From positions 1-64,000 of the forward strand of contig CAOJNB010000004.1 in NCBI GenBank assembly GCA_948439405.1: a stretch of DNA of 64,000 nucleotides. The letters are read 5' to 3'. The notes under the pieces were generated by a model. It ran no database searches. It was not told the origin of the DNA and saw only the letters and a list, made by a program, of their open reading frames with translations. The translations under genes and the position numbers were made by a program. Positions 1 through 64,000 of this stretch are shown in pieces. Numbering within the stretch: position 1 is the stretch's first letter; each line of letters opens with the position of its first letter. Origin of the DNA: an uncultured Coriobacteriaceae bacterium (lineage in GTDB: Bacteria; Actinomycetota; Coriobacteriia; Coriobacteriales; Atopobiaceae).

Positions 1-2
1 CC

Positions 3-1151
3 ACGATCCTGGCCAAGGACGGCAGCCGCATGTCCAAGTCCAAGGGCAACGGCGTCGACCCGATGGACCTCATGGCCAAGTACGGCGCCGACGCGATGCG
101 CCACAACCTGCTGACGCTGATCACGACCAACCAGGACGTGAAGTTCGATGCCAACATCGACAAGAGGACCCGCGCGCTGATTGACAGCCCGCGCACCGAG
201 GCCTCGCGCGCCTTCGTGACCAAGATCTGGAACGCGAGCCGCTTCGTGCTCATGAACATGGACGGCTACGAGCCCGGCCCGGCGGCCGCCGCCACCCCCG
301 AGGACGCCTGGATGCTCTCGCGCCTCGCCAAGATGGTCGCCGCCGCGACCGGCCAGCTCGAGGGCTACGACTTCGGCGAGTACGCCCGCCAGGTCCAGGC
401 CTTCTTCTGGAACGACTTCTGCGACTGGTACATCGAGCTGTGCAAGGGCCGGCTCAACGGCGACGACGCCGCCGAGCGCCTGCAGGCACAGCGCAACCTC
501 ATGTACGTGCTCGACTGCTCGATGCGCCTGCTGCACCCGGCCATGCCGTTCGTGACCGAGCGCATCTGGGACCACCTGCCCGCGAGCGGGCTCGACCCCG
601 TCTCCCACGAGGGCCGCTTCCTGATGCGGGCCTCCTGGCCGGAGCCCGTGGAGCTCGCCGGCTTCGTCGACGACGCCGCCGAGGCCGAGTTCGACGTGGC
701 GCGCCGCCTCGTAGCCGCCGTGCGCTCCACCCGCGCGCGCTACAAGCTGTCGCCGCGCGCCGAGCTCGACGTCGTCGTCGCCCCCGCGACCGATGAGGCG
801 ACCTCCGCGCTCGAGGCGCAGGCAGGCTTCGTGCGCTCCGTGGGCTTCGTCGGGGAGCTCGCGATCGAGCGCGGCGCCGCGCGTCCCGAGCGCTCCGTCG
901 TCGTGGGCGATTCCTCCTTCGAGGCCTACGTGGTGATGGGCGACCTCGTCGACTTCGAGGCCGAGCGCGCCCGCCTCGAGAAGAACCTCGCCAAGGCGGA
1001 GAAGGAGCTCGCCGGCGTCGAGCGCACGCTCGCGAACGAGGGCTTCCTCGCCAAGGCGGCCGCCGACGTGGTCGCCGCCAAGCGCGAGCGCGCCGAGGAG
1101 CTCGCCGCCACGGTGTCCCAGGTGAGAGCGCAGATCGCGGACCTCGCCTAG
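3..1151 (+). CDS. valS: valyl-tRNA synthetase, C-terminal part (partial at window edge)
   Basis: This is the 3' part of a class I aminoacyl-tRNA synthetase that charges tRNA-Val in the cytoplasm; the 5' end lies outside the window. The fragment opens just before the KMSKS loop (SRMSKSKGNGVDP), which binds ATP in the activation step. The anticodon-binding helical domain follows, with AFVTKIWNASRFV and FFWNDFCDWYIELCKGRL. The last 70 or so residues (from DLVDFEAERARLEKNL) are the charged C-terminal coiled-coil arm typical of ValRS and absent from IleRS and LeuRS, which settles the amino acid specificity. The gene ends in TAG and is followed by two hairpins. Identification is firm; only the missing N-terminus limits it. 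Confidence 0.96.
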   Translation, partial: TILAKDGSRMSKSKGNGVDPMDLMAKYGADAMRHNLLTLITTNQDVKFDANIDKRTRALIDSPRTEASRAFVTKIWNASRFVLMNMDGYEPGPAAAATPEDAWMLSRLAKMVAAATGQLEGYDFGEYARQVQAFFWNDFCDWYIELCKGRLNGDDAAERLQAQRNLMYVLDCSMRLLHPAMPFVTERIWDHLPASGLDPVSHEGRFLMRASWPEPVELAGFVDDAAEAEFDVARRLVAAVRSTRARYKLSPRAELDVVVAPATDEATSALEAQAGFVRSVGFVGELAIERGAARPERSVVVGDSSFEAYVVMGDLVDFEAERARLEKNLAKAEKELAGVERTLANEGFLAKAAADVVAAKRERAEELAATVSQVRAQIADLA

Positions 1152-1200
1152 GGGCGCGCCGACGGGCCCGCCTCCTGCGGGCCGACATGCGCGACGAGGC

Positions 1201-1232
1201 GGCCGGGGGAGCCCGTTCGAGCTCCCCCGGCC
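1201..1232. terminator. perfect 12-bp stem hairpin between valS and galT
   Basis: GGCCGGGGGAGC (1201-1212) pairs perfectly with GCTCCCCCGGCC (1221-1232) around an 8-base loop. It lies between two convergent genes (valS forward, galT reverse), so it can serve both strands. No strong T-run follows on either side, so termination strength is uncertain. Confidence 0.6.
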
Positions 1233-1274
1233 GTTCCATGCCCCGCCTCACGTGCGGGTGGGGGGATGTTCCTT

Positions 1275-1357
1275 CTTTTGCGATGCGTACGCGTGACCTG
1301 CGGCTTTGCGGGCCGTTTTTGTGCGTGCGCACAAGTTCGCGGGGATTCGGCGGGCGG
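1275..1357 (+). repeat. dispersed intergenic repeat, copy A (hairpin plus GCGCACAAG core)
   Basis: This segment matches, in opposite orientation, a segment near 19143-19225 in another intergenic region. Shared parts in order are a pyrimidine-rich CCTTCT start, a small hairpin GACCTGCGG..GCGGGCC (1295-1314), the core GTGCGTGCGCACAAGTTC (1321-1338) and GGGGATTC (1341-1348). In this copy the hairpin is followed by TTTTT (1316-1320), so it may also act as a Rho-independent terminator for valS. No coding potential is evident in 1233-1375. Confidence 0.7.
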
Positions 1358-1375
1358 CGGCGCGTCCCGCAGCGC

Positions 1376-2986
1376 CTACCCGAGCGCCTCCACGAAGCGG
1401 CGCTGCGCGGCGCGTCCCTCGTCGTCCCACTTGAAGACGCCTGCGTCCTCGAGCACGCCCGCGAACACGCGGCCGACCTCGTCGCGCAGGACCTCCTCGC
1501 AGCGCCCCCCGTCGAGCTCGTCGGCGCGGCGCGCGTAGACGTCGGCCGCCCAGTCGGCGTGGCTCGCGGCGAGCCCGTCGGCCCCGAGCGCGGCACGCAC
1601 CCCGTCGGCCCCGCTTCCCGCCGCGCGCCCCTCGAGCAGGACGTCGCGGACCGCGGCGAGCTCGCCCTTGAGGCGGGGCGGCAGGATCGCGAGCCCCATC
1701 ACCTCGATTAGCCCGATGTTCTCCCGCTTGATGTGGTGGCGCTCGGCGTGGGGGTGGAACACGCCGAGCGGGTGCTCCTCGCTCGTCACGTTGCAGCGCA
1801 GCGCGAGGTAGGCCTCGTAGGCGTCGCCGACGCGGCGCACGACGGGCGTGACCGTGTTGTGGGGGACGCCGTCGGGGGTGCGGCAGACGACGCCCGCGAC
1901 GGGGTCGCTCCAGGAGCGCCACGCGTCGAGCACGCGGACGCAGGCCTCGAGCAGCTCGCCGCGGTCGTTCGAGCGCAGGCGCAGGACGCTGAGCGGCCAG
2001 ACGAGGACCTCGCCGGAGACGCGCGGGCTGCCGGCGACGCGGAAGGTCGCGTCGACGCCGGCGCGCATCATCGGGAACTCGTGGGCGCCGCCCTGGAAGT
2101 GGTCGTGCGAGAGGATCGAGCCGCCCACGATCGGCAGGTCGGCGTTGGAGCCCACGAAGTAGTGGGGGAACAGGTCGACGAAGTCGAGCAGGCAGGAGAG
2201 CGCCTGTCGGTCGACGTGCATGGGGCGATGGCGCGCGCTCATCGCGATGCAGTGCTCGTCGAAGTAGGCGTAGGGGCTGTACTGCAGGCCCCAGCGCTCG
2301 CCGCCGAGCCGGATCGGCACGATGCGCAGGTTCTGGCGGGCGGGGTGCTCGCCGCCGGGCGCGTCGGCGGGCCGGCCGGGGTGGCCCTCGTTCTCGACGC
2401 AGAGCTGGCATGCCGGGTAGACGTCGCCTCCGGCGGGGGCGGCGCCGGCCGCGGCGATGTCGCGAGGGTCCTTCTCCGGCTTCGAGAGGTTGACCGTGAC
2501 CTCGAGCTCGCCCCAGCGCGTCGGCGTCGTCCAGGCGAGGTTGCGCGCGATCGCCTGGCGCCGCACGTAGCCGACGTCGCAGCAGAGGCGGTAGAACCAG
2601 TCCGTGGCGGCCCTCGGCCCGCCCTCGGCGGCGAGGCGCCGGAAGGCGTCGGCGACCTGCGAGGGGCGCGGCGTGAGGACGCCCATGGCGCGCATGGCGG
2701 CCCGGTCGCGCCCGGACGCGGTGTCGCGGGCGCATCCGTTCGCGACCGCGACGTCGGCGAGCGCCGCGAGCGCGGCCTCGAGGTCGAGCCCGTCGCCCGC
2801 GCCCGCCGCGGGGCCGTCGGCGAGCAGCCAGTCGGGGTCGGGGCCGGGCCCGCACGCCCCGACGGCCTCGAGCACGGCGTTGTGGGCCCAGGCGCGGTCC
2901 GCCGCCCCGACGAGCCCGCGGGCCTCGGCGTAGGAGACGAGGTCGCGGACGAGCGCGCCCAGGTCCCTCCCGGCTACAGCTCCCAT
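1376..2986 (-). CDS. galT: galactose-1-phosphate uridylyltransferase (type 2, GalT)
   Basis: Leloir-pathway enzyme that exchanges UMP between UDP-glucose and galactose-1-phosphate. The 536-residue length and the block PMHVDRQALSCLLDFVDLFP, then VGSNADLPIVGGS and SHDHFQGG (residues about 293-300, the histidine loop that carries the uridylyl group), match the longer type-2 GalT of Firmicutes and some actinobacteria rather than the ~350-residue E. coli type. PACQLC near residues 192-197 may be a metal-binding knuckle. The ATG at 2986 has GAGAGGGGG upstream and overlaps the galK end by 13 bases, indicating one transcript and probably coupled translation. No galE lies nearby. Confidence 0.93.
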   Translation of the reverse strand: MGAVAGRDLGALVRDLVSYAEARGLVGAADRAWAHNAVLEAVGACGPGPDPDWLLADGPAAGAGDGLDLEAALAALADVAVANGCARDTASGRDRAAMRAMGVLTPRPSQVADAFRRLAAEGGPRAATDWFYRLCCDVGYVRRQAIARNLAWTTPTRWGELEVTVNLSKPEKDPRDIAAAGAAPAGGDVYPACQLCVENEGHPGRPADAPGGEHPARQNLRIVPIRLGGERWGLQYSPYAYFDEHCIAMSARHRPMHVDRQALSCLLDFVDLFPHYFVGSNADLPIVGGSILSHDHFQGGAHEFPMMRAGVDATFRVAGSPRVSGEVLVWPLSVLRLRSNDRGELLEACVRVLDAWRSWSDPVAGVVCRTPDGVPHNTVTPVVRRVGDAYEAYLALRCNVTSEEHPLGVFHPHAERHHIKRENIGLIEVMGLAILPPRLKGELAAVRDVLLEGRAAGSGADGVRAALGADGLAASHADWAADVYARRADELDGGRCEEVLRDEVGRVFAGVLEDAGVFKWDDEGRAAQRRFVEALG

Positions 2987-4182
2987 GCGCGCGCCCCCTC
3001 TCCCGAGATCCGGTACGCGCGGCAGGCGCCCTCCCCGAGCCAGCCGTCCATGCGGGCGCGGAAGGCGTCGGCCTCGTCGAGCGGCACGAAGCACTGGATC
3101 GAGCCGCCGAAGCCGCCCCCGTGGATGCGGCAGGCGCCGCGCCCCGCGAGCGCGCGCTCGGCGAGCCCCAGCGCGTACATGGCGGGCTGAAAGGCGCCGC
3201 CGGCGGACACGTTCTGCAGGAACATCCCCGAGCTCGCGCCCGACTCGCGGGTGAGCTCGAGGAAGCGCCCCGCGTCGCGGGCCACGAGGGCCTCCCAGCG
3301 CGCCTCGACGAGGGCGTCCTCGCGCCAGTAGTGGATCGCGCGCAGCAGGCAGCGGTCCCCGAGGCGCCGGCGCAGCTCGGGCAGGCGCCGGTCGAACTCC
3401 GCCTGGTCGACCTCGCAGAGCCGCTCGCGGCCCAGCTCGCGGGCCACGCGCTGCATCTCCTCCGGGACGGCGGCGTAGTCGTCGGTGAACGGGGCGTGGT
3501 CGCAGCCGACGTCCACCAGGCACAGCTCGAGGCCGAGCGAGGCGAAGTCGAGCGCGAGGCTCTCGGTGCGCGGCGCGGCGGCGTCCGCGAAGTCCATGTG
3601 GGAGAGCCCGCCCAGGCACACCGCGGCCTGGTCCATGAGGCCGCAGGGCTTGCCGAACCAGCGGTTCTCGGCGCGCTGGGACGTCCTGGCGAGCTCGACG
3701 GGCGCGACCTGCGGGCCGTCCCAGAGCGCCTCCATCGCGCGCCCGAGGGCGGCCTCGACGGCCGCCGAGCTCGAGAGGCCGCCGCCGGCGGGGATGGTGC
3801 TCGTGAGGGCGAGGTCGAAGCCGGCGGGCTCGCGGCCCGTCGCGGCGAGCTCGTGCGCCATGCCGCGCACCAGCGCGGCCGTGGTGACGCGCTCGGCGGG
3901 CACCGGGTCGAGGTCGTCGAGGGAGACCTCGAGGGAGGGGAAGCCCTCGCTCGCGACGCGGACGACGCCGAGGCCGTTGGCGCGGGCGACCCCCTCGACC
4001 GAGGCGTCGAGGGCGCCGGCGATCACGTGCCCGCCCTCGTGGTCCGTGTGGTTGCCCGCGACCTCGGAGCGCGCCGGGGCGCTCACGGCCACGGCGCGCC
4101 TCCCGGGGCCGCCCTCGCCGAAGGCCGCGCGCATCAGCGCGAGCGCGCCGGCCGGCGCCGTCCCGGATGCAAAGGCTGCCAT
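2974..4182 (-). CDS. galK: galactokinase
   Basis: GHMP-family kinase that phosphorylates galactose at C1 with ATP, the first Leloir step. Visible landmarks are the substrate motif GNHTDHEGGHV (residues 43-53), the ATP-binding loop PAGGGLSSSAA (131-141), the catalytic-base region CGLMDQ (Asp184) and the C-terminal glycine motif HGGGFGGSIQCF. The usual signature is GxHxDY; here it is GNHTDH, a modest deviation. The 402-residue length is normal. The ATG at 4182 is preceded by GGGAGGGAGGACCC. It is the first gene of galKT and is divergent from a LacI regulator across a gap holding a palindromic operator, so control by that repressor is likely (inference). Confidence 0.94.
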   Translation of the reverse strand: MAAFASGTAPAGALALMRAAFGEGGPGRRAVAVSAPARSEVAGNHTDHEGGHVIAGALDASVEGVARANGLGVVRVASEGFPSLEVSLDDLDPVPAERVTTAALVRGMAHELAATGREPAGFDLALTSTIPAGGGLSSSAAVEAALGRAMEALWDGPQVAPVELARTSQRAENRWFGKPCGLMDQAAVCLGGLSHMDFADAAAPRTESLALDFASLGLELCLVDVGCDHAPFTDDYAAVPEEMQRVARELGRERLCEVDQAEFDRRLPELRRRLGDRCLLRAIHYWREDALVEARWEALVARDAGRFLELTRESGASSGMFLQNVSAGGAFQPAMYALGLAERALAGRGACRIHGGGFGGSIQCFVPLDEADAFRARMDGWLGEGACRAYRISGEGARAWEL

Positions 4183-4235
4183 GGGTCCTCCCTCCCCGCG
4201 GACGCCGCCCCGTCGCAGCACCCGCCACCTGCGTG

Positions 4236-4249
4236 TGTTAACGTTAACA
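4236..4249. promoter_or_regulatory. LacI/GalR-type operator
   Basis: TGTTAACGTTAACA is a perfect 14-bp palindrome with a central CG, the classic form of a LacI/GalR-family operator, and stands out as an AT-rich island in very GC-rich sequence. It sits between divergent galK (start 4182) and the lacI-type gene (start 4279), so it could control both. Confidence 0.75.
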
Positions 4250-4278
4250 TAGCACAGGCGGACGAGAGGGGAGGGGAC

Positions 4279-5289
4279 GTGGGCACGCGTTCCGGCAGGA
4301 CGGCCTCGATGGCCGACGTCGCGCGCGCCGCCGGCGTGTCGCAGCAGACGGTCTCGCGCGTGGCGCGCGGCGCGGCGAACGTGAGCGACGCCACCAGGCG
4401 CCGCGTGCTCGACGCGATGCGCGAGCTGGGGTTCCGTCCCAGCTCCGCGGCGCGTTCGCTCAGGCGGGGCAGCTACCGGTCGGTGGGGCTCGCGGCCTAC
4501 GACGTCACCGAGTTCGGCAACCTCGCCACCCTCGACGGCATCCTGCAGGCCGCCCGCGAGGCGGGCTTCGCCGTGACGATGGTGGAGATGCCCGACGAGG
4601 GGCCCATGTCGCTCGCCCGCGCCTCGCGCCGCATGCTCGAGCTGCCCGTCGACGGCCTGATCGTGGGCATGAGCGTGGAGGCGCGCGACTTCTCCACCTT
4701 CGTGCCGAGCCCGGCGCTGCCGACCGTGCTGCTCACGATGCTCGAGCATCCCCTGTGCCCGACGGTGGACTCGGACCAGTATGGCTGCTCGGGGCTCGTG
4801 GCGGACCACCTGACCGGGCTCGGGCACCGCGAGATGCGCTTCGTGGCGGGTCCCGAGGCCTCGGTGGACTCGCGCTTCCGCGAGCTCGGCTGGCGCGACG
4901 CGCTCCGCGCGCGCGGGCTGCCCGCGTCCGAGCCCCTGCGCGGCGACTGGGGGGCCGACAGCGGCTACGAGGCCGGCGCCGCGATCGCGCGCGACCGCGC
5001 GGTCACGGCCGTCTACGCCGCCAACGACCAGATGGCGCTCGGCGTCGTCTGCGCGCTGCGCGACGCGGGCCTGCGCGTGCCGGAGGACGTGAGCGTGGTC
5101 GGGGTGGACGACTCGCTCGTCGCGACGCTCCCGGGAGGCGGGCTCACCACGGTCCGCTTCGACCTCGCCGCGCGCGGCAGGGAGGCGTTCTCGCTCGCCG
5201 TGGGCGGCGCGGGGGAGGGGGCGCGCCACGTCCGCATCCCCGGCACCCTCGTCGAGCGCTCGACCACGGCCGCCGCGCGTCCCCGCTGA
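4279..5289 (+). CDS. LacI/GalR-family transcriptional regulator
   Basis: The N-terminus is a textbook LacI helix-turn-helix, [20 protein letters not shown], with the hinge-helix region ending near [12 protein letters not shown]. The remainder is a periplasmic-binding-protein-like effector domain: [42 protein letters not shown] and [15 protein letters not shown] chose the GTG at 4279 because GAGGGG lies just upstream; this puts ten residues before the first Met of the HTH, and an ATG at 4309 is the alternative. The length of 336 residues is typical. Being divergent from galKT, it is the likely galactose-responsive repressor, though the effector is inferred from position only. Confidence 0.9.
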
Positions 5290-5311
5290 GCGGCGCTGAC
5301 CCGCCCCGACG

Positions 5312-5320
5312 TGTCACAAT
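5312..5320 (+). promoter_or_regulatory. extended -10 promoter of fhs operon
   Basis: TGT-CACAAT forms an extended -10 element, followed by GGG, about 50 bases ahead of the fhs start. No convincing -35 hexamer is seen at 16-18 bp. Confidence 0.45.
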
Positions 5321-5369
5321 GGGTGGATGCAGCGGGCGCGCGGGCGCGCGGGCGAGGAGAGGAGCCCCC

Positions 5370-7043
5370 ATGGCAGAGGTGAGAAGCGACATCGAGATCG
5401 CGCAGGCGTGCGAGATGCTGCCGATAGGCGAGGTCGCCGAGCGGGCGGGCATCCCCGAGGAGCTCGTCGAGCCCTACGGCCGCACGAAGGCCAAGATCGA
5501 CGCCACCGCGCTCGCCGACCGGCCGCGGCGCGGCAGGCTGGTTCTCGTGACGGCCATCACCCCGACGCCCGCGGGCGAGGGCAAGACGACCACCTCGGTC
5601 GGGCTCGCCGACGGGCTCGCCGCGATCGGCAAGGACGTCATGCTCGCGCTGCGCGAGCCCTCGCTGGGGCCCGTCTTCGGCGTCAAGGGGGGCGCCGCCG
5701 GCGGCGGCTACGCCCAGGTGGTCCCCATGGAGGACATCAACCTCCACTTCACCGGCGACTTCCACGCGATCGGCGCCGCCAACAACCTGCTTGCCGCCAT
5801 GGTGGACAACCACATCAAGCAGGGCAACGAGCTCGGCATCGACCCGAGGCGCGTCACCTGGCGCCGCTGCGTGGACATGAACGACCGCCAGCTGCGCCAC
5901 GTGGTCGACGGCCTGGGCGGCGTCGCCGACGGCATGCCGCGCGAGGACGGCTTCGACATCACCGTCGCCTCCGAGGTCATGGCGGTGTTCTGCCTGGCCA
6001 CCGACCTCGCGGACCTCAAGCGGCGCCTGGGCCGCATGGTGGTGGGCTACACCTACGACCGCCGGCCCGTCACCGCGCACGACCTGCGCGCCGAGGGCGC
6101 GATGTGCGCGCTGCTCAAGGACGCCCTCAAGCCCAACCTCGTGCAGACCCTCGAGCACACGCCCGCGATCGTGCACGGCGGCCCCTTCGCCAACATCGCC
6201 CACGGCTGCAACTCCGTCGTGGCCACGACGACCGCGCTGCGCCTGGCGGACTACGTCGTGACGGAGGCCGGCTTCGGCGCGGACCTGGGCGCCGAGAAGT
6301 TCTGCGACATCAAGTGCCGCATGGCCGGGCTCGCGCCCGACGCCTGCGTGGTCGTCGCGACGGTCCGCGCGCTCAAGATGCACGGCGGGCTGCCCAAGTC
6401 CGACCTCGACCGCGAGGACCTCGCCGCGCTCGAGGCGGGCCTCCCCAACCTGCTGCGCCACGTCACCAACATGCGCGACGTCTACGGCCTGCCCGTCGTG
6501 GTCGCGGTGAACGCGCGCACGAGCGACACCGCGGCCGAGCTCGAGCTCGTCCAGCGCCGCTGCCGCGAGCTCGGCGTGGACGCCGTGCTCAGCGAGGTGT
6601 GGGCCAAGGGCGGCGAGGGCGGCCGCGCGCTCGCCGAGGAGGTCGTGCGCCTGTGCGACGAGCCCTCCGACTTCCGCTTCTCCTACGACGCCTCCGCGCC
6701 GATCGCCGAGAAGCTCGACGCGATCTGCCGGCGCGTCTACCACGCCGACGGCGTCGACCTCACGCTGGCGGCCTCGCGCCAGCTCGCCCAGCTCGAGGAG
6801 CAGGGCTTCGGCGGCCTGCCGATCTGCATGGCCAAGACCCAGTACTCCTTCTCGGACGACCCGTCGCTGCTGGGCGCCCCCGAGGGCTTCCGCGTGACGG
6901 TGCGCCAGCTCAAGGTCGCCGCCGGCGCCGGGTTCGTGGTGGCGCTCACCGGCGACATCATGACGATGCCGGGGCTGCCGAAGTCGCCGGCCGCCGAGAG
7001 GATCGACGTGGACGAGGACGGAAGGATTGTCGGCCTGTTCTAG
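5370..7043 (+). CDS. fhs: formate-tetrahydrofolate ligase
   Basis: ATP-dependent ligase joining formate to tetrahydrofolate to give 10-formyl-THF, the entry of formate into one-carbon metabolism. Full-length (557 residues) with the P-loop [18 protein letters not shown], the Fhs signature region [41 protein letters not shown], and the C-terminal stretch [20 protein letters not shown]. Start ATG 5370 has GAGGAGAGGAG upstream. It is first in fhs-fchA-folD-folC, so the operon covers formate activation, methenyl-THF interconversion and folate polyglutamylation. In anaerobes the reaction may run either way, supplying purine synthesis or yielding ATP from formyl-THF. Confidence 0.97.
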
Positions 7044-7088
7044 CCGGCCGCACGCGCGGGGCGCCCGCCCCGGGGGAGGTTCGCTCGC

Positions 7089-7721
7089 ATGGGAGACAAG
7101 CTCACGGAGCGCGACCTGGCGTCGTTCGCCGAGGCGCTCGCCGCCAGGGAGTCGGTGCCGGGAGGGGGCGGGGCCGCCGCCTACGCGGGCGCGCTCGCCG
7201 CGGCCCTCGCCTCGATGGTGGGGCGCTTCACGGTCGGCAAGCGCCGCTACGCCGAGGTCGAGGACGACGTCCGCCGCATGGTCGCCGACGCCGACGCGCT
7301 GCGGGGGCGCCTCGTCGCGCTGATCGACGCCGACGCCGCCGCCTTCCTGCCGCTCTCGCGCGCCTACGCGATCCCGCGCGAGGACCCCGCGCGCGCCGAA
7401 GTGCTCGAGGAGGCCACCCGAAGGGCCGCCGAGCCGCCGCTCGAGATGGTGCGCGCCTGCGCCGAGGTCGTGGCGGTGCTCGAGGAGATGGGGGAGAAGG
7501 GCTCGCGCATGCTCGCCTCCGACGTCGCCTGCGGGGCGCACCTGGCCCGCGCCGCGATGGGGAGCGCCGCCGTCAACGTGTACGTGAACACCGGCTCGCT
7601 CGCCGACCGCGACCTCGCGGCGCGCCTCGAGCGAGAGTGCGACGAGGCGCTCGCCGAGTGGGCGCCGCGCGCCGAGGCGCTCGCCGCGCGCGTGACCGCC
7701 TCGATCCGGGGGAGGGGCTAG
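7089..7721 (+). CDS. fchA: methenyltetrahydrofolate cyclohydrolase / formimino-THF cyclodeaminase family protein
   Basis: The protein (210 residues) matches the small all-helical FTCD-C/FchA family: the start KLTERDLASFAEALAARESV, PGGGGAAAYAGALAAAL and MVGRFTVG, and the C-terminal half SDVACGAHLARAAMGSAA with VNVYVN. Family members either release ammonia from formimino-THF or hydrolyse 5,10-methenyl-THF. Its position between fhs and folD, and the apparent loss of the cyclohydrolase lysine in this FolD (residue 52 is Ala), favour the cyclohydrolase role, as in purine-fermenting clostridia. No histidine- or glycine-formimino pathway genes are nearby. The ATG at 7089 follows GGGGGAGG. Confidence 0.85.
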   Translation: MGDKLTERDLASFAEALAARESVPGGGGAAAYAGALAAALASMVGRFTVGKRRYAEVEDDVRRMVADADALRGRLVALIDADAAAFLPLSRAYAIPREDPARAEVLEEATRRAAEPPLEMVRACAEVVAVLEEMGEKGSRMLASDVACGAHLARAAMGSAAVNVYVNTGSLADRDLAARLERECDEALAEWAPRAEALAARVTASIRGRG

Positions 7722-7723
7722 CC

Positions 7724-8578
7724 GTGGCGCGCGAGCTGCGCGGCGCGCCCGTCGCCGCCGAGATCACCGAGGACGTCGCCCGCCGCGCCGAGGCGCTCCG
7801 CGCCCGCGGCGTCGAGCCGTGCCTGGCCGTGGTGCGCGTGGGCGAGCGCGAGGACGACCTCTCCTACGAGCGCGGCGCGACCAAGCGCTGCGAGCGGGCC
7901 GGCGTGGCGATGCGGCGCGTGCTGCTCGCGTCCGACTGCTCGCAGGAGGAGCTGCTCGAGGCGATCGGCGAGCTCAACCGCGACGAGTCCGTTCACGGCG
8001 TCCTCATGTTCCGCCCGCTGCCGGCGCACCTCGACGAGCGCGCCGCCTGCGCGGCGCTCGACCCCGCCAAGGACGTGGACTGCTCGACCCACGAGTCGCT
8101 CTACGGCGTGCTCGCCGGCGAGCCGGTGGGCTTCGCGCCGTGCACGGCCGAGGCCTGCGTCGAGCTGGCCCTCCGCTCGGGCGTGGGGCTCTCCGGCGCG
8201 CGCGTCACCGTCGTGGGCCGCTCGCTCGTCGTGGGGCGCCCGGTCTCGCTGATGCTGCAGCGCCTCGACGCCACCGTGACGATGTGCCACACCCGCACCC
8301 GCGACCTGGCAGCGTGCTGCCGCGAGGCCGACCTGCTGGTCGTGGCCGCGGGGCACCCGGGTACGGTGGGGGCCGACTGCGTGCGGCCCGGCCAGGTCGT
8401 GATCGACGTGGGCATCAACTGGGACGAGGCGGCCGGCCGGCTCGTGGGCGACGTGGACTTCGCGGCCGCGGAGCCCGTCGTCGAGGCGATCACCCCGGTG
8501 CCGGGCGGGGTCGGCTCGCTGACCACCGCCGTGCTCGTCCGCCACGTGGTCGAGGCCGCCGAGCGCGCGGCCCGCTAG
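7724..8578 (+). CDS. folD: methylene-THF dehydrogenase (FolD), probably lacking cyclohydrolase activity
   Basis: The Rossmann half carries VVGRSLVVGRPVSLML, VIDVGIN and the closing ITPVPGGVG, all FolD signatures, so oxidation of 5,10-methylene-THF is well supported. The catalytic Tyr of the YxxxK motif is present (Tyr48, SYERGATKR), but the lysine position is Ala52, and the partner glutamine of the xQLPLP motif is Arg97 (FRPLPAH). In bifunctional FolD both residues are needed for the cyclohydrolase step. It starts at GTG 7724, three bases after the fchA stop, with GGGGGAGGGG upstream. 284 residues is normal. The activity split between FolD and FchA is inference. Confidence 0.93.
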   Translation: MARELRGAPVAAEITEDVARRAEALRARGVEPCLAVVRVGEREDDLSYERGATKRCERAGVAMRRVLLASDCSQEELLEAIGELNRDESVHGVLMFRPLPAHLDERAACAALDPAKDVDCSTHESLYGVLAGEPVGFAPCTAEACVELALRSGVGLSGARVTVVGRSLVVGRPVSLMLQRLDATVTMCHTRTRDLAACCREADLLVVAAGHPGTVGADCVRPGQVVIDVGINWDEAAGRLVGDVDFAAAEPVVEAITPVPGGVGSLTTAVLVRHVVEAAERAAR

Positions 8579-8582
8579 CGCC

Positions 8583-9851
8583 GTGGCGCCCGAGCCCGCC
8601 TTCCGCCCGCTCCCCTACGGGGAGTGCCTCGCGCGCCTCGCCGCGATCCCGCGCGAGGGGACGAGCCCCAGGCTCGAGGCCACCTGCGAGATGCTCGACG
8701 AGGTGGGGCGCCCCGAGACCCTCTGCGACTTCCTGCAGGTCGCCGGTACGAACGGCAAGACGTCCACGGCGCGCTTCTGCGCCGCAATCCTGCGCGGCCG
8801 TGGGCTGCGCGTCGGGCTCTTCACCTCGCCGCACCTCGTGAGCCCCACCGAGCGCATGGAGGTCGACGGCGAGCCCGTCTCCGAGGCCGACTTCGCCCGG
8901 GCCGTCTCCGTCGCCCTCGCGGCGGCCGAGCACGTGAACGCGAACCGCGCGGCCGCGGGCCTCGAGCCCTACGACGTCACCGAGTTCGCGGTCCTCACCG
9001 TTGCCGCGACGCGGCTGTTCTGCGAGGCCGGCTGCGACGTCGCCGTGCTCGAGGTGGGGATGGGGGGCAGGTGGGACCCCACCACCGCCGTCGTGCCGCG
9101 GGTCTCGGCCGTCACCGGCATCGGGCTCGACCACACCCGGGTGCTCGGCGACACGCTCGAGCTGATCGCGGCCGAGAAGGCCGGCGTGATACGCCGCGGC
9201 GTCGCCTGCGTGCTCGGCCCGGGCGCCCTCGAGCCCGCCTCGGTCGCCGCCGTGATGCGCGCCCGCTGCGCCAAGCAGGGCGTCGTGGCCCGGGAGGTGG
9301 GGGAGGCCGACGTCGCCCGCGCGACCCCGCTGTGCGCCGGACGTCCCGCCTACCAGCGCGCCAACGTGGCCGTGGCCCTCGCCGTCTGCGAGGCCTATCT
9401 GGGGCGCCCGCTCGCGCCCGAGGAGGTCGCGGCCGACGTCGCGGTCTGCCCCACGCCGGGGCGCTTCGAGGAGCTGCGGCGCGACCCGCTCGTGCTCGTG
9501 GACGCCTCGCACAACCCCCAGGGCGTTGCCTCGTTCGTCGCGGCCTGCGCCGAGCGCTGGCCCGACCCCGCCGCCCGCCCGCTGCTGCTCGCGGCGATGC
9601 TCGCGGACAAGGACCACGCGGCGATGGCGCGGACCCTCGCCGGCGCCTTTCCGCGGGTGGCCGTGTGCGCGACCTCCTCGCCGCGCGCGCTGCCCGCCGC
9701 CGAGCTCGCCCGCGAGTTCGCCGCGGCCGGCCGCGCGCCCGAGCGCGCGTTCGGGACCGTCGCCGAGGCCGCCGAGGCCCTCGCGGGGGAATCGTATGCG
9801 GCCTGTGGTTCCGTGACCCTCGCCGGCGAGCTCGCGGCGCTGCTGCGCTAG
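8583..9851 (+). CDS. folC: folylpolyglutamate synthase / dihydrofolate synthase
   Basis: Mur-ligase-like enzyme that adds glutamate to dihydropteroate or to reduced folates. Evidence: the P-loop VAGTNGKTST (residues about 56-65), the folate loop FTSPHLVSPTERMEV, EVGMGGRWDPTTAV, ITGIGLDHTRVLGDTLELIA-type switch sequence, and DASHNPQG, which opens the C-terminal glutamate domain. The length of 422 residues is typical. It starts at GTG 8583, four bases after the folD stop, and ends the fhs operon, consistent with polyglutamylating the folates used by the three upstream enzymes. Confidence 0.94.
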   Translation: MAPEPAFRPLPYGECLARLAAIPREGTSPRLEATCEMLDEVGRPETLCDFLQVAGTNGKTSTARFCAAILRGRGLRVGLFTSPHLVSPTERMEVDGEPVSEADFARAVSVALAAAEHVNANRAAAGLEPYDVTEFAVLTVAATRLFCEAGCDVAVLEVGMGGRWDPTTAVVPRVSAVTGIGLDHTRVLGDTLELIAAEKAGVIRRGVACVLGPGALEPASVAAVMRARCAKQGVVAREVGEADVARATPLCAGRPAYQRANVAVALAVCEAYLGRPLAPEEVAADVAVCPTPGRFEELRRDPLVLVDASHNPQGVASFVAACAERWPDPAARPLLLAAMLADKDHAAMARTLAGAFPRVAVCATSSPRALPAAELAREFAAAGRAPERAFGTVAEAAEALAGESYAACGSVTLAGELAALLR

Positions 9852-9858
9852 GATGCTC

Positions 9859-9864
9859 TAGAAT
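9859..9864 (+). promoter_or_regulatory. -10 element (TAGAAT)
   Basis: TAGAAT lies 70 bases upstream of the zinc-ribbon membrane protein start at 9934, directly after the folC stop codon. No strong -35 is visible. Confidence 0.4.
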
Positions 9865-9933
9865 CGTGAGGGTCGCGTACGGGGCGCGTCGGGTCCCGTG
9901 CTTCGCGAGACACCGTAAGGAGCGTGGACGCCC

Positions 9934-10365
9934 ATGTCCGATCTGATCGGCCAACTCATCACGCCTGAGGTCCGCATGGTCCTCTACCTGCTCGTGGCCT
10001 ACGTCGTCATCCTCTACATCCTCTCGATCGTCTACGTGATCCGCGACGCCCAGCGCCGCGGCGCCGAGCCCTGGTGGCTGTGGGCGATCATCTCCGTGAT
10101 CCCGGGCATCGGGCTGCTGGCCTACGTGATCCTGCGCCCGAGCTCCTACCTCGTGGACCGCGAGGAGCAGGACCTCGACATCGCTCTGCGCGAGCACCAG
10201 CTCTCGCACTACGGGATCTGCCCGAAGTGCGGCACGCCGATCGACCGCGACTTCGTCGTGTGCCCCATCTGCAACACCCAGGTGCGCAACGTCTGCCCCA
10301 CCTGCCACCGCCCGCTCAACGCGGACTGGAAGGTGTGCCCGTACTGCCGCACCCACATCGCCTAG
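9934..10365 (+). CDS. membrane protein with C-terminal double zinc ribbon
   Basis: The 143-residue protein has two N-terminal membrane segments (residues about 15-37 and 48-68), the second with the WWLWAIISVIPGIG pattern of PLDc_N-like small membrane domains. A charged linker leads to two cytosolic zinc ribbons with eight cysteines at 96/99, 110/113, 121/124 and 135/138. Such proteins are common in actinobacteria but have no assigned function. It has its own -10 element and a strong terminator downstream, so it is probably a single-gene unit. The start ATG at 9934 follows GTAAGGAGCGTGG. Function unknown; topology is well supported. Confidence 0.85.
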   Translation: MSDLIGQLITPEVRMVLYLLVAYVVILYILSIVYVIRDAQRRGAEPWWLWAIISVIPGIGLLAYVILRPSSYLVDREEQDLDIALREHQLSHYGICPKCGTPIDRDFVVCPICNTQVRNVCPTCHRPLNADWKVCPYCRTHIA

Positions 10366-10391
10366 CTCCTCGGAGCGCACAGGAACGTTAC

Positions 10392-10418
10392 GGCCGGGGC
10401 CCCGCGGGGGCCCCGGCC
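10392..10418 (+). terminator. 12-bp GC hairpin after zinc-ribbon gene
   Basis: GGCCGGGGCCCC (10392-10403), loop GCG, then GGGGCCCCGGCC (10407-10418). It lies between two genes on the same strand, just before the ilvA -10 element. No T-run follows. Confidence 0.6.
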
Positions 10419-10430
10419 CCGTTCGCGGGG

Positions 10431-10436
10431 TAAGAT
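10431..10436 (+). promoter_or_regulatory. -10 element of threonine ammonia-lyase gene
   Basis: TAAGAT followed by GGG, 41 bases ahead of the chosen ATG. It comes directly after the upstream terminator hairpin, as expected for an independent transcription start. Confidence 0.45.
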
Positions 10437-10476
10437 GGGCCCCATGCGTGACGTCGCGGAGGAAAGGGAGGCGCGC

Positions 10477-11697
10477 ATGCCCGAGATGCTGACGCTGGAC
10501 GCGTTCGAGGAGGCGGCCGACCGGGTCGCCGAGGTGACCCTCGAGACCAAGCTCATCCAGAGCCCCTACTTCAGCGAGCAGACGGGCAACCGCGTCTTCC
10601 TGAAGCCGGAGAACCTCCAGCGCACCGGCGCCTACAAGATCCGCGGCGCCTACTACAAGGTCTCCACCCTCACGGACGAGGAGCGCGCCCGCGGGCTCGT
10701 GACGGCGTCCGCCGGCAACCACGCCCAGGGCGTCGCCACCGCGGCGCGCCTGCGCGGCTGCAAGGCCGTGATCGTGATGCCGGAGACCACCCCCTACCTC
10801 AAGGTGGAGCGCACCCGCGCCCTCGGCGCCGAGGTGGTGCTGCACGGCAACGTCTACGACGAGGCCTACGACCACGCCGTCGCGCTCGCCGAGGAGCACG
10901 GCTACACGATGGTGCACCCCTTCAACGACCTCGGCGTCGCCACGGGCCAGGGCACCATCGCGATGGAGATCGTGCGCGAGATGCCGCTCGTGGACTACAT
11001 CCTCGTCCCCGTGGGCGGCGGCGGGCTGGCCACGGGCGTCTCCACCCTCGCGAAGCTGCTCAACCCCAACATCAAGGTGATCGGCGTGGAGCCCGCCGGC
11101 GCGGCGAGCCTCACCGCGGCGCTCGAGGCGGGCCACCCGGTGCGCCTGCCGGCCGCCAACACCATCGCCGACGGCACGGCCGTGCTCGAGGTCGGCGACC
11201 GGGTCTACCCCTACCTCGCGGAGAACCTCGACGACGTCATCACGATCGAGGACGACGAGCTCATCGACGCCTTCCTCGACATGGTCGAGAACCACAAGAT
11301 GGTCGTGGAGAACTCGGGCCTGCTCACCGTGGCGGCCCTGCACCACCTGGGCTTCTCGGGCAGGCGCGTGGTGAGCATCCTGTCGGGCGGCAACATGGAC
11401 GTGATCACGATGAGCTCGGTGGTCCAGCACGGCCTGATGCGCCGCGACCGCGTCTTCACCCTCTCCGTGAAGCTCCCGGACCGCCCCGGCGAGCTCGTGC
11501 GCGTCGCGCAGACGATCGCCGAGGCCAACGGCAACGTCATCCGCCTCGACCACAACCAGTTCGTCTCCACGAACCGCAACGCCGCGGTGGAGCTCAAGGT
11601 CACCGTCGAGGCCTTCGGCACCGAGCACAAGCGCCAGATCCTCGCGGCGCTCGAGCGCGTCGGGCTCGAGCCGACCGTCGTCCAGACCCAGGTCTAG
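10477..11697 (+). CDS. ilvA: threonine ammonia-lyase with C-terminal ACT domain
   Basis: PLP fold-type II enzyme deaminating threonine to 2-oxobutanoate for isoleucine synthesis or catabolism. Visible features are LKPENLQRTGAYKIRGA with the PLP lysine, SAGNHAQGVA for phosphate contact, the glycine loop PVGGGGLATG and a short C-terminal ACT domain (KLPDRPGELVRVAQTIAEA, about 75 residues). A single ACT domain and 406 residues fit the IlvA1/TdcB-like short form rather than the ~510-residue E. coli IlvA. The start is set at ATG 10477, which has AAAGGGAGG upstream; an in-frame ATG at 10435 overlaps the -10 element and is unlikely. Confidence 0.92.
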   Translation: MPEMLTLDAFEEAADRVAEVTLETKLIQSPYFSEQTGNRVFLKPENLQRTGAYKIRGAYYKVSTLTDEERARGLVTASAGNHAQGVATAARLRGCKAVIVMPETTPYLKVERTRALGAEVVLHGNVYDEAYDHAVALAEEHGYTMVHPFNDLGVATGQGTIAMEIVREMPLVDYILVPVGGGGLATGVSTLAKLLNPNIKVIGVEPAGAASLTAALEAGHPVRLPAANTIADGTAVLEVGDRVYPYLAENLDDVITIEDDELIDAFLDMVENHKMVVENSGLLTVAALHHLGFSGRRVVSILSGGNMDVITMSSVVQHGLMRRDRVFTLSVKLPDRPGELVRVAQTIAEANGNVIRLDHNQFVSTNRNAAVELKVTVEAFGTEHKRQILAALERVGLEPTVVQTQV

Positions 11698-11723
11698 CGT
11701 CGCCCCCAGGCACCGGTCCCACG

Positions 11724-11753
11724 GGCGCCCCGCCGCATCCGCGGCGGGGCGCC
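11724..11753 (+). terminator. 13-bp perfect hairpin after ilvA
   Basis: GGCGCCCCGCCGC (11724-11736), loop ATCC, then GCGGCGGGGCGCC (11741-11753), followed after a few bases by a short GTTT. It is located 26 bases after the ilvA stop. Confidence 0.7.
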
Positions 11754-11797
11754 TCCCTGCGTTTCCTCCGCATGCCGCCGCCCGACGCATGGGGTGG

Positions 11798-11806
11798 TGC
11801 CATAAT
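11798..11806 (+). promoter_or_regulatory. extended -10 promoter of thrS
   Basis: TGC-CATAAT followed by GGG, 57 bases before the thrS ATG. The leader is too short for a T-box or another attenuator of the usual size. Confidence 0.5.
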
Positions 11807-11862
11807 GGGAAGGCTATCCGCAGCACCAGCACACCGGACCACCGGACGAAGGGGCCATCCCC

Positions 11863-13626
11863 ATGAAGATCATCGACAACGAGGGCAACGTCTCCGCCTG
11901 CGCGCCGGAGGAGGAGCTCCACGTCATCCGCCACAGCGCCGCCCACGTGCTCGCCCAGGCGATCAAGCGCCTGTACCCCGAGGCGCACTTCGCCTACGGG
12001 CCCGCGACCGACGCCGGCTTCTACTACGACGTGGACCTCGGCGACGCCACCATCTCCGAGGACGACCTGCCGGCCATCGAGGACGAGATGCGCCGCATCG
12101 TCAAGGAGAACCTGCGCTTCGAGACCTTCGAGCTGCCGCGCGACGAGGCGGTGGCCCTCATGGAGGAGCGCGGCGAGAAGTACAAGGTCGAGCACATCGG
12201 CGACCTCGCGCCCGACGCGCGCATCACCTTCTTCAGGCAGGGCGACTACGTCGACATGTGCGTCGGCCCGCACGTCACCTACACCAAGGCCCTCAAGGCC
12301 TTCAAGCTCACCGGAGTCTCGGGCGCCTACTGGAAGGCCGACAAGAACAACAAGATGCTCACCCGCGTGAACGGCACGGCGTTCGCCACGAAGGCCGAGC
12401 TCGACGAGCACCTGCGCATGCTCGAGGAGGCCAAGCTGCGCGACCACCGCAGAATAGGCCGCGAGATGGACCTGTTCATGATGCGCGACGAGGCGCCGGG
12501 CTTCCCGTTCTTCCTGCCCAACGGCATGGTGCTCAAGAACGCGCTGCTCGACTACTGGCGCGAGATCCACCACGCCGCCGGCTACGTCGAGATCTCCACG
12601 CCCATGATCATGAGCAAGGAGCTGTGGAAGACCTCCGGCCACTGGGACCACTACAAGGACAACATGTACTCCACCGTCATCGATGACGAGGAGTACTGCA
12701 TCAAGCCCATGAACTGCCCGGGCGGCGTGCTCGTCTACGCCTCCAAGCCCCACAGCTATCGCGAGCTGCCCATCCGTGCCGGCGAGATCGGCCTGGTGCA
12801 CCGCCACGAGCTGCGCGGCGCCCTGCACGGCCTGTTCCGCGTGCGCTGCTTTAACCAGGACGACGCCCACCTGTTTGTGCGTCCCGACCAGCTGACCGAC
12901 GAGATCGTGGGCGTGGTCAACCTCATCGACTCCGTGTACCAAAAGTTTGGCTTTAAGTACCACGTTGAGCTTTCCACCCGCCCCGAGGACTCCATGGGTT
13001 CGGACGAGGACTGGGCGCGCGCCGAGGAGGGCCTGCGCACCGCTCTGGAGAAGCTGGGCATGGACTACGAGGTCAACGAGGGCGACGGCGCCTTCTACGG
13101 CCCCAAGATCGACTTCCACCTGGAGGACTCGCTGGGCCGCACCTGGCAGTGCGGCACGGTGCAGCTCGACTTCCAGATGCCGCAGAACTTCGACCTCGAG
13201 TACGTGGACGCCGACGGCGAGCGCAAGCGGCCCATCATGCTGCACCGCGTGGCCTTCGGCTCCATCGAGCGCTTCATCGGCATCCTGATCGAGCACTACG
13301 CGGGCAAGTTCCCCACCTGGCTCGCGCCGCTCCAGGTCAAGGTCCTGCCGGTCTCGGAGAAGAGCCGCGACTACGCCCGCGAGGTGGGGGCTGCCCTCGA
13401 CGCCGCCGGCATCCGCGTCAAGGTGGACGACCGCGACGAGAAGATCGGCTACAAGATCCGCGAGGCGCGCTCGACCGACCGCGTGCCCTACATGCTGATC
13501 CTGGGCGAGCAGGAGCGCGACGGCGGCTACGTCTCCGTGCGCGACCGCACGAACGAGACGCACCAGAGCACGCTCGCGGACTTCGTCGCGAGCGTGCGCG
13601 CCGAGATCGACGAGCGCCGCGGCTAG
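11863..13626 (+). CDS. thrS: threonyl-tRNA synthetase lacking the N-terminal TGS domain
   Basis: Class II synthetase charging tRNA-Thr. The editing domain is present ([10 protein letters not shown], an HxxxH motif, and later [10 protein letters not shown]). The catalytic core has the zinc ligands in MNCPGG, QDDAHLF and [13 protein letters not shown], and the C-terminal anticodon-binding domain begins near [15 protein letters not shown]. At 587 residues it is about 60 shorter than E. coli ThrRS: the protein starts right at the editing domain, and the promoter is only 57 bases upstream, leaving no room for the usual TGS domain. Start ATG 11863 follows GAAGGGG. A patch at about 12757-13047 uses T-ending codons (TTT, GTT, CTT, CGT) otherwise almost absent here. 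Confidence 0.96.
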
Positions 13627-13635
13627 GGGCCGCGC

Positions 13636-14379
13636 GTGAGCGGCGCCTGCGGGCCTTCGGCGAGACTCGCCCGCGAGCTCGCGCTCGGGCGCGCGCGGGT
13701 CGTCCTCGCGTCCCGCGAGGAGGTCCTCGAGGCCTGCGGGGACGCGGAGCCCTACGAGCCGCTGGGCGGCGTCCCGGTGCGTGCCCGCGACGGGCGGGAG
13801 CGCGCGGCGGCCGCGCACGCCGCGGGGCGCCCGCTCGTCGCCGACAACGCCCGCGCCACGCTGGCGCTCTCCGCGCCCTGCCTGCGCGGGGCCGACGTCC
13901 ACCTCGAGCTCCTCGATGCGGTCCCGGCGGGGGAGGGGCTCGCGCTCGTGGGCCTCTCCCGCGAGCTCTCCGCCGACCCTCCCGCGGCGCTCGCCGCCCT
14001 CCTCGACGACGCCCCCGCGCCCGGCGCGGAGCGCCTCGCGGCCGTGGCCGCCGGCCTGGGCGACCTCGCGGCCTCCGTGCGCGCCGCCTCGGACGCGGCC
14101 CGCGTCGCCGCCGAGTACCTGCGCTGCCATCCCGCCGTCGCCGAGGCGCGCTACCCGGGACTCGCCTGCGACCCCTGCAACGCGGAGGCGCGCCGCGCGC
14201 TGCACCACGGCTTCGGCCCCCTCGTCGACGTCCGCCTCGCCCGCGACCCGGGCTCCGACGCGGACCTGGGGCCCCTCGTGCCCGCAGGCGGCGGCTGGCG
14301 GCGGCTCGCCTGCCGTCCCGGCGACGCCCTCGCGCTCGTGGGGGAGCTCGAGGGGGCGCTCGCGCCGCTTGCCTCGTAA
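13636..14379 (+). CDS. degenerate Cys/Met-metabolism PLP-fold protein (probable pseudoenzyme)
   Basis: The 247-residue product resembles cystathionine gamma-synthase/lyase enzymes but is about 130-150 residues shorter. [15 protein letters not shown] aligns with the VDNTFxSP.. segment holding the PLP-binding Asp, and [19 protein letters not shown] and [12 protein letters not shown] match C-domain motifs (VAxFLxxHPxVxxVxYPGL, GFGAMLSF). At the invariant catalytic lysine (HSxTKYLxGH), this protein reads [13 protein letters not shown], with no lysine. The N-terminal third of the fold is also missing. It cannot form the usual aldimine, so a structural or binding role, or slow decay, is likely. GTG 13636 lies 9 bases after thrS, so the two are co-transcribed. 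Confidence 0.72.
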
Positions 14380-14419
14380 GGGGTTCGCCCGCACGCCCGC
14401 GGGAGGCGCCGCGGCGCGC

Positions 14420-14425
14420 TAGAAT
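14420..14425 (+). promoter_or_regulatory. -10 element of mntP-trp unit
   Basis: TAGAAT 48 bases before the mntP ATG. The short leader has no room for a yybP-ykoY manganese riboswitch. Confidence 0.4.
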
Positions 14426-14472
14426 CGGCTCCCATGCCCGATCCGGCCCGCGTCCCCGGGAGGGAGGAAGCG

Positions 14473-15048
14473 ATGGATCCCACGACGGCCTCCGCCGCGA
14501 TCGTCGAGGCGGTGCTCCTCGGCGTCGCCCTCGCGATGGACGCCATGGCGGTGACGCTCTCGAACTCGCTGTGCGAGCCGGACATGCCGCGCCCCAAGCG
14601 CCTCGCCATGCCCGTCGCCTTCGCCTGCTTCCAGACGCTCATGCCCGTGCTCGGCTACTGGGGCGGCACGCTCGTCGCGTCCCTCGTGGAGGCATACGCG
14701 GGCGTCGTCTCCCTCGCGGTCCTCGGCGTCGTGGGCGGCAGGATGGCCCTCGAGGCCCTCCGCGAGCTGCGGGAGCCCGAGCGCGCCTCCTGCGCGCGGC
14801 TCACCTGGCCCGCGATCCTGCTCGAGGCCGTCGCCACCTCCATCGACGCGCTCGTGGTGGGCGTCTCGCTCGCCGCGACCGGCGCCGACCTCGCCCTGAA
14901 CGCGGCGGCGATCGGCGTGACGACGCTCGCCTGCTGCCTCGCCGTGCTGCTCGCCGGCCGCGCCCTCGGGGAGCGCTTCGGGGCGCACGCGAAGGTGGTC
15001 GGCGGTATCATCCTCATCGTCATAGGTTTGCGGGCCTTCCTCTCCTGA
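14473..15048 (+). CDS. mntP: manganese efflux pump MntP
   Basis: Small polytopic membrane protein (191 residues, six predicted membrane helices) that exports Mn2+. The two DUF204 halves are visible: [19 protein letters not shown] and [19 protein letters not shown], each with the Asp that is conserved and functionally important in MntP, and the C-terminal [18 protein letters not shown]. The start is placed at ATG 14473, preceded by GGGAGGGAGGAAG; upstream in-frame ATG 14434 has no ribosome site. trpB follows after 41 bases containing a GC hairpin (15056-15077) that may modulate read-through. Confidence 0.9.
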
Positions 15049-15055
15049 GCCGTCC

Positions 15056-15077
15056 GGCTCGGCGGGTCCGCCGGGCC
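15056..15077 (+). other. intercistronic hairpin before trpB
   Basis: GGCTCGGCGG pairs with CCGCCGGGCC (one G-T pair) around a GT loop, ending a few bases before the trpB ribosome site GAGGGAGGCAGG. It could slow or stop transcription between mntP and trpB, or influence trpB translation. No T-run. Confidence 0.45.
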
Positions 15078-15089
15078 GAGGGAGGCAGG

Positions 15090-16284
<1,195 letters not shown>

Positions 16285-16292
<8 letters not shown>

Positions 16293-17049
16293 GATCGCGC
16301 GCGCCTTCGCGCGCCCGGGCTCCAAGGCCCTCGCGACGTTTCTGACCTGCGGACACCCGGACGTCGAGACGACGCTCTCCCTCGTCGCGGCCGTGTCCGC
16401 CGCCGGCGCCGACGTCGTGGTGCTCGGCATCCCGTTCTCCGACCCCACGATCGAGGGCCCCGTCCTGCAGGCCGCCAACGTGCGCGCCTGCGAGGCCGGC
16501 GTGACGACCGCCGACGTCATCTCGTGCGCCCGCCGCGTCCGCGAGGCCAGCGAGGTGCCCCTCGTCGTGATGGGCTACGCCAACGTCGTCTACTCCTACG
16601 GGATCGCCCGCTTCGCCGCCGACGCGGCCGAGGCCGGCTGCGACGCCGTGATCGTCTCCGACGTCCCCTTCGAGGAGTCCGAGGAGTTCTCCGTGCCCCT
16701 CGGCGAGGCGGGCCTGCGCCTCGTGCCGTTCGTGGCCCCGTCCACGCGCGACCGCACGCCCGAGGTGCTCTCGGCCGCGGCCGACCTCGTGGTGTGCGAG
16801 GCCTTCGCGCCCGGTGCCGCCGAGCACCTGCCCGACATGGCCGCGCGCGTGCGCGCGGCCTGCGACGTCCCCTGCGTCGCGGGCCTCGACGACCCGACGC
16901 CCGAGGGGGCGGCCCGCGCCGCGGCCCTCTGCGACGGCGTGCTGGTGGAGACCGGCGTGATGCGGATCGTCTCCGAGCGCGGCCGCGAGGCGCTGCCCGC
17001 GGTGCGCGAGCACGTCGCCGCCCTGGCGGACGCCGTGCACGGGGCGTGA
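16285..17049 (+). CDS. tryptophan synthase alpha-like protein with ablated active site
   Basis: It is recognisably Trp[44 protein letters not shown] and VSDVPFEES. Key residues are changed by alignment with enteric TrpA. The catalytic Glu49 is Val46 ([11 protein letters not shown] instead of ALELGVPFSDP), Asp60 is Glu57 (SDPTIEGP), the loop SRxGVTG is replaced by CEAFAPG, QGFGI becomes AGLDDP, and the phosphate site GSA becomes ETG. Cleavage of indole-glycerol phosphate is therefore unlikely, while the TrpB-facing regions persist. A role as an allosteric TrpB partner for indole salvage is inference; Chlamydia trachomatis offers a known parallel. Overlaps trpB by 8 bases; 254 residues. Confidence 0.85.
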
Positions 17050-18116
17050 TGGCGATGACCGAGGTTCGCTTCGCGACCATCGGGACGAGCGCGATCTGCG
17101 AGCGCTTCCTGGACGCCGTCGCGGCCACCGAGGGGTGCCGCTACGTCGCCTGCCACTCGCGCGACAGGGCGCGCGCCGAGCGCTTCGGCGCCGCCCACGG
17201 CGCGACCCGCTTCTTCGACGACCTGGGCGAGCTGGCGCGCTGCGACGAGGTCGACGCCGTCTACGTCGCCTCGCCGAACGCGCTGCACGCGCCCCAGGCG
17301 CTCCCGCTTGCGCGGGCCGGCAGGCACCTGCTCGTCGAGAAGACGTTCGCCTCCAACGAGGCGGAGGCCCGCCCCGTCTTCGAGGCCGCCCGCGAGGCGG
17401 GCGTCGTCTGCCTGGAGGCCATGCGCAACCTGCACACGCCCGGCTTCGCCAACGTCGAGCGCCTCGTGGGCGAGCTCGGCGAGGTCACCCAGGCCACCTT
17501 CCGCTTCGGCAAGATCACCTCGCGCATCCGCCGCCTCGAGGCCGGCGAGCGCGTGAGCCAATTCGACCCGGAGCTCTCCGAGGGCGCCCTGATGGACATG
17601 GGCGTCTACGTGGTGGAGCCCGCGGTGGCGCTCTTCGGGCGCCCGCGCCGCGTGCTCGCGAGCGCCGTGACGCGCGAGGTACCCTGGGAGGCCCCCGAGG
17701 GCTTCCGCACGACGGACCTCTCGGGCGCCGTGGTGCTCGACTACGGCGACAAGCTGGTAGACCTCAACTACAGCAAGGTCGCCGACGACCTGCTCGCCTC
17801 GCAGGTCGCGGGCAGGAGGGGCAGCCTCGTCTGGACCGAGCCGGGGGCACCGGCCGACGTGACGCTGCACCTGTGGAGCGACCGCCCGATGATCTACGGC
17901 AACGTGGACGCGGGGGAGAACCAGGTGGTCGAGGCCGACGTCCCCGAGAACGACATGCGCTGCGAGCTCGAGCTGTTCCTGGCCGCGGTGCGCGGCGAGG
18001 AGGACGCCCTCCGGCGCGTCGCGACCTGCGAGCGGGTCACGCTCGACTCGCTGGCCGTGATGGACGAGGTGCGCCGGCAGGTCGGCGTGCGCTTCCCGGC
18101 CGACCGGGACGGCTAG
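17049..18116 (+). CDS. Gfo/Idh/MocA-family oxidoreductase
   Basis: NAD(P)-dependent dehydrogenase of the glucose-fructose oxidoreductase family, 355 residues. The Rossmann start is TEVRFATIGTSAICERFLDA, the motif after the cofactor domain is LLVEKTFASN (normally EKP), and the C-terminal sheet domain begins near VTQATFRFGKI, with LMDMGVYVVEPA in the position of the family's D-xGxH motif; the histidine is not kept. Substrate cannot be told; relatives in Firmicutes are usually sugar or inositol dehydrogenases. Its ATG overlaps the trpA-like stop as TGATG, so translation is coupled, an unexpected association with tryptophan genes. Its stop shares CTAG with the convergent ABC ATPase gene. Confidence 0.88.
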   Translation: MAMTEVRFATIGTSAICERFLDAVAATEGCRYVACHSRDRARAERFGAAHGATRFFDDLGELARCDEVDAVYVASPNALHAPQALPLARAGRHLLVEKTFASNEAEARPVFEAAREAGVVCLEAMRNLHTPGFANVERLVGELGEVTQATFRFGKITSRIRRLEAGERVSQFDPELSEGALMDMGVYVVEPAVALFGRPRRVLASAVTREVPWEAPEGFRTTDLSGAVVLDYGDKLVDLNYSKVADDLLASQVAGRRGSLVWTEPGAPADVTLHLWSDRPMIYGNVDAGENQVVEADVPENDMRCELELFLAAVRGEEDALRRVATCERVTLDSLAVMDEVRRQVGVRFPADRDG

Positions 18117-18898
18117 TCCGCGGCGCCCTGCTCGTAGCGGGCGAGGAAGGCCCGGGTGCGCTCCTGGGTGGGGTGGGCGAGCACCTCGTCGGGGGTGCCC
18201 TGCTCCACGACGCGTCCGGCGTCCATGAAGACGACGCGGTCCGCCACGTCGCGGGCGAACGCCATCTCGTGGGTGACGATCACCATCGTCATGCGCTCCG
18301 CCGCGAGCTGGCGGATGACCTTGAGGACCTCGGCGGTGAGCTCGGGGTCGAGCGCCGAGGTGGGCTCGTCGAAGAAGAGGACCTCCGGGCGCATGGCGAG
18401 TGCGCGGGCGATCGAGACGCGCTGGCGCTGGCCGCCGGAGAGCTCGCAGGGGACCTTGTCCTCGTTGCCCTCGAGCCCCATGCGGGCGATGATGTCGCGG
18501 GCCGCCGCCTCCGCCTCGGCGCGGTCGCGCCCCTGCACGTGGACGGGCGCGTCGCTGACGTTGCGCAGGACCGTCCAGTGGGGGAAGAGGTTGTAGTCCT
18601 GGAAGACGAGGCCGAAGCGCGACTTGGCGGCGCGCAGGGTCCTCGCGTCCGCGTAGGCGGCGCGCCCTCCCTCGTCGCGGGCGACCTGGACGTCGCCGTA
18701 GGAGAGGCTGCCGCCGTCGAGGCGCTCGAGCAGCGTCGCGCAGCGCAGCAGCGTGGACTTGCCGCCGCCCGAGGCGCCGATGACCGCGACGACCTCGCCG
18801 CTCTCGACGTCGAGCGAGATGTCGTCGAGGACCTGGTTCTGGCCGAAGGCCTTCCGCGCGTGGCGGATGCTCACCACCGGGGCGCTCGTGTCTGCCAT
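18113..18898 (-). CDS. polar amino acid ABC transporter, ATP-binding protein
   Basis: Cytosolic ATPase of a GlnQ/HisP-type importer (261 residues). Motifs in order: Walker A GASGGGKST, Q-loop FQDYNLFPH, signature LSGGQRQR, Walker B VLFFDEPTSALDPE and the switch histidine in VTHEM. The family normally sits in one operon with its permease and binding protein. Here those genes are at 20947-22534 on the same strand, separated by an ABC-F gene running the other way, so the operon appears to have been split. Start ATG 18898 has GGAGGCAC upstream in its own strand. A palindrome, CCTCTAGGGTAGAGG, lies 36 bases before the start. Confidence 0.92.
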   Translation of the reverse strand: MADTSAPVVSIRHARKAFGQNQVLDDISLDVESGEVVAVIGASGGGKSTLLRCATLLERLDGGSLSYGDVQVARDEGGRAAYADARTLRAAKSRFGLVFQDYNLFPHWTVLRNVSDAPVHVQGRDRAEAEAAARDIIARMGLEGNEDKVPCELSGGQRQRVSIARALAMRPEVLFFDEPTSALDPELTAEVLKVIRQLAAERMTMVIVTHEMAFARDVADRVVFMDAGRVVEQGTPDEVLAHPTQERTRAFLARYEQGAAD

Positions 18899-18933
18899 GT
18901 GCCGTGCCTCCTGCCGGACTCGGGATGCGTGCC

Positions 18934-18948
18934 CCTCTAGGGTAGAGG
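18934..18948. promoter_or_regulatory. perfect palindrome upstream of ABC ATPase gene
   Basis: CCTCTAGGGTAGAGG, two 6-bp arms around GGG, 36-50 bases before the ATPase start on the minus strand, where a promoter or operator would lie. The minus strand reads TACCCT across it, a weak -10. Confidence 0.45.
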
Positions 18949-19028
18949 TCGGGCGCGCGACGGGCAAACCGCGGCCCGGCGCGACGGGCGCCGCGTCGCG
19001 CACCGTGCCACGAGGGCATAGGTCGCCT

Positions 19029-19115
19029 CTTGTGCGCGAGGAACTTCGTTTCGTTTCGGCCCTGGCGAGGCGTCCTGGGCAAACGCGGCGAAATCCGTTC
19101 GTACGCACAAGTCCC
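19029..19115. repeat. partial repeat cores (inverted pair)
   Basis: CTTGTGCGC at 19029-19037 and its inverted counterpart GTACGCACAAG at 19101-19111 belong to the same repeat family as 1321-1338. The second is preceded by AATCCGTTC, matching AATCCGTGC in the reverse complement of copy B. Confidence 0.55.
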
Positions 19116-19142
19116 TGCGCTCGGACCCTACGGACGACCGTC

Positions 19143-19225
19143 GGCGGAATCCCCGGGAACTTGTGCGCACGCACGGATTCGACCTGCGAAACCGCAGGTC
19201 GCGGACAAGGAATCGAGAAGGAGAC
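19143..19225 (-). repeat. dispersed intergenic repeat, copy B
   Basis: Read on the minus strand this repeats copy A at 1275-1357: a CCTTCT start, a perfect 8-bp hairpin GACCTGCG-GTTT-CGCAGGTC (plus-strand span 19181-19200), GTGCGTGCGCACAAGTTC and GGGGATTC. Most aligned positions are identical by eye. The T-run seen after the hairpin in copy A is absent here. Confidence 0.72.
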
Positions 19226-19296
19226 GATGCCTCCGCCCGTCCGCAGGGCGCGGGCGTGATCCGCGCGCGGGCCGGCAGCGCCCTCCCCGCGGCCCG

Positions 19297-19325
19297 TTGA
19301 CGCGTCCGCGGGGTCGGCGCATACT
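19297..19325 (+). promoter_or_regulatory. promoter of ABC-F gene (TTGACG-17-CATACT)
   Basis: TTGACG at 19297-19302 and CATACT at 19320-19325 with a 17-bp spacer, the best sigma-70-like promoter in the window. It gives a leader of about 130 bases before the ABC-F start, unusually long for this genome. Confidence 0.65.
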
Positions 19326-19402
19326 GTCTCCGTCGGCCGAGCGGGGAGGGTCCCCGCAGCGCGCGTGGCGGCGCCATCGGACCGAGGAGGGGAGCGCGGA
19401 CG

Positions 19403-19417
19403 GTGCGCATTCGCTAG
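19403..19417 (+). CDS. candidate leader mini-ORF (GTG, encodes M-R-I-R)
   Basis: GTG CGC ATT CGC TAG, with AGGAGGGG ending ten bases before the GTG. The peptide carries an Arg-x-Arg pattern, the type known from leader peptides of macrolide-responsive resistance genes. Its stop codon overlaps the left arm of the hairpin at 19416-19459 that hides the ABC-F ribosome site, so a stalled or terminating ribosome would open the start. Very short, so chance cannot be excluded. Confidence 0.45.
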   Translation: MRIR

Positions 19418-19459
19418 ACATCCTTCGATTCGACCCCACGACCACCAGACGGGATGTCT
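19416..19459 (+). promoter_or_regulatory. hairpin sequestering the ABC-F ribosome-binding site
   Basis: AGACATCC (19416-19423) pairs perfectly with GGATGTCT (19452-19459); the ABC-F ATG begins two bases later at 19461. The only ribosome-site-like bases, GGGA, lie within or beside the right arm. The left arm starts inside the mini-ORF stop codon. This geometry fits translational attenuation. Confidence 0.55.
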
Positions 19460-19460
19460 C

Positions 19461-20936
19461 ATGCAGCTCACGCTCTCCGGCGTCACCTACGCCTATCCCT
19501 CCGCGCCCGACCCCATCATCCGTGACCTCTCGATCGCCTTCCCCGAAGGCTGGACCGCGCTGCTCGGCGACAACGGCTGCGGCAAGACGACGCTCGCGAG
19601 GCTCGCCTGCGGCCTGCTCGCGCCGGACTCCGGCACGGTCACGGGCGGCCTCGTCTGCGCCATGTGCGAGCAGGACCCCCACGACGAGCCCGGGGGCCTC
19701 GCCGACTTCGCCCTGGACTACGGGCGCGAGGCCGTCGCGCTGCGTCGCTCGTTCCGCATCTCCGACGACATGCCCTGGCGCTTCGGCGAGCTGTCCTTCG
19801 GGGAGCGCAAGAAGCTCCAGGTCGCCGTCGCGCTGTGGCGGCGCCCCGACGTCCTCGTCGTCGACGAGCCCACGAACCACCTCGATGCCCCCGCGCGCGA
19901 GCAGCTCGCGGAGGCCCTGGTGCGCTTCCGCGGCGTCGGGATCCTGGTGAGCCACGACCGCGACCTGATCGACCGCCTCGCAGCGAGGTGCGCCTCGTTC
20001 GAGGCGGGAGGCGTCGTGGTGCGGCCCGGCGGCTACTCCGCCGCCCGCGGACAGGCCGAGCTCGAGCGCGCCTCCGCCCTGCGCCAGCGCGCCTCCGCCC
20101 GCCGCGAGCTCGCGCGCCTCTCCGCGGAGAAGGCCTCCCGCGCCGCCGAGGCGGCCCGAGCCGACGCCCGGCGGAGCAAGCGCCGCATCGATCCCAAGGA
20201 CCACGACGCCAAGGGCAGAATCGACCTGGCCCGCGTCAGCGGCAAGGACGGCCAGGCGGGCAGGCTCTCCTCGCAGATGGACGCCCGCGTCGCCTCGGCG
20301 CGGGCGCGCGCGGAGGGCGTCCGCGTCGAGCGGCGCTACGACGGCGACCTGTGGCTCGAGGCCGAGCCGAGCCCCCGCGGGGTGGTCGTGCGCGTGCCCG
20401 GGGGCCCGATTCCGTGCGGGGAGGGGACGCTCGAGGTCCCGGAGCTCTACGTGGGCAACACGGACCACGTCGGCATCGTGGGGCCCAACGGTGCCGGCAA
20501 GTCGACGCTCCTGCGCCACGTGCGCTCCCTGGTCCCCGACGACCTCGCGGTCCTCGAGGTCCCGCAGGAGCCCTCGCGCGAGCTGCGCGAGCGGACGATC
20601 CGGGAGGTGCGCGGGCTGTCCGACCGCGAGCGCGGACGGGTGCTCTCGACGGTCGCCCAGCTCAACTCGGAGCCCGGGAGGCTGCTCGAGGGCGACCGGG
20701 TGAGCCCGGGCGAGCTGAGGAAGCTCATGCTGGCGCTCGGCCTGCTGGCGAGGCCCGTCGTCGTCCTCATGGACGAGCCGACGAACCACCTCGACCTGCA
20801 CTCCGTCGAGGCGCTCGAGCGCTGCCTCGCGTCCTACCCGGGAGCCCTCCTGCTCGTGAGCCACGACCGCCGCTTCCTCGGGGCGTGCTGCTCGCGCACG
20901 TGGACGGTCGGGGAGGGGCGGGTCCGAGAGGCGTGA
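19461..20936 (+). CDS. ABC-F ATPase, probable ribosome-protection (antibiotic resistance) type
   Basis: Two ATP-binding cassettes in one 491-residue soluble chain without membrane segments. Cassette 1 has Walker A GDNGCGKT (36-43), signature LSFGERKK and Walker B VVDEPTNHLD (133-142). A charged interdomain linker follows (about 195-290, rich in Ala and Arg), then cassette 2 with GPNGAGKS (341-348), signature VSPGELRK and LMDEPTNHLD. Linker length and divergence of the two halves resemble the resistance subgroup that displaces antibiotics from the ribosome rather than housekeeping Uup/EttA; the drug class cannot be read. ATG 19461 is used; an in-frame GTG at 19365 would run through the leader. 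The gene interrupts an amino acid transporter operon. Confidence 0.88.
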   Translation: MQLTLSGVTYAYPSAPDPIIRDLSIAFPEGWTALLGDNGCGKTTLARLACGLLAPDSGTVTGGLVCAMCEQDPHDEPGGLADFALDYGREAVALRRSFRISDDMPWRFGELSFGERKKLQVAVALWRRPDVLVVDEPTNHLDAPAREQLAEALVRFRGVGILVSHDRDLIDRLAARCASFEAGGVVVRPGGYSAARGQAELERASALRQRASARRELARLSAEKASRAAEAARADARRSKRRIDPKDHDAKGRIDLARVSGKDGQAGRLSSQMDARVASARARAEGVRVERRYDGDLWLEAEPSPRGVVVRVPGGPIPCGEGTLEVPELYVGNTDHVGIVGPNGAGKSTLLRHVRSLVPDDLAVLEVPQEPSRELRERTIREVRGLSDRERGRVLSTVAQLNSEPGRLLEGDRVSPGELRKLMLALGLLARPVVVLMDEPTNHLDLHSVEALERCLASYPGALLLVSHDRRFLGACCSRTWTVGEGRVREA

Positions 20937-20946
20937 GGGCAGGACC

Positions 20947-21600
20947 TCACTCGTGGTAGTAGTCGAGGCTGCGCTCGGCGCGCGACATCACCAGCTCGAC
21001 GAGCATGTTGAACAGCCAGTAGATCGCCGCGGCGAACACGAACGGCATCATGTTGGCCTGGGAGGCGACGATGGCGCGGGCGGTGGTGAACATCTCGGCG
21101 ACGCCGATCGAGAAGGCGAGCGAGGTGTCCTTCACCAGCGTGATGACCTCGTTGCCCATCGCCGGCAGGATGCGCTTGACGACCTGGGGCAGCACGATCA
21201 GCAGGAAGGTCTGGGCGCGGGTGTAGCCCAGCACGTCGGCCGCCTCGTACTGGCCGCGCGGGATCGACTGGATGCCGGAGCGGTAGATCTCGGCGAAGTA
21301 GGCGGCGTAGTTGATGATGAACGCGACGATCACCGCGTTCCACTTGGAGCCGGAGTTCAGCGGGATGCCGAACACGAAGTAGGGGGCGAAGTAGATCGCG
21401 AACATCTGCAGCATGAGCGGGGTGCCGCGCATGACGGAGATGTAGACGCGCGCCAGCCAGGCGAGGGGCCTGAACCGGCTCATGCGCGCGAGCGCGACGG
21501 GCACGCCCAGGGGGATGGCCCCCAGCAGCGTCAGGAAGAAGATCGCCAGCGAGACCAGGAAGCCCTCGCCCAGCATCGTCAGCATCGTGTCCAGCGTCAT
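20947..21600 (-). CDS. polar amino acid ABC transporter, permease protein
   Basis: Integral membrane subunit (217 residues, about five helices) of a HisM/GlnP-type importer. Diagnostic are the family block VYISVMRGTPLMLQMFAIYF and the cytoplasmic EAA loop QYEAADVLGYTRAQTFLLIV, which docks the ATPase. A single permease gene implies a homodimeric channel. It lies downstream of the binding-protein gene, and a strong 15-bp hairpin lies between them. Its natural ATPase partner is probably the gene at 18113-18898. The gene is convergent with the ABC-F gene, with only ten bases between stops and no terminator visible. Confidence 0.92.
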   Translation of the reverse strand: MTLDTMLTMLGEGFLVSLAIFFLTLLGAIPLGVPVALARMSRFRPLAWLARVYISVMRGTPLMLQMFAIYFAPYFVFGIPLNSGSKWNAVIVAFIINYAAYFAEIYRSGIQSIPRGQYEAADVLGYTRAQTFLLIVLPQVVKRILPAMGNEVITLVKDTSLAFSIGVAEMFTTARAIVASQANMMPFVFAAAIYWLFNMLVELVMSRAERSLDYYHE

Positions 21601-21629
21601 GCGCGTGTCCCCCTCGTGTCAGGCGCGCG

Positions 21630-21662
21630 ACGGCCGCGGGCGGCGTCGCCGCCCGCGGCCGT
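21630..21662 (-). terminator. intercistronic hairpin between binding-protein and permease genes
   Basis: ACGGCCGCGGGCGGC (21630-21644) pairs perfectly with GCCGCCCGCGGCCGT (21648-21662) around a 3-base loop. It lies in the 85-base gap after the binding-protein gene. Without a T-run it is probably a partial terminator or mRNA-stabilising element, which commonly keeps binding protein in excess over permease. Confidence 0.6.
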
Positions 21663-21685
21663 GGTCGAACGGTCGGTCCCGGAGG

Positions 21686-22534
21686 CTACTCCAGGCACCA
21701 GTTGCTGTAGGAGATGCCCTGGTCGGCGTAGGTCTCGCAGAGCGCCTCGACCTCGCCGTCCGCGTCCATCTGGCGCAGCGTCTCGGTCACCGCGTCGGCG
21801 AGCTCGGTGTTGCCCAGCTTGAAGCCGACGGCGTAGTGCTCGCTGGAGAGGTCCTCGTCGAGCTGCACGTAGGCGTCGGGGTTGGCCGACATCTGGTAGG
21901 CGGCGATGGAGAGGTCGCAGGCCACGGCATCCACGGCGCCGCTCTCGAGCTCCATGAAGGCGGTGTTGTACTCGGCGCGGGTCTCCAGGCTCGCGAAGGT
22001 GGCGGCGAGGTCGGCCCGGTCGCCCTCGAGCACGTCGAGCGCGGCGGAGTCGGCCTGGGTGACGACGAGCTTGCCCTCGAGGCCGGCGAGGTCCTCGATG
22101 CCGGAGTCGGCCTTCACGACGACGACCTGGGCGTTGAGCATGTAGGGCTCGGAGAAGGTGTAGTCGTCCTCGCGGCCCTCCATCGTGAAGCCGTTCCAGA
22201 TGCAGGTGATCGAGCCACCGGAGAGCTCGCCGTCCTTGGAGTCCCAGTTGATGGGGTTGGCGACGAAGTTCCAGCCGTTGATCTCGCACACGCGCGCGGC
22301 GAGGTCGAGGTCGAAGCCGGTGTACTCGCCGTCGTCGCCCACGTAGCCGTAGGGCGGGTAGTCCTGGTCGAAGCCGACGATGAAGTCCATGCCCTCCTCG
22401 GGGATCAGCTGGTCGGCGGCCTCGGTGGTGGCGGCGGGCTCGTCGGAGCCGCCGGAGCAGGCGGCGAGGCCGAGCGCGGCGACGCCGGAACCGGCGAGGG
22501 CGAGCATCTGGCGGCGGGTGACGTTCATCTTCAT
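21686..22534 (-). CDS. polar amino acid ABC transporter, substrate-binding lipoprotein
   Basis: Extracellular solute-binding protein family 3 (282 residues). The signal is MNVTRRQMLALAGSGVAALG followed by lipobox LAAC (Cys26), a twin-arginine-like lipoprotein signal, so the protein is anchored outside the cytoplasmic membrane. The ligand domain opens with MDFIVGFDQDYPPYGYVGD and GFDLDLAARVCEINGW, as in amino acid binders; the ligand (cystine, Gln or another) cannot be read. The ATG at 22534 is chosen because GGGAG lies just upstream; an earlier start at 22573 would sit in the promoter. First gene of the transporter unit. Confidence 0.93.
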   Translation of the reverse strand: MKMNVTRRQMLALAGSGVAALGLAACSGGSDEPAATTEAADQLIPEEGMDFIVGFDQDYPPYGYVGDDGEYTGFDLDLAARVCEINGWNFVANPINWDSKDGELSGGSITCIWNGFTMEGREDDYTFSEPYMLNAQVVVVKADSGIEDLAGLEGKLVVTQADSAALDVLEGDRADLAATFASLETRAEYNTAFMELESGAVDAVACDLSIAAYQMSANPDAYVQLDEDLSSEHYAVGFKLGNTELADAVTETLRQMDADGEVEALCETYADQGISYSNWCLE

Positions 22535-22571
22535 CAGGACTCCCATCCATGGTCGCTTGCGAACGAGTGAC

Positions 22572-22590
22572 ACTCTAGCACACTAAAGTG
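22572..22590 (-). promoter_or_regulatory. extended -10 promoter and inverted repeat of transporter operon
   Basis: On the minus strand TGC-TAGAGT (22572-22580) forms an extended -10 about 40 bases before the start. Directly upstream is CACTAAAGTG (22581-22590), an inverted repeat with 4-bp arms, a possible operator half. Confidence 0.45.
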
Positions 22591-22629
22591 CCGCGTGCCC
22601 GCGCCGCGGCGTGGGAGCCGGGGGAGCGG

Positions 22630-23454
22630 CTAGCCCAGCATCCCCCAGATCGTCCGGACGTCGTCGATCACCCAGGTGGGACGGAACTCGGTGGTCTCGA
22701 GGTCCGCGAGGGTCGCCTCGCCGGAGAGCACGCACACGGTGTCGACGCCGGCGTTGATGCCGCTGGCGATGTCGGTGTAGAGGCGGTCGCCCACGACCAC
22801 CGTCTCCTCGCGGCTCGCGCCGAACTTCTCGCGCACGATGTCGACCATGTCGGGCTCGGGCTTGCCGATGAATTGGGGGTACTTGCCCGTCGCGTTCCTC
22901 AGCGACACCGCCATCGAGCCGCAGTCCGGCTCGAAGCCCCACTCGGTGGGGCAGACGAGGTCGGGGTTGCAGCCGAGGTAGGCCACGTCGCGGCCGAGCA
23001 TGCGGCAGGTGCGGCGCAGCTTCTCCATCGTGAGCTCGGTGTCGAAGCCGATCAGCACCACGGTCGCGGCGGGGTCCTCCTCGTCGGTCACGTCGACGCC
23101 CAGCCGCCCGAGCTCGGCGACGAGCGAGCGGGTGCCCTGCACGTAGACGCGCTCGCCGGGATGGTGCTCGGCGAGGTAGCGCGCGGTGGCCTCCACGCTC
23201 GTGAAGAAGTCCTCGCGGGTGGCCTCGATGCCCATGCGCCCGACCTTGGCCACGTAGTCGCCCACGTTCTTCGAGGAGTTGTTCGTGATGAAGACGGCGC
23301 GCGAGCCCTGCCCGCGCAGGCGGGAGAGCAGGTCGAGGGTGCCGTCGAAGACACGCTCGCCCTCGTAGATGGTCCCGTCCATGTCGAACAGCCACAGCCG
23401 CTTGTCGCGGAGGGCCGAGCAGTCGCGTCCGAAGTGGTCAAGGGTCTCGGTCAT
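22630..23454 (-). CDS. HAD-superfamily (class IIA, NagD-like) phosphatase
   Basis: The 274-residue protein has HAD motif I LFDMDGTIYEG (nucleophile Asp and acid/base Asp), motif II FITNNSS, and motifs III/IV in GKPEPDMVDIV and VVGDRLYTDIASG. The large C2-type cap between them (residues about 80-190) marks subclass IIA, with NagD and p-nitrophenylphosphatase-like enzymes. Substrates are small phosphate esters that cannot be specified; nagB in this window is 9 kb away and not linked. ATG 23454 is divergent from the tyrosine phosphatase gene. Confidence 0.9.
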   Translation of the reverse strand: MTETLDHFGRDCSALRDKRLWLFDMDGTIYEGERVFDGTLDLLSRLRGQGSRAVFITNNSSKNVGDYVAKVGRMGIEATREDFFTSVEATARYLAEHHPGERVYVQGTRSLVAELGRLGVDVTDEEDPAATVVLIGFDTELTMEKLRRTCRMLGRDVAYLGCNPDLVCPTEWGFEPDCGSMAVSLRNATGKYPQFIGKPEPDMVDIVREKFGASREETVVVGDRLYTDIASGINAGVDTVCVLSGEATLADLETTEFRPTWVIDDVRTIWGMLG

Positions 23455-23548
23455 GGTGTCCCGCCGATCGTCTCAGGGTGTGCCTTCGGTCCCGTCCATT
23501 ATCGGGCAAGGCGCCCGCCCCGGGGTGCGCCGTGGCGCGGGGGATTGG

Positions 23549-23554
23549 TATCAT
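23549..23554 (+). promoter_or_regulatory. -10 element of tyrosine phosphatase gene
   Basis: TATCAT, 57 bases before the ATG at 23611, in an AT-richer patch of the divergent gap. No clear -35. Confidence 0.35.
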
Positions 23555-23610
23555 GTTGTCATATCCGGAACGCACCGACCGCATGCCGCCGCATGCAGGC
23601 AGGAGGACGC

Positions 23611-24363
23611 ATGGCACGACCGGACGCCGCCGCACGCTGGGTGCGCCTTCCCCTCGAGGGCGCCGTGAACGTCCGCGACATCGGGGGCTACCCGACCTCC
23701 GACGGCCGCATGACGGCATACCACCGCTTCCTGCGCTCCGACGCGCTCGACCGCCTCACGCCCGCCGACGAGGACTTCCTCTACGACTACGGGGTGCGCA
23801 CGGTGATCGACCTGCGCGGCGACGAGGAGGCCGCGCTCGCCCCGGACCGTCTCGTGGAGCGCCCGGACGTCGCCTACCACCACTTCAGCCTGCTCTCCGG
23901 CAACATCGCCGACCCGGAGTACCTGAGCCGCCAGCTCAGCGAGCGGATCTCGCCCAAGCACGTGTACCAGACGGCCGTGGACAACCTCGAGCGGATGGGC
24001 GGCGCCCTGCGCGCGATGGTCGAGGCGGCCCCGGGGTGCGTGCTGTTCCACTGCGCCGTCGGCAAGGACCGCACGGGCATCGTCGCGATGCTGCTGATGC
24101 GGCTCGCCGGCTGCGACGCGGACGACTGCATGGCCAACTACGTCGTCTCCGAGATAAACCTTCGCCGCGACGCGTCCTTCATGCGCGACTACGAGGCCGC
24201 CGAGGACTGGGAGCGCCCCTTCTTCGAGTCGAGGCCCTGGATCCTGCAGGGGGCCGTCGACCGCATCGAGTCCGTCTACGGCGGCGTCGTGCCCTACCTG
24301 CGCGCGGTGGGCCTCGGCGAGGGGGAGGTCTCCGCGCTGCGCGCCCGCGTCCTCGGCGACTAG
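23611..24363 (+). CDS. tyrosine/serine protein phosphatase (Y_phosphatase3 family)
   Basis: The 250-residue protein starts NVRDIGGYPTSDGR, the hallmark of bacterial and fungal dual-specificity phosphatases of the IphP/MptpB group. The P-loop is FHCAVGKDRTG, with nucleophile Cys148 and Arg154. The VIDLRGDEE segment is the conserved beta-strand before it. Substrates may be phosphotyrosine proteins or phosphoinositide-like molecules; no export signal is visible, so it is cytosolic or secreted by an unknown route. ATG 23611 follows CAGGAGGACGC. It is a single-gene unit ending in a shared terminator. Confidence 0.9.
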   Translation: MARPDAAARWVRLPLEGAVNVRDIGGYPTSDGRMTAYHRFLRSDALDRLTPADEDFLYDYGVRTVIDLRGDEEAALAPDRLVERPDVAYHHFSLLSGNIADPEYLSRQLSERISPKHVYQTAVDNLERMGGALRAMVEAAPGCVLFHCAVGKDRTGIVAMLLMRLAGCDADDCMANYVVSEINLRRDASFMRDYEAAEDWERPFFESRPWILQGAVDRIESVYGGVVPYLRAVGLGEGEVSALRARVLGD

Positions 24364-24387
24364 CGCCCCGGCGACAGGCGACGGAAG

Positions 24388-24417
24388 GGGACCCGCCCCC
24401 GCGAGAGGACGGGTCCC
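24388..24417. terminator. bidirectional hairpin between convergent genes
   Basis: GGGACCCG (24388-24395) and CGGGTCCC (24410-24417) form an 8-bp stem with a 14-base loop in the 85-base gap between the phosphatase and sugar kinase stops. Confidence 0.55.
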
Positions 24418-24448
24418 GGTAGGTGCGACGTCGCGCGGCGCCGGCGCG

Positions 24449-25357
24449 CTACGAGCGGGCCAGCGGCGGGCAGGCGCCCATGCGGCCCACGGCGGCGGCG
24501 CCCTGCGCCGTGCCGGACTCGCAGCAGCCCTCGAGGTCGAGGCCCCTGAGCAGGCCGGAGATGAAGCCGGCCACGAAGTTGTCGCCCGCGCCGGTGGTGT
24601 CGACCACCTCGACCGTGCGCGCCGGGTAGGCGAGCGAGCCCTGCTCGCCGCGGACGAGCACGCCCTTCTCGCCGAGCTTCACGACGACGTTGCGCACGCC
24701 CATCGCGCGCAGGGCGTCGGCCGCGTCCTCCGGCGTGGAGGTGCCGGTGAAGTGCAGCGCCTCGCGGTCGTTGGGGAAGATGTAGTCGATCATCGGCAGG
24801 ACCTCGGCGAGGTCCGCGAAGCCGATCTCGCGGTAGTTGGGGATCTTGGTGTCGCAGCAGACGAGCGAGCCCTGCTCGTGGGCGCGGCGCACGAGGGCGG
24901 AGACGCCCTCGACGGTGTCGAGCGGGGCGCGGAACAGGCTCGCGAGCGAGACGACGCGCGCGCCCTCGAGGGCGTCGGCGGGCGGGACGTAGCCCTCCAG
25001 GCGGGCCGCCGCCGCGTTTACGGAGGTGCGGTCGGCGTCCGTGCGCAGCAGCAGCGGGGCGATGGGGGTGGTGAGGTCGGGCGAGGCGGTGATCCAGGAG
25101 GTGTCGACGCCGCGTCGCTCCGCCTCCCCGATGATCGTGTCGCCCGCCAGGTCCTGGCCGACGCCGCACACGAGGCGGACGCGGTGGCCGAGCGAGGCGA
25201 GGACGAAGGACTCGTTCGTCGCGTCGCCCCCGGTGGAGAGCGTGACCTCCTCGGCGCGCACGATGCGGTCGTGCGCTAGGTCGCCGTCTATGCCGCGGGA
25301 GATGCAGTCGATCACGGACTGGCCGACGCAGACGACCTCGGGTGCGGTGGGTGCCAT
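24449..25357 (-). CDS. PfkB-family carbohydrate kinase
   Basis: Ribokinase-like kinase of 302 residues. Signature 1 is partly visible as LSTGGDATNESFVLASLG; signature 2 is VVDTTGAGDNFVAGFISG, with the catalytic-base Asp and the anion hole. KLGEKGVLV is the usual strand before it. The sugar (fructose, ribose, KDG or nucleoside) cannot be decided. ATG 25357 is preceded by GAGGAGGCATCCC on its strand; longer in-frame starts lack a ribosome site. It is divergent from the GH3 glycosidase gene, so the kinase might phosphorylate a sugar released by that enzyme (inference). Confidence 0.9.
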   Translation of the reverse strand: MAPTAPEVVCVGQSVIDCISRGIDGDLAHDRIVRAEEVTLSTGGDATNESFVLASLGHRVRLVCGVGQDLAGDTIIGEAERRGVDTSWITASPDLTTPIAPLLLRTDADRTSVNAAAARLEGYVPPADALEGARVVSLASLFRAPLDTVEGVSALVRRAHEQGSLVCCDTKIPNYREIGFADLAEVLPMIDYIFPNDREALHFTGTSTPEDAADALRAMGVRNVVVKLGEKGVLVRGEQGSLAYPARTVEVVDTTGAGDNFVAGFISGLLRGLDLEGCCESGTAQGAAAVGRMGACPPLARS

Positions 25358-25420
25358 GGGATGCCTCCTCGTCAGGGTTTCCGTACCCACCAGTCTATCC
25401 GTCGCGCACGCGCCTGCCGC

Positions 25421-25426
25421 TATCAT
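25421..25426 (+). promoter_or_regulatory. -10 element of GH3 gene
   Basis: TATCAT 46 bases before the GH3 ATG. On the opposite strand TAGACT (25392-25397) could serve the sugar kinase. Confidence 0.4.
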
Positions 25427-25471
25427 TCAGGGAGCCGGCCGAAGGGGCCGGCGGTCCGGAGGGAGGGCGCC

Positions 25472-27841
25472 ATGGGCGACGTGGGTGGACGCGCGGGCGG
25501 CCTTGCCGCCCTGCCGCTGCGCCGGCTGCTCCGCCTGGGCGTCGGGCGCGACTTCTGGCACACCCGCGCCGAGCCCTCCCTGGGCGCGCCGTCCCTCACC
25601 CTCGCGGACGGCCCTGCGGGGCTGCGCCGCGTGCCCGAGGGCGCCGACGGGCGCACGCTCGGGGTGAGCGAGCCCGCCACCTGCCATCCCGCCCCGGCCA
25701 CGCTGGCGTGCTCGTGGGACCCGGACCTGGCGCGGCGCGTCGGGCGCGCGCTCGGCGAGGAGGCCCGCTCCCAGGGCGTCGACGTCGTGCTGGGCCCCTC
25801 CGTGAACCTGAAGCGGAGCCCGCTGTGCGGGCGCGACTTCGAGTACCTCTCCGAGGACCCGCTGCTCGCGGGCGTCCTCGGGGCTGCCTGGACGGAGGGG
25901 CTCCAGTCCGCGGGCGTCGCCGCCTGCGTGAAGCACCTCGCGGCGAACTCCCGGGAGCGCGACAGGTTCGTGTCGGACTCCGTCGTCGACGAGCGGACGC
26001 TGCGCGAGCTCTACCTCGCCCCCTTCGAGCGCGTCGTGCGCGAGGCGCGCCCCGCCTGCGTGATGAGCGCGTACAACCTGCTGAACGGGACGTACTGCTC
26101 GGAGTCGGCGTGGCTTCTGCGCGACGTCCTGCGCGGCGAGTGGGGATTCTCCGGGTGCGTGGTGACGGACTGGGGCGCGATGCGCGACCGCGTCGCGGGC
26201 TACCGGGCCGGCTGCGACCTCGCGATGCCGGGTCCCGCCGCCCACCACGTCCGCTCCGCCGCGCGCGCCGTGCGCGAGGGCCGCCTCGAGCGGGGCGCCG
26301 TGGAGGAGTCCGCCTCCCGCGTCGCCGCGCTCGCACGGCGCTGGGGGCACGCGGGGGAGCGCGCCCCCGCCGGCGGGGCCGACGCCGCCCGCTGGCGCGC
26401 GGTCGCGCGCGAGGCGGCGCTCGCGGGCCAGGTGCTGCTCGCCAACGACGGCGTCCTGCCGATCGCCGCGGGAGCCCGCGTCGCGCTCGTCGGGCCGTGG
26501 GCCTTATCGCCCCGCATCCAGGGCACGGGCTCGGCCCAGGTGGAGCCCCGCCGCGTGGCGACGCTCGCCGGGGCGGCCCCGGGCTGGGAGCTCGCGGCGG
26601 GCTGCCGCGCCGACGGCACCACCGACGAGGCGCTGCTCGCCGCCGCCCGCGCGGCCGCGTCGCGCGCCGACGTCGCCGTGGTCGCGCTCGGGCTCCCCGC
26701 CGCCTGCGAGTCCGAGGGCTTCGACCGCGACGACCTGCGCCTGCCGGAGGGCTGCGACCGCCTGGTGCGCGCGGTCGCCGCGACGGGGACCCCGTGCGTC
26801 GTCGTGCTGCAGACGGGGGGTCCCGTGGAGCTGCCGTGGGCCGACGAGGTCTCCGCGATCCTGTGGTCGGGGCTCGCCGGCGAGGCGGGCGCCGAGGCCT
26901 GCCTCGACGTGCTCGAGGGGCGCGCGGACGCGGCGGGCAGGCTCGCGGAGACGTGGCCCGCCTCCCTCGACGACGTCCCCTGCGCCGGGGACTGGCGCGA
27001 GGGCGGGACGGACGCGCGCTACCGCGAGGGCCTCCTCGTCGGCTACCGCCACTGCGCCTCAGCGGGCGTGCGGCCGCGCTTCGCCTTCGGCCACGGGCTC
27101 TCCTACGCGCGCTTCTCCTACGCCGACCTCGAGGCGGGCGAGGCAGAGGCGAGCTTCGCGGTCGCGAACGGGTCGGGGCGCGCCGGCGTCGAGGTGTGCC
27201 AGGTCTACGTCGCGCCCCCCGAGGGCGTACCCTACCGGCCGCGGCTGCGGCTCGCCGGGTTCGCGCGCGTCGGGCTGGCGGCGGGGGAGTCCCGGCGCGT
27301 GCGCGTCGCGCTCGACCCGCGGGCCTTCCAGGCGTGGGACGGCAGCTGGCGCAGGATCGGCGGCACGTACCGCGTGCTCGTCGCCCGCTCCTCGGAGGAC
27401 GTGCGCCTCGAGGCGGCGGTCGAGGTGGCGGGCGAGCGGCCCGAGGCTCCCGCGTGGCAGCGGGGCAGCTGGTACGAGCGGCCCTGCGGCCAGCCGCCCG
27501 AGGAGGGCTTCGCGCGCGTCCCGGGCGTCGGGCACGCGGGGGGCGCCCGCGGGGAGGGGACCTACGACGAGCGCTCCTCGCTGCTCGAGCTCTCGCGCGA
27601 CTCCCGGCTCGCCCGGCTCGTCACGCGCGTCGTGCGCTGGGGCGTGGGGCGCGACTACCGCGACCACGAGGACGCAGAGGCGTCCCGGGCGCTGGGCCTC
27701 TACTCGAGCGTGAGCGTGCCGCTGTTCGTGCTCGCGAACAACTCGTCGGGCCTGTTCCCGGGCTGGCTCGCCCGCCTGCTCGTCGCCTGCGCGAGGCGCG
27801 GGGCGCGCCGCCGCGCGCGGAGAGGCCGGCGGGACGCCTAG
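25472..27841 (+). CDS. glycoside hydrolase family 3 (beta-glucosidase-like)
   Basis: A 789-residue enzyme hydrolysing terminal beta-linked sugars. The TIM-barrel domain has LADGPAGLRR, LGPSVNLKRSPLCGRDFEYL, KHLAANSRERDR (residues 154-165) and the nucleophile Asp233 in VVTDWGAM. The second domain follows from about 340, and a fibronectin-III-like domain ends near 650 (FAFGHGLSYARF, EVCQVYV). The tail of about 140 residues, ending in a hydrophobic stretch and a very Arg-rich terminus, resembles the extra helical tail of some gut GH3 enzymes. There is no signal peptide, so it is cytoplasmic. ATG 25472 follows GGAGGGAGGGCGCC. Its stop shares CTAG with the convergent exonuclease gene. Confidence 0.92.
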   Translation: MGDVGGRAGGLAALPLRRLLRLGVGRDFWHTRAEPSLGAPSLTLADGPAGLRRVPEGADGRTLGVSEPATCHPAPATLACSWDPDLARRVGRALGEEARSQGVDVVLGPSVNLKRSPLCGRDFEYLSEDPLLAGVLGAAWTEGLQSAGVAACVKHLAANSRERDRFVSDSVVDERTLRELYLAPFERVVREARPACVMSAYNLLNGTYCSESAWLLRDVLRGEWGFSGCVVTDWGAMRDRVAGYRAGCDLAMPGPAAHHVRSAARAVREGRLERGAVEESASRVAALARRWGHAGERAPAGGADAARWRAVAREAALAGQVLLANDGVLPIAAGARVALVGPWALSPRIQGTGSAQVEPRRVATLAGAAPGWELAAGCRADGTTDEALLAAARAAASRADVAVVALGLPAACESEGFDRDDLRLPEGCDRLVRAVAATGTPCVVVLQTGGPVELPWADEVSAILWSGLAGEAGAEACLDVLEGRADAAGRLAETWPASLDDVPCAGDWREGGTDARYREGLLVGYRHCASAGVRPRFAFGHGLSYARFSYADLEAGEAEASFAVANGSGRAGVEVCQVYVAPPEGVPYRPRLRLAGFARVGLAAGESRRVRVALDPRAFQAWDGSWRRIGGTYRVLVARSSEDVRLEAAVEVAGERPEAPAWQRGSWYERPCGQPPEEGFARVPGVGHAGGARGEGTYDERSSLLELSRDSRLARLVTRVVRWGVGRDYRDHEDAEASRALGLYSSVSVPLFVLANNSSGLFPGWLARLLVACARRGARRRARRGRRDA

Positions 27842-28797
27842 AGCATGTTCCTGAGCGCGAACTCCGCCTGCACGGTGCGCAGCATCAGGTCCACGTCCTC
27901 GAGGCCCAGGTGGCGCTCCTCCTCGTCGGCGGCGAGGGTGCCGCGCCTGCGCGCCCAGTTCTCGAGCGCGGCGGGGGCGAGCTCGCGGGGGATGCTGCGG
28001 GCGTCCACGTCGATGCGGCGGCACACGTCGCGGGTGTCCACGATCGTGACCTTGTTCGCCTTGCGCGCCTCGGCGTAGCCGTCCAGGTGGAGGGTGAACC
28101 AGGAGTCCTCGAAGGCGGCGTTGTGCGCGAGGTAGGGGTAGCGCGTGAGGACCTTGAGCAGGGCCTTCTGCACCCGCGCGTCCTGGCGGAAGGGGGTCCT
28201 GCCCGCGAGGGTCGCGTAGTCGACGTGGTGGATGTCCTCGAGCGGCACCCCGTCGGCGTAGCGTTCGGGGATGCCGAAGAAGGCCATGTGGCCCTCCTCG
28301 GGGACGGCGTCGGGCGCGAGCCGCATGAACTCGAAGCCCACGTTGATGACGTAGCCGCGGTCCGGGTAGCGGTCCGTCGTCTCGATGTCGATGCCGCACA
28401 CCACGCCCGAGACGCGCGCCTCCACGTAGGCGATCGCGAGGTCGTCGAGGGTGGGGCCGGCGGTGCGGCGCACCTTGGCCGGGGTGCGGCGCTGCAGCTT
28501 GGCGACGCCGCGGACGAGGTCGTCGTCCGAGAGCGAGCGCGCGAGGCTGCGGCCGCCCACGTCGCGCAGGCGGGCCGCGCCGATGTCGTCGCACAGCGCG
28601 CGGTTGCGGTCGGCGAGCTGGCGGACGACGTCGAAGTCGAAGGGCTCCTCGCCGCGCGGGGCCTCGAACCAGGCGTCGCGCAGCAGCCCGATGGCCTCCT
28701 CGTTGCGCATGCGCTCGGCGGTGAGCGCCGCGTCGTCGGAGACGATGCCGGGCAGGGTGAAGGTGTTGGCGAGCTCGATCGCCTGCGCGAGGTCCAC
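27838..28797 (-). CDS. DEDDh-type 3'-5' exonuclease domain protein
   Basis: The C-terminal half is a DnaQ-like exonuclease: motif I GIDIETTD (Asp and Glu metal ligands), motif II LAHNAAFEDSWF and motif III HLGLEDVDLM (His and Asp). The N-terminal 130 residues are helical and unassigned. Such proteins trim DNA or RNA 3' ends; the specific role is unknown. It starts at GTG 28797, three bases beyond the stop of the SRPBCC gene, so it is the last gene of a three-gene unit with a glycosyltransferase. 319 residues. Confidence 0.82.
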   Translation of the reverse strand: MDLAQAIELANTFTLPGIVSDDAALTAERMRNEEAIGLLRDAWFEAPRGEEPFDFDVVRQLADRNRALCDDIGAARLRDVGGRSLARSLSDDDLVRGVAKLQRRTPAKVRRTAGPTLDDLAIAYVEARVSGVVCGIDIETTDRYPDRGYVINVGFEFMRLAPDAVPEEGHMAFFGIPERYADGVPLEDIHHVDYATLAGRTPFRQDARVQKALLKVLTRYPYLAHNAAFEDSWFTLHLDGYAEARKANKVTIVDTRDVCRRIDVDARSIPRELAPAALENWARRRGTLAADEEERHLGLEDVDLMLRTVQAEFALRNML

Positions 28798-28800
28798 GGC

Positions 28801-29433
28801 CTAGCCCCTGCGGGCCCGGGAGCCCAGCATGAACGCGGCCGCCAGCGCGCAGCCCGCGAAGGCGAGGCCGCCGGCCGCGCGCAGGGCCGCGCGCGTCATC
28901 GGCCAGCTGCGCACCGGGGCGCCCGAGGGCTCGCCGCGCATCCCGTCGGCGGGCCAGATGCCGTCCTCGAGGATGCACTTGAGGTAGGCGTCGTCGCGAC
29001 GCATCGCGTCGAGCAGGTCGCGCTCCGCCGCGCGGGTCGTCCCGAGCAGGTCGAGCAGGACGAAGTTCGCCACGCTCCCCACGCGGCCCTCGCGCAGGCC
29101 GAACTCCTCGGCGCAGGTGAGCCGGCAGGAGCCTGCCGAGGTGGGGACGCAGACGAGGCTGGTGGAGGCGAAGCCGCCGTCGCTGGAGACCTCGACGCGG
29201 AAGCCCGCACCGCCGTGCTCGCAGCGCACGACCCGTCCCTCGGCCTCGTAGGGCACGCCGCCCACGCGGCGGCACCAGCGCACGCGCGCCGGCTCGCCGC
29301 AGGCTCCCTCCTCCACCTCGAGCCACAGGTGGTCCGGGCTCCAGCGCGCGTAGGTGTCGGGGAGCGCGCGCAGCCACTCCCAGACGCGCTCGGCGGGGAC
29401 GGAGAGGTCGACGGTATCGACGAGTCGGGTCAT
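28801..29433 (-). CDS. SRPBCC-fold protein with C-terminal membrane anchor
   Basis: The first 145 or so residues fit a START/polyketide-cyclase-like (SRPBCC) lipid- or ligand-binding fold: DTVDLSVPAERVWEWLRAL, YARWSPDHLWLEV and VSSDGGFASTSLVC. The C-terminus has one hydrophobic segment (AALRAAGGLAFAGCALAAAF) followed by SRARRG, a tail anchor with the short basic end inside. The function is unknown; its place between a glycosyltransferase and an exonuclease gene gives no clear lead. ATG 29433 lies eight bases after the glycosyltransferase stop. 210 residues. Confidence 0.72.
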   Translation of the reverse strand: MTRLVDTVDLSVPAERVWEWLRALPDTYARWSPDHLWLEVEEGACGEPARVRWCRRVGGVPYEAEGRVVRCEHGGAGFRVEVSSDGGFASTSLVCVPTSAGSCRLTCAEEFGLREGRVGSVANFVLLDLLGTTRAAERDLLDAMRRDDAYLKCILEDGIWPADGMRGEPSGAPVRSWPMTRAALRAAGGLAFAGCALAAAFMLGSRARRG

Positions 29434-29441
29434 GCGATCAC

Positions 29442-30479
29442 CTAGTTGAACTTGACGACGCGGTTGGCGAGGCGGTAGCCGGCGATGGTGATCCGGGAGC
29501 CGAGGCGCCCGGGCAGGTTGCAGGCGAGGCCCATGAGCCCGTGGCGGCAGCGCCTCCACAGGCGGCGGTCGTAGGCGCGCAGGTCGTCCCACAGGCGCGT
29601 GAGCTCGTCCTCGGCGTCGGGCCGGTCGGAGAGGCGGGTGAAGATCGAGCAGATCGCCATCATGATCACGAAGTAGTTGACCATGTAGCTGCGCAGGCGC
29701 ACGTTCGCGACGTCGCGGTAGGGGTGGTAGCACCCCATCATCACGCGGGTGATGCGCAGCTGCTGGTCGATGCGCCCCGCCATGACGCGCTCGTTGACGG
29801 ACTGGTCCTCGCGCCCGATGAAGTAGCGGTACATGTCGCAGGGCACGTAGAACATGGTCCGGCAGTGCGGCAGGGGCTGCCAGGCGTAGATGTTGTCCAC
29901 GTAGAAGGTGTGGGGCGGGAGGGGCGGCTCGCAGGCGCGCAGCATCTCGGTGCGGTAGGTGAGCGCGTGCATGAGCAGGTTGCGCGTCATCGGGAAGTGC
30001 CCGACCTCGTCCCAGCCGAACGGACGCATCTCGGGGAGGATCCCCTCGTAGCCCACCTCGTTGGCCTTGCCCTCGAGCGCGTGGTCGTAGACGTAGTTCG
30101 TCACGAACAGGTCCACCTGCTCGTCGCGGCCGAGCTGGTCGCGGATCGCGGAGAGCAGCTTGGCGACGCCCGCGGCCGACAGCCAGTCGTCGGAGTCGAC
30201 GACCTTGTAGTAGAGGCCGTCCGCCTCGCGGAGCCCGGCGAGCACCGCCGTGCCGTGTCCGCCGTTGGGCTGGTGGACCGCCTTCACGAGGGCGGGGTAG
30301 TCGGCCGCCCACTGGTCGGCGCGCGCGGCGGTGTCGTCCTTGTCCGACCCGTCGTCGACGATCACGACCTGGACGTCGTCCGCCCAGCCGGAGCCCTCGA
30401 GGATCGAGGTGATGCAGGTGTCCATGTAGGAGGCGGAGTTGTAGCAGGGGATGCCGAAGGTGATGGTCTTCTGGCTCAC
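29442..30479 (-). CDS. glycosyltransferase family 2
   Basis: GT-A fold transferase of 345 residues. ITFGIPCYNSASYMDTCI is the nucleotide-sugar binding start, VIVDDGS the first Asp motif, and KVVDSDDWL the DxD-type metal motif. The remainder, without strong membrane segments, is the acceptor domain. It could build cell-surface polysaccharide or teichoic-acid-like polymer; no other polymer genes are close. It starts at GTG 30479 with AAAGGCG upstream and is the first gene of a unit with the SRPBCC and exonuclease genes. Confidence 0.9.
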   Translation of the reverse strand: MSQKTITFGIPCYNSASYMDTCITSILEGSGWADDVQVVIVDDGSDKDDTAARADQWAADYPALVKAVHQPNGGHGTAVLAGLREADGLYYKVVDSDDWLSAAGVAKLLSAIRDQLGRDEQVDLFVTNYVYDHALEGKANEVGYEGILPEMRPFGWDEVGHFPMTRNLLMHALTYRTEMLRACEPPLPPHTFYVDNIYAWQPLPHCRTMFYVPCDMYRYFIGREDQSVNERVMAGRIDQQLRITRVMMGCYHPYRDVANVRLRSYMVNYFVIMMAICSIFTRLSDRPDAEDELTRLWDDLRAYDRRLWRRCRHGLMGLACNLPGRLGSRITIAGYRLANRVVKFN

Positions 30480-30523
30480 GTCGCGCCTTTCTCTCTGCGT
30501 CCCGCCGGGCGGGCCGTCGCTTG

Positions 30524-30529
30524 ATGATA
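30524..30529 (-). promoter_or_regulatory. -10 element of glycosyltransferase unit
   Basis: TATCAT on the minus strand, 45 bases before the GTG start, within the only AT-rich patch of this gap. Confidence 0.4.
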
Positions 30530-30568
30530 CAACGCATCCGATGCGACGCGCCCTCTAGGACGTCTGCG

Positions 30569-31420
30569 CTAGCGGGGCTCCCGCCCGTCGCGGAACGTGA
30601 GCATCATCTCCCCCGTGAGGCTCATGTCGTCGCCCTGGCCCTCGATCTCGTAGCGCGAGAACCAGGTCGCCTCCCTGAGCTCGCGCGGGTCGAGGCGCAC
30701 CTCGCTCGGTCCCACCACGTCGCAGTAGAAGCCCGCGAGGATGTCGCTGGCGATGCCCCAGGGCTGGCTCTTGTAGTAGCGGATGTTGCCGACGCGCAGC
30801 CCGACCTCCTCCATGACCTCGCGCTCGACCGTCTGCTCGAGGGTCTCGCCGAACTCGGTGAAGCCGGCGACGAGGGCGTAGGAGGACTGGGGGCGGTCGG
30901 CGTAGCGCGTCATCAGCAGGCGGTCGCCGTCGGTGACGCCGATGATCACGGCCGGCTGCACCTTGGGGTAGATGCGCCTGCCGCAGGCGGGGCAGTCGAT
31001 GGCGCGCTCGTCGCGCGTGAGCCGCGTGGGGTGCCCGCAGCGCCCGCAGAACAGGTTGTGGCGGTACCAGCGCAGCAGCTGGTAGGCGGAGAAGGAGGCG
31101 AAGACGAGGGCGCGCTCGACGCCGGGGCGCCTGCGCACGTCGCGCAGGGAGACGTAGGCGTGCGCGCCGGCGACCTCGCACTCGTCGGCGGGACACCCCC
31201 AGAACTCCATGTCCCCGATCGCGAAGAGGCGGACGAGGTCGGTGCCGGGTGCCGCGTCGCCCACGCGGGGCAGCGTCGAGGCAATCTTCCCCCACGACTC
31301 GCCGTCGCCCGCCACGAGCACGGAGTCGTGGCGGAAGTGGAACAGGAAGTCGTCCGGGCGCGCGACGGCGTCGGGGGCGAACTGGTTGCGGAGCCTGAGC
31401 GGCTCGATGTCCTGGAGCAT
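30569..31420 (-). CDS. nudC: NAD(+) diphosphatase / NAD-cap hydrolase NudC
   Basis: Nudix hydrolase of 283 residues with the zinc ribbon of NudC (Cys125, 128, 143, 146) followed by the Nudix box GFTEFGETLEQTVEREVMEE (residues 186-205, continuing VGL). The SQPW motif that separates NADH pyrophosphatases from other Nudix enzymes is present as KSQPWGIASD, although the usual following FPxS is changed. It splits NAD(H) into NMN and AMP and may remove NAD caps from RNA. ATG 31420 follows GAGGGAGGGAACCG. It lies 25 bases downstream of nagB, probably in one transcript. Confidence 0.93.
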   Translation of the reverse strand: MLQDIEPLRLRNQFAPDAVARPDDFLFHFRHDSVLVAGDGESWGKIASTLPRVGDAAPGTDLVRLFAIGDMEFWGCPADECEVAGAHAYVSLRDVRRRPGVERALVFASFSAYQLLRWYRHNLFCGRCGHPTRLTRDERAIDCPACGRRIYPKVQPAVIIGVTDGDRLLMTRYADRPQSSYALVAGFTEFGETLEQTVEREVMEEVGLRVGNIRYYKSQPWGIASDILAGFYCDVVGPSEVRLDPRELREATWFSRYEIEGQGDDMSLTGEMMLTFRDGREPR

Positions 31421-31445
31421 CGGTTCCCTCCCTCGCGCCGGCGGC

Positions 31446-32183
31446 CTAGCCCAGCTCCGGGCACAGGGAGAGGGCGTCCTCGTCGGCCACCAGGGTGCAG
31501 TCCGCGTGCAGCCGCAGGACCGAGGCGGGGCAGGCGGGCGTGACGGGCCCGAGGCACAGGGCGCGCACCGCCTCGGCCTTGGCACGGCCGCTGGCCAGCA
31601 CCAGCACCCGCCTCGAGCGCATGATCGCGTCCATGCCCACCGTGACGGCGTGCGTCGGCACCTGGTCGGGCGAGTCGAAGAAGCGGCTGTTGTCCCGGAT
31701 CGTCTCCCCGGCGAGCGCGACGACGTGCGTCCCGGTGGGGAAGGCGTCGGCGGGCTCGTTGAAGCCGACGTGGCCGTTCCCGCCGATGCCGAGAAGCTGC
31801 AGGTCCGGGTAGCCGGCGGCCTCGAGCGCGGCGTCGTAGGCGCGGCAGACGGCGTCCATGTCGTCTCCGCAGCCGTCCGGCACGTGGGTGCGCTCCGGGG
31901 CGAGGCCCACGGGGCCGAACAGGTGCCGGTCCATGAACCAGCGGAAGCTCTGGGGGTCCTCGGGCGGGAGCCCCAGGTACTCGTCGAGGTTGAAGGTCGT
32001 GACGCCGGAGAGGTCCAGGTCGCCGGCGACGCAGCGCTCGGCGAGCCGCGCGTAGGTCCCCTCGGGGGTCGAGCCCGTCGCGAGGCCGAGCACCGCGTCG
32101 GGACGGAGCGTCACCAGCGCCCCGATCACGTTCGCGGCCCTCCGGCTCATGTCCTCGTAGTCCCTCGCCCTGACGACCCTCAT
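31446..32183 (-). CDS. nagB: glucosamine-6-phosphate deaminase
   Basis: Converts glucosamine-6-phosphate to fructose-6-phosphate and ammonia, linking amino sugars to glycolysis. 245 residues with LGLATGSTPEGTYARL (phosphate site), TTFNLDEYLGL (catalytic Asp), LGIGGNGHVGFNEP (catalytic His and ring opening) and the C-terminal CPASVLRLH. ATG 32183 starts at MRVVRARDYE, the normal family start. No nagA lies next to it. It is divergent from the glycerophosphodiesterase gene across 84 bases and upstream of nudC. Confidence 0.95.
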   Translation of the reverse strand: MRVVRARDYEDMSRRAANVIGALVTLRPDAVLGLATGSTPEGTYARLAERCVAGDLDLSGVTTFNLDEYLGLPPEDPQSFRWFMDRHLFGPVGLAPERTHVPDGCGDDMDAVCRAYDAALEAAGYPDLQLLGIGGNGHVGFNEPADAFPTGTHVVALAGETIRDNSRFFDSPDQVPTHAVTVGMDAIMRSRRVLVLASGRAKAEAVRALCLGPVTPACPASVLRLHADCTLVADEDALSLCPELG

Positions 32184-32267
32184 GCGGCACCTCCCGACTC
32201 GTCCTGCGGCCCTAGGGTACCATCGGGACCAGGCCGCCTCGCGGCCGCTCGTCGAAGGAGGCATCGC

Positions 32268-33182
32268 ATGGGCAGGAGCACGTTCGCAAGGTCGCTCGCC
32301 CGCGGGGTCGCCGCGGGCGCCGCAGCGGGGGCCCTCGTCGCGGCGGGCGCCGCCTGGGCCGTCGCGCCGAGGCGCGACCCGGGGGCGGACGCCCTGTGGG
32401 AGGAAGTCGGCAGGCACCGCTTCGCCCACCGCGGCCTGCACGATTCGGAGGCGGGCGTCCCGGAGAACTCGCTCGCCGCCTTCCGCCTCGCCCGCGCCGG
32501 AGGCTTCGCCTCCGAGCTCGACGTCCGGCTCACCGCCGACGGCGTCCCGGTCGTGGTCCACGACGCGGACCTCGCGCGCGTGTGCGGGGTCCCGGGGACC
32601 GTCGAGCGGCTCACCCTGCGCCAGCTGGGGGCCTACCGCCTCTGCGGCACCGACGAGCGCGTCCCCACGCTCGACGAGGTGCTCGACGTCTACGACCGCG
32701 GCCTCGCCGACGAGCCCGCCCCGCCGCTGCTGGTCGAGCTGAAGGTCGCCGGCAACGCGGGCGCCCTGTGCGAGCGGACCATGCGGGCCCTGGACGCCCG
32801 CGACGTGCGCTACGTGGTGGAGAGCTTCGACCCGCGCGCGCTCGCCTGGCTGCGCCGCAGGCGCCCCGAGGTCGTGCGCGGTCAGCTCACGGAGGCCTTC
32901 CTCGACGACGCCGACCTCTCCTGGCCGATGCGCCTGGGGGCCGCGGCCTGCGTCTCGACGCTCGCCTCGGACGCGCTGGCGCGACCGGACTTCGTCGCCT
33001 GCAGGATCTCCGACCGAGACCTGCCCGCGGTGCGCCTGGCCTGCGGCCGCATGGGCGCGCACCTCGCGCTCTGGACCGTGCGCACCCCCGCCGAGCTCGC
33101 CGTCGCCGACGAGCTGGGGGCGCCCGCGATCTTCGAGGGGTTCGTGCCGGACTCGCCGCTGCGCCCCGAGGCCTCCCGCTAG
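32268..33182 (+). CDS. glycerophosphodiester phosphodiesterase, membrane-anchored
   Basis: The N-terminal 35 residues form a signal anchor (GVAAGAAAGALVAAGAAWAV). The TIM-barrel domain has FAHRGLHD, PENSLAAFRLA, SELDVRLTADGVPVVVHD (metal ligands and second catalytic His) and LLVELKV, all family signatures. It hydrolyses glycerophosphodiesters to glycerol-3-phosphate and an alcohol, probably at the outer face of the membrane. 304 residues. ATG 32268 follows GAAGGAGGCATCGC. Its stop codon shares CTAG with the convergent PAP2 gene. Confidence 0.91.
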   Translation: MGRSTFARSLARGVAAGAAAGALVAAGAAWAVAPRRDPGADALWEEVGRHRFAHRGLHDSEAGVPENSLAAFRLARAGGFASELDVRLTADGVPVVVHDADLARVCGVPGTVERLTLRQLGAYRLCGTDERVPTLDEVLDVYDRGLADEPAPPLLVELKVAGNAGALCERTMRALDARDVRYVVESFDPRALAWLRRRRPEVVRGQLTEAFLDDADLSWPMRLGAAACVSTLASDALARPDFVACRISDRDLPAVRLACGRMGAHLALWTVRTPAELAVADELGAPAIFEGFVPDSPLRPEASR

Positions 33183-34141
33183 CGCCCGGCGCGCCGCCTG
33201 CGCGCGGCGTACCAGGCCGCCTCGACGGCCGCGGGCACGCCGAGCATCCCCGCGAGGCCGACGACGACGTAGGTCGCCAGGTACCCCCAGCGCTCGCCGA
33301 GCGCGCCGATCAGCGCGGGCTGGACGACGAGCACCACGGCGAGCAGGCAGGCGACGCCCGCCGCGACGCGCCAGGCGCGCAGGGCCGCGGGTGCCGCGTC
33401 GGTGTCGAAGTCGACGAGCCGGCGCTCGCCGAGCCATCCCGCGAGCGTGCCGAGCACGATGCCCGCGGCGCGGAAGCAGTCCGTCTGCATCTCGACCGGG
33501 TCCACGAGCAGCCCGCCGCCGACGCGGTCCACGGGGTAGGGGCGCAGCAGCGCGTAGGCGACGAGGCCCGCCGCGGCGAGCGCGCCCGCGAGCGCGACTG
33601 CGAGGTCCCGGGAGGGCTCATCCTCGACCGCGCGCCACCGGGCGCGCCCCGCCCAGACGGACGCGACGCCCACGGCGAGGCCGGCGAGCACGTCCTGCGG
33701 GGTGTGGACCCCGAGCAGGCAGCGCGACAGCCCCACGAGCGCGACGAGCGCCCAGGGCGCGACGCGCAGCCAGGCGGGGCCGCGCCCGCCAGCGGCGACG
33801 CCGCCCCACACGGAGGCCGCCTGCTGGGAGTGGCCGCTCGGGAAGGAGTAGCCGGTCGCGCCGTCGACGGCGAGCTCGCTCGGGACGACGCGGGGGTCGC
33901 GCACCCAGGGGCGGTAGCAGCAGACCGTGACCTTCAGGGCCTGGACGACGAGCGAGCCTATCCCGAAGGAGAGGGCCAGCGAGGCACCGAGCCGCTTGTC
34001 GACGGCCCAGTAGACGACGAGCACCGCGACGAGGCACAGGGTGCCCGAGCCGAGCTCGGTCACGAGGGCGGCCGCATGCTCGAGGACGGGGCCGGCGGCC
34101 TCGCGCAGCTCCTGCAGGACGAGGAGGACTTCGACGTCCAT
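33179..34141 (-). CDS. PAP2-family membrane phosphatase
   Basis: Polytopic membrane protein of 320 residues with the three PAP2 motifs: KVTVCCYRPW (KxxxxxxRP), YSFPSGHSQQA, and SRCLLGVHTPQDV (SRxxxxxHxxxD). It dephosphorylates lipid phosphates such as undecaprenyl diphosphate or phosphatidic acid. Beyond motif 3 the chain continues with about four more membrane helices (residues about 180-310), longer than minimal PAP2 enzymes. ATG 34141 lies four bases after the stop of the EEP-family gene, indicating an operon. Confidence 0.9.
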   Translation of the reverse strand: MDVEVLLVLQELREAAGPVLEHAAALVTELGSGTLCLVAVLVVYWAVDKRLGASLALSFGIGSLVVQALKVTVCCYRPWVRDPRVVPSELAVDGATGYSFPSGHSQQAASVWGGVAAGGRGPAWLRVAPWALVALVGLSRCLLGVHTPQDVLAGLAVGVASVWAGRARWRAVEDEPSRDLAVALAGALAAAGLVAYALLRPYPVDRVGGGLLVDPVEMQTDCFRAAGIVLGTLAGWLGERRLVDFDTDAAPAALRAWRVAAGVACLLAVVLVVQPALIGALGERWGYLATYVVVGLAGMLGVPAAVEAAWYAARRRRAGR

Positions 34142-34145
34142 GGCG

Positions 34146-35276
34146 CTACGCCTCCCCGACGAGCTCGAAGGAGAGCAGGACGGGCTGGTGGTCCGAGAAG
34201 GCGAACCCGAGGTCGACGTTCTCCGCCTCGGCGCGGACGTTGTCCGAGACGAGGAAGCCGTCGACGGTGACGGTGTAGGTGACGCCCTCCTCGTAGGGGA
34301 TGTCGCAGCCGCGGCAGGTCGCGACCTCCTCGAGGTCGGCGGGGCGCACGAAGGAGAAGCCCTCGGGCAGGTCCTCGTCGGAGATCGTCTGCACCCACCC
34401 GGGGACCAGCTGCCCGGAGGGGTAGAGGTCCTCGGAGCCGAACAGCGCGTGGTTCCAGTCCCCGCCGCACACCACGTAGTTGCCCGCGGCGGCCTCCCGG
34501 GAGAGGAAGTCGCACATGACCTCGAGCTGGGCCGCGCGCACGGCGCCGCCCTCGTCGTAGGCGCTCATGTGGCTGTTGACCACGACGAGCTCGCGCCCGT
34601 CGGAGGTGGGGTAGCGCATGACGGCGAAGCAGCGGTCGAGGTCGAAGTACTTCGCCGGGAAGGACTCGTCGATCGGGTAGCTGCGGCGGACGGCCTCGGA
34701 GGCCTCGCGGGAGGAGAGCGTGAGCAGGCCGGCGTCCACGCGGCCGTGGAAGTCGGGGATGGGGTAGGCCAGGAAGGCGGAGTGGAAGTTCGAGGCGAAG
34801 TAGGAGGCGTGCCCGGGGAGGGCCTCCTCGAAGGCGGCCCGCTGGTCCACGTGGTGGCTGCGGTCCGAATCCACGTCCACCTCCTGGAGCAGCACGAAGT
34901 CCGGCCCCTCCCCGTCGCCCAGCCCGACGACGGCCCCGACGGAGCCCGCCGTGGCCTCCTCGACGGATTCGCGCGAGACGGCGGTGCCGCGCTCGCCCGC
35001 GGTGGGGGTGCCGTCCGCCATGGCGCCCGTGTCCATGAAGAAGGTGAACTCGGGGGTGTATGCCCCGAAGCCCACGTTGTAGGTGACGGCCGTGAGCTCC
35101 TCGCCCACGGGGACGGGCTCGCCTGCGGCCTCCGCCCCGCGCGCCTCGAGGGCGACGCCGTCCTCGATGCGGTAGTAGGTGAGCTCGAGGTACGCGGCGT
35201 ACCCCGCGACGACGGCGGCGGCGAGCGCGACGACGAGCGCGACGCCTCTCAGGACGCGCCTGGCGATGACGGGCAT
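34146..35276 (-). CDS. membrane-anchored endonuclease/exonuclease/phosphatase-family protein
   Basis: The N-terminal anchor (residues 8-30, VLRGVALVVALAAAVVAGYA) places the catalytic domain outside the cell. EEP-fold motifs: LTAVTYNVGFG, FVLLQEVDVDS (metal Glu), VVVNSHMSAY, VVCGGDWNH and the closing SDHQPVLL. The family includes DNases, sphingomyelinase- and inositol-phosphatase-like enzymes; the substrate cannot be told. The operon with a PAP2 phosphatase favours a lipid or phosphate-ester role (inference). 376 residues; ATG 35276 is divergent from the aldo/keto reductase gene. Confidence 0.87.
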   Translation of the reverse strand: MPVIARRVLRGVALVVALAAAVVAGYAAYLELTYYRIEDGVALEARGAEAAGEPVPVGEELTAVTYNVGFGAYTPEFTFFMDTGAMADGTPTAGERGTAVSRESVEEATAGSVGAVVGLGDGEGPDFVLLQEVDVDSDRSHHVDQRAAFEEALPGHASYFASNFHSAFLAYPIPDFHGRVDAGLLTLSSREASEAVRRSYPIDESFPAKYFDLDRCFAVMRYPTSDGRELVVVNSHMSAYDEGGAVRAAQLEVMCDFLSREAAAGNYVVCGGDWNHALFGSEDLYPSGQLVPGWVQTISDEDLPEGFSFVRPADLEEVATCRGCDIPYEEGVTYTVTVDGFLVSDNVRAEAENVDLGFAFSDHQPVLLSFELVGEA

Positions 35277-35361
35277 GGCGGCCCCCTTCCCCTCGGTGCC
35301 ACCATTCTACTGTCGGCGCGGCGCCGTCCGCAGCGGCCGCGGGGCCCCCGCCCGCCCGCGT

Positions 35362-35370
35362 TGCTAGGAT
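35362..35370 (+). promoter_or_regulatory. extended -10 promoter of aldo/keto reductase gene
   Basis: TGC-TAGGAT followed by GGGG, 37 bases ahead of the ATG at 35408. Confidence 0.5.
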
Positions 35371-35407
35371 GGGGCGTGTAACGACGACGGCTGCCAGGGA
35401 GGCGCGC

Positions 35408-36277
35408 ATGCAGAAGGTGACCCTCAACAACGGGGTGGAGATCCCCGCCATCGGCTTCGGGACCTACCGCTCCACGGATAGGGACGGCCACAAGGTCATC
35501 CTCGACGCGATCCGGGCGGGCTACCGCCTGATCGACACGGCGATGAACTACGGCACGGAGCCCGACGTGGGCCGCGCGCTGGCCGAGTGCGGCGTTCCGC
35601 GCGAGGAGTTCTTCGTCACCACCAAGATCAGCCGCAACCACCTGGGCTACGAGAACTGCAAGCGCATGTTCGACGCCTCGCTCGAGCGCCTGGGCACCGA
35701 CTACGTGGACCTCTACCTCATCCACTGGCCGCGCCCGAGCTACGGCCGCCCGGACTGGGACGACTGGGCGCGCCTCGACCGCGAGACCTGGTGCGCCATG
35801 GAGGAGCTCTACGAGCAGGGCGCGATCCGCGCGCTCGGCGTGTCGAACTTCTTCCCCGAGCACCTGGACAACCTCCTGCTCACCGCAGAGGTGCTGCCCA
35901 CCGTCAACCAGCTCGAGCTGCACCCCGGCTACATGCAGCCCGACGTCGTCGCCTACAGCCGCGAGCTCGGGATCGCGCCGGAGGCCTACAGCCCGATCGG
36001 CCGCGCGCGCCTGCTGGGGCATCCCACCCTCGTCTCGATCGCCGAGGCCCACGGCGTCTCCGTCGCCCGCCTCTGCCTGGCCTACCTGCTGGGCAAGCAG
36101 ATCATCGTGCTGCCGAAGTCGACGCACTACGAGCGCATGGTCGAGAACCTCGACCCCTCGGGCGTCGAGCTCGCCGAGGAGGAGGTCGCCGCGATCGACG
36201 CGATGCCGATGGCCGGCTACTCCGGCGAGCACCCCAACCGCCAGACCGTCCCCGTCCAGACCTCCTGGGAGGTCTAG
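35408..36277 (+). CDS. aldo/keto reductase (AKR5-like)
   Basis: NADPH-dependent reductase of 289 residues. The catalytic tetrad is complete: Asp43 and Tyr48 (LIDTAMNYG), Lys73 (TTKISRN) and His106 (LIHWPRP). GVSNFFPEHLDNL and the cofactor strand LPKSTHYERM follow the family pattern. It resembles 2,5-diketo-gluconate-reductase-type enzymes that act on small aldehydes or keto-sugars. ATG 35408 follows CAGGGAGGCGCGC; the open frame reaches back to 35369, inside the promoter. An esterase gene follows after 33 bases. Confidence 0.92.
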   Translation: MQKVTLNNGVEIPAIGFGTYRSTDRDGHKVILDAIRAGYRLIDTAMNYGTEPDVGRALAECGVPREEFFVTTKISRNHLGYENCKRMFDASLERLGTDYVDLYLIHWPRPSYGRPDWDDWARLDRETWCAMEELYEQGAIRALGVSNFFPEHLDNLLLTAEVLPTVNQLELHPGYMQPDVVAYSRELGIAPEAYSPIGRARLLGHPTLVSIAEAHGVSVARLCLAYLLGKQIIVLPKSTHYERMVENLDPSGVELAEEEVAAIDAMPMAGYSGEHPNRQTVPVQTSWEV

Positions 36278-36310
36278 GGAGCCCCGACCACGCAGCGAGA
36301 GGAGCCGCGC

Positions 36311-37150
36311 ATGATCCACGAGACGATCGACCTCACCGAAGACGGGCGCGTCAGCGTCCGCACCTACGTGCTCGACGTGTACCGCCGCACCAAGGGCGTC
36401 ACGCGCCCGGCGATGATCGTGTGCCCCGGCGGCGGCTACGGGCACATCTCCACCTCGGAGGGCGAGCCGGTCGCGCTCACCTTCAACCAGCTCGGCTACA
36501 ACTGCTTCGTGCTGAGCTACTCGGTGGGGGACGACTCCTCCTGCCCCAACCCGCTCGTCGAGCTCGCCCGCACCGTGGCGATGGTGCGCGAGCGCGCCGA
36601 CGAGTGGCAGGTCGACCCGTCCCGCGTGGCCGTCGTGGGCTTCTCGGCCGGCGCCAACCTCTCCGCCATGCTCGCCACCCAGTGGCACGACCCCGAGGTC
36701 GCCGCGCTGGCCGGCTCCACGTGCGAGGGCATCCGTCCCGACGCCTGCCTGGTGGGCTACGCCCCGTCCGACCTCACCCGCATGGAGACCGACCTCCCCG
36801 AGGAGGAGCGGATGGAGAAGCTCGGCGAGGGCGGCGAGGGCAGGATCCTCACCGACGGCACCCCGCAGGTGAGCTACGCCAACTTCATCGACGGACGCAC
36901 CGTGCCCATGTTCCTGTGGCACTCCCGCACCGACGAGATCGTGCCCTCCGTCAACGCGCTGCTCGCGGCGCGGGCGATGGACGACGCGGGCGTCCCCTAC
37001 GAGCTGCACCTGATCGACGCCGGCCACCACGGCCAGTCGGTCGACAACCGCATCTCGCATCCGCTCGACGACGACTGCGACCCCTCGATCCAGGCCTGGG
37101 TCCCGCTGGCCGACCACTGGGTGCGCCGCCGCTTCGGCATGGCGCTGTAG
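36311..37150 (+). CDS. alpha/beta hydrolase (acetyl-esterase-like)
   Basis: A 279-residue hydrolase related to BD-FAE / acetyl xylan esterase proteins. The catalytic Ser112 is in VGFSAGANL, the oxyanion loop is CPGGGYGHIS, the Asp is in HSRTDEIVP (Asp208) and the His is in AGHHG (239 or 240). No signal peptide is present, so it acts inside the cell, probably removing acetyl or acyl groups from imported sugars; that role is inferred from the family and the nearby GH32. ATG 36311 follows GAGAGGAGCCGCGC. A strong terminator follows. Confidence 0.88.
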   Translation: MIHETIDLTEDGRVSVRTYVLDVYRRTKGVTRPAMIVCPGGGYGHISTSEGEPVALTFNQLGYNCFVLSYSVGDDSSCPNPLVELARTVAMVRERADEWQVDPSRVAVVGFSAGANLSAMLATQWHDPEVAALAGSTCEGIRPDACLVGYAPSDLTRMETDLPEEERMEKLGEGGEGRILTDGTPQVSYANFIDGRTVPMFLWHSRTDEIVPSVNALLAARAMDDAGVPYELHLIDAGHHGQSVDNRISHPLDDDCDPSIQAWVPLADHWVRRRFGMAL

Positions 37151-37170
37151 GCCGCGCCGGACGAGCAGGG

Positions 37171-37207
37171 GGCGCCCCCGGGCCGCATGGCGCGGCCCGG
37201 GGGCGCC
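37171..37207. terminator. 16-bp perfect hairpin, bidirectional
   Basis: GGCGCCCCCGGGCCGC (37171-37186) pairs with GCGGCCCGGGGGCGCC (37192-37207) around a 5-base loop, between the convergent esterase and GH32 genes. Confidence 0.7.
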
Positions 37208-37224
37208 CTGCGTCACGGGACCGG

Positions 37225-38604
37225 CTACCAGCCGATCCCGTTCCCCATCTCCCAGGCCTCGATGTCGGCCACCTCGCCTGCGACCTCGACCGCGAGCTCG
37301 CGGGCGGCGGGGAACCAGCGCGTCGCGAACGCGCGGGAGCCCCCGTCGAGGAACAGCTCGACTGCGGAGCGGTCCACGAGCAGGCGCAGGTCGCGCACGT
37401 CGCCGACCGGGCAGGTGCGCTCGACGCGCCCCGCCCCGACGCCGTCCGGGCCGTCGAGGAAGGAGAGGCGCGCGACGCCCCCGGCCACCTCGAGGCGCAG
37501 CGCCCCGTCGAGGGTCACGCGCAGGTCGCCGGACACGCCCTCGAGCCGCACGTCGGCCGCGTGGTCGGAGGCGCGCAGGACCCCGCCCTCCGCCTCGAGG
37601 CGGCCCTCGTGCAGCAGGTCGAGCTCGGGGGCGGGCAGCTGGCGGATGAGCCCGTCGTCGCCCAGGGAGAGCACGCGCGGGACCGTGAGGCAGTGGTAGA
37701 GGCCGAACCCGTCGGGGACGCACTCGTGGGGAGGGGTCGGCTCGCTCATCCAGGCGAGCATGAGCGTGCGCCCGGACTCGTCCACGAAGGTCTGCGGGGC
37801 GTAGAAGTCGAACCCGCGGTCGAGCTCGACGAAGTCCGCCGCGCGCACGCCCACGCAGTCGAGCAGGCGCCCGTCGAGCGGGAAGTAGCCGGAGTTGTCG
37901 TGGTTCTGCCAGCGGTCGGGCAGGCTGGGGAGTCCCTGCGGGCAGCAGAGCAGGAACTCGCTGCCGCCGAGGGCCACGCGGTCGGGGCACTCCCACATGT
38001 AGCCGACGGGCTCGTCGGGGCGCACGGTGAGGCGGTGGCGCCACGAGAGCCCGTCCTCGGAGTCCCACACCATCGCGACGCCCACGTCCCCGCGCGTGCG
38101 CGCCCCGAGCAGCATGTGCATCGAGCCGTCCTGGTCCCACACCTTCGGGTCGCGGACGTGCAGGCTCATCTCCTCCGGGTAGTCCTCGTTGCGCAGCAGG
38201 ACGCGCTTGTCGGAGAAGGAGAGGCCGTCCTCCGAGGTCGCCGTCACCTGGCAGGCCGTGCGCCCGGTCGTGACGTAGTCGTAGTCGTCGCGGTCGCGGA
38301 ACTTGCGGTTCGCGGTGTAGTAGACGCGCATCGGCGCGCCCTCGGCGAGGTAGGCCGAGCCGGACCACACGCCGCCCTCCTCCTCGGGCAGGGTGACGGG
38401 GATTGCGCAGCCGCGGTGCTCCCAGTGCGCGAGGTCGCGGCTCGTGGCGTGGCCCCACACGCACTCGGGCGAGTCCGGCCAGGCCGGCCGCCACTGGTGG
38501 TAGACGTGGTAGGTCCCGTCGCGCTGGCACAGCCCGTTCGGGTCGTTGAGCCATCCGGTGGGCGGGGTGATGTGGAAGGCGGTCCTCCACTCGTCGTGCG
38601 CCAT
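37225..38604 (-). CDS. sucrose-6-phosphate hydrolase / invertase (GH32)
   Basis: Five-bladed beta-propeller enzyme of 459 residues with a C-terminal beta-sandwich. Catalytic residues are visible: nucleophile Asp21 in WLNDPNG, the transition-state stabiliser in VRDPKVW (Asp152), and acid/base Glu205 in WECPD. FYAPQTF and LMLAWMSEP are further GH32 blocks. There is no signal peptide, so it acts on cytoplasmic sucrose, sucrose-6-phosphate or short fructans; no PTS or permease gene adjoins it. ATG 38604. The gap upstream, shared with gltB, contains phased CGTTTC repeats and a palindrome that could be its operator. Confidence 0.93.
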   Translation of the reverse strand: MAHDEWRTAFHITPPTGWLNDPNGLCQRDGTYHVYHQWRPAWPDSPECVWGHATSRDLAHWEHRGCAIPVTLPEEEGGVWSGSAYLAEGAPMRVYYTANRKFRDRDDYDYVTTGRTACQVTATSEDGLSFSDKRVLLRNEDYPEEMSLHVRDPKVWDQDGSMHMLLGARTRGDVGVAMVWDSEDGLSWRHRLTVRPDEPVGYMWECPDRVALGGSEFLLCCPQGLPSLPDRWQNHDNSGYFPLDGRLLDCVGVRAADFVELDRGFDFYAPQTFVDESGRTLMLAWMSEPTPPHECVPDGFGLYHCLTVPRVLSLGDDGLIRQLPAPELDLLHEGRLEAEGGVLRASDHAADVRLEGVSGDLRVTLDGALRLEVAGGVARLSFLDGPDGVGAGRVERTCPVGDVRDLRLLVDRSAVELFLDGGSRAFATRWFPAARELAVEVAGEVADIEAWEMGNGIGW

Positions 38605-38682
38605 GGTCGCTCCCTTCGCGTCGTCGTCCCCAGGATAGCCCGGCGCGCCCGGCCCGCGCCCGCGCGGCGCCGCTCACGGGGG

Positions 38683-38710
38683 CGTTTCCGGACCGTTTCG
38701 GTCCCGTTTC
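38683..38710. promoter_or_regulatory. three helically phased CGTTTC repeats with embedded palindrome
   Basis: CGTTTC occurs at 38683, 38694 and 38705, exactly 11 bases apart, and a reverse copy GAAACG lies at 38747. The middle copy is the centre of GGACCGTTTCGGTCC (38690-38704), a perfect inverted repeat with 6-bp arms around TTT. The region lies between divergent GH32 and gltB, so it could be an operator for either. Confidence 0.55.
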
Positions 38711-38831
38711 GCGGTGTCGGGCCGGTTACGCCTCCGCGTCGGGCGTGAAACGGCTGCCCGTGCGACGCCTCCCCGTAACACGCCGTCCGTAGCGTGTGCA
38801 CCGACACGCGACCGCGAGAGGGGATGGACGA

Positions 38832-43463
<4,632 letters not shown>

Positions 43464-44948
43464 ATGGGCAAGCCGGGAGCGTTCCTCGAGGTGCCCCGCA
43501 GGGAGCACGGGACGCGCGACCCGCTGGGGCGCGTCCGGGACTTCGACGAGCTCGCGGTCCCGCTGGGCCGCGAGGAGCAGCGCGAGCAGGCGAGCCGCTG
43601 CATGATGTGCGGCGTCGCCTTCTGCCAGACGGGCGTCGCCTTCGGATCGGCGCGCACGAGCGGGTGCCCGCTGCACAACGCGATCCCCGAGGTGAACGAC
43701 CTCGTGTGGCGCGGGCTGTGGCGCGACGCCCATGAGCGGCTCGCCCTGACGAACCCCTTCCCGGAGTTCACCGGCAGGGTGTGCCCCGCCCTGTGCGAGG
43801 CCGCGTGCAACCTGGGGCTGCACGACGAGCCGACCTCGATCCGCGACGACGAGCTGGCCGTGTCCGAGGCCGCCTGGGAGGCGGGGCTGGTCGCCCCGCC
43901 CGAGCCGCCCGCGGAGGGCGCGCCCTCGGTCGCCGTCATCGGCAGCGGGCCCGCGGGGCTCGCCTGCGCGTGGGAGCTCGCTCGCCGCGGGGCGCAGGTC
44001 CGCGTCGTCGAGCGCAACGATCGGGCGGGAGGTCTCCTCATGTACGGGATTCCCAACATGAAGCTGCCCAAGGACGTCGTCGAGCGCCGCGTGCGCCTGA
44101 TGGGGGAGGGCGGCATCGAGTTCGAGTGCGGCACCGACGCGGCCGATCCCGGCGTGGCGGCGCGCCTGGCAGCCGAGAGCGACGCCGTCGTGGTCGCGGT
44201 CGGCGCCACCGAGCCGAGGCGCCTCGACGTGCCGGGCTCCGACGCGGAGGGGGTCGTCTACGCCGTGGACTACCTCTCCTCCGCGACGCGCGCCGCGCTG
44301 GAGGGAGGGCGTCCCGCGATCGACGCGCACGGCCGTGCCGTGGTCGTCGTCGGCGGCGGCGACACGGGCACCGACTGCGTGGCGACCGCCCTGCGCCAGC
44401 AGGCGGCCACCGTCCAGCAGCTCGAGTTCATGCCGGCCCCGCCCGAGCGTCGCGAGCCGGGCAACGCGTGGCCCGAGTGGCCTCAGGTCAGGAAGACGGA
44501 CTACGGGCAGGTCGAGGCGATCGCCGTGCAGGGGGAGGACCCGCGCAGCTGGGCCACGAGCACCGTCGAGGTCGAGACCGACGGCGGCAGGGTGCGCGGC
44601 CTGCACGTCGTCTCGCTCGACTGGTCGTCCGGGTCGCCCGAGCCCGTCCCCGGGTCCGACTGCGTGATCCCCGCCGACCTCGTCGTGGTGGCGACGGGCT
44701 TCGCCGGACCGGAGCGCTCCGTCTACGACGCGCTCGGCGCCAGGACGGAGGAGGTGCGCGGAGGGGTGCGCCCCGCGTGCGCGGACGGCTCCCACCGGGT
44801 CGAGGTCGTCGAGGGCGCCGTGTTCGAGGACGGGCCGACCCCCGTCTACGCCGCGGGTGACGCGAGGAACGGGTCCACGGTGGTCGTCAACGCGATCGCC
44901 GACGGCCTCGCCTGCGCGCGCGAGGTCGCAGACGACCTCGGGCTGTAG
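43464..44948 (+). CDS. gltD: glutamate synthase, small (beta) subunit
   Basis: NAD(P)H-oxidising FAD subunit that feeds electrons to GltB, 494 residues. The N-terminal Fe-S domain has CMMCGVAFC, SGCPLHN and CPALCEAAC. FAD binding is seen in VAVIGSGPAGLACAWEL, the NAD(P) site in VVVVGGGDTGTDC, and the closing YAAGDARNGSTVVVNAI is typical. The LMYGIPNMKLPK block is diagnostic. The ATG follows the gltB stop directly, so expression is coupled and stoichiometric. Confidence 0.96.
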   Translation: MGKPGAFLEVPRREHGTRDPLGRVRDFDELAVPLGREEQREQASRCMMCGVAFCQTGVAFGSARTSGCPLHNAIPEVNDLVWRGLWRDAHERLALTNPFPEFTGRVCPALCEAACNLGLHDEPTSIRDDELAVSEAAWEAGLVAPPEPPAEGAPSVAVIGSGPAGLACAWELARRGAQVRVVERNDRAGGLLMYGIPNMKLPKDVVERRVRLMGEGGIEFECGTDAADPGVAARLAAESDAVVVAVGATEPRRLDVPGSDAEGVVYAVDYLSSATRAALEGGRPAIDAHGRAVVVVGGGDTGTDCVATALRQQAATVQQLEFMPAPPERREPGNAWPEWPQVRKTDYGQVEAIAVQGEDPRSWATSTVEVETDGGRVRGLHVVSLDWSSGSPEPVPGSDCVIPADLVVVATGFAGPERSVYDALGARTEEVRGGVRPACADGSHRVEVVEGAVFEDGPTPVYAAGDARNGSTVVVNAIADGLACAREVADDLGL

Positions 44949-44977
44949 GCGGACGTCCCGTGGCGGTCGGCTCCGCG

Positions 44978-44983
44978 TAAGAT
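44978..44983 (+). promoter_or_regulatory. -10 element of CPBP protease gene
   Basis: TAAGAT followed by GGAGGG, 40 bases before the ATG at 45023. Confidence 0.4.
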
Positions 44984-45022
44984 GGAGGGACGCGAGGGCC
45001 GAGCGGACGGGAGTGGTGTCAG

Positions 45023-45949
45023 ATGGGGGAGGCGTCCCTGCAGGACGAGGCGGCGCGGGAGCGGCGGGCGCGACGGCGCCTCGCGGCGCGCAGGTGGCTC
45101 AGGGTCGTCGTCGCGACTCTGCTCGTGCTCGCCGTCATGGTCGGCCAGGCCTTCGTGGTCGCGGCCGCCCTGTTCGCCCCGCTCGACGAGCTCTCGCTCA
45201 CGGTCGTCTACGAGGCGGGCGGCGTCGTCCTCGCGACGCTGGCCGTCTGCGTGATGGGCGGGGCCCCGCTGTTCGAGCTCCACGCCCGCGAGGTGCTCGC
45301 GGGCCTGCGCTCGTGCCGCTACATGATCCTCTGCGACGCGTCGCTCGCCGTCGTGAGCATCGCCTCGAGCCTGCATTCCGGCAGCGCCTTCGTCGCGGAC
45401 TGGCCCTGGCGGCTGGCCCTCGTCACCCTCATGTGCCTGGGGGTCGGCGTGTTCGAGGAGCTCGCGTTCCGCGCCCTGCCCGTCGAGTCGCTGCTGGGGC
45501 CGCTCGGCGGCAGCCGCGCGGGCGTCGCGTGGACCTGCGTGGTCACGAGCGTCGGCTTCGGCCTGGCGCACGTCCTGCCCGCCGACCTCGCCTCCCTCGG
45601 CCCGCTCGAGGCCCTTCAGATGCTGCTCAAGGTCATCCAGACGGGCGTGTGCGGGATGCTGTGGGCCGCGGTGCTCGTGCGCGACCGCACCATCTGGGGG
45701 GTCGCCCTCGGGCACGCCCTCACCGACCTGCCCCTGATGCTCTCGACGGTGCTGTTCACCACGGAGGGCGTCGCGGCGGACTACGTCTCCTCGGGAGACG
45801 ACGCGATGGCGCTCGTCGCCACCTACCTCTTCGTGATCGCGCTCTACCTGCCGCTCTTCTTCAAGTCGGCGAGGATCCTGCGCCAGGTCCCGGTGCCTGT
45901 GCGCGGGACCTTCGACGAGCGGGCGCGGGAGCGCCTCGCCGCGCGCTAG
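45023..45949 (+). CDS. CPBP-family intramembrane metalloprotease
   Basis: Membrane protein of 308 residues with about seven helices. The CPBP/CAAX-protease motifs are present: EELAFRAL (EExxxR) in VGVFEELAFRAL, FGLAHV (the zinc His) and LGHALTD. Bacterial members are linked to bacteriocin self-immunity or membrane-protein processing; no bacteriocin gene is visible nearby. The N-terminus is strongly basic (ERRARRRLAARRW), consistent with the inside. ATG 45023; the ribosome site GGGAGTGG is modest. Its stop shares CTAG with the next gene. Confidence 0.85.
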   Translation: MGEASLQDEAARERRARRRLAARRWLRVVVATLLVLAVMVGQAFVVAAALFAPLDELSLTVVYEAGGVVLATLAVCVMGGAPLFELHAREVLAGLRSCRYMILCDASLAVVSIASSLHSGSAFVADWPWRLALVTLMCLGVGVFEELAFRALPVESLLGPLGGSRAGVAWTCVVTSVGFGLAHVLPADLASLGPLEALQMLLKVIQTGVCGMLWAAVLVRDRTIWGVALGHALTDLPLMLSTVLFTTEGVAADYVSSGDDAMALVATYLFVIALYLPLFFKSARILRQVPVPVRGTFDERARERLAAR

Positions 45950-46503
45950 CCCCGCGCGACGAGGACGGAGAGCGAGCCGGAGCGCCCGACGTCGGGGGAG
46001 TCCGTGCCCGCGACGACGCCCGAGCGCGTCGAGGGGAAGCCGGCCGCCGGGCATGCCCCCTCGAGGGCCTCGACGAGGACCGGCTCGTCCACGACGACGA
46101 GCGTGCCGCCCTCGTTGACGACGGAGCGCAGGCGGGCGAGGGCGTCCGCGGGGGAGGCGGCGCCTCCCAGCGAGCCGCAGCAGATGACGGTGTCGGCCAC
46201 GAGGCCCTCGACGTCGTCCTCGAACAGGTCGAGGCAGAGGGTGTCGGCCGTCTCGATCAGGTTCTCGATGATCTTGCGCTCGACGCAGGAGAGCATGCCC
46301 TCGTCGGGGTCGACGAGCGTGATCATCGAGAAGAGGTCGTAGAGCGACAGCCCCACGAGGCCGGTCGCGCACCCGTACTCGATCGCGGTCTCGTAGGCCG
46401 CCCCTCCCAGCTCCTCGCGGATCGCCCGTGACACGCGTTCCGCGAGCGCGACGCGCTCCGGCGTGTCGTAGCTGCGGGCCCTGTCGTCGAATCTCCTGAC
46501 CAT
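45946..46503 (-). CDS. class I SAM-dependent methyltransferase
   Basis: Short methyltransferase of 185 residues. Motif I is TAIEYGCATGLVGLSL, post-I is ITLVDPDEGML, and VADTVICCGSL is motif II. The N-terminus RRFDDRARSYDTPERV resembles ubiquinone/menaquinone-type and small-molecule methyltransferases, but the C-terminal half is short. The substrate is unknown. It lies 43 bases downstream of the 23S rRNA methyltransferase gene. Confidence 0.82.
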   Translation of the reverse strand: MVRRFDDRARSYDTPERVALAERVSRAIREELGGAAYETAIEYGCATGLVGLSLYDLFSMITLVDPDEGMLSCVERKIIENLIETADTLCLDLFEDDVEGLVADTVICCGSLGGAASPADALARLRSVVNEGGTLVVVDEPVLVEALEGACPAAGFPSTRSGVVAGTDSPDVGRSGSLSVLVARG

Positions 46504-46546
46504 CGTCTCGAACCTCCCCGTTCGTCCGACCCCTGGATGGTACCCC

Positions 46547-47728
46547 TCAGCGCGCCGAGAGGGCGCAGACGACCTCCGCGTGCCGGGTGTGGGGGAACAT
46601 GTCGACCGGCTGCGCGGTCTCGAGCCGGTAGCCGCCGTCCTGGAGGCGGACCAGGTCGCGCGCGAGGGTCGCGGGGTTGCACGAGACGTAGACGACGCGC
46701 CGCGGAGCGGCCGCGACGACGCCCGCGAGGAAGGCGCGCGTGCTGCCCGCCCGCGGCGGGTCCAGGACCACGACGTCGAGCTCCTCGCGCGTCCCCTCGC
46801 CGCCCATCCAGCGGGTCGCGTCGCCCGCCACGAAGCGGCAGCGCCCCGCGACGCCGTTGGCCTCGGCGTTGCGTCGCGCGCAGGCCACGGCGCCGGCGAC
46901 GCGCTCGACGCCCGTCACGCGCGCGCCCACGCACGAGGCGGCGCAGCACACGCCGATGGTGCCGGTGCCGCAGTAGGCGTCGAGCACCCGGGGCGCCTCC
47001 CCCTCTCCGAGGCGCGCCGCCTCGATCGCGAGGCGGTAGAGGACCTCTGTCTGGTCGTGGTTCGTCTGGTAGAAGCTCGTCGGCCCGATCTCGAAGGTGC
47101 AGCCGAGCAGCACGTCGCGGATGGTGCCCGGACCGTGCAGGGTCCGGCAGCGCGCGCCGAGGATCGCGTTGGTGCGCCGCTCGTTGACGTTCTGGACGAC
47201 CGTGGTGACCTCGGGGCAGGCCTCCAGGACGGCCTCGACGAGTCGCCTGCCGCGCGGCAGGGCGTCGCCATTGGTCACGAGCACGAGCATGAGCTCGCCC
47301 GTGGCCCGCGAGCTCCTCACCACGGCGTGGCGCAGCACGCCCGTGCCGCGGTCCTCGTCGTAGGCGGGGATCCGCAGCCGCTCGGCGGCGCGGGCCACGG
47401 CCGAGATGAGCGGCCGGGCGCGCTCGTCCTCGACGAGGCAGGCGTCGCAGGCGACGATGCGGTGCGTCCCTCGGCGGTAGAACCCGCAGCGGACGCGCCC
47501 CCCGCGACCGGGCGCGAACGGCGAGGCCGCCTTGTTGCGGAAGGCGACGGGGTCGCCCCCCATCCCCGCGATCGGGAGGAGCTCCGCCCCCTCGCGCGCG
47601 AGCGGGGCGGCGAGGGCCTCGGCCACGGCGTCGCGCTTGCGGGAGAGCTGGATGGGGTAGGGCACGGCGAGCCACTCGCAGCCGCCGCACTCCCGCGCGA
47701 CGGGGCAGGTCCAGGTCCTGTAGCCCAT
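46547..47728 (-). CDS. 23S rRNA (uracil-C5)-methyltransferase, RlmCD/RumA family
   Basis: RNA m5U methyltransferase of 393 residues. An Fe-S cluster is indicated by Cys8, Cys14 and Cys17 (CPVARECGGC) plus a later cysteine in VACDACL. TSFYQTNHDQTEVLY and YCGTGTIGV give the SAM fold, VVLDPPRAG and VSCNPATLARDL the catalytic cysteine region. The usual N-terminal TRAM domain is missing, so the protein begins at the cluster. ATG 47728 lies four bases after the stop of the MEMO-AMMECR1 gene. Confidence 0.91.
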   Translation of the reverse strand: MGYRTWTCPVARECGGCEWLAVPYPIQLSRKRDAVAEALAAPLAREGAELLPIAGMGGDPVAFRNKAASPFAPGRGGRVRCGFYRRGTHRIVACDACLVEDERARPLISAVARAAERLRIPAYDEDRGTGVLRHAVVRSSRATGELMLVLVTNGDALPRGRRLVEAVLEACPEVTTVVQNVNERRTNAILGARCRTLHGPGTIRDVLLGCTFEIGPTSFYQTNHDQTEVLYRLAIEAARLGEGEAPRVLDAYCGTGTIGVCCAASCVGARVTGVERVAGAVACARRNAEANGVAGRCRFVAGDATRWMGGEGTREELDVVVLDPPRAGSTRAFLAGVVAAAPRRVVYVSCNPATLARDLVRLQDGGYRLETAQPVDMFPHTRHAEVVCALSAR

Positions 47729-47731
47729 GGG

Positions 47732-49123
47732 CTAGCGGTGGCGGGTCACGAGGAAGCGGCGGTAGGACACCTCGTCGCGCCCGAGGGCGATGCCCCCGCG
47801 CAGGGCCGCGGCGCCCACCTGCTCCTCGACGGTGCCGATGCCGGGGAGGCCGGGCAGCATCATGCCGCGCCTGCCGTCCGGGGTCGAGACGACGACGCCG
47901 TAGCGCGCGGGGTCCAGCCCGTCGATGCCGCAGGGCTCGGGGTCGTGGACGACGTCGACCTCGTAGACGAGGTCGTCGAGCTCGTCGGCCGCGACGTGGG
48001 GCGCCTGGCGGTCGCCGCGGGCGGCCGCGACGGCGTTCGCGCAGACCTCCGCCGCGAGCGTGGAGCGCTGGGGGGCCAGCGTGCCCACGCAGCAGCGCAG
48101 CTCGCCGGAGGACCACAGCGTCACGAACGCGCCCGCGCGCGGCTCGGCCAGCTCGGCGGGGAGCCCCTCGGGCACCTCCATGCGCTCGCCGGTGAGCACG
48201 TAGGACTCGAGGGCCTCGCGCGCGAGGGAGACGAAGGCGTCCTCGCCCTCGCGGCGCCGCTCGAGCTCCTGGGCCGCCCAGCGCTCGTAGGCCGAGAGGA
48301 AGTCGCGCGACGGGTCGGAGCCCACGTCGGTGGTGGGCACGAAGCTCGCGACCGCGTAGCCCACCCCGAAGGGGGCCTCGTAGCTCATCAGGTCGCAGGT
48401 GACGCGCGTCTCGTCGAGGGCGCCGGCGAGCACCTGCAGCGGGCGCAGCCCGCACTCGCCGGCCGACTCGGCGAAGGCGCGGTCGCAGGTGAGCAGCGGC
48501 AGGAAGCTGCCGGAGCCGAGCGCGCCGCACGCCATCGAGTCGAAGAGGGGCCCGTCGGGCGACCAGCCGAGCGGGGAGGTCTCCGAGAGGCGGTGCGAGA
48601 GGTTGGCCGAGGCGACCACGGCCACGCGGCGCCCCGTCTCCTCGGCGGCGACGGCGACGACCTCGCCGAGGCGGTAGTGCGCGTCCGGCGCGGGTCCCGC
48701 GATCGAGCAGCGGACGACGAGCGGGGCGAGGTACTCGCGCTCCTCGAAGGCCTCGAGGACGAAAGCGAGCGGGACGAGGGTGCCCGGGTCGAGCTCGTCG
48801 TCCTCGATGACGTCGCACTCGACGCCCATCCGCCCGGCGCGCGAGCGGACGCGCTCGACGAGCTCGACGTCGTAGGCCGCCTCGTAGCGGGTCCCCGCGA
48901 GCTCGCCGGAGGCCTGCTCGCCGCCGGCGAGCAGGATGCGGTCCGCATGGGAGGTCGCGTGCGGGGTGACGACGACGACCGTCTCCGGCGCGAGGTCGCG
49001 CAGCCTGCGCGCCGCCTCGCGCATCGCGTCGACCGTGTGGGCGATGCGCCCGCGCCCCTCCTCGGGCGCGCCGGGCGCCGCGAGGGGCGGGTGGGGAAGG
49101 GCGAAGGCTGCGACGACTCCCAT
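47732..49123 (-). CDS. MEMO1-like / AMMECR1 domain fusion (AmmeMemoRadiSam system A-type protein)
   Basis: The N-terminal 270 residues are a class III extradiol-dioxygenase-like (LigB/MEMO) domain: FALPHPPL, VVVVTPHATSHADRIL and VASANLSHRL hold the metal-site histidines. The C-terminal 180 are AMMECR1 (FVSLAREALESYVL, AGAFVTLWSSGELRCCVGTL and YEVDVVHDPEP). The two domains, together with a radical SAM protein, form the AmmeMemoRadiSam set found across archaea and bacteria without a proven function. No radical SAM gene is adjacent here. 463 residues; in an operon with the rRNA methyltransferase and 30 bases from a lipase gene. Confidence 0.87.
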   Translation of the reverse strand: MGVVAAFALPHPPLAAPGAPEEGRGRIAHTVDAMREAARRLRDLAPETVVVVTPHATSHADRILLAGGEQASGELAGTRYEAAYDVELVERVRSRAGRMGVECDVIEDDELDPGTLVPLAFVLEAFEEREYLAPLVVRCSIAGPAPDAHYRLGEVVAVAAEETGRRVAVVASANLSHRLSETSPLGWSPDGPLFDSMACGALGSGSFLPLLTCDRAFAESAGECGLRPLQVLAGALDETRVTCDLMSYEAPFGVGYAVASFVPTTDVGSDPSRDFLSAYERWAAQELERRREGEDAFVSLAREALESYVLTGERMEVPEGLPAELAEPRAGAFVTLWSSGELRCCVGTLAPQRSTLAAEVCANAVAAARGDRQAPHVAADELDDLVYEVDVVHDPEPCGIDGLDPARYGVVVSTPDGRRGMMLPGLPGIGTVEEQVGAAALRGGIALGRDEVSYRRFLVTRHR

Positions 49124-49153
49124 GCGGACTCCTTGTCTCCGTTCCGTCGGCCG

Positions 49154-49966
49154 CTACCCGTCGATGCGGTGGGCCATCCACGCGACGCAGTTGTCGATGA
49201 CCTCGTCGCGGCAGTACTCGTTGATCGTCTCATGGTACAGGTTGCCGTAGATCTTCAGCTGCTTGTCGGCGGAGGCGACCGTGTCGAACAGGATGCGCGA
49301 GTCCTGCTGGCCGACCAGGCTGTCGAGCTCGCCGTGGGTGACGAGCACGGGGTAGGCGAACTCGGAGGCGTGCTCGGCAAACCACGCGAGGCCGTCCTGC
49401 ATCGCGTAGCACAGCCCGTAGGTGTACTCCATCGCGTTGAGCGGGTCCTCGAGGTACCAGTCGCGGACCTCCCTGACCGAGCAGACCCCGTCGCCGAGCT
49501 CGTTGGCGATCCGCGCGTGCGGGTCCTCGCCGCGCGGGACCCCCTTCATCGTGCCCAGGGTGTCGAAGGTGCAACCGCCGTTGCAGATGATCCCGGCGAC
49601 CGGCTCGTCCGGGTAGCGCACGCCCCAGAGCGCGACGGTGAAGCCGCCCATCGAGTGGCCGTAGACGAACACGGGCACCCCGGGGTTCTCCCGGCACGCG
49701 AGCCCGACGACGACGTTCGTGTCGTCGAGCAGCTCCGTGTAGGCGTCGAGGTGCGGCACGTCGCCCTCGCTCCTGCCGTGGCCGCGGTGGTCGAAACGGT
49801 AGGTGCCGATGCCGGCCTCGTGAAGGCGCTCGGCGAAGTAGTCGTAGCGGCCCTGGTGCTCGCAGAGGCCGTGGACGACCACGAGGACGGCGCGGTCCCC
49901 CTCGGACGTCTCCCGGTTGAGGTAGAGCTTGGTGCCGTCGAACGACGTGATGAGCTCGCCTGCCAT
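49154..49966 (-). CDS. alpha/beta hydrolase, monoacylglycerol-lipase-like
   Basis: Serine hydrolase of 270 residues in the Hydrolase_4 / MGL group: VVVHGLCEHQGRYDYFAERL, FDHRGHGRSEG, nucleophile Ser105 in VYGHSMGGF, the Asp in VTHGELDSLVG and the His in NLYHETINE. It cleaves monoacylglycerols or lysophospholipids inside the cell; there is no signal peptide. ATG 49966 has GGGAGGCCGAC upstream. It is the first gene of a probable minus-strand unit continuing to the MEMO-AMMECR1 gene. Confidence 0.9.
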   Translation of the reverse strand: MAGELITSFDGTKLYLNRETSEGDRAVLVVVHGLCEHQGRYDYFAERLHEAGIGTYRFDHRGHGRSEGDVPHLDAYTELLDDTNVVVGLACRENPGVPVFVYGHSMGGFTVALWGVRYPDEPVAGIICNGGCTFDTLGTMKGVPRGEDPHARIANELGDGVCSVREVRDWYLEDPLNAMEYTYGLCYAMQDGLAWFAEHASEFAYPVLVTHGELDSLVGQQDSRILFDTVASADKQLKIYGNLYHETINEYCRDEVIDNCVAWMAHRIDG

Positions 49967-50060
49967 GTCGGCCTCCCGTCTGCCGCTGTCCCATGCCCCG
50001 GATTCTAGGAACCCCCGCGCCCGCCCGGCGGCGTGCCGTCGGCGGACGCGGGGGAGACGG

Positions 50061-50079
50061 CGCGGGGCGGGGCCCCGCG
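50061..50079 (-). terminator. 8-bp GC hairpin downstream of GH1 gene
   Basis: CGCGGGGC (50061-50068) and GCCCCGCG (50072-50079) form a tight hairpin 26 bases after the GH1 stop on the minus strand. Confidence 0.45.
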
Positions 50080-50104
50080 TGGAGGTTCCGTGGCGGGCGG
50101 CTCC

Positions 50105-52478
<2,374 letters not shown>

Positions 52479-52529
52479 GGGCCCTCCCCCTCGAAGCGTC
52501 CCGCGGGCGTCGTCCCGCCTTCCTACCAT

Positions 52530-52535
52530 TATCAT
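52530..52535 (+). promoter_or_regulatory. -10 element of TIGR00300-type gene
   Basis: TATCAT 55 bases before the ATG at 52590, within CCATTATCATCC. An overlapping TACCAT (52524-52529) is an alternative. Confidence 0.4.
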
Positions 52536-52589
52536 CCCAGCGGAGGGCGTGCCGCGCCCGCGACCGGCGAACAGGAGAGGACGAGAGCC

Positions 52590-53690
52590 ATGCCATTCGA
52601 GATGCCCGCCTACCACGCGCCCGACTTCGACGCCCTGGGGCTTGCGGACGCCCCCGACGTCCGCCTCGCCGTCGTCGAGGCGGACGGCATCGCCCCGGAG
52701 GGCTTCCACTCAACCTCGATGTACCCCGAGTACGTCCGCGTTGGCGGGCGGTGGGTGCTCGCGCAGGAGAGCCGCATGGACTCCAGCGTCGTCGTGCGCC
52801 CGGACGGCTCGCTCGCCGTCGTGGAGAACCGCAACCTGCGCGCGGGCGACGCCGTGGTGCTCGGCCGCACCGAGGACGGCTCCGAGGGCGTCTACGTCCA
52901 CCCGGATGGCTTCGGGGCTTCCGACGGCGCCGAGGGCGACGACCGCTTCGTGTTCCGCCAGGGGCGCTCGCGCGAGACCTCCTACGCGCGCGACTACGAC
53001 CGCCTCTACGAGCTGCTGCGCCACGAGCGCGAGCACGGCAGCGTCGTGTGGGTCATGGGCCCCGCCTTCGCCTTCGACTACGACGCCCGCTCGGCGATGC
53101 AGTCGCTCGTCGAGGCCGGCTACGTCGACGGGCTGCTCGCCGGCAACGCGCTGGCGACGCACGACCTCGAGGCCGCCTCGCTGCATACCGCGCTCGGCCA
53201 GGACGTCTACACCCAGATGCCGCATCCCAACGGCCACTACAACCACCTCGACGTGATCAACCGCGTGCGCCGCGCCGGCTCGATCCCCGCCTTCATCGAG
53301 CAGGAGGGCCTCGACGACGGCATCATGTGCGCGCTCGAGCGCCGCGGGGTGCCCTACGTGCTCACCGGCTCGATCCGCGACGACGGGCCGCTGCCCGGCG
53401 TGATCGGCGACGCCTACGAGGGGCAGGCCGCGATGCGCGAGGTCGTGCGCGGCGCGACGACCGTGATCTGCCTGGCGACGATGCTGCACACGATCGCGAC
53501 GGGCAACATGACGCCGTCCTACCGCGTCACGGAGGACGGCACCGTCCGCCCGGTCTTCCTCTACGCCGTGGACGCCGAGGAGTTCGTCGTCAACAAGCTG
53601 CTCGACCGCGGCAGCCTCTCGGCCACCACGGTCGTCACGAACGTCCAGGACTTCATCACCATCGTCGCCCAGGGCCTCGGCCTGCGCTAG
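52590..53690 (+). CDS. TIGR00300 / LOR-SDH-type protein, candidate ornithine cyclodeaminase of the ArgZ/AgrE type
   Basis: The 366-residue product matches the domain found in archaeal TIGR00300 proteins and at the C-terminus of cyanobacterial AgrE/ArgZ: VYVHPDGFG, VWVMGPAFAFDYDARSAM, LLAGNALATHDLEAA, GHYNHLDVINRVRRAGSIPA, and VFLYAVDAEEFVVNKLLDRG. In ArgZ/AgrE this region is the NAD-dependent ornithine-to-proline part; the N-terminal arginine dihydrolase domain is absent here. The activity is thus plausible but inferred. ATG 52590 follows AGGAGAGGACGAG. The minus-strand lipoprotein frame is open across most of this gene; I regard that as a shadow. Confidence 0.8.
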   Translation: MPFEMPAYHAPDFDALGLADAPDVRLAVVEADGIAPEGFHSTSMYPEYVRVGGRWVLAQESRMDSSVVVRPDGSLAVVENRNLRAGDAVVLGRTEDGSEGVYVHPDGFGASDGAEGDDRFVFRQGRSRETSYARDYDRLYELLRHEREHGSVVWVMGPAFAFDYDARSAMQSLVEAGYVDGLLAGNALATHDLEAASLHTALGQDVYTQMPHPNGHYNHLDVINRVRRAGSIPAFIEQEGLDDGIMCALERRGVPYVLTGSIRDDGPLPGVIGDAYEGQAAMREVVRGATTVICLATMLHTIATGNMTPSYRVTEDGTVRPVFLYAVDAEEFVVNKLLDRGSLSATTVVTNVQDFITIVAQGLGLR

Positions 53691-54578
53691 CCGGGCCCGT
53701 CCCGGCGCACGGAAGGGGGAGGGGGCCCGCCCGAGCGGACCCCCTCCCCGCCTCCGGCGCCGCCGTCCGCGGCGCGACATGAACGAGACGTCCTCGTAGG
53801 TGCGCAGGATCTCGTAGTCCGAGTCGGTCACGTCGAGGTCGCCGGAGGCGGACTCGAAGTCCTCGAGCGGACCCACGTCCTCGCGGTGCCACCAGACGAA
53901 CTGCTCGACGGTGGCGCCGGGCTCGACGTCGATCCACAGCACCGGGTCCTCGGCCACGCCGTTGACCCGCCAGGTGCCGGTCGCGTAGGAGAGCGAGAGC
54001 ATCTGGTGGGAGTTGTTCGTGACGCGCAGGTTGAAGCCCGGGTCGCCCTCGAAGTCCGAGTAGCCCTCCACGACCTCGACGGTGAAGTACTCGTCGTCGA
54101 CGACCACGCCCGCGCCCATCGACGGGTCGGCGTACTCCTCGAAGTCCTCGGTCTCGGCGGGCTCGGCGTACTCGACCTTGTCGTCGGGGTCGATCTGGAC
54201 GAAGGTCATGCTCACCTCGCCCTGCACGAGGGTGAGCTCGTCCCCGTCGAGGGTGGCCTCGGCGTCCTCGTTGTTGATCGTGATCGTGATCGCGTCGTCG
54301 CCGTCGAGCTCCCAGGTGCCGGCGAGCTCCTGGCCGTAGGCCTCGAAGGTCGCGTCGCCGTTGTCGTCGAGCTCGAGGTAGATGCTCGCCCCGAGCATCT
54401 CGAGGGCGTCGTCGATCTCCTCCGAGGAGTACTCGTCGCCGCCCGAGGCGGCGGAGTCGACCTCCCAGGTGCCGACGAAGCTCTCGCGCGGGTCTGCCTC
54501 GGGGGCGCCGCCCCCGCAGCCGGCGAGGGTCAGGCAGAGCGCCAGGGCGGCGCTGAGCAGTGCGTGTGGCTTCCTCAT
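52710..54578 (-). CDS. lipoprotein with FVGTWE domain; reading frame lacks its expected stop
   Basis: The N-terminus is a lipoprotein signal, MRKPHALLSAALALCLTLAG with the lipid Cys at residue 21. An FVGTWE.. beta-rich domain follows (residues about 34-135), then a DUF4352-like domain ending at YEILRTYEDVSF (about residue 265, near 53780). Beyond this the frame runs without stop through an Arg-rich stretch, the terminator at 53716-53749 and antisense through the TIGR00300 gene to 52710. The real protein probably ends near 53780, so a stop was lost by frameshift, mutation or sequencing error. ATG 54578 follows GAAAGGAAGGTCCGC. A paralogous lipoprotein gene lies just upstream. Function unknown. 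Confidence 0.6.
   Translation of the reverse strand: MRKPHALLSAALALCLTLAGCGGGAPEADPRESFVGTWEVDSAASGGDEYSSEEIDDALEMLGASIYLELDDNGDATFEAYGQELAGTWELDGDDAITITINNEDAEATLDGDELTLVQGEVSMTFVQIDPDDKVEYAEPAETEDFEEYADPSMGAGVVVDDEYFTVEVVEGYSDFEGDPGFNLRVTNNSHQMLSLSYATGTWRVNGVAEDPVLWIDVEPGATVEQFVWWHREDVGPLEDFESASGDLDVTDSDYEILRTYEDVSFMSRRGRRRRRRGGGPLGRAPSPFRAPGRARLAQAEALGDDGDEVLDVRDDRGGREAAAVEQLVDDELLGVHGVEEDRADGAVLRDAVGRRHVARRDRVQHRRQADHGRRAAHDLAHRGLPLVGVADHAGQRPVVADRAGEHVGHPAALERAHDAVVEALLLDEGGDRAGAAHAVDHVEVVVVAVGMRHLGVDVLAERGMQRGGLEVVRRQRVAGEQPVDVAGLDERLHRRAGVVVEGEGGAHDPHDAAVLALVAQQLVEAVVVARVGGLARAPLAEHEAVVALGAVGSPEAIRVDVDALGAVLGAAEHHGVARAQVAVLHDGERAVRAHDDAGVHAALLREHPPPANADVLGVHRG
53716..53749. terminator. 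12-13 bp hairpin between convergent genes
   Basis: GGGGAGGGGGCCC (53716-53728) pairs with GGACCCCCTCCCC (53737-53749), with one G-T pair and an 8-base loop. It lies after the TIGR00300 stop and where the lipoprotein gene should end. Confidence 0.6.
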
Positions 54579-54620
54579 GCGGACCTTCCTTTCGTCCCGG
54601 GCGGGCGCGTCCCGGCCGGG

Positions 54621-55013
54621 CTAGACGCGGGCGAAGAAGACGGTGGTGCCGTCGGCCTCGATGCCGAGGAGCCCGTCCTCGAGCTCGAAGGTGAGCTCCT
54701 CGCCCGTACCGTCGGCGACGAAGGTGCAGGTCGAGGCGTCCTCGGCCTCCCAGGTGCCGTCGGCGGTGGTCCCGAGGATGTCGATGGTGCCGTCGCCGCC
54801 CTCCTCGAGCTCGATCGTCATGGTGTCGCCGTAGTAGTCGACGAAGGCGTCGATCTCGTCGGAGCCGTACTCGACGCCGTCGGCCTCCATGGAGTCCATC
54901 TCCCAGGTGCCGACGAAGTTCGCGGAGTTGTCGCCGCCGCAGCCGGCGAGGCCGAGGCAGAGGACGAGGGCGCAGAGCGCGCCGATCAGGGGGAGCGTGC
55001 GGAGCTTCTTCAT
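54621..55013 (-). CDS. small lipoprotein with FVGTWE domain
   Basis: The 130-residue product starts MKKLRTLPLIGALCALVLCL, with lipobox LAGC (Cys25). The exported part, NFVGTWEMDSMEADGVEYGS to the C-terminal DGTTVFFARV, is a single acidic beta-rich domain. It is a clear paralogue of the first domain of the downstream lipoprotein (SFVGTWEVDS..EYSSEEIDD..LELDDNGDATF..GTWEL). The role is unknown; the pattern of GTW and DGxxT strands resembles lipocalin-like DUF domains of Firmicutes lipoproteins. ATG 55013 follows GAAAGGACC. It is the first gene of a two-gene unit. Confidence 0.82.
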   Translation of the reverse strand: MKKLRTLPLIGALCALVLCLGLAGCGGDNSANFVGTWEMDSMEADGVEYGSDEIDAFVDYYGDTMTIELEEGGDGTIDILGTTADGTWEAEDASTCTFVADGTGEELTFELEDGLLGIEADGTTVFFARV

Positions 55014-55107
55014 GGGCGGTCCTTTCGAGCGAACGGGTACGATGGCGCGTGCAGCGCCGGCGGGCCAGCGTCCCTCCGCGACCCCGCGCGCGCCGCAAGC
55101 AGTGTGG

Positions 55108-55113
55108 ATTCTA
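55108..55113 (-). promoter_or_regulatory. -10 element of lipoprotein pair
   Basis: TAGAAT on the minus strand, 95 bases before the small lipoprotein start, in the AT-rich patch of the divergent gap (55014-55191). Confidence 0.4.
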
Positions 55114-55191
55114 TGTGTTTTTCTGACACGGATGCGACGGGTCCCCTCCGCCGTCGGCGGAGGGAGGGACGTCGGGCCGCGGGAGGCGGAG

Positions 55192-55839
55192 ATGGGAACG
55201 AAGGCGGAGGACGCGACGTTCGACCGCGGGCGCTTCGAGCGCCAGCGCGCGTTCGCGCTCGAGCTCGACCGGGAGAAGCACGTCGAGCGGCAGACGCACG
55301 TCGTCGGGATGTCGCGGCGCGAGAACGACGCGGAGCACTCCTGGCACATGGCCGCGCTGGTGTACCTGCTGCGCGAGTACGCCGACGAGCCCTTCGACCT
55401 CGCCCGCGCGCTCGCGATGGCGCTCTTCCACGACGTGGTGGAGAGCGACGCCGGCGACGCCTACGCCTACGACGAGGAGGCGCAGGCGTCCTCGCACGAG
55501 CGGGAGCGCGCGGCCGCCGCGCGCCTGTTCGGGATGCTGCCAGACGACCAGGAGGCGGACCTGCGGGGCCTCTGGGAAGAGTTCGAGGCCGGCGAGACGC
55601 CTGAGGCGCGCATGGCGCACCTCGCCGACAACCTCCAGCCCATGCTGCTCAACCTCGCCAACGAAGGCGACGACTGGCGGGCCCACGGCGTGCGCCGCTC
55701 TCAGACCGCCATGCGCCGCGCCCAGATCCACGCGGCTTCGCGGGACCTGGGCGCGGTCGTGGAGGAGCTCTTCGACGACGCCGTCCGCCGCGGCTGGCTG
55801 GGAGCCGACGGCGACGGGACGCGGACGTCGGCGCGCTAG
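55192..55839 (+). CDS. HD-domain hydrolase (YfbR / 5'-nucleotidase-like)
   Basis: Metal-dependent phosphohydrolase of 215 residues. The HD signature is split as usual: NDAEHSWHMAALVYLL (first His), ALFHDVVESDAGD (His-Asp pair) and MAHLADNLQPMLLN (last Asp). LDREKHVERQTHVVG is the conserved start. Relatives dephosphorylate deoxynucleoside 5'-monophosphates. Start ATG 55192 follows GGGAGGCGG; the frame is open further upstream but those starts lie in the promoter region. Its stop shares CTAG with the convergent lipoprotein gene. Confidence 0.88.
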   Translation: MGTKAEDATFDRGRFERQRAFALELDREKHVERQTHVVGMSRRENDAEHSWHMAALVYLLREYADEPFDLARALAMALFHDVVESDAGDAYAYDEEAQASSHERERAAAARLFGMLPDDQEADLRGLWEEFEAGETPEARMAHLADNLQPMLLNLANEGDDWRAHGVRRSQTAMRRAQIHAASRDLGAVVEELFDDAVRRGWLGADGDGTRTSAR

Positions 55840-56549
55840 CCGATGACGATCTCGCCGGAGGTGTAGGCGGACCACACGTCGGCGACGCTGCCATAGCCGC
55901 CGAGGCCCGTCAGCGTCTCGAACATGCCGGCGGCGACCGCCTGGTCGTTGAGCAGGCTGAGGTCCATGGTGCCGTCGGGCTCGCCGGAGCCGTCCACGTG
56001 GACGGAGCCGAACAGCAGGTACTGCTGGCCCTCGGAGTTCTGGACGAGCGCGAAGACGAGGTCGTCGGCGCTGTGGTAGCTCTCGTCGGCCAGCTCCATG
56101 CCGAGCCCGCCGTCGAGGGCCTCGGCGAGCGTGTCGTAGCCGCCCAGGGAGTTGATGAGGTAGAGGCCTTCGCTCCCGCCGCCCTTGGGCAGGGCCGCGA
56201 TCTCGTCCTCGCCGAGCAGGTTCTGATCGGCGTCCATGACGCCGAGGGCCGCGCGGTCGCTGTCGCGCAGGAAGCACTCGTCGTAGCTGCTCCAGGAGTA
56301 GCCCTCGGACTCGAGCAGGCTCACCAGGTCCTCGCCGTCCAGCTCGACGCAGGCGTAGACGGTCGGGTTGCCGTTGGCGTCGACGCAGTCGGGGTCCTCC
56401 CACGCGGCCTCGGCCTCGACGGCCTCGGTCTCGGCGACGGGCTCCTCCTCCGCGGGGGCGTCCTGCCCGCCGCAGGCGGTGAGCGCCAGGCTGAGCGCCA
56501 CGACGCACAGCATTCCGAGGAGGGGGATGCGGAGGAGCTTCTTGATCAT
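55836..56549 (-). CDS. lipoprotein carrying a domain shared with the zinc-ribbon membrane protein
   Basis: The 237-residue protein begins MIKKLLRIPLLGMLCVVALS with lipobox LTAC (Cys26), then a 20-residue acidic Glu/Ala linker and a domain of about 185 residues (WEDPDC to SGEIVIG). That domain closely repeats the C-terminal domain of the protein at 58693-59781: shared strings include YDECFLRDSDRAALGVMD (YDECYL.. there), NSLGGYDT and DGSGEPDGTMDL. Three cysteines (DPDC, YAC, DEC) are conserved. I recognise no known family. ATG 56549 follows GAAAGGAAGGCACGAG. Confidence 0.8.
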   Translation of the reverse strand: MIKKLLRIPLLGMLCVVALSLALTACGGQDAPAEEEPVAETEAVEAEAAWEDPDCVDANGNPTVYACVELDGEDLVSLLESEGYSWSSYDECFLRDSDRAALGVMDADQNLLGEDEIAALPKGGGSEGLYLINSLGGYDTLAEALDGGLGMELADESYHSADDLVFALVQNSEGQQYLLFGSVHVDGSGEPDGTMDLSLLNDQAVAAGMFETLTGLGGYGSVADVWSAYTSGEIVIG

Positions 56550-56677
56550 CTCGTGCCTTCCTTTCTCTTCTGCGAGGCGGGCGCCGAGGCGCCCTGGGTG
56601 GAGTATCCCAGCCACCCGTCGCATCTGCGCGGCCCTTTCGGAGCCCTTGCGATGCCCTTACCTCGCCGTCGTCCGGG

Positions 56678-57619
56678 CTAGCGCGTCAGCTTGCGGCAGA
56701 GGTCCTCGAGGATCAGGTCGCGCCGCACGTAGTAGACGTAGCGGATCGGGTGGCGCCGCGGGTCGTGGCTGTAGTGGTCGTCGTACTCGGGGATGGGGGA
56801 GTGCTCGATCGTCGAGTAGCAGAACTCGTCGGGGTTCACGAGCCAGGCGAAGGGCGTCACGTCCCAGATGGTGCGGCTCCAGTACTCGTCGCGGCCGTTG
56901 TCGTGCGCCTCCTTGACGGTGATGGAGGTGAGGTAGTCGCAGACCTCGTTCTTCCCCTTGAGGTAGCGCTCGAGCTCGGCGCGGCTCACGCGGAACTCCG
57001 AGACGACGCCCTTGCACGGCAGCAGCACGACGGGGCAGCCGCAGCCGAACAGCACGCGCGCAGCGGCGACGTCCTGCATGAGGTTGAACTCGGCGTTGTC
57101 GGGCCAGTGGAAGGCCTGGCCGCCCAGCCACACCACCACGATGCGCTCGACGATCGAGGGCTCCATGAGGATGGCCGAGGCGACGTTCGTGATCGCGCCG
57201 GTCGCCAGGACGTAGAGCGGGTCGTCGGCGGGGCGCTCGAGGGCGAGGCGCACGATGGCGCGGGCCGCGTCGGACTCCACCGGCGTGGACTCGTCGGGCA
57301 GGTAGGACTCGCTGCCGCGGTACGTGGCCTCCCTGAGACGCTCCTCCCCGAGCAGGCCCAGCAGGCGCAGGATCTCGTCGTAGCTCTTGGCCATGCCCTC
57401 GGCGGGCGAGGAGGCCTTGTCGCGGATCACGGGGATGGTCTCGGTGAAGAAGGGGGCGGCGTTGATCGCGAGCACGTTGAAGCGCTCGGGGGCGCGCAGC
57501 GCGTAGGCGATCGCGTACTGGTCGTCGATCTCGTTGAACGCGTCGGAGTCGATGACGACGTCGAGCACCTCGTCGAGCGGCGGGCACTCGAGGCGTGCGA
57601 GCAGGGTCGCGGTGTCCAT
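56678..57619 (-). CDS. inosine-uridine preferring nucleoside hydrolase family protein
   Basis: N-ribosyl hydrolase of 313 residues that splits nucleosides into base and ribose. The calcium site is VIDSDAFNEIDDQYAIAYAL (the family's DxDxxxxxDD). NAEFNLMQDVAAARVLF is the conserved ribose-binding block (usually EFNxxxDPEAA), and IWDVTPFAWLV supplies the last calcium Asp. LATGAITNVASAIL is also typical. Base preference cannot be read. ATG 57619 is divergent from the ZIP transporter gene. Confidence 0.9.
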   Translation of the reverse strand: MDTATLLARLECPPLDEVLDVVIDSDAFNEIDDQYAIAYALRAPERFNVLAINAAPFFTETIPVIRDKASSPAEGMAKSYDEILRLLGLLGEERLREATYRGSESYLPDESTPVESDAARAIVRLALERPADDPLYVLATGAITNVASAILMEPSIVERIVVVWLGGQAFHWPDNAEFNLMQDVAAARVLFGCGCPVVLLPCKGVVSEFRVSRAELERYLKGKNEVCDYLTSITVKEAHDNGRDEYWSRTIWDVTPFAWLVNPDEFCYSTIEHSPIPEYDDHYSHDPRRHPIRYVYYVRRDLILEDLCRKLTR

Positions 57620-57667
57620 GGGAATCCCTTCGTCCGGGGCCTCTTCGGCCGATCTCCCGTCCGTTCC

Positions 57668-57673
57668 ATCTTA
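57668..57673 (-). promoter_or_regulatory. -10 element of nucleoside hydrolase gene
   Basis: TAAGAT on the minus strand, 49 bases before the ATG. On the plus strand TATGGT (57682-57687) may serve the ZIP gene. Confidence 0.4.
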
Positions 57674-57748
57674 GGTACGGCTATGGTGGGGAGGCGCCGC
57701 GTCCCGGCGGGACGCGGCGGGGAGTCGGCCGAGACGGAGGAGCGTGCC

Positions 57749-58540
57749 ATGTCCGCAGACCTCACCCCCGCGGCGCTCGTCGCCGTCGCCATCCCACTCC
57801 TGGGGACGACGGCGGGGGCCGCCTGCGTCCTCTTCATGCGCGAGGTGGGCGCGTCGCTGCGCCGCGCGTTCCTGGGCTTCGCGGGCGGCGTGATGGTGGC
57901 CGCCTCGGTGTGGTCGCTGCTGATCCCGGCGATGGAGCTCTCGGCGGGGGAGGGCATGGCGCGCGCGACGCCCGCGCTCGTCGGGTTCCTCGCGGGCGTC
58001 CTCGGCATGCTCGCGATCGACTCGCTCGTGCCCCACCTGCACGTCGGGGACCCCGAGCCTGAGGGCAGGCCCGCGCGCCTGCCCCGGCAGACGATGCTGA
58101 TGCTCGCGGTGACCATCCACAACGTCCCCGAGGGCGCGGCGTGCGGGGCCCTCGTGGCGGCCGCCCTCGCCGAGGGGGAGGGCGTCACCCTCGGCTCCGC
58201 CCTGGCGCTCTCGGTGGGTCTCGCCCTCCAGAACTTCCCCGAGGGGGCCGTGATCTCGCTGCCCCTGCGCGCCGAGGGCGCGGGCCGCGGCCGCGCCTTC
58301 CTCATGGGAGCCCTCTCGGGAGCCGTCGAGCCCGTCGCCGCGCTCGCCACCGTCGCCTGCGCCTCCCTGGTGACGCCCGCGCTGCCGCTCCTCATGGCCT
58401 TCGCCGCCGGGGCCATGGTCTACGTCGTGGTCGAGGAGCTCGTCCCCGAGGCCAGCCAGGGCGCTCACTCGAACCTGCCCACCATCGCCTTCTCGCTGGG
58501 CTTCGCCCTCATGATGGTGCTCGACGTGGTGCTCGGCTAG
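57749..58540 (+). CDS. ZIP-family divalent metal transporter
   Basis: Integral membrane protein of 263 residues with eight predicted helices, of the ZupT/ZIP type importing Zn2+ and other divalent metals. The metal-site helices are VTIHNVPEGAACGAL and ALQNFPEGAVISLPL (HNxPEG, with Gln for His in the second helix), and a His-containing loop, LVPHLHVGDPEP, lies between helices 3 and 4. The start is ATG 57749, preceded by GACGGAGGAGCGTGCC; the upstream in-frame start at 57683 overlaps a promoter element. Confidence 0.92.
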   Translation: MSADLTPAALVAVAIPLLGTTAGAACVLFMREVGASLRRAFLGFAGGVMVAASVWSLLIPAMELSAGEGMARATPALVGFLAGVLGMLAIDSLVPHLHVGDPEPEGRPARLPRQTMLMLAVTIHNVPEGAACGALVAAALAEGEGVTLGSALALSVGLALQNFPEGAVISLPLRAEGAGRGRAFLMGALSGAVEPVAALATVACASLVTPALPLLMAFAAGAMVYVVVEELVPEASQGAHSNLPTIAFSLGFALMMVLDVVLG

Positions 58541-58611
58541 GCCCGCCTCCGTGCGGCTTCCCGACGCTGACGGGAGCCTGACGCGTTCGCGCCCCGCGCG
58601 CCCTTCCGGAG

Positions 58612-58620
58612 TGCGAAGAT
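58612..58620 (+). promoter_or_regulatory. extended -10 promoter of zinc-ribbon gene
   Basis: TGC-GAAGAT followed by GGGG, 72 bases before the ATG at 58693. Confidence 0.4.
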
Positions 58621-58692
58621 GGGGTCACCCTGTAGGCCGAGGGGTGGCGCGTGCGGGCTCGTGGCCGCGTCGCGACCCCAGAAGGAGGAGCG

Positions 58693-59781
58693 ATGTTCTG
58701 TCCGAACTGCGGAGCCAGTGCTCCGGATTCCGCGCGTTTCTGCCCGAGCTGCGGCTTCGACCTCGAGGAGGCGCGCTCCCTGGCGAAGCCGGCCCCCGAG
58801 CCCGAGGCACCGGCCCCCGAGCCGGAGGCGAGCGCCGCGGTGCCGCCCGCGCCCGAGCCCGCGAGCACTGCGCCGGCCCCCGAGCCCGCGAGCACGGCGC
58901 CCGAGCCGGCCAGCACGGCCCCCGCGCCGGCTCCCGCCGCCCCCGTCCCCGAGGCCGTCCCGGCCGCTCCCCCGGCCCCGCCCGCGGACGGCTCCGTGCC
59001 TCCGGCCTCGGCGCCCGCCCCGGCCGCTCCCGAGCCCCGCAAGTCCAACTCGGGCATCGTCATCGCGATCGTGATCGTCGTCGCGCTCGCCGTCATCCTC
59101 GCCCTGCTCTTCTTCGTCTTCCGTCCCATGGTGTTCGGCGGCGGCGACGCGGGCGACCAGCCGCAGGGCCAGGTCGAGGAGGAGGCGGAGGACTGGCAGG
59201 ACCCGGCCTGCACGGACGCCCACGGCAACCCCACCGGCTACGCCTGCCTGAACCTCGACGGTGACGAGCTCACCGAGCTCCTGCTCGACAACGACTACTA
59301 CTGGAGCAACTACGACGAGTGCTACCTGCGCGACAGCGACCGCGCGGCGCTCGGCGTCATGGACTCCTCCGGCGCGCTGATGGGCAGGAACGACATCCGC
59401 GACCTCGACACGGGCGGCGAGGGCGAGCCCATCCTGATCATCAACTCCCTGGGCGGCTACGACACGATCCAGGAGTGCTTCGACGAGGGCCTCGGCGTCG
59501 AGCTCGCCGACCCGGACTACTACAGCGACCCCGACCTGATCGCCGCGATGGTCACCAACGAGGACGGCGAGGACTACCTCGTGCTCTGCTACGCCCACAT
59601 CGACGGCTCCGGCAGCCCCGACGGCACCATGGACCTCGTCTTCGTCAACGACGACGGCGTCGCCTACGGCCTGTTCGAGCAGATGACCGGCGTGAGCGGC
59701 TTCTCCAGCGTCTCCGAGGCGTGGGACGCCATCTCCTCCGGTGCCGCCGCCTCCGAGGCCGAGGCCGGCCTGAGCGCCTAG
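58693..59781 (+). CDS. zinc-ribbon, Pro/Ala-rich, single-pass membrane protein with extracellular lipoprotein-type domain
   Basis: The 362-residue protein has four parts. Residues 1-21 are a zinc ribbon (CPNC..CPSC). Residues about 30-115 are a Pro/Ala/Glu-rich linker with three PEPAST repeats. Residues about 118-145 are one membrane helix (SGIVIAIVIVVALAVILALL). Residues about 165-350 repeat the exported domain of the lipoprotein at 55836-56549 (DPAC, YAC, DEC cysteines, RDSDRAALGVMD, NSLGGYDT, GSGSPDGTMDL). By this layout the zinc ribbon is inside and the domain outside the membrane. Function unknown; a sensing or anchoring role is only a guess. ATG 58693 follows GAAGGAGGAGCG. Confidence 0.85.
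   Translation: MFCPNCGASAPDSARFCPSCGFDLEEARSLAKPAPEPEAPAPEPEASAAVPPAPEPASTAPAPEPASTAPEPASTAPAPAPAAPVPEAVPAAPPAPPADGSVPPASAPAPAAPEPRKSNSGIVIAIVIVVALAVILALLFFVFRPMVFGGGDAGDQPQGQVEEEAEDWQDPACTDAHGNPTGYACLNLDGDELTELLLDNDYYWSNYDECYLRDSDRAALGVMDSSGALMGRNDIRDLDTGGEGEPILIINSLGGYDTIQECFDEGLGVELADPDYYSDPDLIAAMVTNEDGEDYLVLCYAHIDGSGSPDGTMDLVFVNDDGVAYGLFEQMTGVSGFSSVSEAWDAISSGAAASEAEAGLSA
58852..58920 (+). repeat. three 21-bp in-gene repeats encoding PEPASTA
   Basis: Units at 58852-58872, 58879-58899 and 58900-58920 share CCCGAGCC..GAGCAC or a close variant, with a 6-base insert between the first two. They make the Pro-rich linker; repeat number may vary between strains. Confidence 0.7.
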
Positions 59782-59813
59782 CGCCCGGCAGGGCGACGAG
59801 CCCCCGAACGGCC

Positions 59814-59845
59814 GAGGGGCCCCGGACGACCGTCCGGGGCCCCTC
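59814..59845. terminator. 14-bp perfect hairpin, bidirectional
   Basis: GAGGGGCCCCGGAC (59814-59827) and GTCCGGGGCCCCTC (59832-59845), loop GACC, followed by CTCTT. It lies between convergent genes. Confidence 0.72.
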
Positions 59846-59876
59846 CTCTTGCGGGCTCGCCGGGGTCGCGTCCGCC

Positions 59877-61022
59877 CTAGGCGAACAGCTCCGCGGCCTC
59901 GACCATGCGGTCGGCGATCCTCACGCCGAACGGGCAGCGCGGCTCGCAGGCGTGGCACTGGATGCAGGCGTCGGCGCGGACCTCGAGGGCCTCGTAGTGG
60001 CCGCGCACGGACGCGGGCACCTCGTCCTGCATCTTGGCGAGGTCGGCGAACTTGTTGACCATGGGGATCTCGATGCCCACGGCGCACGGCGCGCAGTGGC
60101 CGCAGTAGGTGCACTGGCCGGCGTAGCCGTGCGCGGGCGCGCTCGCCAGCACGCTCGCGTAGTCGAGCTCGTCGGGGGTCGCCGTCTCGTAGGCGCAGTT
60201 CTGCTCGACCTGCTCGACGGACGCGTGGCCGACGAGCACGGAGGCCACGGCCGGACGGGTGAGGGCGTAGTGGATGCACTGGGCCGGGGTGAGCGCGACG
60301 CCGAACGGGGAGAGGTTGGCGTCGAGCAGCCTGCCGCCGGCGAACGGCTTCATGACGGTGAGGCCGATGCCGCGCTCCTCGCAGGTGGCGTAGAACTTGG
60401 CGCGGACGGCGTCGATGCCGGTGCCGCCGGCGCTGAAGTCCGCCTCGTCGCCGAGCATGGTGTCGAGCTCGGTGGTGGAGGGCATCATGTCGAAGGCGGG
60501 GTTCACCGAGAACAGCATCATCTCGACGATGCCCGTCTCGATGGCCTTGAGGCCCATCTCGGGACGGTGGGTGGACATGCCGATGTGGTCGATGACGCCG
60601 GCCTCCTTCTGCTTGAGCACGTAGTCGATGAAGGGGCCGTTGAAGGTGCGGTCGAAGTCCTCCTCGTCGTCGATGTAGTGGATCATGCCGAGCTCGAAGT
60701 GGTCGCTCTCGAGGCGGCGCAGCTCGTCCTCGAAGGCGGGCACGACGTCGGCCATCTCGCGGGTGCGGACGTACTGGCCGTCCTTCCAGACGCTGCCGAA
60801 GTGGCCCTGGACGATCCAGTCGTCGCGGTGGCCGCGCATGCCGTAGCCGAGGTTGGAGCGGACCCGGGGGTCGCACATCCAGCAGTCGATGATGTTGACG
60901 CCCAGCTCGCGGGCGCGCTCCATGATCGTGCGCGTCTCCTCCTGCGTGCCGAGCAGCCACTCGCCGCCGAAGCCGACCTCGCTGACGCTCAGGCCGGTGT
61001 TGCCAAGGGTGCGATAGCGCAT
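59877..61022 (-). CDS. aldo/keto reductase with C-terminal 2[4Fe-4S] ferredoxin domain
   Basis: Residues 1-280 are an AKR barrel (RTLGNTGLSVSEVGFGGEWL, INIIDCWMCDP-type first loop, IGMSTHRPEMGLKAI). Residues about 310-375 carry two cysteine clusters, CTYCGHCAPC and CIQCHACEPRCPFGV. Such iron-sulphur AKRs are frequent in strict anaerobes and may pass electrons between ferredoxin and a carbonyl substrate; the substrate is unknown. The normal catalytic Tyr position reads as Cys/Met (DCWMCDP), so chemistry may differ from classic AKRs. ATG 61022 follows GGAGAGGAGAGAC. 381 residues. Confidence 0.9.
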   Translation of the reverse strand: MRYRTLGNTGLSVSEVGFGGEWLLGTQEETRTIMERARELGVNIIDCWMCDPRVRSNLGYGMRGHRDDWIVQGHFGSVWKDGQYVRTREMADVVPAFEDELRRLESDHFELGMIHYIDDEEDFDRTFNGPFIDYVLKQKEAGVIDHIGMSTHRPEMGLKAIETGIVEMMLFSVNPAFDMMPSTTELDTMLGDEADFSAGGTGIDAVRAKFYATCEERGIGLTVMKPFAGGRLLDANLSPFGVALTPAQCIHYALTRPAVASVLVGHASVEQVEQNCAYETATPDELDYASVLASAPAHGYAGQCTYCGHCAPCAVGIEIPMVNKFADLAKMQDEVPASVRGHYEALEVRADACIQCHACEPRCPFGVRIADRMVEAAELFA

Positions 61023-61053
61023 GTCTCTCCTCTCCGTGGACATCTGCAAGCGC

Positions 61054-61080
61054 ATGATACACGCGCCGCCGGACTACACT
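61054..61080. promoter_or_regulatory. divergent -10 elements
   Basis: TATCAT on the minus strand (61054-61059) points to the aldo/keto reductase, and TACACT on the plus strand (61075-61080) to the spermidine-synthase-like gene, 47 bases ahead of its ATG. Confidence 0.4.
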
Positions 61081-61126
61081 GGGCCCGTGGTCGCGGGCGG
61101 GGCCCGCAGCGAGGGGAGGGACGCGG

Positions 61127-61888
61127 ATGGCATGCGAGGAGCCGGTCGTCGACGTGTCGCTCGTGACGCGCGCAGGCGAGGCGCGGGTCTACGAGGTGCT
61201 CGACGACGACGGCGAGCGCCTGCGGGTGCTCGAGGTGGGCGGGGTCGTGCAGTCGGCGAGCTGGCCCGGCGACCGGTACTGCGAGCTGGCGCTGGCCTAC
61301 ACGCGCCTGTTCGACGCCGCCTTCCTCTCGCCGGCCCCCGTCCGCCGCGCGCTCGCGCTCGGCGGCGGCGGGTGCTCGTGGCCGAAGCACGCGGTCGCGA
61401 CGCGACCGGACGTCCGCGTCGACGTGGTCGACAACGACGGGGCCGTGCTCGACGTCGCCCGCGACCTCTTCGGGGTGGACCGCCTGCTCGCCGAGCCCGG
61501 GGTCGCCGGGAGGCTCCGGCTCGTCGAGGCCGACGCCGTCTCGTTCCTCGAGGGCTGCGCGCCGGCCTCCTACGACGCGATCGTCGCGGACTGCTTCGCG
61601 GGCGCGGAGCCCGACGCCGCGCTCGCCGGGGAGCGGGCGGCGCGCCTCGCGCGCACCGTCCTCGCGCCGCACGGGACCTACCTCGCCAACGTCGTCTCCG
61701 CGCTCGAGGGCAGGCGCTCGCGCCGCCTGCGCGACCAGGTCGCAGCGCTGCGCGCCGCCTTCGCGCACGTGCGCGTCGTGCCGCTCTCGCCCGGGCGCCC
61801 GCGCCTCGTCGACAACGCCGTGGTCGTCGCCTCCGACGACGCCCTCGAGGTGCAGGGCGCTCTGCCGGAGGGGTGGCCCGGGGCCTAG
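61127..61888 (+). CDS. spermidine-synthase-like SAM-dependent enzyme
   Basis: The 253-residue protein has the polyamine-aminopropyltransferase-like Rossmann core: RYCELALAYTRLFDAAFL, RRALALGGGGCSWPKHAVA (motif I), VDVVDNDGAVLDVARDLFGV and SYDAIVADCFAG. Fused and stand-alone proteins of this group often lack polyamine activity and may act as methyltransferases. The gatekeeping helix and full active-site DAxD pattern are not evident, so the product is uncertain. ATG 61127 follows GAGGGGAGGGACGCGG. Its stop shares CTAG with the next gene. Confidence 0.8.
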   Translation: MACEEPVVDVSLVTRAGEARVYEVLDDDGERLRVLEVGGVVQSASWPGDRYCELALAYTRLFDAAFLSPAPVRRALALGGGGCSWPKHAVATRPDVRVDVVDNDGAVLDVARDLFGVDRLLAEPGVAGRLRLVEADAVSFLEGCAPASYDAIVADCFAGAEPDAALAGERAARLARTVLAPHGTYLANVVSALEGRRSRRLRDQVAALRAAFAHVRVVPLSPGRPRLVDNAVVVASDDALEVQGALPEGWPGA

Positions 61889-62502
61889 GCGGGCACGTTG
61901 CCGTAGACGTCGGTGCCGCCCGTCTGGATCGTCTCGCGGTAGCGGAAGCGGCCGTCCCCCTCGTAGTCGAAGCGCATCAGCGCGCAGTTCGTGAGCAGGT
62001 TGCCCACCGGGTCCGAGCCGTGGACGCGCTCGAGGAAGGCGAGGGACGAGCGCATGTGGCTGACGGCCAGCACGCTGCCGCCGCCGGCCCGCTCCATCTC
62101 GCCGGCGAGCGCGGCCTGCATGCGGTCCTGCATGTCGGCGTAGGGCTCGCCGCCGTAGGGGACGAAGCCGTCGCGGTCGCGCTCGAAGGTGGCCTCGAGC
62201 ATGCCGATCGGGCAGGCCTCGAAGATGCCGTAGAAGCTCTCCTTCAGCCCCTTGAGCCGGTCGTAGGAGCGCACCTCGCCGTAGAGGCCCAGCGAGACGA
62301 GCTCGAGGGTGTCGACGGCGCGCTCCTGGGTCGAGCAGCACAGACGGTCGAAGGCGATGCCGAGCTCGCGGATGCGCGCGGCCGCGCGCGTCGCCTGCTC
62401 GCGCCCGCGCTCGGTGAGCGGCGAGTCGCACCAGCCCTGGGAGCGCTGCTGGAGGTTGAAGGTGGTCTCGCCGTGGCGCATCAGGTAGAGGGTTCCGGCC
62501 AT
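61885..62502 (-). CDS. histidine phosphatase (phosphoglycerate-mutase-like)
   Basis: The RHG motif is LYLMRHGETTFN near the N-terminus (catalytic His), with SPLTERGREQA, the second Arg region CCSTQERAVDT and the second His in LAVSHMRSSL. 205 residues is typical of the PhoE/GpmB branch, which are broad phosphatases rather than true mutases. Substrate not readable. ATG 62502 lies four bases after the DJ-1-family stop, so the pair is an operon. Confidence 0.9.
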   Translation of the reverse strand: MAGTLYLMRHGETTFNLQQRSQGWCDSPLTERGREQATRAAARIRELGIAFDRLCCSTQERAVDTLELVSLGLYGEVRSYDRLKGLKESFYGIFEACPIGMLEATFERDRDGFVPYGGEPYADMQDRMQAALAGEMERAGGGSVLAVSHMRSSLAFLERVHGSDPVGNLLTNCALMRFDYEGDGRFRYRETIQTGGTDVYGNVPA

Positions 62503-62506
62503 GCTC

Positions 62507-63064
62507 CTACCCCCTCCAGCAGATCGCGTCGCGGACGGCGTCGGAGGCCTCGCGGCCGACGAGCAGCGCGCAGACCTCGAGCGCGAAGGGGACGGCGGCG
62601 CCGAGGGCCTGGCCGGTCACGTGGTTGCCGCACACGGTCACCTGCTCGCCGGTGCAGCGCGCGCCGCCCTCCTCGAGGAAGCGCTCGCGGCCGGGGAACA
62701 CGCTCGCGGGCTCGCCGTCGAGCAGGCCGAAGGAGGCGAGCACGCCGGGCGCGGCGCAGATGGCGCACACGAGCCCGCCCGCCTCGTCGGCCGCCAGGCA
62801 CGCGGCCCGGACGGTCTCGGACGCCTGGAGGTTGTCGGAGCCGGGCAGCCCGCCGGGCAGCACGACCGCGTCGTAGGAGGCGGCGTCGGCCTCGGAGGCC
62901 CTGACGTCGCAGAGGATCGTGACCCCGTGCGAGGAGGTGACGCGGTCGCCGTCGCCCACGGCGGCGATGTCGACCTCGACGCCCGCCCTGCGCAGGATGT
63001 CGACGACGATCAGGCCCTCGCATTCCTCGAGGCCGTCCGCGAAGAAGATGAGCGCTCGTGCCAT
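62507..63064 (-). CDS. DJ-1/PfpI-family protein
   Basis: Flavodoxin-like fold of 185 residues. The nucleophile Cys103 is in AICAAPGVLA and the paired Glu in LEECEGLIVVDIL; DAVVLPGGLPGSDNL is the conserved glycine loop. Members act in stress resistance, deglycation or as chaperones; which role applies is unknown. ATG 63064 has TCGGAGGTTCGCACC upstream. It is the first gene of a two-gene unit and divergent from the flavin reductase gene. Confidence 0.9.
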   Translation of the reverse strand: MARALIFFADGLEECEGLIVVDILRRAGVEVDIAAVGDGDRVTSSHGVTILCDVRASEADAASYDAVVLPGGLPGSDNLQASETVRAACLAADEAGGLVCAICAAPGVLASFGLLDGEPASVFPGRERFLEEGGARCTGEQVTVCGNHVTGQALGAAVPFALEVCALLVGREASDAVRDAICWRG

Positions 63065-63103
63065 GGTGCGAACCTCCGATCAAGCGGTGTGTCTCACCGG
63101 ATT

Positions 63104-63112
63104 ACTGTAGCA
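63104..63112 (-). promoter_or_regulatory. extended -10 promoter of DJ-1-family gene
   Basis: TGC-TACAGT on the minus strand, 40 bases before the ATG at 63064. Confidence 0.45.
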
Positions 63113-63130
63113 GCTTGGCGGAAGGTCCAC

Positions 63131-63157
63131 GGCCCCCTCGGGGGCCGCCCGTATAAT
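63131..63157 (+). promoter_or_regulatory. hairpin and consensus -10 (TATAAT) before flavin reductase gene
   Basis: GGCCCCC-TC-GGGGGCC (63131-63146) directly precedes TATAAT (63152-63157), the only perfect -10 consensus used in this window, 36 bases ahead of the ATG. The hairpin overlaps where the spacer and -35 would lie. Confidence 0.5.
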
Positions 63158-63192
63158 CCTCCCGACCGTCCGGACGAAGGGGAGGGGATCGG

Positions 63193-63819
63193 ATGAGGAC
63201 GCTGCTGTTCTGCGGCTCTCCGCACGCGGAGGGCAACACCGCCCGCGCGCTCGGCCTCGTCGCCGAGGAGCTCGGCGCCGCGGGGATCGAGACGACGACG
63301 CTTTCCGTGGGGACCGAGCCGGTGCGGGGGTGCCTGGGGTGCCGCGTCTGCCGCGAGACCGGCCGCTGCGCGTTCGGCGACGGTCGGGTGAACGAGTTCC
63401 TCGACGAGCTCGCCGCCTCCGACGCGCTCGTGCTCGCCGCCCCCACCTACTACTTCAGCGCCGCCGGGCAGGCCCACGCCTTCCTCGACCGCGCCTTCTA
63501 CGCCGGTCCCCGCGAGCTGTTCGCCCACAAGCCGGCGGCGGTGCTCTCCGTCGCGCGCCGCGCGGGCGCCGTGCCTTCGGTCGACGCGCTGCTGAAGTAC
63601 CCGATGATCTGCGAGATGCCCGTCGTGTCCACCTGCTACCTGCCGGTCGCCTTCGGCTCGGCTCCCGGCGAGGTCGAGCGTGACGACGAGGGCGTCCGCA
63701 TCATGCGCACCCTCGGGCGCAACCTCGCCTGGATGCTGCGCTCGCTCGAGGCCGCCCGCGCCGCCGGCGTGGAGCCCCCCGAGCCGCTCCCCAAGGCCAT
63801 GACGAACTTCATCAGGTGA
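63193..63819 (+). CDS. NADPH-dependent FMN reductase / iron-sulphur flavoprotein-like
   Basis: Flavodoxin-fold protein of 208 residues: LLFCGSPHAEGNTARAL binds the FMN phosphate, and ALVLAAPTYYFSAAGQAHAFLD is the second FMN loop. The cysteine group GCLGCRVCRETGRC (residues about 46-59) resembles the cluster motif of iron-sulphur flavoproteins (CxxCxxC..C), so it may carry a 4Fe-4S cluster. Probably a cytosolic electron-transfer or quinone-reducing enzyme. ATG 63193 follows GAAGGGGAGGGGATCGG. The next gene begins 31 bases downstream. Confidence 0.87.
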   Translation: MRTLLFCGSPHAEGNTARALGLVAEELGAAGIETTTLSVGTEPVRGCLGCRVCRETGRCAFGDGRVNEFLDELAASDALVLAAPTYYFSAAGQAHAFLDRAFYAGPRELFAHKPAAVLSVARRAGAVPSVDALLKYPMICEMPVVSTCYLPVAFGSAPGEVERDDEGVRIMRTLGRNLAWMLRSLEAARAAGVEPPEPLPKAMTNFIR

Positions 63820-63850
63820 CAGACGCCCCGACGACGAAGGGACACGACAG

Positions 63851-64000
63851 ATGCCAGAGACCCGCAAGCCAGCCGCCTGCTTCTTCGACCTCGACGGGAC
63901 GCTCGTGATGCGCGACATGGACGTGCCGGGCGTCTCCTACACCCCCGAGGAGCTGCGCGTGTGCGCCCCGCCGAGCGAGCGCGACGCCGACGCGATCCGC
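63851..64000 (+). CDS. HAD-superfamily hydrolase (partial, runs off window)
   Basis: Only the first 50 codons are present. They encode ACFFDLDGTLVMRDMDVPG, HAD motif I with nucleophile and acid/base Asp, followed by what may be the start of a cap domain (SYTPEELRVCAPPSERDADAIR). Phosphatase of unknown substrate; the VSYTPEEL pattern is seen in Cof-type sugar phosphatases, but too little is present to assign. ATG 63851 has GAAGGGACACGACAG upstream. Confidence 0.75.
   Translation, partial: MPETRKPAACFFDLDGTLVMRDMDVPGVSYTPEELRVCAPPSERDADAIR

Follow-up and report, generated by a model that had tools for sequence, protein, structure and literature searches.

A lysine-free homologue of Cys/Met-metabolism PLP enzymes encoded behind thrS in Atopobiaceae

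The thrS locus of the window

The stretch of DNA analyzed here (64,000 nucleotides, hereafter the window) comes from an incomplete assembly of 1.54 Mb (86.7% complete). At positions 13,636 to 14,379 of the plus strand it contains an open reading frame of 247 amino acids with a GTG start, here called X, the start codon of which lies 9 bases past the stop of thrS (11,863 to 13,626, plus strand). The latter gene encodes a threonyl-tRNA synthetase (ThrRS) of the 587-aa type and is the conserved upstream partner of X, and on the other side X is followed by a gene at 14,434 to 15,048 (plus strand), named mntP-like (manganese efflux) by sequence resemblance. The GC contents at the three codon positions of X are 0.89, 0.60 and 0.96, so that its third positions (96% GC) resemble those of the neighboring genes. 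An earlier note on this DNA, made from the letters alone, had described an open frame with normal codon use and a 9-base link to thrS, and this description stands.

On the plus strand, the gap between thrS and X contains no promoter- or terminator-like site. Control of thrS and X by a riboswitch or T-box was rejected, because a scan of positions 8,000 to 20,000 gave no Rfam match at the gathering threshold. A read-through fusion of the two genes was also rejected; their frames are equal in the window but differ in many relatives. An antisense open frame of 1,760 aa (9,112 to 14,394, minus strand) covers both thrS and X, and is most likely a by-product of the high third-position GC content of the coding strand. 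In what follows, Atopobiaceae is denoted f1, the sister family f10 and further families f2, f3, f4 and f7, with g-codes for genera.

Fold and active-site residues of X

X was matched by the PF01053 profile over residues 53–197 (E-value = 3 × 10-6, 26.5 bits, slightly below the 27-bit cut-off), by the NCBIfam cystathionine gamma-synthase profile (E-value = 7.5 × 10-9) and, in sequence, by MetB of the PDB (3qhx; E-value = 8.7 × 10-9). The sister-family homologues tested scored 38.7–95.8 bits with PF01053, and all 31 members of an alignment of the window X with 30 homologues (A4) matched this profile at a threshold E of up to 1, far above chance. The nearest profile for most members tested was that of cystathionine gamma-lyase (PRK07582), with PRK07811 also near. 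The segment GFGPLVDV aligns with the expected segment of the Cys/Met enzymes, and the motif resemblance reported in the earlier note was thus confirmed. This segment belongs to a conserved C-terminal core (residues 131–201; 14,026 to 14,238, plus strand), recognized in alignments A1 and A3, which also comprises a linker helix and a CHPxVxxxRYPGL strand.

An AlphaFold model of X built from 33 family sequences had a pLDDT of 94.4 and a pTM of 0.88. All of the PDB matches listed for this model were Cys/Met enzymes of PLP fold-type I, the best being cystathionine gamma-lyase/synthase; Foldseek gave an E-value of 4.7 × 10-15 and a TM of 0.74 against 3qi6, and structural alignment (VIA) against 7ba4 gave a Z of 22.4 and an rmsd of 2.9 over 240 residues. 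Because the 238–240 aligned residues of the model correspond to enzyme residues from about 23–52 to about 390, X is a compacted, near-whole fold that has lost the N-terminal arm and has deletions within both domains. The previous idea that 130–150 N-terminal residues had gone as one block was therefore not upheld. In short, the large- and small-domain fold of the PLP fold-type I Cys/Met enzymes is retained in the predicted structure of X.

The catalytic positions were read by alignment against 12 intact enzymes, in which the roles of these residues are well established. The position of the PLP-binding lysine (ESLTK/HSATK motif) is occupied in X by Ala95 (13,918 to 13,920, plus strand), as had been noticed earlier; it is Arg in 17 of the 18 f10 members, and in f1 the alignment shows Ala, Asp, a different residue or a gap there, never Lys. 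No aligned homologue covering this position has the lysine, against 12 of 12 enzymes. Moreover, the whole 247-residue protein has no lysine at all, so that a PLP internal aldimine is impossible. The Ser of the phosphate-binding loop (SGxxA) and the PLP-stacking Tyr, both found in 12 of 12 enzymes, are lost in X and its family. By contrast, two residues of the pocket are kept. Asp70 of the VADN motif (13,843 to 13,845, plus strand), which is the counterpart of the enzyme Asp contacting the PLP pyridine nitrogen, is kept in 18 of 18 sister-family and 29 of 31 long Atopobiaceae homologues. Arg223 (14,302 to 14,304, plus strand), which aligns with the Arg that binds the substrate alpha-carboxylate, is kept in 17 of 18 f10 members and 27 of 31 long f1 members; the 24 short forms described below all lack it.

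X thus resembles the Cys/Met enzymes (PF01053) in descent, fold (Z 22), the VDN Asp and the YPGL and GFG motifs, and the long forms in the carboxylate Arg as well, whereas it differs from them in lacking the PLP lysine, phosphate loop, stacking Tyr and N-terminal arm, in its length (247 aa versus about 385 aa), in the replacement of GFGG by GFGP, and in a conserved Cys before HP, which occurs in every long f1 member. A universal metal site formed by the conserved Cys and His was rejected, as each of the two occurs in just 11 of the 18 f10 members. Despite its descent, X is not filed as a Cys/Met enzyme because the defining catalytic features fail; the absence of any lysine excludes PLP-enzyme catalysis by X.

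Distribution, selection and history of the thrS–X locus

Of 140 Atopobiaceae genomes searched with an X profile, 136 gave a match. Some of these matches are true Cys/Met enzymes, and from the match list X itself is estimated to be present in roughly 120 or more of the 140. Olsenella, Tractidigestivibacter and Parafannyhessea are among the named Atopobiaceae with homologues, and X is conserved across dozens of genera. The search also detected X in f3 and in f10, where its length, as delimited here, is about 270–460 aa (mostly 340–410 aa). The matches in f2 were mostly weak or enzyme-like only, and in f7 a more diverged X-like ORF of 287 aa lies behind thrS. X was undetected in a few thrS-bearing genomes (G018, G054 and G250). 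Most f10 proteins (L158–L170) carry a strongly conserved extra C-terminal tail, DSLDQALRLFCNPPEP, which is found neither in the enzymes nor in Atopobiaceae X and is possibly a binding motif.

At 54 distinct loci of f1, thrS is in view; at 44 of these, X lies within 100 bp of it on the same strand (median gap 12 bp), and at 13 of the 44 the two genes abut or overlap. In f10, X is within 300 bp of thrS in 11 of 15 loci, and in f3 (G034) it is not adjacent to thrS. One extra gene separates thrS and X in most members of genus g8; this gene (L075, L082, L083, L085 and L115) is conserved, about 190–310 aa long, and has repeats such as AKPYVDQAAAA.

Pairwise dN/dS values (NG86) were calculated in five groups. 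The medians were 0.20 (g50), 0.22 (short forms of g4, 136 pairs), 0.25 and 0.21 (f10) and 0.33 (g8), against 1.37–1.63 for a +1-frame control; the absolute values are rough because NG86 ignores codon bias, which leaves the contrast with the control unaffected. By region, the C-terminal core gave 0.14–0.23 versus 0.24–0.40 for the N-terminal part, and X as a whole evolves much faster than thrS. Judged by these substitution rates, X is under purifying selection. Neither of the outcomes that the earlier note had named as refuting, a lack of similarity to the PLP type I fold or neutral decay, was seen, and the fold, the dN/dS values and the retention across dozens of genera all support its suggestion that X is a maintained pseudoenzyme and not fresh junk.

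In some f1 genera (g4, g48, g19 and others), X is only about 101–125 aa long. The predicted structure of a short form (pLDDT 93.8) corresponds to the C-terminal small domain of the Cys/Met enzymes over 96–98 residues (Z up to 11.7, 98 residues), and the whole PLP domain, including the active-site half, is missing. These short forms make up one clade with support of 100/99 in a tree of few columns from which g19 was left out, and repeated independent truncation was therefore rejected. They are still located behind thrS and still selected (dN/dS 0.22), which indicates that the small domain either carries the conserved function or is sufficient for it. This C-terminal domain is the most constrained part of X and is able to persist alone. 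The term "remnant" used in the earlier note undersells a conserved, thrS-tied family, some members of which now consist of a stand-alone small domain.

The genes beyond X vary between genera, mntP excepted. It follows X in the window, as does its homologue at 14 f10 loci, and in an f4 genome without X it comes directly 3' of thrS, which suggests an old order of thrS–X–mntP; in most Atopobiaceae, mntP is not adjacent to X. There are two types of ThrRS, of about 587 aa and about 650–720 aa (L230–L241 and L176), which are about 47–50% identical and alternate among Coriobacteriales families, even at the same locus. In most f1 and f10 genomes, the thrS gene preceding X encodes the common 587-aa type; in g19, g83 and f7 it encodes the other one. 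Trees indicate that thrS and X were exchanged partly independently, the window thrS being close to f10 and the window X not. The window ThrRS (11,863 to 13,626) shares about 86% identity with f10 ThrRS but only about 72% with the ThrRS of another genome in the same genus (L067), which suggests that thrS was exchanged horizontally and X stayed where it was. In the genome G133 (genus g50, L205), a short X of the g4 type follows a thrS of the genome's own g50 type, and G103 (genus g4, L197) has a long X; from these two cases, the thrS–X locus appears to recombine.

Possible roles of X

Because X has been kept in the same place, under selection, in nearly all of the related bacteria of gut, rumen and mouth, a new function other than catalysis is probable. 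We regard X as a thrS-coupled, catalytically dead family derived from a Cys/Met enzyme, with a binding role for which ThrRS is the likeliest partner (probability about 0.6). As to how this would have come about, a PLP enzyme of Cys/Met metabolism may have settled directly 3' of thrS in an ancestor of several Coriobacteriales families. X would act by binding and not by chemistry, through a surface probably located on the small-domain face made by the YPGL/GFGP segment, and co-translation with ThrRS would match the levels of the two proteins. ThrRS or the threonylation machinery would be the likeliest partner, with X as a stabilizing or regulatory accessory subunit. The specific proposal of a binding protein that is translated together with ThrRS and directed to ThrRS or that machinery is tentative; and we are similarly guarded about the full history, in which a PLP enzyme captured behind thrS lost catalysis and was whittled down in Coriobacteriales to a dedicated ThrRS accessory or regulatory subunit of about 100 residues. 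In favor of a coupling to thrS, the linkage holds even beside the very different ThrRS of g19, g83 and f7, and it is kept where the genes further on change. The partly separate histories of thrS and X, together with the two types of ThrRS, argue against a highly specific interface between the two proteins. The faster evolution of X than of thrS, its position away from thrS in f3 and the few thrS-bearing genomes in which it was undetected also count against this reading.

Co-expression or an inherited position may be all that the linkage of thrS and X reflects. In a rival explanation, the function of X would be unrelated to threonylation, and the site behind thrS would be a stable promoter or operon context inherited together with mntP from the ancestral thrS–X–mntP order. 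The placement of mntP after X in the window and the sister family, and directly after thrS in f4, is consistent with this explanation, as is the exchange of thrS while X stayed, and it has a real, if minor, chance of being correct. However, mntP is away from X in most Atopobiaceae, and yet thrS and X remain tightly linked and often overlap.

An amino-acid sensor, in which the dead pocket binds a small amino acid via the carboxylate Arg and reports to the thrS operon or ThrRS, is favored by the retention of this Arg (17 of 18 f10 and 27 of 31 long f1 members) and of the VDN Asp, and by the location of X next to an amino-acid-related gene. This role is nevertheless unlikely for the family, since in all 24 short forms both the Arg and the other pocket half are gone, and these forms are still selected and linked to thrS, although it is possible that a sensor role is restricted to the long forms.

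The fold itself suggests another partner, namely the cell's own intact Cys/Met enzyme, of which X would be a regulatory or structural subunit. The precedent is LCB1/SPTLC1, the lysine-less subunit of serine palmitoyltransferase, which pairs with its catalytic homologue LCB2 and, like X, is a retained PLP-enzyme homologue without the PLP lysine and other catalytic residues (PMC3794620). The full-length paralogue that the earlier note had suggested looking for is indeed present elsewhere in the window genome (G000 contig C11, 384 bits) and bears the lysine. However, LCB1 has a catalytic homologue as its partner, whereas X is linked to thrS, is unlinked to any Cys/Met-enzyme gene, and persists without an intact Cys/Met enzyme: three genomes of genus g10 (G010, G040 and G041; 96–99% complete) have X and no full-length PF01053 enzyme, and G030, with X or an X-like gene, likewise has no full-length Cys/Met enzyme. 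An obligate role of this kind was accordingly rejected as a general explanation, and with short forms that lack the PLP domain, such a subunit is improbable. The same three near-complete Atopobiaceae genomes appear to be without any full-length Cys/Met PLP enzyme.

Some pseudoenzymes may act through migrated residues (PMC10211241), but a catalyst of changed chemistry is very improbable here, where the window X has no lysine, the phosphate loop and stacking Tyr are gone, and the short forms are without the active-site half. The weak Pfam score of the window copy (26.5 versus 27 bits) and its strongly reduced length might recall a decaying pseudogene or a chance frame in GC-rich DNA, a view that is hardly credible and was rejected on the dN/dS of about 0.2 against a frame control above 1.3, the confident fold, and conservation with open frames across dozens of genera.

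X is similar to pseudoenzymes in general in that the fold is conserved and the catalytic residues are gone, and a review of them describes no PLP-fold or tRNA-synthetase-linked case (PMC10211241). Within the open-licence literature, no paper on a thrS-linked gene in Coriobacteriia was found. As far as the open literature was searched, three features are undescribed: the linkage to thrS, the retention of X where no catalytic homologue exists, and the shrinkage to a lone small domain.

For annotation, it should be kept in mind that X genes match the profiles of cystathionine gamma-synthase/lyase and cannot be those enzymes. To our knowledge, few cases of conserved, lysine-free PLP fold-type I homologues have been described, and the thrS locus offers a natural series of them, all under selection, with lengths of about 400 aa (the full fold without the PLP lysine), about 250 aa and about 100 aa (the small domain). 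X is a clear system for studying how an enzyme fold turns into a binding module. It also suggests that common Actinomycetota of the gut, rumen and mouth possess an unrecognized translation-linked protein, which, if X is indeed a subunit of ThrRS, would be a new kind of tRNA-synthetase partner made from a domain of a PLP enzyme.
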